NCBI GenBank assembly: GCA_021160245.1
Contig: JAGHCW010000064.1
Coordinates: forward strand, 1 to 37,228
Origin: a bacterium
GTDB taxonomy: Bacteria; B130-G9
DNA length: 37,228 nt
Direction of reading: 5' to 3'
The position numbers and the translations under genes were made by a program. Shown here in pieces: positions 1-37,228 of the stretch. Position 1 is the stretch's first letter; every line of letters starts with the position of its first letter. The notes below the pieces were generated by a model, which was not told the DNA's origin, made no database searches, and worked only from the letters and a program-made list of their open reading frames with translations.

Positions 1-25
1 ACGACGAGCGCCGGCGCTTGCAGTC

Positions 26-556
26 TTAAGAATCATCAAGCTTCGCTGCCTCCGCCTCGCAATTGAATATCTCTTTGCCGCAACTCTCGCAGTTCTTCTG
101 ATACCACCAGAAGGGGGTTCCGCACGTGGTGCATTCCCATCTCTTCTCCTGCTGCTTGAGCCATGCGTCCTGTCCAGCCTTCTTGATGGTCTTGAAGTTA
201 TTAATCATCAAGACGTAGAGCGGGTAGAAGTCACCCTTCTTGAACTGGTCAAAGTGCTCACATGGGCATTCATCGCACTCGAGACAGTTCGCATAGCCCT
301 TCTCCATCGCGCAGGCCCTTATCTTGCATTCTGTGCAGCATCGGGCGAGCTTCTCGCTCTTGCAGCCATCGCAGTCGAGCTGTTCTACCGGCTTCTCTGC
401 GCGCCTCGCCAGGTCCTCAAGTTGCCCGTTCTTCCGCGCGATGACGATCTCGCACGCGCCGCAATAAATACCGCAGTAGGAACCGTATCGATATTCCATC
501 GACTCCATTTGCCCTTTTATCCCTTTGTCCTTCTCGCCCTCTACTGACTCATCCAC
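26..556 (-). CDS. DUF3795-like cysteine-rich zinc-binding protein
   Basis: A 176-residue soluble protein without a signal peptide or membrane segment. The N-terminal half has the cysteine pattern of DUF3795 proteins: C28, C32 and C35 in a CGIYCGAC motif, C62/C65, C73/C74/C77/C82 and C91/C94/C97/C99. The C-terminal part adds a zinc-ribbon-like quartet (C142, C145, C156, C159). The function of the family is unknown; metal binding is inferred from the cysteines. The ORF overlaps the end of the upstream esterase gene by 16 bases, so the two are probably co-transcribed. The first ATG has little Shine-Dalgarno support. The ATG at codon 17 (position 508) follows AAGGG closely and would also keep the whole cysteine domain. 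Confidence 0.8.
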   Translation of the reverse strand: MDESVEGEKDKGIKGQMESMEYRYGSYCGIYCGACEIVIARKNGQLEDLARRAEKPVEQLDCDGCKSEKLARCCTECKIRACAMEKGYANCLECDECPCEHFDQFKKGDFYPLYVLMINNFKTIKKAGQDAWLKQQEKRWECTTCGTPFWWYQKNCESCGKEIFNCEAEAAKLDDS

Positions 557-1722
557 TTCTGCACCTCGAGCAGCGCCTCCTTCGGGACTGCGTGCGCGCC
601 GTCGAACTCGTAGAATTTAACGTCGTAGCCGAGCTTCTTCAGAATGTCTCTGGCCTTTGTGCCCTCCTCAAACTTCACCATTTCATCCTTGCTGCCGTGG
701 GCGATGAATATCCTGAGATCGTTCATCTTCTTGAGATCGATGCCGGCCTTTTTTACCAGCCAGTCCTCTGAGAACCAGCCGCCGAAACATACGAGGCCCT
801 TGAAGAGCTCGTGATTCTTGATGCCAATTGTATAGGTCATGCCGCAGCCCTGCGAGAAGCCCAGCAAGTATGTGTCGCCGACTTTGTATTCGCTTTGTAG
901 ATGCTTGACGAGCTTCGCGACGTATTCCTCTGACTCTAGCTTCGAGCGCTCGCTGGCCGGGTCTTCATCTGGAACGGGCGCGCTCCAGCTGTAGCCCTGC
1001 TCATTGCCCCTCATATAGGGATATGGCGCCTGCGGAACGGCGTAGATGAACTGCGGATTATCGAATCGCTCATAGAGGCCGACGAAACTCTCGGGGTCAC
1101 TGCCGTAGCCATGAAGACCGACGAGGAGTGGGTAGCTCTTGCTCTCGTCATAGCCCTCGGGGAACTTGATGCGGTATCGGAACTCGGCTGAGGCGCTGAT
1201 ATAGAACGTATCGCCCTTGCCCTCTTCCTTTTCCTTGGCCTTCTCCTCGAGGCGCGCGATTACATCCTTGAATACATCGGTGTCCTTGACCTTCTTGAAG
1301 TCGGGGTCATTCTTCATCCACTCGACGTTTCGGAATCCCGAGTCAAACGATTTCTCAATGAACTCCGAGGCGTGCCTCGCCTTGCCTAGGAGGCCGTAGC
1401 AGCAGGCTAGGTTGTACATGCTATCCCCGGCCTTGACGTCATATCTAAGGAGCTTCAGGTATAATTCAGCCGACTTCTCGTATTCCTCAGCCTGATAGGC
1501 CTCATACGCCTGCTTCTTGATCTCCTTGAGATCTACGTTGAGAAAGTCGCCAACGTCGTCGGCGTATATGTCTGTCTTGCCGTGCTTGTAGGGTTTGGCG
1601 CGTTGTTTCTGGCATTCGTTCTCGCCATTTTCGTCTTTGTCCTCAACGACGATTAACGTGCACGACAGCGCGAAGAGCAGCATGCACGCGACGGCCAGCA
1701 ATCTTACGGTCTTGCTCATCAT
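541..1722 (-). CDS. Lipoprotein with TPR-like region and alpha/beta-hydrolase (esterase) domain
   Basis: The 393-residue product begins with a lipoprotein signal peptide: a hydrophobic stretch at 7-20, then LSC with the lipid-acceptor Cys21. Residues about 70-150 form TPR-like helices. The rest is a predicted esterase of the phospholipase/carboxylesterase type. It has an oxyanion-region GLHGYG motif near 202, the nucleophile elbow GFSQG (Ser290), an acid in HGSKDE (Asp346) and His377 in GAHAVP, so the full Ser-Asp-His triad can be placed. It probably acts on an ester substrate at the cell envelope; the substrate is unknown. The TPR-like stretch between lipid anchor and catalytic domain may bind a partner. 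It overlaps the DUF3795 gene downstream. Confidence 0.85.
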   Translation of the reverse strand: MMSKTVRLLAVACMLLFALSCTLIVVEDKDENGENECQKQRAKPYKHGKTDIYADDVGDFLNVDLKEIKKQAYEAYQAEEYEKSAELYLKLLRYDVKAGDSMYNLACCYGLLGKARHASEFIEKSFDSGFRNVEWMKNDPDFKKVKDTDVFKDVIARLEEKAKEKEEGKGDTFYISASAEFRYRIKFPEGYDESKSYPLLVGLHGYGSDPESFVGLYERFDNPQFIYAVPQAPYPYMRGNEQGYSWSAPVPDEDPASERSKLESEEYVAKLVKHLQSEYKVGDTYLLGFSQGCGMTYTIGIKNHELFKGLVCFGGWFSEDWLVKKAGIDLKKMNDLRIFIAHGSKDEMVKFEEGTKARDILKKLGYDVKFYEFDGAHAVPKEALLEVQKWMSQ

Positions 1723-1773
1723 GCATCCCCAATTCTCTTGGTAAACATATAGTAAAAGATGAATGAAGTTGGC

Positions 1774-2508
1774 TCATTTCAATCCCCAGACGTATGTATA
1801 TACCTCTTGACCCTCACAGATGCCAGCTTTCACATCCGCAGTCATCTTACTCACGCCGATGTCAAAGCAATTCTGGCCGATTAGCCTCAACGTCGATGAT
1901 GCCTTATTCCTGAATCTCTCCAAATGCGACTCGTCAATGCGATACGAATGCAACGTATGGGTCAGCTCGATGTCGCTAAACCCCGCGCTGCGCATCGCAG
2001 CAGCGATCATCTCAATTGACGGATACCGTCGCAAGTCAGTCTTGATAGTCTCGGGGAAGTACCTCGCCATTGTGCGATTTCGGATGTCATCCTCAGAATC
2101 CGTAACCGTCAGCACTTTTCCGCCGTCCCGCAGAACTCTGCGCGCCTCAGCGAAGTAGTGCTCAAGGTCCTTGATGTAGTGGATAACGTTGACCGAAAAG
2201 GCCAATCCAAACGAGCGAGCATTATATGGGAACCGTTCATCGACGTTCCCTTGCCGGGCCCTGAGTTCGGGATATTTCAGCCGTGCCTGATTCAACATCT
2301 CTTTGGAATCATCGAATCCGTGCGCATCGCCTCCTAAGACCTGCGTCAACGCATATAGATGGTCGCCGGTACCGCATCCAATCTCAGCGAACTGCTTGAT
2401 ATCACCGCTCTTGAGGCGCGTCGCGACATGCGAGATGATGTGCTCGCTTGCTTTTCTGAGAGATGAGTAGTTTTGAGCGAGCTGGTCGTAGTCAATCTGC
2501 GTACTCAC
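1774..2508 (-). CDS. Class I SAM-dependent methyltransferase
   Basis: The protein has the Rossmann-fold methyltransferase signature: motif I FAEIGCGTGDH binds S-adenosylmethionine, followed by an acidic motif II position (GFDDS), a motif IV-like region (FAFSVNVIHY in outline) and the post-motif LRDGGKVLTVTDSE. It resembles Methyltransf_11/25 enzymes acting on small molecules; the substrate cannot be read. The open frame extends to a GTG at 2562, but the GTG at 2508 has GGAG five bases upstream and begins right before the fold, so I prefer it (about 244 residues). It sits alone, with tRNA-Pro upstream and the esterase operon downstream on the same strand. Confidence 0.82.
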   Translation of the reverse strand: MSTQIDYDQLAQNYSSLRKASEHIISHVATRLKSGDIKQFAEIGCGTGDHLYALTQVLGGDAHGFDDSKEMLNQARLKYPELRARQGNVDERFPYNARSFGLAFSVNVIHYIKDLEHYFAEARRVLRDGGKVLTVTDSEDDIRNRTMARYFPETIKTDLRRYPSIEMIAAAMRSAGFSDIELTHTLHSYRIDESHLERFRNKASSTLRLIGQNCFDIGVSKMTADVKAGICEGQEVYTYVWGLK

Positions 2509-2592
2509 TTTCGCTCCATTTGGCAGACTTGGCGCACTGAGGATCGCCGGATTTCTGCCCACGGATTCCCAGGTCTCTTATGAAGCCCTGAC

Positions 2593-2721
2593 CTATCCGG
2601 CCTGGGCTGAGAAAACCTCGAGAGCTGTTTCTAGTTGATCAATGAAGAACTTGGCGTCGTCTGTGCCGAGCTCCTGAAGGCCCGCCATCGCCTCGTCCAG
2701 CTGCTGCTGGCCCTTCTCCAT
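2593..2721 (-). CDS. Possible small ORF of 42 codons next to tRNA-Pro
   Basis: An ATG-initiated frame lies between tRNA-Pro and the methyltransferase. It encodes an acidic, Gln/Ala/Leu-rich, probably helical peptide starting MEKGQQQLDEAM and ending SAQAG. The ATG follows the tRNA 3' end by about 15 bases and has no clear ribosome binding site. It could be the tail of a degraded longer gene or a chance ORF. No family recognised. Confidence 0.22.
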   Translation of the reverse strand: MEKGQQQLDEAMAGLQELGTDDAKFFIDQLETALEVFSAQAG

Positions 2722-2735
2722 TGGCGAATAGATAA

Positions 2736-2810
<75 letters not shown>

Positions 2811-2817
2811 ACCTTAA

Positions 2818-3501
2818 TCAACTCACCTCAGAATCGCCTTTGGCCACAACATCCCCCTCAAGCTTCTCGGCCTCAGCTATATTCCTAGCGTGTCGTTTGC
2901 CCATATACCTTACGACATAAAAACCGCCGATCAAGAGCAAAATGAATGCCGCCGAGAAATAATTCAAATATCGCATCAATTCTTCCTTCGGCAGAGCGTC
3001 CCGGACTTCGGGCCAAACGAAAAGAAGCACAAGCCCCACGAGAAAGAACCGCGCTGAGCGGCTAATTGCGGAGATAAAGACGAACTTCGGGAAGTTCATC
3101 TTGAACGCGCCGGCCGAAATCGTGAAGACCTTGTATGGTATCGGCGTGAACCCGGCCACACCTACGGCCATGACTCCGTATTTCTCAAAATAATTATCAA
3201 CAACGCTGACTTTCTTCTCCTTGAATATCCTGAGCAGAAGCGGACGACCACCTATCCGCCCAATCAGATATCCCAACATGCCCCCAAGAACCGAGCCCAC
3301 AGAACAAACAACGGCTAGCCAAATCGCCTTCTCGGGATTCGCCATGCCTAAGGCTATCAGAAGAACGTCCGGCGGAATTGGGAAAAAACTCGACTCGGCA
3401 AAGGCGAGAATGAGGAGCGCCCATTCGCTGTATGGCGTCTGTGCCCAATGGATCGTCCACTCCACGAGGCTATGGGGAATCGATAAAATCCACTCAATCA
3501 T
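2818..3501 (-). CDS. DedA/VTT-domain (YqaA-like) membrane protein
   Basis: A polytopic inner-membrane protein of about 227 residues. It carries the SNARE-associated (VTT/DedA) signature: an acidic [13 protein letters not shown] segment, the glycine-rich [13 protein letters not shown] stretch, the motif [15 protein letters not shown], and the basic SRSARFF segment before the next helix. DedA proteins are implicated in lipid scrambling and membrane homeostasis; this copy is closest in outline to COG1238 (YqaA). The frame opens with a GTG at 3534, but the ATG at 3501 leaves an 8-base overlap with surE and lies behind a GGGGG run, so I use it. Translational coupling to surE is likely. Confidence 0.85.
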
Positions 3502-4315
3502 CGGAGCGACCCCCAACACCTGAGGCGCTAACACTTATGTCACTTGCTCCAAAGGCGAGCCGGACAAGCGCCCCGGTCAGCTCAAACGCGCCTCGGTCGG
3601 TGTAATCCAGTCGCATGGGAGTAATGGAGATGTATCCGTTGTTGACTGCGTGGACATCGGTACCCTCAGTCGCCCTATGGCCCTCCGTTGTCCGATGGAT
3701 TCTAAAACCCCTTGTAGCATTCGGGCAATCAACCTCTTGTGCTCCTGCCTCGTCCTCAGCGACGCTGTTTGAAAAATGGAGATTACCTTGCCTCGTCACA
3801 ACAGCCTCGAACGGCCCCTCGCCGAATGGGATATTGATGTTCAAGAAAGTCCCGTTCGGAATGCTCTTCAGCGAGAATCGCTCCAAAAATCTCCTGACGA
3901 AAGCGCATGCCGGTCCGAAATTCGGCTGCTTGGAATAACCTATTGAGAGAGCAATAGACCTCACGCCGAGTCCCGTTGCCTCGATTGCGCCAGCCACGGT
4001 CCCAGAATAGCTGATATCTTCCCCGATGTTGTGGCCCAGGTTTATGCCAGATATGAGCAAGTCGAACTTGTGATCTGCAAATAGTTGCAACAGCGCCAAG
4101 TTAACGCAGTCTGCCGGCACACCGTCCACTGCGAACTCCCGGTCGGAGATCTCTCTTGCCTGAACAGGTCTGCGGAGAGTTATGCTATGCGAACACGCGC
4201 TCTGCTCTGTTTCGGGCGCCGCGACATAGACATCGTGTGTTTGGGCCAGCGTCTCTTCCAGACGAACCAGGCCCTCCGCGCGTATTCCATCGTCATTAAC
4301 TAAGAGTATTTTCAT
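3494..4315 (-). CDS. surE: 5'/3'-nucleotidase SurE
   Basis: The N-terminus [15 protein letters not shown] holds the metal-binding Asp pair of SurE. The second signature [18 protein letters not shown] follows at about 93-110, and [13 protein letters not shown] matches the conserved middle segment. The product is 273 residues, slightly longer than most SurE proteins. It hydrolyses nucleoside 5'- and 3'-monophosphates in the cytoplasm with a divalent metal. The ATG follows AGGAG with good spacing. It is the first gene of a unit continuing into the DedA gene. Confidence 0.96.
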
Positions 4316-4518
4316 TCTTTCTCCTAAATGGACCGTTTAAGATGCGGGGCATTATAGCCGAGGCGATATGAAGAGAGCAAGGTTACTGTTTGAGGCAAGG
4401 AGAATCAGATTGGCGACAAAGAAGATTGAGGGATGGCACATCGATGCGCTGCCGAGGGATTTCCTGCAGGGCCGACGTGAGATGCGCCCACGCCGGCCCG
4501 ATTGCCCTTATGTCTGCA

Positions 4519-5373
4519 TCAATCCATAGGTTTCGCCGTCACCTCAAACTCGGCGGATGTGGTGAAGCCCAAACCCAGCCAGGTCTCTTGCCCGGCGCGG
4601 GTGAAGCCCGTCTTCCACTTGTAATGGCCGGGCGGTACGTCCGACATTGCGATCAAATCGAGCTGGAGGATGAGCCCGGTGTCGGTCGGCACGAGCATAC
4701 CCTCGAAAGCCGGCGCCTTATCCAGCAGCATCTCCGTCCGAGGCGCGAAGTTCATCCGGGCCGGTGTCGGACCACACCAGAGTGTTCCGAGCTGAGGCAT
4801 AGAACGGTCAACGCCACCACTGAATGTTATGGCGTAGTTTTCGAAATCCTTGAACGGCAACAGTCCAGATTCCCAGGGAATCATGGTGAATAGCTCAGAC
4901 GAAGGGTCGAAGATGATAACACTACCTGAGAGATCGGGCGACTGAACGATTATCCAAACCCTTTCTGCAAGGTCAGATACGATAGCCTGAACTTCGTCAA
5001 TTGGGATACCGAGCTCGTTCAGCGAGTAAGAGGTTGCCTCGCCATCATCAATGACCGTTAAGTACCTACTCGACTCATCGTCCTTACAGCAGACGTAAAG
5101 CAGACCCGATTCCGATGGCTCCAGGGCCTCGGGCGGCGCTGGCAGCAGGTCGTTATCATCTATCCGCGCCCAGGTACCATCCGGATCTCGATGTTGGATG
5201 GCAGTTCCTCTGTCGTAAAGGTAGATGTTGTCATCATGGTCGATCCACATGCCCCCATATCCGAACGGACCCTCGGGTAGTGGTGTGTCTATCGTTGACC
5301 ATGTGCCGTCCCTGAAGGCGAGAAGGCTCTCGCCCATCAGCATATACAGGTTGCCGTCGTCATCCTCCTGCAT
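4519..5373 (-). CDS. C-terminal fragment of a frameshifted exported beta-propeller protein
   Basis: This frame continues the propeller of the overlapping upstream frame. Its first codons (QEDDDGNLYML) read as the middle of a propeller blade of the two-component-regulator (Reg_prop) type, and further blades follow (DDNIYLYDRG and similar). Residues about 235-280 form a separate beta-sandwich-like module with a VPPGHYKW motif and a closing TSAEFEV strand. The secreted protein at 12026-12997 carries a related module. There is no signal peptide or plausible start of its own, and one inserted base near 5373 restores a single frame with the upstream ORF. I treat it as part of a broken gene or a sequencing error rather than an independent protein. 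Confidence 0.7.
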   Translation of the reverse strand: MQEDDDGNLYMLMGESLLAFRDGTWSTIDTPLPEGPFGYGGMWIDHDDNIYLYDRGTAIQHRDPDGTWARIDDNDLLPAPPEALEPSESGLLYVCCKDDESSRYLTVIDDGEATSYSLNELGIPIDEVQAIVSDLAERVWIIVQSPDLSGSVIIFDPSSELFTMIPWESGLLPFKDFENYAITFSGGVDRSMPQLGTLWCGPTPARMNFAPRTEMLLDKAPAFEGMLVPTDTGLILQLDLIAMSDVPPGHYKWKTGFTRAGQETWLGLGFTTSAEFEVTAKPMD

Positions 5374-6638
5374 GGATCTGGACCCAGGCCATATGCTCCA
5401 AGATTACATCCCTCTCTCGTATTGACCCATCCGCTCTCGGTCTTGTAATAGGCGCTCGGCGGCATCGAGGACCATGCCCATAGCCCGGTTTGGCTCTCAA
5501 ACGCGCCCAAGAGCCAGGCGTGGATGGAGTCCTCAGCCACGGTTCGCCAGACGCCATCATCGAGCATAGCGAAACCTGCCGCGGAGGCGGTGCTATATGC
5601 GGCTATCGCTCGGCCATCTGGAAGCCCGACGAGGAAGCCGTAACTCGCGTCAATCTCAGGGTTGGGATTCTCGTAATTCATCCACATCCCGTCTTTCAGA
5701 ACCTGGATAGCATTGCTGTATGTGCCGCAGTAGATGGTGTTGTCGAAGCCTACAGCGATGGAGTTTGGCGATATTGTATGGGGAAACGCGACGAAATTGG
5801 CGCCATCGTACATTGACAGCACGCTGCCCCTTTGAGCGAACCAGACGTTGCCCATTGGGTCAGACGTGATGGCATCTATCACCGTATTTCCAATACCTGG
5901 CGCATCATACTCCCAGACGGTGGTTCCGCGGGTACCCAGCTCGTACTTGTAGAGATAGGGCATCATATTGACAAACACCATCATCCACACATTTCCGCGC
6001 AAGTCGCCGTGAGCGCAGTTCAAGAGAACTGTCCCATCCGTAGCGAATTGCTCAATCTCGTGGAAGTCAAAGGAATCTCCCTGGTGCACGTAGATGCCGT
6101 CCTGCCCTATCGCGCAGGCCTTGCCTTCGTTGGTGAGCACCACAGACCTCACAGTACCTGCGATCTCGTTCGTGTGGTCATCGATATGTCCGTTCGACCA
6201 GCACCGAACCAGCTCTCCCTCGTTACTCATTATGCCCGGCCACTTGTGGCAAAGCCAGACCGTGTCGTCTCGGTCGGTAACCGCCGCATGGACGCCATAC
6301 GTATAATCGAACGTGCTGGGCTTGTTGAGCATACGGCGCCACCCAAACGGATACTTCATTGAGATGCCGATATCAGTCCCACCTGCGGCCATCAGAGTCT
6401 CTTCGAAGCCACGGAACAAGTAGGTCCGAGTTGTATTTGCACCGTCCTCGCCCTTCCAGATACTCCGTATCGGGCTGTCATACGGAATGAACTCCACACC
6501 GTGCGCAAGGCCGGCCCAAAAGCCGTGCTCGCCGAGCTCTAAACTCCAGACCTGGTTGTCGTTTAAAAGCCTTAAGTCGGCGAAATCACTGAGGCGGGGA
6601 TGTCTCGCGCACACAAGCCAAATGGGACAGTTGGGCAA
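5337..6638 (-). CDS. N-terminal part of a frameshifted exported beta-propeller protein
   Basis: A 433-residue frame rich in beta-propeller blades with the pattern VWSLELGEHGFWAGL, DPMGNVWFAQRG, and GNVWMMVF, as in Reg_prop/two-component propeller domains. Its last 20 or so codons, ending TTATCIC, are out of frame; the true continuation is the next frame (4519-5373). The only start at the 5' end is a TTG with no ribosome binding site, placed inside what looks like a blade. The original start may lie in another frame (an ATG near 6711), lost through a second shift in a C run near 6595. The protein was probably exported. The terminator at 6743-6778 separates it from the upstream beta-helix gene. 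Confidence 0.68.
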   Translation of the reverse strand: MPNCPIWLVCARHPRLSDFADLRLLNDNQVWSLELGEHGFWAGLAHGVEFIPYDSPIRSIWKGEDGANTTRTYLFRGFEETLMAAGGTDIGISMKYPFGWRRMLNKPSTFDYTYGVHAAVTDRDDTVWLCHKWPGIMSNEGELVRCWSNGHIDDHTNEIAGTVRSVVLTNEGKACAIGQDGIYVHQGDSFDFHEIEQFATDGTVLLNCAHGDLRGNVWMMVFVNMMPYLYKYELGTRGTTVWEYDAPGIGNTVIDAITSDPMGNVWFAQRGSVLSMYDGANFVAFPHTISPNSIAVGFDNTIYCGTYSNAIQVLKDGMWMNYENPNPEIDASYGFLVGLPDGRAIAAYSTASAAGFAMLDDGVWRTVAEDSIHAWLLGAFESQTGLWAWSSMPPSAYYKTESGWVNTREGCNLGAYGLGPDPCRRMTTATCIC

Positions 6639-6742
6639 ATGAGCTCGGGGCCTGGTAAGCTCCAGATGGGTGAATCAGACAAGAGAGAATGCTATGCAGG
6701 GATTTGGCCATGGATCTCAGAAGACGGACTAAGTGTTGGGGA

Positions 6743-6778
6743 AAAATAAAAAAGGGCTAGCCGAGATGGCTAGCCCTT
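6743..6778 (-). terminator. Rho-independent terminator of the beta-helix cluster
   Basis: On the minus strand a perfect 11-bp stem (AAGGGCTAGCC / GGCTAGCCCTT, 5-base loop) is followed by a T-rich tract. It lies about 80 bases beyond the stop of the beta-helix gene at 6857, so it probably ends that transcript. Confidence 0.9.
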
Positions 6779-6856
6779 CAAAACACTCTCAATTAAGATG
6801 TAACTGATAAGCAGTCGTTCCCACGAGCTTCAGGAACCTCTCACAAGCTCTGGCGA

Positions 6857-8635
6857 TTAGCGTATTCTCGCAATAATCGGATCGAGAAGCATTGAGGGAA
6901 CCTGAGGAACCGTCGTGAAGATGGGACCATGAGCCGTCCATTTGCCGCTCGTATCAATATCAACGAGATAATAGTAGTAGGTTGCGCCCGGCGAAACGTT
7001 CTTGTCGGTGAACGAATACTCTGCGCCCGAGGCGGAAATGCCCTTTGCGCCGATGAAACCGCTTACCTTTTGGCAATCACTAGGAAGATTGTCGCAGCGA
7101 TAGACCATAAAGCCCGCATTGTCTATCTCAGCGCCGGTCTCCCAGCTGACGACGACCTTGTTTCGATGGGCCTCAGCCACAAACGACGCGAGCTCGACAT
7201 AGTTCATGCCGTCCCAATCGAAGTGGTAGCCCAGGTCGATCCGCCATCTATCGTCACTCATCGTGTCGCACCAGAAGTCCTTGTCCTCGGAGCCATCCGC
7301 ATGGACGCTATACTTGGGGTCCTTGCCGAATGTCACAGTGTTGACAAAGTCGCAGTGGGTCTGCCCCCAGTGGTCAGTTGCCGCCGCAATGCCCTTGTCG
7401 ATACAGGGACTATTCTTGCTGAGGAAGTAGAACGTGGAGTTGCACGGCCTCTCGTCATCCGGCTCGCCTTCAAACAGGGGGTCGAAATCGTAGTTGGTGT
7501 TACCGTTTACATATCCGTCTGTGGAACTTGTGACCCAATCAGGATAGGGCGTCCACGGGGCATTCATCTGCACATCCGAATACATAACCTGGATCGTGAC
7601 CTTGTTCCGATTGATGTCGTCAAATGCTGCAGGTCCGTTGAAATAGACGATGTTGTGGATCATTTTCATCCAATACCCGTCCCTATCACAGCCCCAAATG
7701 CCATAGACATCGATTTGCGGATCAGGTGATCCCCAGGTTGGCATCTTGTCATCACAATGGTAGTTATCGGCAACTGTGTTGCCGTTGATGTAGACCTTTG
7801 CGCAACTGCTCTGGATACCCGCGCCTTCGCCAGCCTTGCCGATGCAGTTCTGCCTGATCAAGTTGTTGACAATCTCGCTGTGGTTGTCGTTGCCTGACAG
7901 GTATATCCCGCCGCCATAAGCTGTAGCCTTGTTCCAGAAAATGCAGCAATCCCGGACATAGTAGCCCTCATGGGTTGCAGATTCTGCCGGCCAGGATAGG
8001 TAGAGTCCTCCGCCGCCGCTGTCTGCAGCCTCCGTATCCGAGTTTCCATCCGCAAGATTCTCCCAGATACAGCTGTTCTCGATTACGCCACAAGATTGAT
8101 GCCATGCCATGCCGCCGCCGGAGCCTTTCGCGTGGTTCCCGGTAACCTCGAGCGCGTACATAATGATATCATCAGATGTACTGCTTTTATCCGGACCCCA
8201 CACCAGGATGCCGCCGCCGTGACCCGCATCGGAGCCTGCAACATAAGCTGCAAAGCCATCCGTTATCTTGAAGTTTCTGATCTTGATGTCGCTGCTTTCA
8301 AGTATCTCAATAACCCTATTCTGATTGTCTCCCTTGATCCAAGGGCCATGATAGAGACCACCATAGCCGATAATCTCGATACCGCTCTTGTTGCTAATGG
8401 TAATTGGGAACGTCTCACAAGTCGTGTCATACGTACCGTTGGCAACATGAATGGTATCGGACCCGCTGACGCAGAGAGCAACAGCGGCCTCGATTGATCC
8501 AAGTGGGTCCCCCGAAGATGACCCGCTTCCGCTTCCGCCTACTGCTACGTAGTAGTCCGCCGCGCTGGCATATCCAATCGCGACCAGCATTAGCAGAACT
8601 GACAGAAGCGTTGTAAGCATCTGTTTCCTAAGCAA
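6857..8635 (-). CDS. Secreted right-handed parallel beta-helix protein with C-terminal Fn3-like module
   Basis: The 592-residue product has a Sec signal peptide with basic residues at 3-4, a hydrophobic core and ASA before the likely cut at 25/26. The mature protein opens with DYYVAVGG and a DUF1565-like segment. It then has repeated beta-helix coils with GGG(I/L)(L/Y) turns, seen near 155-250. Residues about 473-575 form an Fn3-like module with a WETGAEIDNAGFMVYR motif and YYYYLVDIDTSG. Pectate-lyase-like helices bind or cleave polysaccharides, but no catalytic residues can be assigned. The start is TTG: AAAGGAGG lies eight bases upstream, and the later ATG would remove the basic signal residues. 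It is a paralogue of the gene at 8947-11274. Confidence 0.85.
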   Translation of the reverse strand: MLRKQMLTTLLSVLLMLVAIGYASAADYYVAVGGSGSGSSSGDPLGSIEAAVALCVSGSDTIHVANGTYDTTCETFPITISNKSGIEIIGYGGLYHGPWIKGDNQNRVIEILESSDIKIRNFKITDGFAAYVAGSDAGHGGGILVWGPDKSSTSDDIIMYALEVTGNHAKGSGGGMAWHQSCGVIENSCIWENLADGNSDTEAADSGGGGLYLSWPAESATHEGYYVRDCCIFWNKATAYGGGIYLSGNDNHSEIVNNLIRQNCIGKAGEGAGIQSSCAKVYINGNTVADNYHCDDKMPTWGSPDPQIDVYGIWGCDRDGYWMKMIHNIVYFNGPAAFDDINRNKVTIQVMYSDVQMNAPWTPYPDWVTSSTDGYVNGNTNYDFDPLFEGEPDDERPCNSTFYFLSKNSPCIDKGIAAATDHWGQTHCDFVNTVTFGKDPKYSVHADGSEDKDFWCDTMSDDRWRIDLGYHFDWDGMNYVELASFVAEAHRNKVVVSWETGAEIDNAGFMVYRCDNLPSDCQKVSGFIGAKGISASGAEYSFTDKNVSPGATYYYYLVDIDTSGKWTAHGPIFTTVPQVPSMLLDPIIARIR

Positions 8636-8643
8636 ACTTCCAC

Positions 8644-8650
8644 CCTCCTT
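8644..8650 (-). promoter_or_regulatory. Shine-Dalgarno site for the TTG-started beta-helix gene
   Basis: AAGGAGG on the minus strand lies eight bases before TTG at 8635. It supports this rare start over the ATG five codons later. Confidence 0.75.
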
Positions 8651-8685
8651 TCATCAAAAGATGCGCTTGCCGAATTGAATACAAC

Positions 8686-8811
8686 TTAGCAATTTTGAAC
8701 TGAGCCACCAAAGCCCGTGCATGACAGCGAAGGTCCGAGCTGCGATAGAATCTCGCTGCTCCCCAAAGTTACGACTTTGGGCGCCTCATAGGCTGTTTTT
8801 GATGTCTGCAT
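8686..8811 (-). CDS. Small ORF encoding a RiPP-precursor-like peptide
   Basis: A 41-residue frame lies between the two beta-helix genes on the same strand, with AAAGGAGG nine bases before its ATG. Residues 8-17 read YEAPKVVTLG. This matches YxxPx(L/V)xxxG, the leader element bound by PqqD-like RiPP recognition domains (best known in lasso peptide precursors). The C-terminal part is short and rich in Gly, Ser and Cys (GPSLSCTGFGGSVQNC, Cys31 and Cys41), as expected of a core peptide. It is not a standard lasso core, because no Asp or Glu is available for a ring. No modifying enzyme or transporter is adjacent. It lies about 50 bases before the next beta-helix start and probably shares its transcript. 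An in-frame ATG ten codons upstream (8841) is a weaker start. Confidence 0.6.
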   Translation of the reverse strand: MQTSKTAYEAPKVVTLGSSEILSQLGPSLSCTGFGGSVQNC

Positions 8812-8820
8812 GTACCATAT

Positions 8821-8828
8821 CCTCCTTT
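8821..8828 (-). promoter_or_regulatory. Shine-Dalgarno site of the small peptide ORF
   Basis: AAAGGAGG on the minus strand, nine bases before the ATG at 8811. It is one of the strongest ribosome binding sites in the window and the main evidence that the 41-codon ORF is translated. Confidence 0.65.
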
Positions 8829-8867
8829 CTTTCAGTTCCATATCCTCGTTCCTATACAATTTTGTGC

Positions 8868-8918
8868 CAAGCGCTCGAACTCAATGTTATCTTGTTACTA
8901 GTCTTATTCGGGCGCTTG
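8868..8918. repeat. Imperfect 12-bp inverted repeat between beta-helix gene and peptide ORF
   Basis: CAAGCGCTCGAA (8868-8879) and TTCGGGCGCTTG (8907-8918) are complementary at 11 of 12 positions with a 27-base loop. It falls just after the stop of the 775-residue beta-helix gene and before the peptide ORF. There is no T tract, so it is more likely a processing or stability hairpin than an intrinsic terminator. Confidence 0.45.
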
Positions 8919-8946
8919 ACATCGCTTCTCTTTACTCTGGCTCGGC

Positions 8947-11274
8947 CTAAAGAACCAAGCTGCTATTCATCCGCTCTACAAAAGTATAAGGCCTCGCATT
9001 GACCGGTCCGTGGACTGTCATCTCGCCACTCGTGTCAATATCAACCAAGTAGTAGCTGTAGGTCGCGCCGTTCACAACGCTCGTATCAATAAAGGAGTAG
9101 CTAAACCCGCTGGCCGCCGTGCCCTGAGCCGCAATGATCTTGGAATTGACCTTAAGCACTGCGTCGGAGCCTTCCTTTACTCTGTAAATGTCAAAGCCGG
9201 CGTTGTCAACCTCGGCGCCAGTTGTCCAGCTGAGAAGCACCCTATTGAACTGTCCCTTCGCCTCAAACGAGTCGAGGTCAACGTAAGTTGCGCTCTCCTT
9301 GAGATAGTGGAAGCCCATGTCTATTGTGCCCGCGTCCTCCACCGCATCTGTCCTAGTCGAATAGCCGCTGCCAATCGGATACCAGGATGAAGCAGAACCA
9401 AGGCCCGCATCCACGCAAGGACTCTGAACCGGCTCTCCAGCAGCTGTCTGACTCAGGAAGAAATAGCCACTCGAAGGTCCTGTAACGAAGTAGGGGTCTG
9501 TATTGAGATTGCCAGTTCCAGCCCATCCGCCCTCAATGTCTGAGTGGGTTACATTGACAACCTCGGCGCCGTCCCATAGCTCAATGCTAGTATCATTGTC
9601 CCAGATTATCGAGTTATAGATGTTGACCGTTGTGTCATCGTCGCCCTCAATGTAGAGCCCATAGTCAGCGTGGTCCGCAATCGTCAGGTTCCTGATCGTA
9701 AGAGTGGCCGTAATTCCGCCGCATGCGAAATACACGCCCGTTGTCTGCTCGAACTCCGTGGACCAGCCCTGCTCCGCGAAGACCACGTTGTTAAAGAGCG
9801 TAGCATTCCCCGAAGTCGTAGTGCTTTGGGAATTGATGTAGATGCCATGTCCATCATTGCCGAAAACGGCGTTGTCCCTAACCTCGATGCCGTCAGGCGC
9901 ATTCAGGAACACGCCATCTCCCAAAACAGCCTTGTTGCCGTAAATCTTGTTGTTGGAGAGCTCGCTTCCATTCTTCCCATTTATGACGCATACACCGCCG
10001 CCATTACCACTCGCTACGTTCTGGTATATCCAGTTGATATGCGCAACCGTGAAGTTGTTGGATCCAACCGCCTCTTGAATGCAAACGCCGGCCCCAGCTC
10101 CTGCGCACTCGTTGTAACTTATGTAATTACCGTAAAGCTCCATATTGCTGTTTCCGCTGTAGATACCACCACCGTTTGTGTTCCTTGCCTCGTTCATAAA
10201 CACGTGGTTTTCCCGGATATCCGGCGTACAGCCTACATTAACATATATGCCACCACCACTCGTATTGGCCCGGTTCTCAGCAATCTCGTTGCCATCTGCG
10301 ATGTAAGGGGCGGAGCTGTTAACCATGTAAATGCCGCCGCCAAGCGTCGCGTAGTTGCCTCTGCCAACCTGATGCAGATGCTCGGGCTTCGCACGGACCA
10401 TGTTGTGCAGGATATCGGGACTGGAGTCGTAAAGATAGATGCCACCGCCATTTTCGACAGCGTCATTCTCCAAGATTCGGTTGTCCTCGATCAACCCATT
10501 CGACTCTAGGAAGTAAATGCCACCGCCGTTGCCGCTGTCGTCATTTGGATCGTACTCAGCATCACAGTCCTGAATCAGATTATCGATAATCTCAACTTCG
10601 GATTGCTTGCAATAGATTCCGCCTCCGAGGTCCGCTTGGTTATCCTGGATGGTACATCCGGAAACCTTTAAGTCTGCCTCCAGTGCAAAAATTGCGCCTC
10701 CGCCCTGGAGGCACTCGCCACCCTCAAAGACACAGTCGGTGATGTGGACGTCGGAGTAATTGACAAAGACACCGGCGCCGTCCTCAGTGCTGTAGCCATT
10801 GCGAATGGTAAGAGTCGAGATCGTGACGCCATTTATATAGATGTTAGGCGCATTGACCTCCAATATGCCGAGCTGGTCAAGGGGATCCGTATGATCGACA
10901 TTCCATTCATTGTAGTCAATGATCGTCGTGTCCTTGTCCATGCCCACAAGATGCACATAGTGGAGTATCTTACTCGCTGATTGCCACCATGCAATCGGAA
11001 ACTCCTCGTTATCCGAGCCTCCCGACGTGTAGGTATAAGTCCCAGGGAATACGTTGATAATGGTGGGATTAGCCGCCGTCGCTGTATTCGGGACTGTTGC
11101 CATCGCATAAGTGATCGTCCGCCAGGGATCGGCGTATGTCCCCGGATTTGCATTGTCACCCGACACTGAGACATAATAGTCGTCAGCGTGGGCAAACATG
11201 GTCGCTAGAGAGACGATCAACGTGCACAACACGAAGACCGAAGTCAGCAGAAACTGCCTATCTACTCTATGCAT
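8947..11274 (-). CDS. Large secreted right-handed parallel beta-helix protein with C-terminal Fn3-like module
   Basis: The 775-residue product starts with a Sec signal peptide (hydrophobic 8-27, AHA before the cut at 30/31). The mature start DDYYVSVSG is followed by many beta-helix coils with recurrent GGGIY turns (about 165-560) and a C-terminal Fn3-like module from about 661 (WTTGAEVDNAGFDIYR, then YSYYLVDIDTSGEM). Architecture and both termini match the 592-residue paralogue downstream, so the pair arose by duplication. GGAGG sits four bases before the ATG. A cell-surface or secreted polysaccharide-binding role is possible, but no catalytic residues can be named. Two promoters in the long upstream gap point toward it. 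Confidence 0.86.
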   Translation of the reverse strand: MHRVDRQFLLTSVFVLCTLIVSLATMFAHADDYYVSVSGDNANPGTYADPWRTITYAMATVPNTATAANPTIINVFPGTYTYTSGGSDNEEFPIAWWQSASKILHYVHLVGMDKDTTIIDYNEWNVDHTDPLDQLGILEVNAPNIYINGVTISTLTIRNGYSTEDGAGVFVNYSDVHITDCVFEGGECLQGGGAIFALEADLKVSGCTIQDNQADLGGGIYCKQSEVEIIDNLIQDCDAEYDPNDDSGNGGGIYFLESNGLIEDNRILENDAVENGGGIYLYDSSPDILHNMVRAKPEHLHQVGRGNYATLGGGIYMVNSSAPYIADGNEIAENRANTSGGGIYVNVGCTPDIRENHVFMNEARNTNGGGIYSGNSNMELYGNYISYNECAGAGAGVCIQEAVGSNNFTVAHINWIYQNVASGNGGGVCVINGKNGSELSNNKIYGNKAVLGDGVFLNAPDGIEVRDNAVFGNDGHGIYINSQSTTTSGNATLFNNVVFAEQGWSTEFEQTTGVYFACGGITATLTIRNLTIADHADYGLYIEGDDDTTVNIYNSIIWDNDTSIELWDGAEVVNVTHSDIEGGWAGTGNLNTDPYFVTGPSSGYFFLSQTAAGEPVQSPCVDAGLGSASSWYPIGSGYSTRTDAVEDAGTIDMGFHYLKESATYVDLDSFEAKGQFNRVLLSWTTGAEVDNAGFDIYRVKEGSDAVLKVNSKIIAAQGTAASGFSYSFIDTSVVNGATYSYYLVDIDTSGEMTVHGPVNARPYTFVERMNSSLVL

Positions 11275-11762
11275 TGTTCCTCCCTTTCTACGATTAAAAG
11301 AACAGATCGTTTAAGGATGTTCCAAATCTACTATATTGAAATCAAGACGTGGAAGCGGGAATAGACTGAATCGCGCCTCATTCGCAAGAGGACTTGAGGC
11401 AATTCACGCTTCTTTCTCAACTGAACCTCCCTACAATAGCCAAGTTCCGAGAATTGCAGCGTGAACACACGCCAGTTAGAAGATCGACTCTCCGGAAAAC
11501 GCGAACGCTCCAGAGTGTTCTTAGGGGCGAGAACTGTTCATCCTAACATGGATTGCCAAATCAGGATGGCGGCTCCCGCATCTACCTAAACGTCTAATCT
11601 CCCTATTCCCGCAACCGCTTGCCAGATATTCCTATTCCTAACTTAACATCACCAACAGCGCTTCACCACCAAAATGCACTGCCGAATGACTTAGTAGAGG
11701 CGAGAACTCATCATCTTGCCTCAGTTAAAGAGGTGCAGATGATAGCCCCCACTTCTATTAGG

Positions 11763-11791
11763 ACTATAACTCCTTTCTCCAAAAGTGTCAA
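11763..11791 (-). promoter_or_regulatory. Sigma70-type promoter (inner)
   Basis: On the minus strand a perfect TTGACA (11786-11791) is separated by exactly 17 bases from TATAGT (11763-11768). Transcription would start near 11757 and run toward the beta-helix gene at 11274. Confidence 0.6.
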
Positions 11792-11950
11792 GTGTGGTTT
11801 CTGGAGCCGATTTACAAGCACCGATGTCGCATAATATCATCAAATACACGCAATATTCGTCCAAATCGAGATTCCGTTTTTTCAGAAAACAGCTAATCTT
11901 CCCAATAATGCGCGAGAGCAACGCCTCTCTTCGCCCATCATCTGGTTATG

Positions 11951-11979
11951 AGTATAACCAATATTGAGCCTGCTGTCAA
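11951..11979 (-). promoter_or_regulatory. Sigma70-type promoter (outer)
   Basis: On the minus strand a perfect TTGACA (11974-11979) is separated by exactly 17 bases from TATACT (11951-11956). It lies about 185 bases upstream of the inner promoter in the same orientation, giving a possible start near 11944. Confidence 0.62.
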
Positions 11980-12025
11980 ATCCCTCCGAAAACTCCTTAA
12001 CGTTCTAGCACGATGCAAATCGCCA

Positions 12026-12997
12026 TCAGTCAGCTGTTAGATCGTAATCCAGAAGCTCAACTCGGCCGCTTATCAGGGACAGAGCGTCCAAGTTACCCGC
12101 GACGAGGCCCACGTCTCTTGCGAACCACAGATCGCCCTGCGCCGCATTGAACATCGCCGTCATCGAGATGTGCCAGCAATCATCGAAATCACCCGCCCCA
12201 ACGCTCACGCTCTCACGGCCCTCAACTCGCATTGTAACTGGGAGAGGCCATCCCTCGTATTCCATCAAGAGCATCCAGCTGTCGCCGGCTCTTGGCTCCG
12301 CGGGCAGAATCAGCTGGTCTTGGTCAAATGATGACGCGCCCTTCATTAAAAGGTCCCTGACGTAAATATCACCGCCATCATCAATAAGAATGAGCTCAAC
12401 ATCCTCGTCGTCGTCTTGAAGGAGGTGGAACTCTCGCAGGCCGTCATTCTCGAATGCCTCGTGGACGACCGCCGAGCCCTCGCCACTCTCGCTCGCATTT
12501 TCGGTGTAGTAAGTCCAACTATAGCCCGTAGCCAGCGGCAGATAGGCGTTTCGGCCAACAATGTCCGTCCCATTGCCGCCATCAAACCTGAAATCATCTC
12601 GAGCTTCATTGCTCCGAAGAGAGTGGTCCTCAGACGACTCAATCGTCGCGATGACGGCATACTCCGAATCAGGGATGCCCTCATCCATTTGGATGGAGAA
12701 AAACGGAAAATCAAGAATGCTGAATCCCGCGGGCAGCCGCGCGGACATGAAGGGAACCGCCTCGGTGCCAAGCCCTGGCAGGTATAGGAGCGTTCCCCAG
12801 CAGTCAATCGCCACCAATAAGTCCGCATCAAAACTCTCGCCGCTGTTGACCAGCGAGAGCGAGAGCTCAAGCGTGTCGCCAGCCTGATATTCCTCCTGAC
12901 TTGAGTAAACCGAAAGACTAACATCCTCTGCTCCGGCCATTTGCGCATTAAGAAGAAAGAACGCCAAAGTTGCCGTGACCTGCAAAATCCTCATCAT
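12026..12997 (-). CDS. Secreted two-module protein of unknown function
   Basis: From the ATG at 12997 the product is 323 residues with a signal peptide (hydrophobic 7-18, AGA before the cut at 23/24). The first module (about 25-140) is a beta-sandwich with YQAGDTLELSLSLVNSG and SEYAVIATIE segments. It resembles modules in many exported bacterial proteins and the C-terminus of the propeller at 4519. The second module (about 150-320) has YLPLATGYSWTYY, VSVGAGDFDDCWHI and LWFARDVGLVAG, a pattern common in exported proteins of unknown role. The frame is open to 13081, but GGAGG seven bases before 12997 and the signal peptide fix the start. Confidence 0.78.
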   Translation of the reverse strand: MMRILQVTATLAFFLLNAQMAGAEDVSLSVYSSQEEYQAGDTLELSLSLVNSGESFDADLLVAIDCWGTLLYLPGLGTEAVPFMSARLPAGFSILDFPFFSIQMDEGIPDSEYAVIATIESSEDHSLRSNEARDDFRFDGGNGTDIVGRNAYLPLATGYSWTYYTENASESGEGSAVVHEAFENDGLREFHLLQDDDEDVELILIDDGGDIYVRDLLMKGASSFDQDQLILPAEPRAGDSWMLLMEYEGWPLPVTMRVEGRESVSVGAGDFDDCWHISMTAMFNAAQGDLWFARDVGLVAGNLDALSLISGRVELLDYDLTAD

Positions 12998-13251
12998 CCT
13001 AAAACCTCCTACGAAACTCGTGCCACAAACAGGCAGAATAGCTGGGCCATGTACAATCGCTGCCTCGTAAAAGATGAACAAAAGTGAGCATTAAGTCAAA
13101 TTGAGGCGACAGTTCCCGAAGAATCGGTCTATTTGGGCGCCGGTCTTCCTTAATGCTTGACGAAGCACGTGTTCCCGGGCAATAATCTCCCTGAATCAAG
13201 AGGGGAGAAAAACGATGATAGAATAACTCTAGGTCCTCCCATCAGAACCGC

Positions 13252-15825
13252 TTACTCGCCGTGCTTCACCCTCTCCAGCGTTATCCTATCGACCGCGAAG
13301 CTCAGCTCTCTGGGGTCGGGAAATCGCCCAAATCGGAGCGTCGCAACGCCTCGCTCGACAGTTCTTTTTATAGCCGGCTTTTTAGCCAAGAACTTCCCGC
13401 CAAACGCCACGAATGGGACGCGGAACTTGTGCGGTATCGTTATATCTATGCCGACGGCGTCAAACGCGGCAACCAATTCCCCAAGAAGCGGCGCCTCGTC
13501 CTCGCCAAGCGTTACAAGAAATAACATATCGTCCTGAATGGGAGCAAGCGCCGCCTCTATCTTTCGGACGAAGCCGGGATCGCTTGATGAGAGTTCGCCG
13601 ACCATGCGGTTCTCTTTATGTCCGACCTTCCTGAAGACCCGAATGCCGCCAATACCGCTGCCTGCGAGATAGTTCTTGCCATGCAGGTCTGAAAGCCGCG
13701 ACATCATGTCGATAAGCAGCGATTTCGGCATCCTCGAGACGCCGAAGCTCCGCGACGAGACGACCACGACAAGCGAGGCGTCAATACCCGCCAACATGCC
13801 TGCAATCCGTCTCTGCTCGGCCTCTTTTGCCCCAAACGGGAGCACCTCCACCTGCACGACTTGTGCATCCTTCGGATCGATTGCCGCGATATTCAGGCCG
13901 AATTCGTTGGGCGACACGTCCGTGCCGTTCAAGATGATCTCCGAGGCGAGGCCGCCCGATGTGTCCTTGCTTCGCAGGATGAGATTGCCGGCAAAATGAA
14001 CGTTGGAATAGGGGATCACGAATCCCCCTTCTGGGGCGACTTGGTCCGGAATTGCCGCCGGCCCGACGAGCTCCAGGGCATTCAGGCCCTTCTTCAAGAG
14101 GCCGATCGGGCATCGAACGGTCATTTCCGTCCAATCGTCAGGAAGGCTGGTTAAACCGAGCGATTTGCCATTCAATATGGCCTCAATCTCGTTGCCGACT
14201 CCAGATCGCCTGGCCCTCGCCCTAAGTGTAAGCTGCGCGGGCTCCGGCGTCATGGCCTGAAAGACGACCGCCGAGCGCTCCTTGCTCCATCTGAATGAGG
14301 TATCTTCCCACCTCTCCCTGCCGTGCCAGCCGTCGCTTAAGACCGCATTCTCTGAGCCTGCCCCGATGTCAATTTGAAGCCTTTCGGAGATGACAGTCGG
14401 GTGAAGCTCCCGTGCATCGCGGGCCACTTCACTAGAAACGCCAAGTCCATAAGCCGTTCTCGTCGCCCCAGGAACGGTTAGGAGCCAATGCAGCCAATCT
14501 CCGGCCATCTGAAGCTGAGTGGTGGCGAGCTCGCCGACTGTGAAGCTGCCGTCTTTCGGGATTTGACCCGTTACATAGCGCGTCATAAGCATCGTGTTCG
14601 AGAAAACAAGGGCCGCAATCACGACAGCCAAGCCCCACATCCTAGCCTTGCTCACAGTGGTGACATTCGTGGCCTTCTTCCCTCTGTCCGACACGAGGCG
14701 CGCAAGGCCGAACGCGAAGATCGGGAAGCAGCCCACAAAGCGTCGGCCTCCAAAAGCATCACCCGCCCACCAATCCATGACGGACGCATTGAGAAAGAGC
14801 TGGGCAGAAAAAGCTACCAGCATGGCAATCCCAAGCCGATCGCGCTGGATAGCCGCTCGCACCAGTCCTATGATCGCAAGACCAAGCACAGGCGCCCAGA
14901 GCAGCATCCCGTTGCGAGTCGAAAAGAGCATATCGATGATGTGGGGATCGGTAAGGTTCAAGAAGCCATTGCCCTGAGGCACCACAAGAAACTCTCCGAA
15001 TAGCATCTTCCAGACGATCATCTGCGGAGTGAATGCAATAAGCGCTGTGAGCGTCCCGATACCGATGCCCCAAATCGGCAGTTTCCTCTTCTCCTCCCCA
15101 GTTCTCGGAAGATAGCGGGCAAATAATATCAGAGCCGCCGGCACAATGACGAAGACCAGATTCTGCCACCTGATAAGCGCCATCAGGCCGGCCAAGGCGC
15201 CCAGCCAAATCCAGTCTGAGCGTTTTTGGAAATCCCCCACCCGTACGCTCTTGATGATGAATAGCGAAACTGCAAAAAGAGACAGCGAATGGGACATATA
15301 AGGCTCAAATATCTGATAATGAAGCGCTGCGCCCGCAAGCCAGACGCCGAGCGTTCCGAGCGCAGCTGGCCCAATTCCCATCTGCTCGCGCAGAAATCTG
15401 AATACGATAGCGATGCCAAGAAGACTTGCCAGCACGCTGGCGATGCCAATGGCGAAGTAATAAGGCTCCCCCTTGCCATCATTAGTATTCCCGACGTAGT
15501 CATCGGGCAGCACAGCCGAGACGCCGCGCGCAACGAGAAAGAATGGCGCCCAGAGAATTGCCGGCCCAACGGAGAAGATATTTGGCGAGCGGCCCTTCGA
15601 GCAGATATAAACGCGGGCAAGAAGAGGATCATCTCTTGGAAACATCTCGTAGTCGTTGTGAAGGTCAAGGTCCCCGTCAAAGACGATTGACCTCAAATAT
15701 ATGTAGTAGTTCTGGCCATCGCCGTCCATCCTTCCGCCGATGAACGCGAAAAGCAAAACGACCGTAATGGCGGGTATGCCAAAGAAAAGCAACGCAAGAA
15801 GCCGCGCCCGTCCGCTTTTCTTCAT
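13252..15825 (-). CDS. GT-C-like polytopic membrane protein with ILEI-like C-terminal region
   Basis: The 857-residue protein has about ten hydrophobic helices in residues 8-470. An early loop (RMDGDGQNYYIYLRS, about 32-46) and the following GDLDLHNDY resemble the catalytic-loop region of GT-C glycosyltransferases that use lipid-linked sugars, with Asp34/Asp36 as candidate catalytic residues. Residues about 480-600 look like a beta-sandwich. From about 643 the segment GLNIAAIDPKDAQVVQVE and later stretches (VTLGEDEAPLLGELV, FRVPFVAFGGK) resemble the ILEI/FAM3 fold, which may be duplicated or interrupted. The ILEI assignment is my inference. The gene starts three bases after the mutS2 stop, so the two are almost certainly co-transcribed. 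Donor and acceptor are unknown. Confidence 0.72.
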   Translation of the reverse strand: MKKSGRARLLALLFFGIPAITVVLLFAFIGGRMDGDGQNYYIYLRSIVFDGDLDLHNDYEMFPRDDPLLARVYICSKGRSPNIFSVGPAILWAPFFLVARGVSAVLPDDYVGNTNDGKGEPYYFAIGIASVLASLLGIAIVFRFLREQMGIGPAALGTLGVWLAGAALHYQIFEPYMSHSLSLFAVSLFIIKSVRVGDFQKRSDWIWLGALAGLMALIRWQNLVFVIVPAALILFARYLPRTGEEKRKLPIWGIGIGTLTALIAFTPQMIVWKMLFGEFLVVPQGNGFLNLTDPHIIDMLFSTRNGMLLWAPVLGLAIIGLVRAAIQRDRLGIAMLVAFSAQLFLNASVMDWWAGDAFGGRRFVGCFPIFAFGLARLVSDRGKKATNVTTVSKARMWGLAVVIAALVFSNTMLMTRYVTGQIPKDGSFTVGELATTQLQMAGDWLHWLLTVPGATRTAYGLGVSSEVARDARELHPTVISERLQIDIGAGSENAVLSDGWHGRERWEDTSFRWSKERSAVVFQAMTPEPAQLTLRARARRSGVGNEIEAILNGKSLGLTSLPDDWTEMTVRCPIGLLKKGLNALELVGPAAIPDQVAPEGGFVIPYSNVHFAGNLILRSKDTSGGLASEIILNGTDVSPNEFGLNIAAIDPKDAQVVQVEVLPFGAKEAEQRRIAGMLAGIDASLVVVVSSRSFGVSRMPKSLLIDMMSRLSDLHGKNYLAGSGIGGIRVFRKVGHKENRMVGELSSSDPGFVRKIEAALAPIQDDMLFLVTLGEDEAPLLGELVAAFDAVGIDITIPHKFRVPFVAFGGKFLAKKPAIKRTVERGVATLRFGRFPDPRELSFAVDRITLERVKHGE

Positions 15826-15828
15826 CTC

Positions 15829-18456
15829 CTATTCCTTGAACACGACGACGGTAGCGCCGGCGCCTCCCTGATTCTGAGGCGCGGCCCGGAAATCCGCGAC
15901 GGCCGGGTTCTCAGAGAGCGACTCGGCCACTGCGGCCTGGAGGACTCCCTTGCCAAAGCCGTGAACAATCCTGACCTGACGTATGTCCCACAGCAGCGCT
16001 TGGTCCATGTATTTCTCCAGCGCGACGAGCGCCTCGTCTCGCTTCATCCCAATAAGCATGAGCTCCGGTTTGGGGCTGGCGGATCCCTTAGCGAATACCG
16101 GTCGAACTTCCTCGGTGGGAAGCTTGCGAGGCGCAGCGGCCGGACTAAGACCTTCCACTTTGGACCTAACCCTAATTCCATCGAATAGAACCTCCACCTC
16201 GCCCTTCGATTTGAAGACATTGCTGACGACGCCATGAACATCCAACCCCTCCATCCGGACATTCATGCCCTTGCGAATAGTATCGATTGTGAGCTGCTCC
16301 GCGGCCGGCTTGCTCCGCTTCGCCTTTTTCTTACCTTTCGTAGCCAGTTCCCTATCCAATGCGCCAAGCCTCGTCCGCGCGCGGTCAACGTCACTGCCGT
16401 CCATCGTCTCCGCAGACTGCTTGCCCCTAAGCGAGGCCATCATGCTACGTATCTCGCTCTTCGCTTTCTTGACCAGGTCCTTCGCCTCTTTGTTTGCCGC
16501 ATCGATTATGTGCTGCGAACGCTCCTTGGCGAACGAGACCGACTTCTCGAGCTCAGCCTGCATAGCCGTCGTAGCCCGTGTCTTCTGCGTCAACTCTTTG
16601 GACTTTGCCTCAACCACAGATTGCTGCTCATCCAGGAAGGCAAGCAGCTCCGATACGCGACTCGACTCGACCGAGAGCGATGACTTCGCCTCGGCTACCA
16701 GCTCATCCGGCAGACCAAGCCGTCCAGCAATCTGAAAAGCATTGCTTGAACCCGGCAGACCGATCACAAGTTTATACGTCGGAACGAGCGAGACCGCGTC
16801 GAACTGAACTGATGCATTCTTGACGCCCGGAGTCGAATGGGCGAAGACCTTGATCGAGCTGTGATGCGTTGTGGCAATGGTATGCACATCCGACTCGGTC
16901 AGATGCTTCAAAAGGGCGATCGCGAGCGCAGAACCCTCAGCCGGGTCGGTTCCGGCGCCTATCTCATCCAGAAGCACGAGGCTTTGAGGCGCAAGGTTCT
17001 TCACGATTTTGACGATCTGAGTCATGTGCGATGAAAATGTGCTGAGCGATTGCTCAATGCCCTGCTCATCGCCAATATCCGCAAACACATTTTGGTAAAT
17101 GGGCACCTGCGATCCCTCATCAGCGGGGATATGAAAGCCCGTTTGAGCCAGAAGAGGCAACAGGCCGGCCGTCTTCAGCGAGACCGTCTTGCCCCCAGTG
17201 TTCGGCCCGGTAATCACAAGCGTTCGATAATCGCCCCCGATTGCCATGTCGATGGGGACTACTGTGAGATCGGGCTTCCTCTTTTCATCTTCGGGAGCCT
17301 CATCCTCCTTCTCGAACAAGAACCGGCGAGAGAGATCGGCGCTAGATTCTTCCTGAGAATGCTCATGTCCTTCGTCGGCAGGACGCAAGGTTGATACGTC
17401 CCCTCGAAAGCCCTTTTGCCCAAGCACAAGCAAGGGATGCCGAGCGCCCTTGAGCACCAGCCGCGTATCATCCGATATCTGCGGCATCTTCGCATCCAGC
17501 AGACTTGAGAACCTGGCCCTGGCGAGAATGCAATCAATAGCCGCAAGCAGACCGATATTCCGGCTTAAATCATCAGCGCACTCGCCAATATCCTGCGTCA
17601 GCACGCGCAGAATTCGCTCGATCTCATGCCTCTCCTCAATCTGAAGCTGCCGGACCCGATTGTTCAGATCAATAGTCTCTTTCGGCTCTACGAATATCGT
17701 CGCGCCACTCGCCGACTGATCGTGGATTACGCCCCCAACAGTCGATCGCATCTCGCTTTTTACCGGCAGAACGTATCGGCCATCGCGAACGGTTACATAC
17801 TGGTCTTGAACCGCGCCACCGGCGCCCGAGCGAAGGATTGACTCGAGAGTATCCTTGATCTTCCGCTGCGTTGAGGAGACCTTAATCCGAATTCGACGTA
17901 GCTCCGCGCTTGCGTTATCACGAATCTCGCCATTGGGAGCGACCACTCGCTCAATAGCGCTTGTGATCTCCGGCAGCGGAGCAATCAACGAGACCCGGCG
18001 CTTGAGCCTGGGAAGCGCCGCCTCAAGTTTTGAAAACCTTGTGACAAGTCTCTGGCAAACATGGAGCGTGCTGGCTATGTCAAGAAGCGACTCCGGCTGG
18101 AGCATTGACCCCAGTATCCGACTCGAGGCGATTGCCTCGTCAATCATCTTGACCCCGACAAGCGCAGAGCCGACCGCCTGCAGAAACTCGATGCCCTCCT
18201 TCGTCTCCGAAAGCAGGTTCTCAACTAATAGCTTATCTAATTGCGGCGATAGCGACTCAACCTCCCGACGGCCTCTCTCGGTCGCGGCCAACGAGGCAGC
18301 GAGTGTCAGCATTTTTGGATAATCCAGAATCTGAAGGCTTTTTTCGTCCAAGCAAAACGCTCCTTGATTGAAACTCCCCATCAAGAGTAGCTTCTGGGAG
18401 CTTGCAGTGTCAAGCAGCCCCTTCCCTCTCTCAAACACCTCTCTCGACGCATACAT
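15829..18456 (-). CDS. mutS2: MutS2 family ATPase
   Basis: The 875-residue protein has MutS2 core and clamp regions, Walker A GPNTGGKT (418-425), Walker B LVLLDEIGAGTDP, the ATTHH segment, a long coiled coil (about 590-690) and a C-terminal Smr-like domain (797-875). MutS2 proteins suppress recombination or rescue collided ribosomes. Two oddities stand out. There is an acidic 45-residue insertion (about 350-395) just before the ATPase core. The Smr LDxRG motif reads LMLIG (799-803), while HGFGKG (832-837) is kept, which suggests weak or no nuclease activity. The first ATG lacks a ribosome binding site; the ATG at codon 26 (18381) is nearer the usual family start. The membrane glycosyltransferase-like gene follows immediately. 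Confidence 0.93.
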   Translation of the reverse strand: MYASREVFERGKGLLDTASSQKLLLMGSFNQGAFCLDEKSLQILDYPKMLTLAASLAATERGRREVESLSPQLDKLLVENLLSETKEGIEFLQAVGSALVGVKMIDEAIASSRILGSMLQPESLLDIASTLHVCQRLVTRFSKLEAALPRLKRRVSLIAPLPEITSAIERVVAPNGEIRDNASAELRRIRIKVSSTQRKIKDTLESILRSGAGGAVQDQYVTVRDGRYVLPVKSEMRSTVGGVIHDQSASGATIFVEPKETIDLNNRVRQLQIEERHEIERILRVLTQDIGECADDLSRNIGLLAAIDCILARARFSSLLDAKMPQISDDTRLVLKGARHPLLVLGQKGFRGDVSTLRPADEGHEHSQEESSADLSRRFLFEKEDEAPEDEKRKPDLTVVPIDMAIGGDYRTLVITGPNTGGKTVSLKTAGLLPLLAQTGFHIPADEGSQVPIYQNVFADIGDEQGIEQSLSTFSSHMTQIVKIVKNLAPQSLVLLDEIGAGTDPAEGSALAIALLKHLTESDVHTIATTHHSSIKVFAHSTPGVKNASVQFDAVSLVPTYKLVIGLPGSSNAFQIAGRLGLPDELVAEAKSSLSVESSRVSELLAFLDEQQSVVEAKSKELTQKTRATTAMQAELEKSVSFAKERSQHIIDAANKEAKDLVKKAKSEIRSMMASLRGKQSAETMDGSDVDRARTRLGALDRELATKGKKKAKRSKPAAEQLTIDTIRKGMNVRMEGLDVHGVVSNVFKSKGEVEVLFDGIRVRSKVEGLSPAAAPRKLPTEEVRPVFAKGSASPKPELMLIGMKRDEALVALEKYMDQALLWDIRQVRIVHGFGKGVLQAAVAESLSENPAVADFRAAPQNQGGAGATVVVFKE

Positions 18457-18552
18457 AACAAGCTAATGGAAGGGAACGAGGCTGCAGAATGCGCAAGCTC
18501 AGGGAGCTTGGAAAGCCAGATACATGTTATTCACTTGAACAGAAGTCAGAAG

Positions 18553-18625
18553 TGGAGCTGGCGGGACTCGAACCCGCGACCCCTTGAATGCGAATCAAGT
18601 GCGCTCCCAACTGCGCTACAGCCCC
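18553..18625 (-). tRNA. tRNA-Ala (anticodon CGC)
   Basis: The reverse complement forms a cloverleaf with acceptor GGGGCTG/CAGCTCC, including the G3:U70 pair that marks alanine tRNAs. The anticodon stem CTTGA/TCAAG encloses loop TTCGCAT (anticodon CGC), and the T arm is GCGGGTTCGAGTCCCGC. The discriminator is A and CCA is not encoded. It reads GCG codons. Confidence 0.95.
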
Positions 18626-18781
18626 ACCCGCTTCATTCAGTGTCTATAACAATACAAGGTGTCGTGTGGTTTTGGCAAGAGCAAAAGGTGACGAGTTCGA
18701 CGCAAATATCCCAACGCAATGATGGATGAGCATGGGACGCTCCAGACCATCCGATCCGATGTTTTTGGCCTGAAGGACATC

Positions 18782-19252
18782 TCAACTCCCTCTCCTCCCA
18801 TCTGCGACTCGCCTCCTTTTTCGCCGGAGACGAACAATCTGGATGATGCCGGCGGCGACGAGCAGGAAGGGGATGAAATAAATGGATTGGTCGGGCCAGA
18901 AGAGGGGAATCTCAAACGACTTCCAAGTGAACGGAAAAAACCAATAGTAAGCGTCAGTTATGTGGCGTTGGAGCAGGTCCTCAAAGAGGTGCAACGAGGC
19001 GCCGAGCAAGAGATTCTTGAAGACCGTCGTCCGTATCGCCGGCTTGAATAGAAAACTGATGGCGTATGCCATAAGCAAAACACCGATGGGCGTGTGGCCT
19101 GGGGAGATGAACCAATAGCTGTTCTTGTGGAAGATCATCGGCATTCGCCCCAACAGGTCAGGAAGCGCAAGGCCGACAAAAAATAGCTCGCGATAGCGAT
19201 GCGGGCGCCTCACCAGATTGCCCGACAGAACATGGGTCATCAGGTCTGGCAT
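18782..19252 (-). CDS. YdjM/DUF457-like membrane-bound metal-dependent hydrolase
   Basis: A 156-residue membrane protein with the scattered His/Asp pattern of the YdjM (LexA-regulated) family: His7 in MTHVLSG, Asp32 in LPDLLGR, His53 in PGHTPIG, and His88/Asp92 in LHLFEDLLQRH. Hydrophobic helices lie at about 22-34, 56-70, 78-90 and 120-136, and the C-terminal tail is basic. A metal-dependent hydrolase activity is predicted for the family, but the substrate is unknown. Its ATG directly abuts the TAG of the upstream membrane gene, so the two are translationally coupled. Confidence 0.75.
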   Translation of the reverse strand: MPDLMTHVLSGNLVRRPHRYRELFFVGLALPDLLGRMPMIFHKNSYWFISPGHTPIGVLLMAYAISFLFKPAIRTTVFKNLLLGASLHLFEDLLQRHITDAYYWFFPFTWKSFEIPLFWPDQSIYFIPFLLVAAGIIQIVRLRRKRRRVADGRRGS

Positions 19253-19729
19253 CTATCTTCTCGCCTCGAAGCAGAAACGACGGAGATTGAAGCGAAAGCG
19301 GCGAAGAAAAAAGGCCATTACGCCGAGAAGAGCGATAGCGGAAACGTAGAGCTTGAGCCTATCCTTGCTGTAAATATGCCACGGCTTTTGCAGAATTAAG
19401 TAGCCGGGCGCCTTGAAGATCGCCTCAAATGAAATGAAGCACTCCTCGCTACCGGAAGGGATACTACCGACAACATCTATACGCCTCCCGTTGAGGTCGG
19501 CCACAACGAATCTCTCCGGGCCCTTGATCTCCTTTACCATCGTGAACTGGACCATGAACTGCGTGCCATCAAAGCGATCTGGGTCCTTGAGATAGTCCGA
19601 GAAGTGAGGCGCAAGTTCCGGGCCTTTGATCCCTGAATAGACGCACAGAGCGGCCAGGATGAGCAGGGGAAGCGCGATTTTCAGCCAGCGGAGCTTGTCA
19701 GAAAAGAGAATCGAAAGCCTGTCGCCCAA
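19253..19729 (-). CDS. Two-helix membrane protein with a possible OB-fold periplasmic domain
   Basis: I do not recognise a named family. The 158-residue protein has a hydrophobic helix near the N-terminus (about 17-34) and a second near the C-terminus (about 126-143), followed by an Arg-rich tail. Between them lies a roughly 90-residue beta-rich domain (RFDGTQFMVQFTMV, RFVVADLNGRRIDVVGS) that resembles an OB fold of the CcmE kind in outline only, without a recognisable haem-binding motif. The tight junction with the YdjM-like gene suggests a shared role at the membrane. Confidence 0.6.
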   Translation of the reverse strand: MGDRLSILFSDKLRWLKIALPLLILAALCVYSGIKGPELAPHFSDYLKDPDRFDGTQFMVQFTMVKEIKGPERFVVADLNGRRIDVVGSIPSGSEECFISFEAIFKAPGYLILQKPWHIYSKDRLKLYVSAIALLGVMAFFLRRFRFNLRRFCFEARR

Positions 19730-19848
19730 TACTTGATCGCCTCTTCAATGTGGTCGTCCCGCAAGTCTGTTCCGCCAGCGCAGGGGCGCTTCGAGAAATC
19801 GCCCCATCGGACTTGAGCTCTTTGGAATGGCCGTGATCGCTGAATCTC

Positions 19849-20496
19849 TTAGCCCATCAGCCCTTTAAGTGCCACGATAACGTAGCCGAATATCAGCACC
19901 ATAAGTGGAATAAAAAAGAGCACGGCGAGAATGAACGGCAGCAGGATCACGAGAAATGCCTTGAATCCAGAGATGCCGTAGTAATTCCTTATAGCCAGGA
20001 CTTTCAGGACGAAGACCCAAACTGCAATGGCAATGGCGCTGGATATCCAGAGAACCATGCCATTAGGTATTCCCCTTGCGATTAGCGCAAGCGGCGCAAG
20101 GAGTATCTGTGGCGTCAGGCACGAGGCGATCAAGAGGAAGAGCACGCGCGCGTCGCCGAGCGCATCGTCGTGAGTTGCGGCGAGATGATAGATGCCAACA
20201 CACACGACCAAGATAACGAAAGTCATAACCACCTGAGCGATACAGGCGAGAATGAAGAAGGGGACTTCCACAACAGGCAACCCGCCCATGAGCATCTTGC
20301 CAGTCGTTTGGCTGACCACGGCCAGCAGAATAACCAGAGCGGCTATCCAGTATGGACGGCGATCAGCAAGGCCGACTGCCGCGCTTCGAGGCGCCATGAG
20401 CTGATCATAGAGCAGAGATATATTGCTCTGATGTTTGACATCTGGATTGGCGAATTCGCCCGAAAACTCGCCTGGAACAGCGAACTCGCTTGACAC
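19849..20496 (-). CDS. Yip1-family membrane protein
   Basis: The 215-residue product has a soluble N-terminus, then about five transmembrane helices from residue 47. The layout, with conserved polar loops such as YHLAATHDDALGDARVLF between helices, is that of bacterial Yip1-domain proteins, whose function is not defined. It starts two bases after the sppA stop codon and so belongs to the same transcript. Confidence 0.72.
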   Translation of the reverse strand: MSSEFAVPGEFSGEFANPDVKHQSNISLLYDQLMAPRSAAVGLADRRPYWIAALVILLAVVSQTTGKMLMGGLPVVEVPFFILACIAQVVMTFVILVVCVGIYHLAATHDDALGDARVLFLLIASCLTPQILLAPLALIARGIPNGMVLWISSAIAIAVWVFVLKVLAIRNYYGISGFKAFLVILLPFILAVLFFIPLMVLIFGYVIVALKGLMG

Positions 20497-20498
20497 AG

Positions 20499-21536
20499 CT
20501 AGTTACCCCCCGTTAATTCTTGGAGCCCCATCGGGTATGCGAACGCCGCCTCTGCCGGCCCGAGATTCGCCCTGAACTGCAATGGCGAGTCGAGTTCACC
20601 AACAAGCATGTCCTTCAGAGATGGCCCTCCGAACCTGCTGTCTAAGAACCGGAAGAACTTTTCGAATGGCTCGACGATAGGTCTCACGATACGAGGTTTC
20701 CCCTCGATTCCGCCAAGCTCCGCTGCCCTATTTATCGCGTCATCGAGTGTTCCGAGTCCGTCTATGAGGCGCCTCTCCAATGCCATCGTGCCGGTGAATA
20801 TCCGGCCATCAGCCATTGGAAGCAGTTCGTCCAACGGGATATTGCGTCCCTTTGAGACCTCGTCAACGAATTGCTGGTAGCAGTCCATAATCAGCGCCTG
20901 CAAAAGCTCCCGCTCTTCGGGCGTCATTTCGCGCCAGAACGACGCTATATCCTTGTGCTTGCCGCTCTTTATCACGTTGTACTTGATGCCCAACATCCTG
21001 AGCAGGCCCTCCAGATTCGCAGTTGCGATTATCACGCCAATGCTGCCGGTCAAAGAACCCGGGTTAGCCACTATCTCATCGCAAGCGGAGGCTATGTAGT
21101 AACCGCCCGAAAAAGCCATGTCCGCGACCGAGGCGATGACTTTCTTGCCCTCCTTCTGGGCAAGATGGATTTCGTTGCATATCTCCTGGACGCTGCCGAC
21201 TGTGCCGCCCGGGCTGTTAATCTGAATAACGATTGACTTCACGTTGGGGTCTTCGCGCAGATTCTTAAGCTCGCGGACTATCCGAAGGGCGCCCCTGGGA
21301 TAGGCGTCGAACATGCCTTGCGATTGGCTGAACGTGATCGGCCCAAATACTCGAACGAGGCCAACACTGGGCCCAGAGACAGGCTCAAAGTCCGAGAATT
21401 TGTTCTCAAACGCTGCTGCCCAGCGGTGAACAGCGCTCTTTCTGGGTTGGGTACTCTCTTTCTGAAGGAGCAGGACTCCGATCGCAACCGCCCCTATACA
21501 AAGAACCAGAAGAATGACAACGAAGGCTTTTTTCAT
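20499..21536 (-). CDS. sppA: Signal peptide peptidase SppA
   Basis: A short-form SppA of 345 residues. One N-terminal signal anchor (5-24) holds a ClpP/crotonase-fold protease domain in the periplasm. The motifs INSPGG (106-111) and DMAFSGGYYIAS (139-150, catalytic Ser143) are present. The Lys of SGKHKDIASF (193 or 195) completes the Ser-Lys dyad. It degrades cleaved signal peptides and other membrane-embedded peptides. GGAGAG lies a few bases before the ATG. It is followed immediately by the Yip1-like gene. Confidence 0.93.
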   Translation of the reverse strand: MKKAFVVILLVLCIGAVAIGVLLLQKESTQPRKSAVHRWAAAFENKFSDFEPVSGPSVGLVRVFGPITFSQSQGMFDAYPRGALRIVRELKNLREDPNVKSIVIQINSPGGTVGSVQEICNEIHLAQKEGKKVIASVADMAFSGGYYIASACDEIVANPGSLTGSIGVIIATANLEGLLRMLGIKYNVIKSGKHKDIASFWREMTPEERELLQALIMDCYQQFVDEVSKGRNIPLDELLPMADGRIFTGTMALERRLIDGLGTLDDAINRAAELGGIEGKPRIVRPIVEPFEKFFRFLDSRFGGPSLKDMLVGELDSPLQFRANLGPAEAAFAYPMGLQELTGGN

Positions 21537-21637
21537 ACGTCTCTCCCCAGGGATATTTGGTTATAGTCTTTTTCTCTGAGTCCGTACTGTCTTTTTACTC
21601 TAATATCGCTAAAACTCAAGTGGCCGGTCAGTTCTGA

Positions 21638-21660
21638 ACTCATAACTGCTAATTATGAGT
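21638..21660. repeat. 8-bp inverted repeat downstream of the pseudopilin-like genes
   Basis: ACTCATAA (21638-21645) and TTATGAGT (21653-21660) form a perfect AT-rich stem with a 7-base loop directly after the stop of the gene at 21662. Without a T tract it is a weak terminator at best; it could also be an operator upstream of sppA. Confidence 0.35.
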
Positions 21661-21661
21661 A

Positions 21662-22426
21662 TCACCGTATCAAAAGGCCAATATCATCGCCTCTCAACTC
21701 CTGTGCGGATGGGGATGTCTCCACGATGCCATTTGGCCCAGCGGAAAGTAGCCAGACGTTATTGCGGGGCTTCGTCCCACCGGGGAATCCGCAGACCGAG
21801 ACTAGATACGCGTGGCCCCAAGGATCTGCGTGCTCATCCCGAAGATAAGGCCCATTCCAGCCCGATGACGAGGCCTCCTTCTGCTTGAACCAGCGCCTAT
21901 TGCGCTTACCGTTACTAATCAGCAAGTAGTAGATATTCGCCGACCGGCGACCCCATGACACTCCTACTGTATCCTTGAACTTAGGCCTTCGGCCGACTCT
22001 GCTGATTAAATAGTCCACTAGCGAGTCACTCCTCTGTCCGTTGCGCATTGGCCAATCCCCCACATCGCGCTTAAACTGCATGATAGCCTCTGCGATTTGG
22101 TGGCAATCACCTAGCACTCGCGCCTCGTCGCCTGCCGTCTGCTCTGGCATTTCCAAGTCCATGTCCATATTAGCAGCCTCCGCGGCGGGATACGCTCCGC
22201 TCTCAAAAGGCTCAACGCTGGCCTCCAGCTGTTCTCTCGATTTGCGAGCAACAAAATATGACGCGACCAGTGACACAAATAGGCCAACCATCGCTATTAT
22301 GATAAAGACCTTCAATGAGGTCGCGCCGTCTGTTCTCCTTAAAGATAGCAGTGTTGCCGCTCTTCTGCGATAGAGATGTTTTAGAGCAATTGGATTGCCC
22401 GTGCCGGTCATGTCCTCCCTCACCAT
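21662..22426 (-). CDS. Pseudopilin-like protein lacking the conserved Glu5 (copy 2)
   Basis: From the ATG at 22426 the product is 254 residues: a basic N-terminus, one hydrophobic helix (37-59 in this numbering) and a globular domain. The helix start GATSLKVFIIIAMVG resembles a type IV pilin N-terminus after a prepilin-like Gly, but position +5 is Lys instead of Glu. The C-terminal part (WNGPYLRDEHADPWG, GFPGGTKPRNNVW, LSAGPNG) is like the GspG major pseudopilin C-terminus. GGAGG lies seven bases before 22426. An upstream ATG at 22501 overlaps the previous stop as ATGA, so a longer, coupled form is possible. It is a tandem paralogue of the next gene. Confidence 0.68.
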   Translation of the reverse strand: MVREDMTGTGNPIALKHLYRRRAATLLSLRRTDGATSLKVFIIIAMVGLFVSLVASYFVARKSREQLEASVEPFESGAYPAAEAANMDMDLEMPEQTAGDEARVLGDCHQIAEAIMQFKRDVGDWPMRNGQRSDSLVDYLISRVGRRPKFKDTVGVSWGRRSANIYYLLISNGKRNRRWFKQKEASSSGWNGPYLRDEHADPWGHAYLVSVCGFPGGTKPRNNVWLLSAGPNGIVETSPSAQELRGDDIGLLIR

Positions 22427-22497
22427 CTCGCGTCCTCCCACTTTCCGCCTCAGTTTGAATTGTGGGGCGGGCTTTCCAGCCTGCCAGATAATTGCTA

Positions 22498-23259
22498 TCA
22501 TTCCATGATCTGACCAACATCATCGCCGACCGTTTGCCTAAACGACGGAGCCGTTTCCACGACCCCATTCGGGCCGGCCGAGAGGCACCAGACGTTATTG
22601 TCGGGATTTGTGCCTCCTTGGAAGCCGGATGCAGAGACCAGATAGGCTCGACCCCAAGGATCAGGATTCTCATGGGGCAAATACGGCCCATTCCAGCCCT
22701 CAAAGCGGCCCGAGATGTTCTTAAAATAATCAAGCCATCCCTTTTTCTCTGGCCCATCGCTTACGAGGTACGAGTGTAGATTATCGCTGGAATCTCCCCA
22801 GGGGGCCCTTACCTTCTCGCTGAATTGCGGAAGCTGACCCGCATTTCCAAAAAGGTAATCGATCCGCGCGTCCTCGTCCGCCGCGCCCCTGATAGGCCAT
22901 TGTTTGGTGTCCTTCTGAAATAGCTTGATAGCGGTTCCTATATCTCCACAGTCCCGACTTGCCCGCCAGCTCAGGTCATTCGTCGCATTCATATCATCTG
23001 TGCGGTCTATGCCAAGCACATGGCCAACGGCGCTTCGCTGCCTGTTCATGTTGTCAACAAGCTGCCTCGTCATCTCCACTTCGCCCAACAGCGGGCTTGT
23101 CGGAATGCCGCCCGAGGCCGACGCTTCGCCATCCGAAGGCTGAATCTCTGTGATAAGATAGACGATACCCGCGATTATCCCCGCAGCCAACACGACGGTC
23201 AGTATCAAGCCGCCGGACGCCGCGCCGGTGGTGTTGCGGGCAAAAGAGAATTTCAACAT
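22498..23259 (-). CDS. Pseudopilin-like protein lacking the conserved Glu5 (copy 1)
   Basis: From the ATG at 23259 (GGAG six bases upstream) the product is 253 residues with a hydrophobic helix at about 15-37 directly after NTTGAASGG. The globular part shares many segments with its tandem paralogue: FQKDTKQWPIRG, WNGPYLPHENPDPWG, GFQGGTNPDNNVW and LSAGPNGVVET. The C-terminal half looks like GspG-type pseudopilins. The N-terminal helix lacks the FTLIE motif and Glu5. No other type II secretion or type IV pilus gene is in the window. It may be a membrane-anchored protein built from a pseudopilin domain. Confidence 0.68.
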   Translation of the reverse strand: MLKFSFARNTTGAASGGLILTVVLAAGIIAGIVYLITEIQPSDGEASASGGIPTSPLLGEVEMTRQLVDNMNRQRSAVGHVLGIDRTDDMNATNDLSWRASRDCGDIGTAIKLFQKDTKQWPIRGAADEDARIDYLFGNAGQLPQFSEKVRAPWGDSSDNLHSYLVSDGPEKKGWLDYFKNISGRFEGWNGPYLPHENPDPWGRAYLVSASGFQGGTNPDNNVWCLSAGPNGVVETAPSFRQTVGDDVGQIME

Positions 23260-23362
23260 AATAATCTCCATCAATGTTAAGTGTGGCTTGCTCAATGCCC
23301 ATCAACGCAAAAGAGATTCACACAAGGGCCATTCTGAATCAACTATAGCCCATGTGCATTCC

Positions 23363-23393
23363 TTGGATTGAGGTGTAGTCTGTCCACTATAAT
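23363..23393 (+). promoter_or_regulatory. Possible promoter of fbaB
   Basis: A perfect TATAAT (23388-23393) lies 135 bases before the aldolase ATG. The best -35 match is TTGGAT (23363-23368) at a long 19-base spacing, so only the -10 element is convincing. Confidence 0.35.
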
Positions 23394-23527
23394 AAGTAAT
23401 TGGCATGTTCGAAACTGATCGCTATTGCTCTAAGGCCCATCGTTCGACAATACTAATAGAATCTCAATAGGAACCACATCACAGCACTGTTAGCAGTCGA
23501 TTGAGTTGCGACTTAGAAGGAGACAAC

Positions 23528-24580
23528 ATGACCAAAGTTATCGAAAAATACTTAGGAGACGAGGCGCAGGCGCTATTGGGACATGAGTGCAAGACGATAC
23601 CGAAAGCGCAGCTGCACCTGCCGGGCAGCGATTTCGTCGATCGGGTCTTCATCGACTCTGACCGTAACAATCGCGTCTTGGGCAATCTGCAATGGCTATA
23701 CAGTCACGGCCGACTTGGCGGAACGGGCTATGTCTCGATACTCCCCGTGGACCAAGGCGTTGAGCACACGGCAGGCGCCTCATTTGCGCCCAACCCTCTC
23801 TATTTCGATCCCGAAAACATCGTTAAACTCGCTATAGAAGGCGGCTGCAATGCCGTTGCAAGCACGCTCGGGGTACTAGGGCTTGTATCTCGCAAATACG
23901 CCCACAAGATACCGTTCGTGCTGAAGTTCAACCATAACGAGCTAATGACGTATCCCAATACATTTGACCAGCGACTCTTCGCGTCAGTCGAACAGGGATA
24001 CGAGATGGGCGCGGTTGGTGTTGGGGCAACGATCTATTTCGGCGCCCCAGAGTCCTTCCGTCAAATCGAGGAGGTAAGCGCGGCGTTCGAGCGGGCGCAC
24101 GAGCTTGGCCTCTTCACGGTTTTGTGGTGCTATACAAGGAACTCAGGATTCATAAAAGACGGTGTGGATTACCACACAGCGGCGGATTTGACATCGCAGG
24201 CGAACCACCTAGGCGTCACTATTCAGGCGGATATTATCAAGCAAAAACTGCCGACCTGCAATGGCGGTTTCACGGCGATCAATTTCGCCAAGATCCATCC
24301 ACTCGTCTATGAGAAGCTCACAACCGACCACCCAATTGACCTCGCGCGATATCAGGTCGCGGGATGCTATATGGGCCGCATCGGGCTAATCAACTCCGGC
24401 GGCGCATCAGGCGCCAATGACTTCCATGACGCCGTTGAGACTGCTGTCATCAACAAGCGAGCCGGCGGTCAGGGCCTCATCTCAGGCCGCAAAGCCTTCC
24501 AGCGACCGATGGCGGAGGGTGTCAAACTGCTGAATGCAATACAGGATGTTTACATATCCAGCGATGTTACGATAGCCTGA
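23528..24580 (+). CDS. fbaB: Fructose-bisphosphate aldolase class I (FbaB/DhnA type)
   Basis: The 350-residue product follows Escherichia coli FbaB almost throughout. Shared segments include [29 protein letters not shown], the phosphate-binding region [15 protein letters not shown] and the end [10 protein letters not shown]. Lys238 in ADIIKQK is the expected Schiff-base lysine. It cleaves fructose 1,6-bisphosphate to dihydroxyacetone phosphate and glyceraldehyde 3-phosphate in glycolysis or gluconeogenesis in the cytoplasm. The frame is open from 23501, but AAGGAGA just before 23528 and the family start fix the ATG there. It is the first plus-strand gene of the window and is transcribed alone. 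Confidence 0.96.
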
Positions 24581-24596
24581 TAATCGATTTCAGACG

Positions 24597-24640
24597 AAAA
24601 ACCGGGGCGTCCGGGGGGCTCATCCGCTGGTGAGCTCCCC
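24597..24640. terminator. Possible bidirectional terminator between fbaB and the radical SAM gene
   Basis: GGGGGGCTCA (24613-24622) pairs with TGAGCTCCCC (24631-24640) with one mismatch and an 8-base loop, between convergent genes. On the minus strand TTTTT (24597-24601) follows about ten bases after the stem. On the plus strand there is no T tract, so it fits the radical SAM transcript better. Confidence 0.35.
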
Positions 24641-24664
24641 ACGTGGGCGTTTGTACGAGAGAAG

Positions 24665-25606
24665 CTAGGAGACCGCTAGCTTATTATCGGTCCTCTTGAC
24701 CACAATGGGGTTGTGGACCAAATAGCACGCTCCAGAGCTTAGACAGCTCTTGCAGTAAGGCTGGTATGTCTTGAGCTTGCGAATCTCATCCAGCGAGAGG
24801 TCGAAGAGGTTACCCAAACCATACTTCTCAACATCAGTGCCCACAATGCAGCAGGGCAGGAGGTTGTAGTTCTCGTCCAGGACTAGAATATCATGCTGTG
24901 GGCAATGATAATCCGGGGGCATTTGGGCGACAAGTTCCTTTACATGAGATAAGACCAACTCCATAGAAGCCCTTTCCTGCTCCGCTCGAGGCATATTGCC
25001 GGACAAATAGTTTATGCAGTCGTCAAAATCGGCGAGATACGCATAGTACGCCAGCAGATTGATGCCGAGCTCTGATGCGAATTCGCACGCCGGCTCCAGT
25101 TCGTCCCGATTGAACTGGTATATGTGATAGGCGATCTGAGCCTCGCCATGAAATCCACATTCCCTCAAATTACTGATAATGCGTGGGATATTGCCCTTGA
25201 TAGCGTCAAAATCGAATCCATGGATTTTGTCATAAGACGACTGGCTGAAGCCCGGCATTGAGAACCTGAAAAGCTTCAATCCATCCATGAGATCGCTCCC
25301 CTCAAACTCAACGAGCCTCGAGGCATTTGTGCTTAGCCCAAAACTCAGATGCGACTCGTGCAGGAAACGGACAATGTCCTTGATTGAGGGGTTGAGAAAT
25401 GGCTCTCCCCAATTATGCAGGATGATCAAAGTGTCCTGGCCGATTATTCCCCGCTTCAGCATATATTCGATGGCCCGCGCAAAGTCGCCAGGGCGGATAA
25501 AACCACCACTGCTCGAGCTCTTGCGCCGATTCCTGATGCCCGTGTAACACCAGGGGCACTTGCCATTACAAATCCCTGAAATCTCGAGATATATCTTCTT
25601 GAACAT
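24665..25606 (-). CDS. Radical SAM protein with SPASM-like C-terminal cluster
   Basis: From the ATG at 25606 the product is 313 residues. It starts with MFKKIYLEISGICNGKCPWC, whose three cysteines (13, 17, 20) form the CxxxCxxC site for the 4Fe-4S cluster that cleaves S-adenosylmethionine. Motifs for SAM binding (NWGEPFLNP) and beta strands of the partial TIM barrel follow. The C-terminal cysteines (HCPQHD, LLPCC, YCKSC and SSGAC) look like a SPASM domain, often found in enzymes that modify peptides or proteins. The frame is open to 25714, but the cluster motif usually lies close to the N-terminus. It converges with fbaB and has no partner next to it. Confidence 0.85.
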   Translation of the reverse strand: MFKKIYLEISGICNGKCPWCYTGIRNRRKSSSSGGFIRPGDFARAIEYMLKRGIIGQDTLIILHNWGEPFLNPSIKDIVRFLHESHLSFGLSTNASRLVEFEGSDLMDGLKLFRFSMPGFSQSSYDKIHGFDFDAIKGNIPRIISNLRECGFHGEAQIAYHIYQFNRDELEPACEFASELGINLLAYYAYLADFDDCINYLSGNMPRAEQERASMELVLSHVKELVAQMPPDYHCPQHDILVLDENYNLLPCCIVGTDVEKYGLGNLFDLSLDEIRKLKTYQPYCKSCLSSGACYLVHNPIVVKRTDNKLAVS

Positions 25607-25983
25607 CTCTATATGCTCTCCCATCTGGCCCGGCAATCCTCCTAGTCCATGTTGACTCGGTGAGGGGAACATACTAGACTTGGCAAGTATCTCCAAGCGT
25701 GGGATGCAGCCCAAGCAAAAACTGATTTCCGCGCTAAAAAGCAGGCGTGGGGTTTTGTCGAGTGATTAGAATCACTACTAGTGTGAGCCATCGGCGGCGC
25801 GACTCGACTTGGCTGCAGATGTCGAATGAATCTGGGCGAGGTTAGTAGCGCAGACCCAGATACATCACGCGCCGCTCTTTTGGAATCCTAAGAGCTATGT
25901 TAAGCTGCCTCGCGAAAGCTTCTATGGAGCATACAATTTAGCGCGTGTCTTGCTGAATGAATAAGATCGCAATGGGGTAGCCT
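25607..25983. other. Divergent intergenic region with operator-like palindromes
   Basis: The gap separates the radical SAM gene (minus) from the 1700-residue protein gene (plus). AGTGATT and AATCACT (25761-25776) form a 7+2+7 palindrome suited to a dimeric regulator. ATCTGGG and CCCAGAT (25830-25836 and 25855-25861) form a stem with an 18-base loop. No convincing promoter or ORF is seen. Confidence 0.45.
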
Positions 25984-28900
25984 TTGAATAGTACAAATGG
26001 GGATAAGCTAGCCAATCCTGTTTCTCTAACGACGCTCAAACCCAAGATTACGGTGTCCATCGATCCAAACCTGAAGCCGGCTATTAAGCAAGTCTCGGGC
26101 ATAGCGATGGATGCTCAGGGCAACGTGTTCATCGCCGATACTTACCAGCACCGGATAATAAAGCTCTCACCATCCGGCGATTTGGTATGGGTCATCGGCG
26201 AGAAAGGCAAAGGCGACGGGTTATTCAATTACCCTCGCGGCCTTGCTATTTCTCAGTCGCAGGAACGGTTGTTGGTCTGCGACAGCTGGAATCATCGAGT
26301 TGTCGCGATTAACCTTGACGGAGCCTTCGACTTCTCGTTCGGCAAAGTCGGCTCTGGCGCCGGGCAGTTCTATGATCCTTATGACATCTGCGCGACGGCC
26401 GCGGATGAGCTAATCGTGGTTGATCGGGGCAACCACAGGTTGCAGCGCTTCTCAGTTGACGGCAAGTTCAAGGGCATGGCCGGCCGCCGGGGATCAGTTG
26501 TGGAACAAGAGATGGCCTCGCTTTACAACACACCTGGCAAGATGTTCAGCACTCCATGTTTCCTATTTCCATCGGGCATCTCCTCACTCTCATCGGACAG
26601 CGTCGCGGTGCTGGATTCCAGCAATCGCCGGGTCATGCTCTTCACAGACCAATTGCAGCTCGTATCTGAATACGACTTCACCGGGGTTGCCGGAAATGGC
26701 AGATTCATGCCTACCGCGATCGCCGCCAATGACGTCGGATTCTTATTTCTGTTCGATTATGAACAGGGCTTGATTGAGCAGATCGCGCCTCCGGGGTTCC
26801 CGATTTCCACATTGAGGATTGAGGCCGCGCAGAAGGGCGACGAGCTCCAACCGAGGTTGCTTGCGACCGCTGGTGGCCTTATCATGGTAAACACGACATC
26901 GCGCGAGCTGGAGTTCTTCGAGCTTGAGCAATCATCGCTAAAAGAATCGCTTATGAATGCAACTCACGATTCTGACGAGAGAGCTGAGGAGGCGAATGAG
27001 GCGCAGGTAGCCTGGGGCATCAAATGGCAAGACCGAGACCTCATCAATAAAGGAATATCCGGTGCAGCCTCGCGCGAATCGGCGTCTTTTAATAGCCTTC
27101 GAGCCGCGGCACGGGGACTAATTGAGCTCGACTTGCCCCTGAATCTTTACTTGCTCCTGTCGCGAACGTTGCAGGTGGCAAGTATCGAGCGGGAACAGAC
27201 GGAGAAAGAGCAGATTGAGCTTCTTCGCGAGCTGGAGCCAATGATCTCACAATCCGCCTCAGAGACAGCCGCGTGCGAGGCGGCTCTGATAGCCGATGAT
27301 AGTTCGCCCCATTCTGTAAGCGAGGCTGACATTTTCCAAGACTATCAAGAGACGTTGCTTCGGCTGAAACGACTAATGGCGAAGAATCAGCGTCAGACGA
27401 TCAAGCAGGTCAAGCTCGTTCGTGACGCGGCGCTTCTATTCAGACGTCGGAGGCTTAATGAAGCTTATGATTTCTGCCTCGCGGTGCTGCTTCAAGTGGC
27501 GTTCAAGGAGGCGGCGTCACTCAAGGATTCGCTTCTTAGCATCAGAAATCGCCTCGGGGAGATGGTTGGCCTTGCAAGAGACGTGATGTCGGATAGTCCT
27601 GAGCAACAGATGCTGAATCGCTTCATCTATCTCGGCCGATACCGCACGGTGCTTGACGCGAACCGCGGCCTGCATTTGGGTACTCTCACGGAAGTCACGG
27701 CAAGCGTCGCTGTCGTTCTGTGCGAGCAAGCGAACTCGTCCAAAGGGCCGAAAGTCATAGAACGGACAGACAGCGAAGAGCTGGAGTTTGCGAGCAGCCT
27801 ACTCGAATCGATAGTAACGGTTTTTGTAGTTGGAAGCACAAATAGTGAGATTCTGAACGTATCTGGGCAACTTATCTGGGCCTTGCTGCGATCATGCCCG
27901 AGCCTTAGAGAAAATGTGGTCGGAAAAGATGCTTTTGAGGCGCTGGGCTATGATCTCGAGCACGCTTCGATTGACTCCCAGGAGCTCGAGCGATTCGTCT
28001 ATCTGTACGTCTTTTCGAGGGCTGTTAATGGCAAAAGACTTCTCGGCGCCTCGATTCTCGACGAGGCGGCATCGGTTGCCTTGGGCGATGCGAAGCTGCC
28101 AGATGTTATGGAGACAATATGGGACGGAACAGAAGAGCGCAGGACACCTGAAGACTTCCCGAATGACGTTCTGGAATCCATTAAGCAAGTTCGAGACAGC
28201 ATCGTAACACACGGCCAGAGCTGGGCGCGTGTCCTCCTGGAGTCATACATGAGGCTCGGCAGCCTGCGCGCCTCGCCTAGGGCACTCGCAAACAAAGCGC
28301 TAATGGACACTCTGGCGACTAGGCAGCGGGATTGCTACGGAGCGGTTTGTGGCGCTCACCGGATGTCGCTTGAGGGGAGCTCTCAGCTTCTGAGGCTGCT
28401 CGTTGCTGGCGTGACCGCGTCCAGAAACGAGAAGCTCATTTCACAGGTTGGCAAAGAGCTTTCTACAACGCGGCTTGTTGAGATTCTAAAAAAGTTGGCC
28501 TTGAACGTCTGCCCTCCGCTGGCGGATGAGTCCGGCAAACCGGTCTGCGATGAAGATTCGCTATCGAATCTAATGCTGCGCGATGAGGTTCTGCACGTTG
28601 TCCTGAATGCTCTCAGCCGCGTCAGGATGTTCTTTGCCGATGGTCGATTTCACCTGTCGCTATCTGGTGTGAAGTTTGGTCTTCAGCTCGCAGGCGACGG
28701 CACAAAGAGCTTCAATAGGGAGACGGTGGACTTCCTGATCGCATCCTCTGAGAATTATATCCGCTGCCAACGAGGATTGCGCGAATGGCTATGGTCCCAT
28801 TGGGGCGAGCAGTCGCTAGGCTCAGACGAGAATGTGCTCGATCCGAAGCTATTGGGTAACATGGTCGCGACGCGAGTCCTTTCTGCTGACAGATCAATGC

Positions 28901-31086
28901 GCACAAAACACCTGCTTGAGGCGCTGGATTGGGCGAAAGCAGAGCTCGCGCAGCGTCGAGGAAGACGTATCGGACGAACTAAGGATGCTGTGTCATCCGA
29001 CGGACCAAACTCCGAGCGATCCGTGAGAAAAACGAGGCTCCCCCGAGAACTGCTGAGGGCTACATTTTACCTCTACTGCAATCCATCGACACGCAGCGCC
29101 GCCGGGGATTTCTGGCAGAGCGCGCATGGCGAATCACCAAAGATGAAAGATACCGGCGGCAATATAGGGCTCGCGGCGGCCGCAAAGAGCATAGCCTCTC
29201 GTGACTCATCAACTGCAACCCGGACAAAGACAAACGCTCGCTCAGACAAAACAGAGCTCCTTGACGCAATGATCGCCTGGATAAATAAGGTATGCGCTTA
29301 CGGTGTTGAGTTCGCTAGATATCGTGCCAGTAAGCGAGATGAGAGCGGCAGAGCATCCAAGCCCATGATATTTGTCGATGCAACCAAGAACATGATGGCA
29401 GACCTAAGATTCTCCGGCTGCAACGAGGCGACGCTTTCGACGGCATATCTTGCAGTCTCGTCTGGACTTGATATCGCCAGCATCGCGGGCTGGGTCCCAG
29501 AGCCGGCGCGGGCCGGCCTCGAGAAGCTCATGGATGACATGGCGTCGATTGACATGCCGGATAATCTATGTGACTGGGCTCAGGAGAGCTTTGCGAGAAG
29601 CCTTAGCATATATCGAACGTTCTTTGATCAGTTGAGCGTCGTAAATGATGTGATCTCGAGACCCGCTCCAGATGGCGAAGCAGACGGTGAAGAGCTCATC
29701 ACGCTTGCTGTGCCAGAGCCTGATGAGAACGACACACTTCCGAAATTACTGCCTCGTCTCATGCTCGATAAGTACCATTTCGACTTGGCGATTGCGAGGG
29801 CAACCAGGATCGCAGAGAGTATCAGCCTGCAAAAGCCCGGCGACGATGAAGAGCGTAACCTACGAATCCGCTGGATCGAGACGACAAGCGCTGCAGCCGA
29901 CAAGTCGCTCAAAGCCATTGAGCGATCGCGGCAAGCTTGCGGATTGAAGCTGCGAGGCGCAAGGACCGGTGTGGCGGAGGCTGTGGCGTCCCAAGAATGG
30001 GCGCCTCGCGTCGCGGAGCTGGGCTGGAGGAACGTCGCCATCCTCTTAAATCAGATGACTAGCGCAGCCTCAAACCTCCACTCGCGGCTGGAAGCGCTTC
30101 GCAGAAAACTCGTCTTGGCAGCATGGTCGCCTCAAGCAAACTTAAAGCAAAGAGAGCAGTTCTTCGAGGGGATCGAACGGTCTCTTCGAGCAGACCCCAC
30201 GCAATATGACGTCAGGCGAAAACTCGGTGACATCGTCCTGCTTGACGAGGCGGATGCTCAAGACGTCAAACGCGCAGTGCATCTTCGAGCCAGATACACC
30301 GCCCAGCTAGTCGAGACCATAAGAAATGTGGCCGCGCATCCCTACGGCATCGCTACTGATGCTGCTGGCGGCGTCCTCGTGACGGACTTCTACAAAAAGA
30401 ATATCGTCCGATACGACCGGGGCACAAAGCTCTCCGAGGTCGTTGTTCGGCAAGACATACCGGGGCGCTCCGGGGCCTTCGTGGGACCATATTGCCTTGC
30501 GCCATTTAATGGTGGAGTGCTGTGTAGTTTTGCCCAAGGCGATTTGGTCGTTGAGTATGACCATAACTTTAATGAAGTTGGGCGTCTTGGCCCTTCGATC
30601 GACGATTCAGCCTTGGGAACCGTGCTCGGGCTTGCGGCAGATGAGCGTCACGATAGACTCTATATTGCAGATTATGATGGCAGCCGCGTCCAGACGATGG
30701 CTTTCCATAAAGAAACAGGAAAATGGCAGGCGGTCAAGTCCACGACGGTCGAGAGTCCTTGCGGGATAGCAGTGGATAGCACGGGGAACATCGCCGTTAG
30801 CTCCCATACAGGCAATCGCGTGACTTTATTCGACGATAATTGGCGACAAACCGCTCTTATTGAGGGTCTAGCCTCGCCTCATCTCTTGGCGTTCGGTCCG
30901 GATTCGTCCTTATTTGTGGCGGATACGCTCAGCGACAGCATAAGGCGATTCTCGCCCGAAGGGGAGCTTATCTATGCCATACCGGCGAGAAGACCTCTGG
31001 GCGTGTGGATTCGTGACGATGAGCTCTTCGCAACGGGTATCGAGAGCGGCGAGATTTGGGTGTGGTTGATCAAGCAGATGATTTAA
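25984..31086 (+). CDS. Giant protein with NHL propeller repeats at both ends of a helical region
   Basis: The 1700-residue product has no signal peptide and is probably cytoplasmic. Residues about 36-310 contain NHL-type beta-propeller repeats (SGIAMDAQGNVFIADT, YPRGLAISQSQERLLVCDSW, YDPYDICATAADELIVVDRGN). Residues about 1452-1690 contain more (YGIATDAAGGVLVTDF, CGIAVDSTGNIAVSSHTGN). Between them lies a roughly 1100-residue, mostly helical, charged region of no recognised family. The two propeller parts could close into one propeller or form two separate domains. The start is TTG with weak ribosome binding support. It heads a run of four plus-strand genes, with the next gene 50 bases downstream, and may act as a scaffold for the enzymes encoded there. 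Confidence 0.75.
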   Translation: MNSTNGDKLANPVSLTTLKPKITVSIDPNLKPAIKQVSGIAMDAQGNVFIADTYQHRIIKLSPSGDLVWVIGEKGKGDGLFNYPRGLAISQSQERLLVCDSWNHRVVAINLDGAFDFSFGKVGSGAGQFYDPYDICATAADELIVVDRGNHRLQRFSVDGKFKGMAGRRGSVVEQEMASLYNTPGKMFSTPCFLFPSGISSLSSDSVAVLDSSNRRVMLFTDQLQLVSEYDFTGVAGNGRFMPTAIAANDVGFLFLFDYEQGLIEQIAPPGFPISTLRIEAAQKGDELQPRLLATAGGLIMVNTTSRELEFFELEQSSLKESLMNATHDSDERAEEANEAQVAWGIKWQDRDLINKGISGAASRESASFNSLRAAARGLIELDLPLNLYLLLSRTLQVASIEREQTEKEQIELLRELEPMISQSASETAACEAALIADDSSPHSVSEADIFQDYQETLLRLKRLMAKNQRQTIKQVKLVRDAALLFRRRRLNEAYDFCLAVLLQVAFKEAASLKDSLLSIRNRLGEMVGLARDVMSDSPEQQMLNRFIYLGRYRTVLDANRGLHLGTLTEVTASVAVVLCEQANSSKGPKVIERTDSEELEFASSLLESIVTVFVVGSTNSEILNVSGQLIWALLRSCPSLRENVVGKDAFEALGYDLEHASIDSQELERFVYLYVFSRAVNGKRLLGASILDEAASVALGDAKLPDVMETIWDGTEERRTPEDFPNDVLESIKQVRDSIVTHGQSWARVLLESYMRLGSLRASPRALANKALMDTLATRQRDCYGAVCGAHRMSLEGSSQLLRLLVAGVTASRNEKLISQVGKELSTTRLVEILKKLALNVCPPLADESGKPVCDEDSLSNLMLRDEVLHVVLNALSRVRMFFADGRFHLSLSGVKFGLQLAGDGTKSFNRETVDFLIASSENYIRCQRGLREWLWSHWGEQSLGSDENVLDPKLLGNMVATRVLSADRSMRTKHLLEALDWAKAELAQRRGRRIGRTKDAVSSDGPNSERSVRKTRLPRELLRATFYLYCNPSTRSAAGDFWQSAHGESPKMKDTGGNIGLAAAAKSIASRDSSTATRTKTNARSDKTELLDAMIAWINKVCAYGVEFARYRASKRDESGRASKPMIFVDATKNMMADLRFSGCNEATLSTAYLAVSSGLDIASIAGWVPEPARAGLEKLMDDMASIDMPDNLCDWAQESFARSLSIYRTFFDQLSVVNDVISRPAPDGEADGEELITLAVPEPDENDTLPKLLPRLMLDKYHFDLAIARATRIAESISLQKPGDDEERNLRIRWIETTSAAADKSLKAIERSRQACGLKLRGARTGVAEAVASQEWAPRVAELGWRNVAILLNQMTSAASNLHSRLEALRRKLVLAAWSPQANLKQREQFFEGIERSLRADPTQYDVRRKLGDIVLLDEADAQDVKRAVHLRARYTAQLVETIRNVAAHPYGIATDAAGGVLVTDFYKKNIVRYDRGTKLSEVVVRQDIPGRSGAFVGPYCLAPFNGGVLCSFAQGDLVVEYDHNFNEVGRLGPSIDDSALGTVLGLAADERHDRLYIADYDGSRVQTMAFHKETGKWQAVKSTTVESPCGIAVDSTGNIAVSSHTGNRVTLFDDNWRQTALIEGLASPHLLAFGPDSSLFVADTLSDSIRRFSPEGELIYAIPARRPLGVWIRDDELFATGIESGEIWVWLIKQMI

Positions 31087-31136
31087 CGAGATTGTGATGA
31101 GTGTCGCGATCGCCGGTCAATATGTGGGGCATAAAA

Positions 31137-33968
31137 ATGAAGATTAACACAGAGCAGTTTGAGACGATGATCTCAAGTCTGGACCTTGAGCTGTTCAACA
31201 AGATACACAGCTCAACGACTGCTGGTGATAAAAGGTCGCTATTGGCCGTACAGAACGCGATAAGAGCACTCAAGAGGCCCTACACGTACCTGGAAATCGG
31301 CTCTCATTTAGGAGGCACAATCCAGCCTCATCTATTGGACCCCAGATGCTCTAAGATTTACTCAATCGACAAGAGACCGCCCAAGCAGCCAGATGAAAGA
31401 GGACAAGACGACTACTATCCTGGCAATTCAACGGAGCGGATGCTGAACGCGCTGAAGCAAGTCTCTCCTGAAAACGTGAATAGCATCGTCTGTTTTGATG
31501 ACGACGCATCCAACATCGACAGGAATAAGATCGCCGATAGGCCGGATTTCTGCTTCATCGATGGTGAGCATACCGACGAGGCGGTTATCTCTGATTTTGA
31601 TTTCTGCAGCGCCGTCCTAAATGATGCCGGCGTCATTGTATTCCACGATTCAAACATCATTTTCAATGGATTGAGCCACATAATAAGGAAGCTGAGAAAA
31701 CGTGGGACCCCATTTTCAGCATATAACGTGCCGGACCACATCTTTGTTATCGAGTTTGGCGCCTGCGCAATACACAAGGACGATAGGCTATCGGAACTGC
31801 TGGTCAATAACCATATCGGTTATCTCGGCGGTCTGGGCAGCCTATTGCCTTATAGAGAGTTTGCCGTCGAAATCGGCAGTCGAAGCAACAAAAGCCTTGT
31901 TTGCGAGCTCGAATTCATGCAGGGCCTTGCGAAGGCGAGCTGTGGTTCGCTAAAGGAGAGCGCCTCTCATTTTATGGCAGTTGTCCGCGCCGGCAAGCCT
32001 GTCGAGCTCAAGATAGCTGCCGAGGCTTTTGCTGATGAAATGGCCGGCGACAACAAGCAGCTGGGGAAGATAATTAAGAGCCTGGGGCCGATTCCCAAAT
32101 CTGCTTCCCTGGGATTCGAGCCTCGACATTCGTTCCATCTTCGACTTGCGAATTGCCTCTCTTCTCTGGATAGGAATCGGGAGGCGCTTGAGATCATCAA
32201 CAGTATTGAGAAATCCAAGAGATTCTCGCCAGAATTTGAGATTGACCTAGCTTTTCAAGCAGGACGCATATACCACAAACTCGGTCGGCTTCGGCAAGCT
32301 GCAAATCGGTTTCGCCTCGTAATCGACCGCTCCTTGGCGGATGATCCCAATGCCGGCTGGGCCAGATACTCGCTGGCTGAGATGCTGCTTTCCAGGGGGA
32401 AGGTCGATGCGGGATTGGCACAGTTGCACATTGTCGCTTCCACATTCACAAAAGGAGACCTAGCGGCGGCCACGAGGCTGAAGATCGGCGCCATATTGGC
32501 AGGGCGAGGGAAGCACCAAGAAGCCCTTGTCCAGTTCGAGTCTGTGCAGGACGCGAAGCCCTCTACCCAGAGGCTCGAGGGCGAGGCGTTCCTAAATGCA
32601 GGTATGTCCTGCAAGGCGCTTGGCGAGCCGGAGAAAGCGATAGACAACCTACACAAGGCGCAGACAGTATTTCCGGCCCGGTCAGAGCAAGGCATGTGGG
32701 CAGCGCTGCACAGCGCAGTTTGCTTGGCGGCTCTGGGCAAAGATGCTGAGGCGATGATAATTGTGAAAAGGCTTGAGAGGCTGCGGCCGCGCTCGGCCAA
32801 AGTATCCAAAGCTCTGGCGCTACATTCGGGCGGCATACTCCAGAAACTCGGACGCCTGCGCGCTGCGGCTGCCCGATTTCGCAAGGTCATCGACCAATGT
32901 CCGGCAGATGATCCAAGCGCCGTCTGGGCGAGCCAGTCTCTTGCGACGATTCTGCTTCAACAGGGGAAGCGAGACGAGGCGCTGAGATGGCTCAAAGAGA
33001 TAGCCGGCGCTTTTAGCGAGGGCGATCTATTGGGTTCAGCAAGGGCGAGAATTGGCTCGATACTCTTTGAGAAGCAGGATTTCAGAGGCGCGCTCGATGA
33101 GTTCAGATTGGCCGCCGAGGCTAAGTCAAAGGACAAACAACTGACAGGATGGGCGTTCTTAGGCATGGCGGAATGCCTCAAGAATCTGGGAAGAGCCGAG
33201 GAGGCGTTGCGCTATTTCGCAAAATCACAACGGCTGCTTTCTGATCCTGTGATGCTCGTTTCATCTGTCTGGGAACACGCTCACTTGACGCAGGGCGCAG
33301 AAGGGGGAACGAGGGCGATGAGCGCCTTCAGCAGACGGATTGTGTCGCTTGCGAAACGTGGAAGATGCTCCCGGGAGCTCTCCTTAAAAGCGATCATGGC
33401 GCTGCATTCTAAAAAAGCGTTCGACGAGGCGGCGAGTCTCCTAAAGAGTCTGGCGAAAGTGATCGATTTAGATGAAAGGTTCTGGCAATATGCGCTAGCC
33501 TATAAGAGTAAAGGCTTTCTGACCGGTACGGAGGATATTATGTCATCCCTTGAGTTCTTGCCACCTTCCGAGCAGGCGGAATGGCACCTTTCAGCGGGGT
33601 CTCTCCTCCTTGATATGGGCTACGATCGAGACGCCGAGGACGAGGTCCGCTCAGCCCTTCAACTCCGTCAAGACTGGCCGCAGGCCAATTATGTTCTGGG
33701 CTCAATCCTGGAGATGCGGCGCGATTTTGGCGAGGCGAAGGCGCGGTTTGAGGCGGTACTCGAGCATGAGGGGAGCATTGAGAGAGAGCTCTGGCGCCGG
33801 GCCATCGGTGGAGCGCATTATCACTTGGCTTGCATGTCTGAGCAAAGTGGCGACGTTGAGAAGGCCCTTCAGCATCTCAAAGCGTGCTTGGAGATCATAC
33901 CTAAGCACCGAAAAGCAATGAAACTGAAACTCTCACTTATCTCGACGGCAGCTCCCGTTACCGGATAG
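31137..33968 (+). CDS. Class I methyltransferase fused to a long TPR array
   Basis: From the ATG at 31137 the product is 943 residues. Residues about 40-215 form a Methyltransf_24-type class I domain: YLEIGSHLGG as motif I, YSIDKRPP, then DFCFIDGEHTDEAVISDFDF and GVIVFHDSN. Residues about 245-930 are TPR-like helical repeats such as LRQAANRFRLVI and FRGALDEFRLAAEAKS. The domain type occurs in glycan and natural-product methyltransferases; the TPR array probably holds substrates or partners. The open frame begins at a GTG (31101), but GGGG lies seven bases before the ATG at 31137. It is separated from the neighbouring genes by 50 and 20 bases. Confidence 0.8.
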   Translation: MKINTEQFETMISSLDLELFNKIHSSTTAGDKRSLLAVQNAIRALKRPYTYLEIGSHLGGTIQPHLLDPRCSKIYSIDKRPPKQPDERGQDDYYPGNSTERMLNALKQVSPENVNSIVCFDDDASNIDRNKIADRPDFCFIDGEHTDEAVISDFDFCSAVLNDAGVIVFHDSNIIFNGLSHIIRKLRKRGTPFSAYNVPDHIFVIEFGACAIHKDDRLSELLVNNHIGYLGGLGSLLPYREFAVEIGSRSNKSLVCELEFMQGLAKASCGSLKESASHFMAVVRAGKPVELKIAAEAFADEMAGDNKQLGKIIKSLGPIPKSASLGFEPRHSFHLRLANCLSSLDRNREALEIINSIEKSKRFSPEFEIDLAFQAGRIYHKLGRLRQAANRFRLVIDRSLADDPNAGWARYSLAEMLLSRGKVDAGLAQLHIVASTFTKGDLAAATRLKIGAILAGRGKHQEALVQFESVQDAKPSTQRLEGEAFLNAGMSCKALGEPEKAIDNLHKAQTVFPARSEQGMWAALHSAVCLAALGKDAEAMIIVKRLERLRPRSAKVSKALALHSGGILQKLGRLRAAAARFRKVIDQCPADDPSAVWASQSLATILLQQGKRDEALRWLKEIAGAFSEGDLLGSARARIGSILFEKQDFRGALDEFRLAAEAKSKDKQLTGWAFLGMAECLKNLGRAEEALRYFAKSQRLLSDPVMLVSSVWEHAHLTQGAEGGTRAMSAFSRRIVSLAKRGRCSRELSLKAIMALHSKKAFDEAASLLKSLAKVIDLDERFWQYALAYKSKGFLTGTEDIMSSLEFLPPSEQAEWHLSAGSLLLDMGYDRDAEDEVRSALQLRQDWPQANYVLGSILEMRRDFGEAKARFEAVLEHEGSIERELWRRAIGGAHYHLACMSEQSGDVEKALQHLKACLEIIPKHRKAMKLKLSLISTAAPVTG

Positions 33969-33988
33969 GACAGCTTGGAGGGGAACTT

Positions 33989-35389
33989 GTGGCAACGCTA
34001 GAAATGGACTTCACCGGAAGCCATATAACTTGCACCCGCGGCAAGTCGGCGGCGCCAGATGAGTTGGCCTGGTCTCCTGAACCGCCCATCAAAGCTGCCG
34101 TTATCGTTGTCTCCTTCAATAGCGCCGAGGTGATAGCTACTTGCTTGAATGCGGTGTATGAGAGCGAGTATGAGAATATCCAGGTCATCGTTGTCGATAA
34201 TGGCTCTCACGATGCAACTCGAAGCATCATCCGTGAAAAGTTCCCGAATGTAACGCTAGTGGACGCGGGGCGCAACCTAGGATTTGCGGGAGGCTGCAAT
34301 ATAGGCTTCAAATCGACTGACGCCGAGATCGTCGTGCTCCTAAACGATGACGCCATTCTTCAACCGGACGCAATTACTAAGATGATTGAGTTGGCGAGTT
34401 CAGACCAAGATGTCGGGATAGTCGGCTGCAAGATCCTATATCCGGATAAAAAACGGCTGCAACATGCGGGCGCGGCGGTCTTGCCAAATGGCCTTACGCG
34501 ACATTATGGCTATGGCGAAGTCGATACAGGTCAGTTCGATCGCATATTCGATTGTGCTTATGTTACGGGCGCGGCAGTGGCTATTAAACGAGAGCTCCTA
34601 GACCGCGCCGGACTCTTTGACGATGGTTACTATCCTGCATACTTCGAGGAGGTCGAATGCGCGGAGCGCGCAAGGCGACTTGGATATAGAGTGGTCTATC
34701 TGCCCACAGCCGTCGCATATCACGAAGAGTCTCGTAGCGCCTCAAAAGGGAGTTCGGGATTTTACCGTATGTACCACTCAGGCAGGCTGAGGTTCGTCTT
34801 GAAGAACTTCACAGGGCGCAAGCTCTTGGGATTTTTGAAGGAGGAGCTCAGGTGGCTCTATCGCTATGGACTGAAGCAACAGACAAGGCCTCTGTTGTCG
34901 GCTTATCTCAAGACGGCGCTCAAGCTCCCCTGGATACTCAAGGCGAGGCGCCGTGATTGGCTCAAAGAGCGACTCAATCCGAGAATCGTCAAGAAGGCGG
35001 TCAATTTCAGCGAGTCGGCATTCTACAACCAGCTAGAGGGGTTTTCACCGATTCTAGATTGGCACGGATTAAAGGTCCGGGCAGTGGAGCAAAAGGCCAA
35101 GTTTCGACTACTTGCCCCCAAAACCCCGCACAAGCTGGGACTGACGCTGGCAGCCGCTGACGGCCCTATGGCGAAGCTCAAAGTACTCGCGGATGGACGC
35201 AATCTGGGTGAGGTTCAGGTCGGTGATTGTATGCAGACACTTGAGTTTGAACTTCCCAAATCAAGAGCCGAGAAGCCTTCTCTCGATTGCTGTAAGGTGA
35301 TAAAGATCACCTTGAAGCCTGTCGCCGGTCGTGGAAATCGAGCCAGTGATAGATCGGGGGTTGTTGTGAAAAATGCCTGGATGGAATAG
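33989..35389 (+). CDS. GT2-family glycosyltransferase with C-terminal extension
   Basis: The 466-residue product is a GT-A fold glycosyltransferase of the rhamnosyltransferase-like GT2 group. It has VIVVSFNSAEVI (nucleotide-sugar binding), VVDNGSHDAT, NLGFAGGCNIGF, a DxD-like LLNDDA (Asp120/Asp121), the acceptor region FDDGYYPAYFEEVECAERARRLG with the catalytic acid pair, and YHEESRS. It probably transfers a deoxysugar or hexose from a nucleotide donor to a growing glycan. Residues about 260-466 are a basic, helical then beta-rich extension of unknown role. The start is GTG, with GGAGG seven bases upstream. It follows the methyltransferase-TPR gene by 20 bases. Confidence 0.88.
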   Translation: MATLEMDFTGSHITCTRGKSAAPDELAWSPEPPIKAAVIVVSFNSAEVIATCLNAVYESEYENIQVIVVDNGSHDATRSIIREKFPNVTLVDAGRNLGFAGGCNIGFKSTDAEIVVLLNDDAILQPDAITKMIELASSDQDVGIVGCKILYPDKKRLQHAGAAVLPNGLTRHYGYGEVDTGQFDRIFDCAYVTGAAVAIKRELLDRAGLFDDGYYPAYFEEVECAERARRLGYRVVYLPTAVAYHEESRSASKGSSGFYRMYHSGRLRFVLKNFTGRKLLGFLKEELRWLYRYGLKQQTRPLLSAYLKTALKLPWILKARRRDWLKERLNPRIVKKAVNFSESAFYNQLEGFSPILDWHGLKVRAVEQKAKFRLLAPKTPHKLGLTLAAADGPMAKLKVLADGRNLGEVQVGDCMQTLEFELPKSRAEKPSLDCCKVIKITLKPVAGRGNRASDRSGVVVKNAWME

Positions 35390-35423
35390 ACCCAATCTCA
35401 CTGAACTGGCTACTCGGCAAAGA

Positions 35424-35473
35424 AGATGGTAAGAAGACGACCTCGATTCTATGGGGTCGAGATTTAGTAAGCT
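35424..35473 (+). promoter_or_regulatory. Conserved leader element, copy A
   Basis: About 50 bases nearly repeated at 37129-37175, with the first 20 bases differing at only two positions. A stem CGACC (35438-35442) / GGTCG (35455-35459) is matched in copy B by CGGCC / GGCCG, a compensatory change. The ATG at 35497 follows 23 bases after the element. It may be a cis-acting RNA or a protein-binding site before the gene. Confidence 0.5.
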
Positions 35474-35496
35474 AGAACGTGGGAGAAAAAGGTCAG

Positions 35497-36897
35497 ATGA
35501 GGGAAGCCACCACGCATACTAAGACCTGCCAGAGACTTCTGGGCTTGGCAAGTGAAAGAGTCAAGAACAACGACCTGGAAGCTGCAAAGGAGATTCTCGA
35601 GGCAGCAATATCGCTTTCTCCCGAGAACTCGCTTGCGCACTATCATCTCGGCTCCGTCCTTAAGCGACTCGGCCATTCCGAGAGAGGGCTTGAGCAGTTC
35701 AAGAAGGCGGAGGAAATAGCCAAGAGCTGGCTTGTCCTCGACGTTGACACTTTCCTTGGGGGGATTTACTTCCACCAGGGGGAGTGCCTGCTGAAATTGG
35801 GGAAAAAAGAGCTCGCAGCTAGCAGTTTCAAGAAGTGCAATTCTCTAATCCCCAACCACGCGAAGTCGGCCGAACACTTGCGGTCGCTTTCGCCCAAACC
35901 CTCCCCAAAACCGGCGGCGCCCAATGCGCAGCCATCCCAGGATGTGGGATACCAGCGCTTCGTCATTGACGGCAAGGAAATTCTGAAAGGTCAGCTTGAT
36001 ACCTTGAAAAAGTTTGAGCAGATGACCCAGGGCATTGACTTAAAGGGCAAGCGTGTGCTGGACATCGGATTTCGGGCGGGCGCGATGTGCTATTACGCCT
36101 GGAAGGCTGGCGCCGCGTCAGTTCTTGGTATGGACATCGAACGAGACCTGAGGATAGAGGCTGAGAAACGCAAGGAACAGTATTTTCCCGAAGCTCCCAT
36201 TTCATTTGGTATATGTAAGGCATCACGCATTCCGGGACAATATGACGTGATATTCGCGTCTGCATTGTTCCACTGGCTTGAAGACACGGATATAACGTTG
36301 AGGCAGATGGCTAGAGTCCTTCATCCTGATGGCGTATTCTTGCTGGACGTATGGGTCACGGATTCAGACATGCGTAACCCTCCAATCTATAGCCCGCGTC
36401 CTGGCCACGCTGGCCGGGTCCATTGGATTCCCAACCAAAGGGCTATCCGGCTTCATCTCTCGCAATTCTTCGAGAAGGTGGAGTTCGGTGAACTGGTCGA
36501 AACACCTAACAACACGGACCGCAGATTGATCCAATGTCGAGAGCCAAAGCCCCATCCTACTCAGGCCATCGTGATCTACGGCGATCCAAATGCAGGCAAG
36601 ACGACCATGGCGTACGCCCTTGAGTACGGCCGGGGATTCGACCGCCTGTCGCTGGATGACGTCTTCTGCACATGGTACTTCCATGCCCCCAGTGATATAC
36701 GGGATGTTGGCAAGCTAAAGGATGCTGCATATAAACCTTACGAGCTGGAGTTCATCAACCAATGGGCTGCCTCCCGAACCAATACTGACATTGTCATCGA
36801 GGGGGGTCGGTTGCGGGATAGCTACAATCAGCGCGACAAGGTTACAGAAATACTAAGGAATCAGGGCTGGGAGAACATCCTCGAGGTTGGACTTTGA
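35497..36897 (+). CDS. TPR, methyltransferase and P-loop kinase-like fusion protein
   Basis: From the ATG at 35497 the product is 466 residues in three parts. Residues about 10-130 are TPR helices. After a Pro-rich linker, residues about 160-340 form a class I methyltransferase (KRVLDIGFRAGAM, GMDIERDLR, FASALFHWLEDTD, RVLHPDGVFLLDVWV). Residues about 365-466 carry a Walker A loop (YGDPNAGKTTMAY), an SLDDVF segment and a conserved VIEGGRLRDSYNQRD stretch like small nucleotide or sugar kinases. No catalytic assignment is safe. A GTG at 35479 opens the frame, but the ATG is preferred because it keeps the spacing to the leader element seen before the next gene. Confidence 0.8.
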   Translation: MREATTHTKTCQRLLGLASERVKNNDLEAAKEILEAAISLSPENSLAHYHLGSVLKRLGHSERGLEQFKKAEEIAKSWLVLDVDTFLGGIYFHQGECLLKLGKKELAASSFKKCNSLIPNHAKSAEHLRSLSPKPSPKPAAPNAQPSQDVGYQRFVIDGKEILKGQLDTLKKFEQMTQGIDLKGKRVLDIGFRAGAMCYYAWKAGAASVLGMDIERDLRIEAEKRKEQYFPEAPISFGICKASRIPGQYDVIFASALFHWLEDTDITLRQMARVLHPDGVFLLDVWVTDSDMRNPPIYSPRPGHAGRVHWIPNQRAIRLHLSQFFEKVEFGELVETPNNTDRRLIQCREPKPHPTQAIVIYGDPNAGKTTMAYALEYGRGFDRLSLDDVFCTWYFHAPSDIRDVGKLKDAAYKPYELEFINQWAASRTNTDIVIEGGRLRDSYNQRDKVTEILRNQGWENILEVGL

Positions 36898-37128
36898 CCT
36901 GTATTGAGATGTTCAGGGATGCGACTGCCACTCGACTGGCAGCGGAGAAGAGTAACGGATTGGACGTCTTCACTCGCTAGGGAATATAGGAGATTCATGC
37001 GACTCTTGCTGGATTGTGCGCGACTACCCACACTTCAGCCAAACACAGAGTGGTCCTAATTGCCGAAAGTTGTGCATTTTAGTGCTTTTTCAGATGTATA
37101 AATCGAGTGTGGAGTGCCCGAATCCCGG
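36898..37128. other. Intergenic stretch with a short hairpin and no convincing gene
   Basis: CTGCCA and TGGCAG (36925-36930 and 36937-36942) form a 6-bp stem with a 6-base loop just after the fusion gene, without a T tract. A 20-codon ORF (36997-37059) has AGGAG before its ATG but is too short to support. The rest shows nothing recognisable. Confidence 0.4.
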
Positions 37129-37175
37129 AGATGGTAAGAGGACGGCCTCGAGTCGGGGCCGAGTTTAGTCAAGCT
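37129..37175 (+). promoter_or_regulatory. Conserved leader element, copy B
   Basis: Second copy of the element at 35424-35473, with the same stem position but a different base pair (CGGCC / GGCCG at 37143-37147 and 37157-37161). An ATG at 37200 follows 24 bases after it, one base different from copy A. Confidence 0.5.
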
Positions 37176-37199
37176 GAAGGTATAAGGGGATAGCTGGGG

Positions 37200-37228
37200 A
37201 TGGCTAGGGTATTCGTTCTGGGGACATA
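37200..37228 (+). CDS. Start of a further gene, cut by the window edge
   Basis: An ATG begins MARVFVLGT and stays open to the window end. AAGGGG lies ten bases upstream, and the leader element precedes it as for the fusion gene. A VFVLGT start is seen in several P-loop families, such as sulfotransferases, but nine codons cannot decide the family. Confidence 0.35.

Follow-up and report, generated by a model that had tools for sequence, protein, structure and literature searches.

A RiPP-like precursor gene beside secreted-protein genes in Candidatus Coatesbacteria and its candidate PqqD/radical SAM cassette

The peptide gene and its transcription unit

The window, a stretch of 37,228 nucleotides from a Candidatus Coatesbacteria genome, carries on its minus strand a short open reading frame with the product MQTSKTAYEAPKVVTLGSSEILSQLGPSLSCTGFGGSVQNC, in which Tyr8 and Gly26 are 18 residues apart (Table 1). 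A preliminary description had reported this frame with its ribosome binding site and had placed it amid two same-strand genes for secreted beta-helix proteins in an apparent single transcript. Both points were confirmed: the peptide gene lies 135 nt past the upstream beta-helix gene and 50 nt ahead of the downstream one, and the sole strong terminator-like hairpin of the unit is found 3' of the second beta-helix gene. The peptide matched no family in NCBIfam at E values up to 10 and none in Pfam at E values up to 0.01.

Table 1. Features of the peptide gene and its surroundings (window coordinates)
Feature	Position	Strand	Remark
RiPP-like precursor gene, 41 codons (41 aa)	8686..8811	-	Paralogs, family copies, purifying selection
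Ribosome binding site AAAGGAGG	8821..8828	-	9 nt ahead of ATG, read directly
Putative leader, residues 1-25, Y8-x2-P11-x-V13-x-T15	8737..8811	-	Leader/core boundary inferred
Putative core GPSLSCTGFGGSVQNC, two Cys	8689..8736	-	From comparison of copies
Secreted beta-helix protein, 775 aa	8947..11274	-	Upstream, same apparent transcript; Fn3-like domain 9001-9285
Secreted beta-helix protein, 592 aa, C-terminal Arg	6857..8635	-	Downstream; Fn3-like domain 6920-7201
Terminator-like hairpin, 12-pair stem and T run	6751..6779	-	Closes the unit; consensus match only
Sigma-70-like promoter-like site, 11/12 matches	11763..11791	-	About 490 nt upstream of the first ORF; consensus match only

A conserved peptide family beside secreted-protein genes

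Four paralogs of the window peptide, with 62-74% identity, are encoded in the same genome, and the family is present in 4/4 Coatesbacteria genomes examined, with 5, 2, 7 and 15 copies (29 in total, of which the 27 full-length ones were used for the alignment figures). The distance from Tyr to Gly is 18 residues in 27/27 full-length copies, and the core GPSLSCTGFGG is near-invariant among them, changing only between phyla, contrary to the variable core that the preliminary description had expected; Ser3 of the core is kept in 26/27 copies. The conserved Cys is found in 25/27 Coatesbacteria copies, each of the three genomes from other phyla described below has it too, and a terminal Cys, preceded by a short variable stretch, is present in nearly all copies. 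The first Cys is replaced by Y or H in two copies and the terminal Cys is absent in one, implying that a fixed two-Cys chemistry is not universal. Judged by its codons, the family is under purifying selection, with 5.7 synonymous versus 0.92 nonsynonymous differences per pair over the 11 core codons and a median dN/dS of 0.21 over the stretch from Tyr to Gly-Gly.

By the full motif Y-x2-P-x-[VI]-x12-G-x4-C, the family is far above chance, with 27 occurrences seen and 0.05 expected in 408 kb; YxxPx[VIL] taken alone, with 240 seen and 170 expected in the same 408 kb, is close to chance and constitutes weak evidence. The segment YEAPKVVTLG had been read in the preliminary description as a leader motif for PqqD-like domains. 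That reading of the leader holds, but the Gly that closes the segment is not conserved, the position being occupied by D in 15/27 copies and by G in 7/27. Two copies (L098:4192-4257 and L089:576-629) have lost the leader at the 5' side and are apparently decaying copies or frameshifts. Two more genomes, G167 and G260, gave weak peptide matches (E 0.004-0.008), which were set aside as no more than chance would yield among 386 genomes.

Counted in these cassette-bearing genomes (genomes that lack the system may often have the Fn3-like domain as well), a same-strand gene for an Fn3-domain protein adjoins 27/29 peptide copies across the four Coatesbacteria genomes, and the two unpaired copies are the truncated ones, which lie near similar genes. 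In 19/29 copies the peptide starts 26-190 nt past an Fn3 domain, and a peptide lies directly downstream of only 21/54 copies of the Fn3-like domain, indicating that many partners have no peptide of their own. The partners have the C-terminal Fn3-like domain in common and differ in their N-terminal parts (beta-helix, C25 protease or papain-type protease). The shared domain is predicted to adopt a fibronectin type III fold (mean pLDDT 84), and its best PDB matches are FnIII domains. An Arg or Lys ends 23/31 partners versus 25/136 other long ORFs (Fisher p = 5e-9, with paralogs being non-independent).

The order partner-peptide-partner seen in the window is shared by the other three Coatesbacteria genomes. 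The preliminary description had asked whether the peptide recurs next to beta-helix genes, and it does so, along with genes for other secreted proteins. It had also regarded lack of peptide conservation or of codon constraint as speaking against a precursor gene; the opposite was found, as the gene order recurs and synonymous changes dominate. The pairing with secreted proteins suggests that the peptide product acts together with its neighbours. The window gene is tiny and easily missed, and belongs to a family that has been copied many times, nearly always adjoining genes for exported proteins.

Two further observations concern the local arrangement. In one 17 kb locus (L092, G003:C209), six peptide copies alternate with genes for Fn3-domain secreted proteins on both strands, as if the module grows by local duplication. 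At partner 3' ends in L008, L084, L094 and L088, a recurring tail of the type 'ELPTAN(CQLPTAN)' arises from short repeated DNA just ahead of the peptide gene.

Candidate modifying enzymes and operons in other phyla

The preliminary description had named the radical SAM protein of the window (24665-25714) as the candidate modifying enzyme. This candidate was rejected: it has no RRE, reaches 28.8 bits against a Pfam cut-off of 29.5 and is not tied to the peptide family. It is a small protein, weakly like tungsten-enzyme maturases (TIGR04317, far below cut-off), with no visible partner. A PqqD-like or radical SAM gene elsewhere in the genome, also proposed for a search, was found in the form of a single-copy cassette with both on another contig (G000:C17), encoding a PqqD protein (96 aa), a PqqD-radical SAM/SPASM fusion (462 aa), an HprK-like kinase (402 aa), a PorU-like C25 protease (1075 aa) and an S24/S26 peptidase (204 aa). 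The two PqqD domains of the cassette are the only ones genome-wide above the PF05402 (PqqD family) cut-off, and the radical SAM protein exceeds the cut-offs of PF04055 and PF13186 (SPASM), with the Cys residues of CxxxCxxC invariant. The C25 protease family includes PorU, the sortase of type IX secretion.

One ortholog of the cassette radical SAM protein is found per genome in 4/4 Coatesbacteria genomes (53-56% identity), and its neighbours are conserved over as much of the surroundings as the contigs cover. All four genomes have both peptide and cassette, so that they offer no loss event inside the phylum for comparison. The peptide motif is absent from the Coatesbacteria cassette loci, where peptides and cassette are unlinked, and no exporter lies within the cassette. 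The C17 cassette is the best candidate for modifying the peptide. In G000 and G003 a glycosyltransferase gene (L044:8569-9552; L058:3219-3731) is oriented divergently to the cassette, and none was seen there in G002; the G000 protein has weak MftF-like similarity.

The cassette radical SAM protein was found in 7/386 genomes, namely the four Coatesbacteria and three others (G139, G189 and G044), which are classed with the window genome only at the taxonomic rank of domain and need not represent three phyla, the list for the phylum of G139 excluding G044 and G189. In 3/3 of these genomes a matching peptide is encoded in the same operon as the radical SAM protein; that of G139 came from a profile search, whereas in G189 and G044 it was read off the locus surrounding the radical SAM gene. 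The G139 operon comprises PqqD, the peptide KYEAPKVITYHEDDILEELGPAQACTSPCPAP, a secreted Fn3-domain protein, the radical SAM protein and the start of an HprK-like gene, and its partner has a T9SS type A sorting domain over cut-off. In G044, the operon encodes PqqD, the peptide KYVQPEVITYTNDDVIKHLGPAQACSTTPCTVSPSGSGF, a secreted protein, the radical SAM protein, an HprK-like kinase, a PorU-like protease (29% identity over 1001 columns) and an S24-like peptidase, and in G189 the peptide YIPPEVITYSSDEILEELGTVQACNSYDSSCGVLYNMQQDNAGF, the radical SAM protein, an HprK-like kinase and a secreted protein. The three peptides have in common Y-x2-P-x-V-x-T-x10-G-x4-C and two Cys, with Ala or Val at core position 3 versus Ser3 in Coatesbacteria, and the partners of the three operons (G139, G189, G044) carry the same Fn3-like domain (E 2e-30, 3e-21 and 6e-18).

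The presence of a matching peptide and a secreted Fn3-domain protein in the radical SAM operon of all three genomes points to a two-cysteine RiPP-like system that depends on an RRE, uses a radical SAM enzyme and is tied to secreted proteins. Together with the conserved family, these operons uphold the RiPP-like precursor proposed in the preliminary description. The peptide is absent from three relatives within the phylum of G139, and the radical SAM protein from family mates of G044 and G189, indicating that the system is patchy.

Two other relatives of the radical SAM protein (G139:C62 and G173:C26) were rejected as systems of this family, since their neighbourhoods contain neither such a peptide nor a kinase or PorU-like gene. 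The former (L150:2019-6010), a second, distant relative in that genome, adjoins nucleotidyltransferase-like and ATP-grasp-like genes, as read from their translations, has no YxxP peptide beside it and probably belongs to a different peptide system. The latter (L151:7456-9942) has 828 aa and combines a radical SAM part that matches the cassette family with a long extra region.

Proposed mechanism, alternatives and relation to known systems

We consider it probable (about 0.77) that the window ORF is the precursor of an RRE-dependent, radical SAM RiPP-like system, whose leader would be bound by the PqqD domains of the cassette and whose product would work with the secreted Fn3-domain partners. 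The sequences themselves establish the gene, the conservation of its codons, its pairing with these neighbours and, in the three genomes of other phyla, an operon that it shares with the enzymes. Where a PqqD-like protein is encoded next to modifying enzymes, an RRE-dependent RiPP is strongly indicated (PMC7470986). Some lasso precursors have YxxPxL at -17 to -12 ahead of the core Gly, and HPr-kinase homologs add phosphate to the precursor, with Ser3 as the target in one case (PMC10368454, PMC8498205). The leader geometry here is the same but longer by one residue, and from these precedents we infer leader binding, radical modification, possible phosphorylation and processing outside the cell as follows. 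The leader Y-x2-P-x-V-x-T would be bound by the PqqD domains of the cassette on the other contig. The core, whose first residue is the invariant Gly, would be modified by the radical SAM/SPASM protein, with the conserved Cys as the most likely site and a thioether-type cross-link as our guess, and the HprK-like kinase may phosphorylate it. Once the peptide is exported, its leader could be removed, or the product joined to the partner, by the PorU-like C25 protease, possibly together with the S24/S26 peptidase. The mature peptide would then work with, or on, the secreted Fn3-domain proteins encoded beside it, and we would guess that it serves as an extracellular accessory or anchor of these proteins.

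A more specific version, which we regard as unlikely, takes the modified peptide for a ribosomally made tag rather than a free natural product. The PorU-like protease would join it to the C-terminal region of the Fn3-domain partners, whose last residue is Arg or Lys in most cases, and the tag would mark these proteins at the cell surface or anchor them there. Type IX secretion uses lipopolysaccharide as anchor, and if the tag reading were true, the peptide would stand in its place.

An independent extracellular RiPP, either a signal or an antimicrobial, with secreted-protein neighbours that are incidental or only co-regulated, would be the standard outcome for many RiPPs and would accommodate a core that differs between phyla. 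It is made unlikely by the number of near-identical cores (as many as 15 in one genome), most of them next to different secreted proteins, by the same partner type in other phyla and by the lack of an immunity or transporter gene in the operons read. The peptide could also give rise to a small redox cofactor, in the way that PqqA yields PQQ and MftA mycofactocin, considering that PqqD and a SPASM radical SAM protein are present, that among NCBIfam families the Coatesbacteria enzyme matches the mycofactocin maturase best (E 9e-39, below cut-off) and that the core hardly varies within Coatesbacteria; this is quite improbable, as the many copies per genome adjoin beta-helix and protease genes rather than oxidoreductases, the core differs between phyla and no PQQ or mycofactocin family cut-off is reached. 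A regulatory leader or arrest peptide acting on translation of the next gene, to which the short frame, conserved C-terminus and tight coupling to neighbouring genes would conform, is very improbable given that the peptide mostly lies downstream of its partner, is often last in the unit and in other phyla is located within the PqqD/radical SAM operon. Finally, the YxxPx[LV] leader, the Gly1-like core start and the HprK-like kinases known from lasso clusters (PMC8498205, PMC10368454) recall a lasso peptide of unusual type, which is scarcely credible and which the preliminary description had rightly discounted, as no aligned copy has Asp or Glu at inferred core positions 7-9, neither a B2 leader peptidase nor an Asn-synthase-like cyclase occurs in any operon read, and the only B2-type match genome-wide (PF13471, over cut-off) is partial, distant and in a long frame.

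The precursor of an RRE-dependent RiPP-like system remains our preferred reading, and the peptide system is apparently undescribed so far; we found no description in the literature of this combination of components. With a defined gene set and the compact G044 operon, the role of such a peptide for an exported protein becomes testable, and short ORFs in uncultured phyla can be an operon's most informative genes.

Among known systems, RRE-dependent radical SAM RiPPs (sactipeptides and ranthipeptides) likewise have PqqD/RRE domains both free and fused to radical SAM/SPASM, and a small precursor with a leader and a Cys-bearing core. Their features recur here in the PqqD-like RRE domain, the SPASM radical SAM protein with CxxxCxxC and, in G139, G189 and G044, a precursor encoded with the enzymes. 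In contrast to them, no NCBIfam maturase family is reached at cut-off, an HprK-like kinase and a PorU-like C25 protease are added, and the precursor genes lie scattered next to genes for secreted proteins. Lasso peptides with discrete B1 and HPr-kinase tailoring (paeninodin, BsfA type) resemble the system in the YxxPxL leader up to the core Gly, the PqqD-like B1 and the HprK-like kinase. The leader Tyr is at -17 in BsfA and at -18 in Coatesbacteria peptides, and BsfK phosphorylates Ser3 (PMC10368454), the residue that most Coatesbacteria cores keep and other phyla replace; here, however, there is no ring acid and no cyclase, and a radical SAM enzyme instead. The SynChlorMet cassette has a PqqD and a radical SAM/SPASM protein of related type, to which the matches are weak: PqqD reaches 31-38 of 100 bits and the radical SAM protein 112-121 of 400 bits for ScmE, far short of the NCBIfam cut-offs of ScmD, ScmE and ScmF, and the peptide matches no family.

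As for type IX secretion, the PorU-like protein, at 257 of 420 bits, is below the T9SS sortase cut-off, and a search for SprA gave no match, nor did it in any control genome. The likeness to its cargo and to PorU lies in the C-terminal Fn3-like domain of the partners, the T9SS type A sorting domain in G139 and the PorU-like C25 protease in the cassette. The system would join two normally separate fields, RiPP biosynthesis and surface-protein sorting, and in the compact operon of G044 precursor, radical SAM protein, kinase, sortase-like protease and secreted partner are found together.
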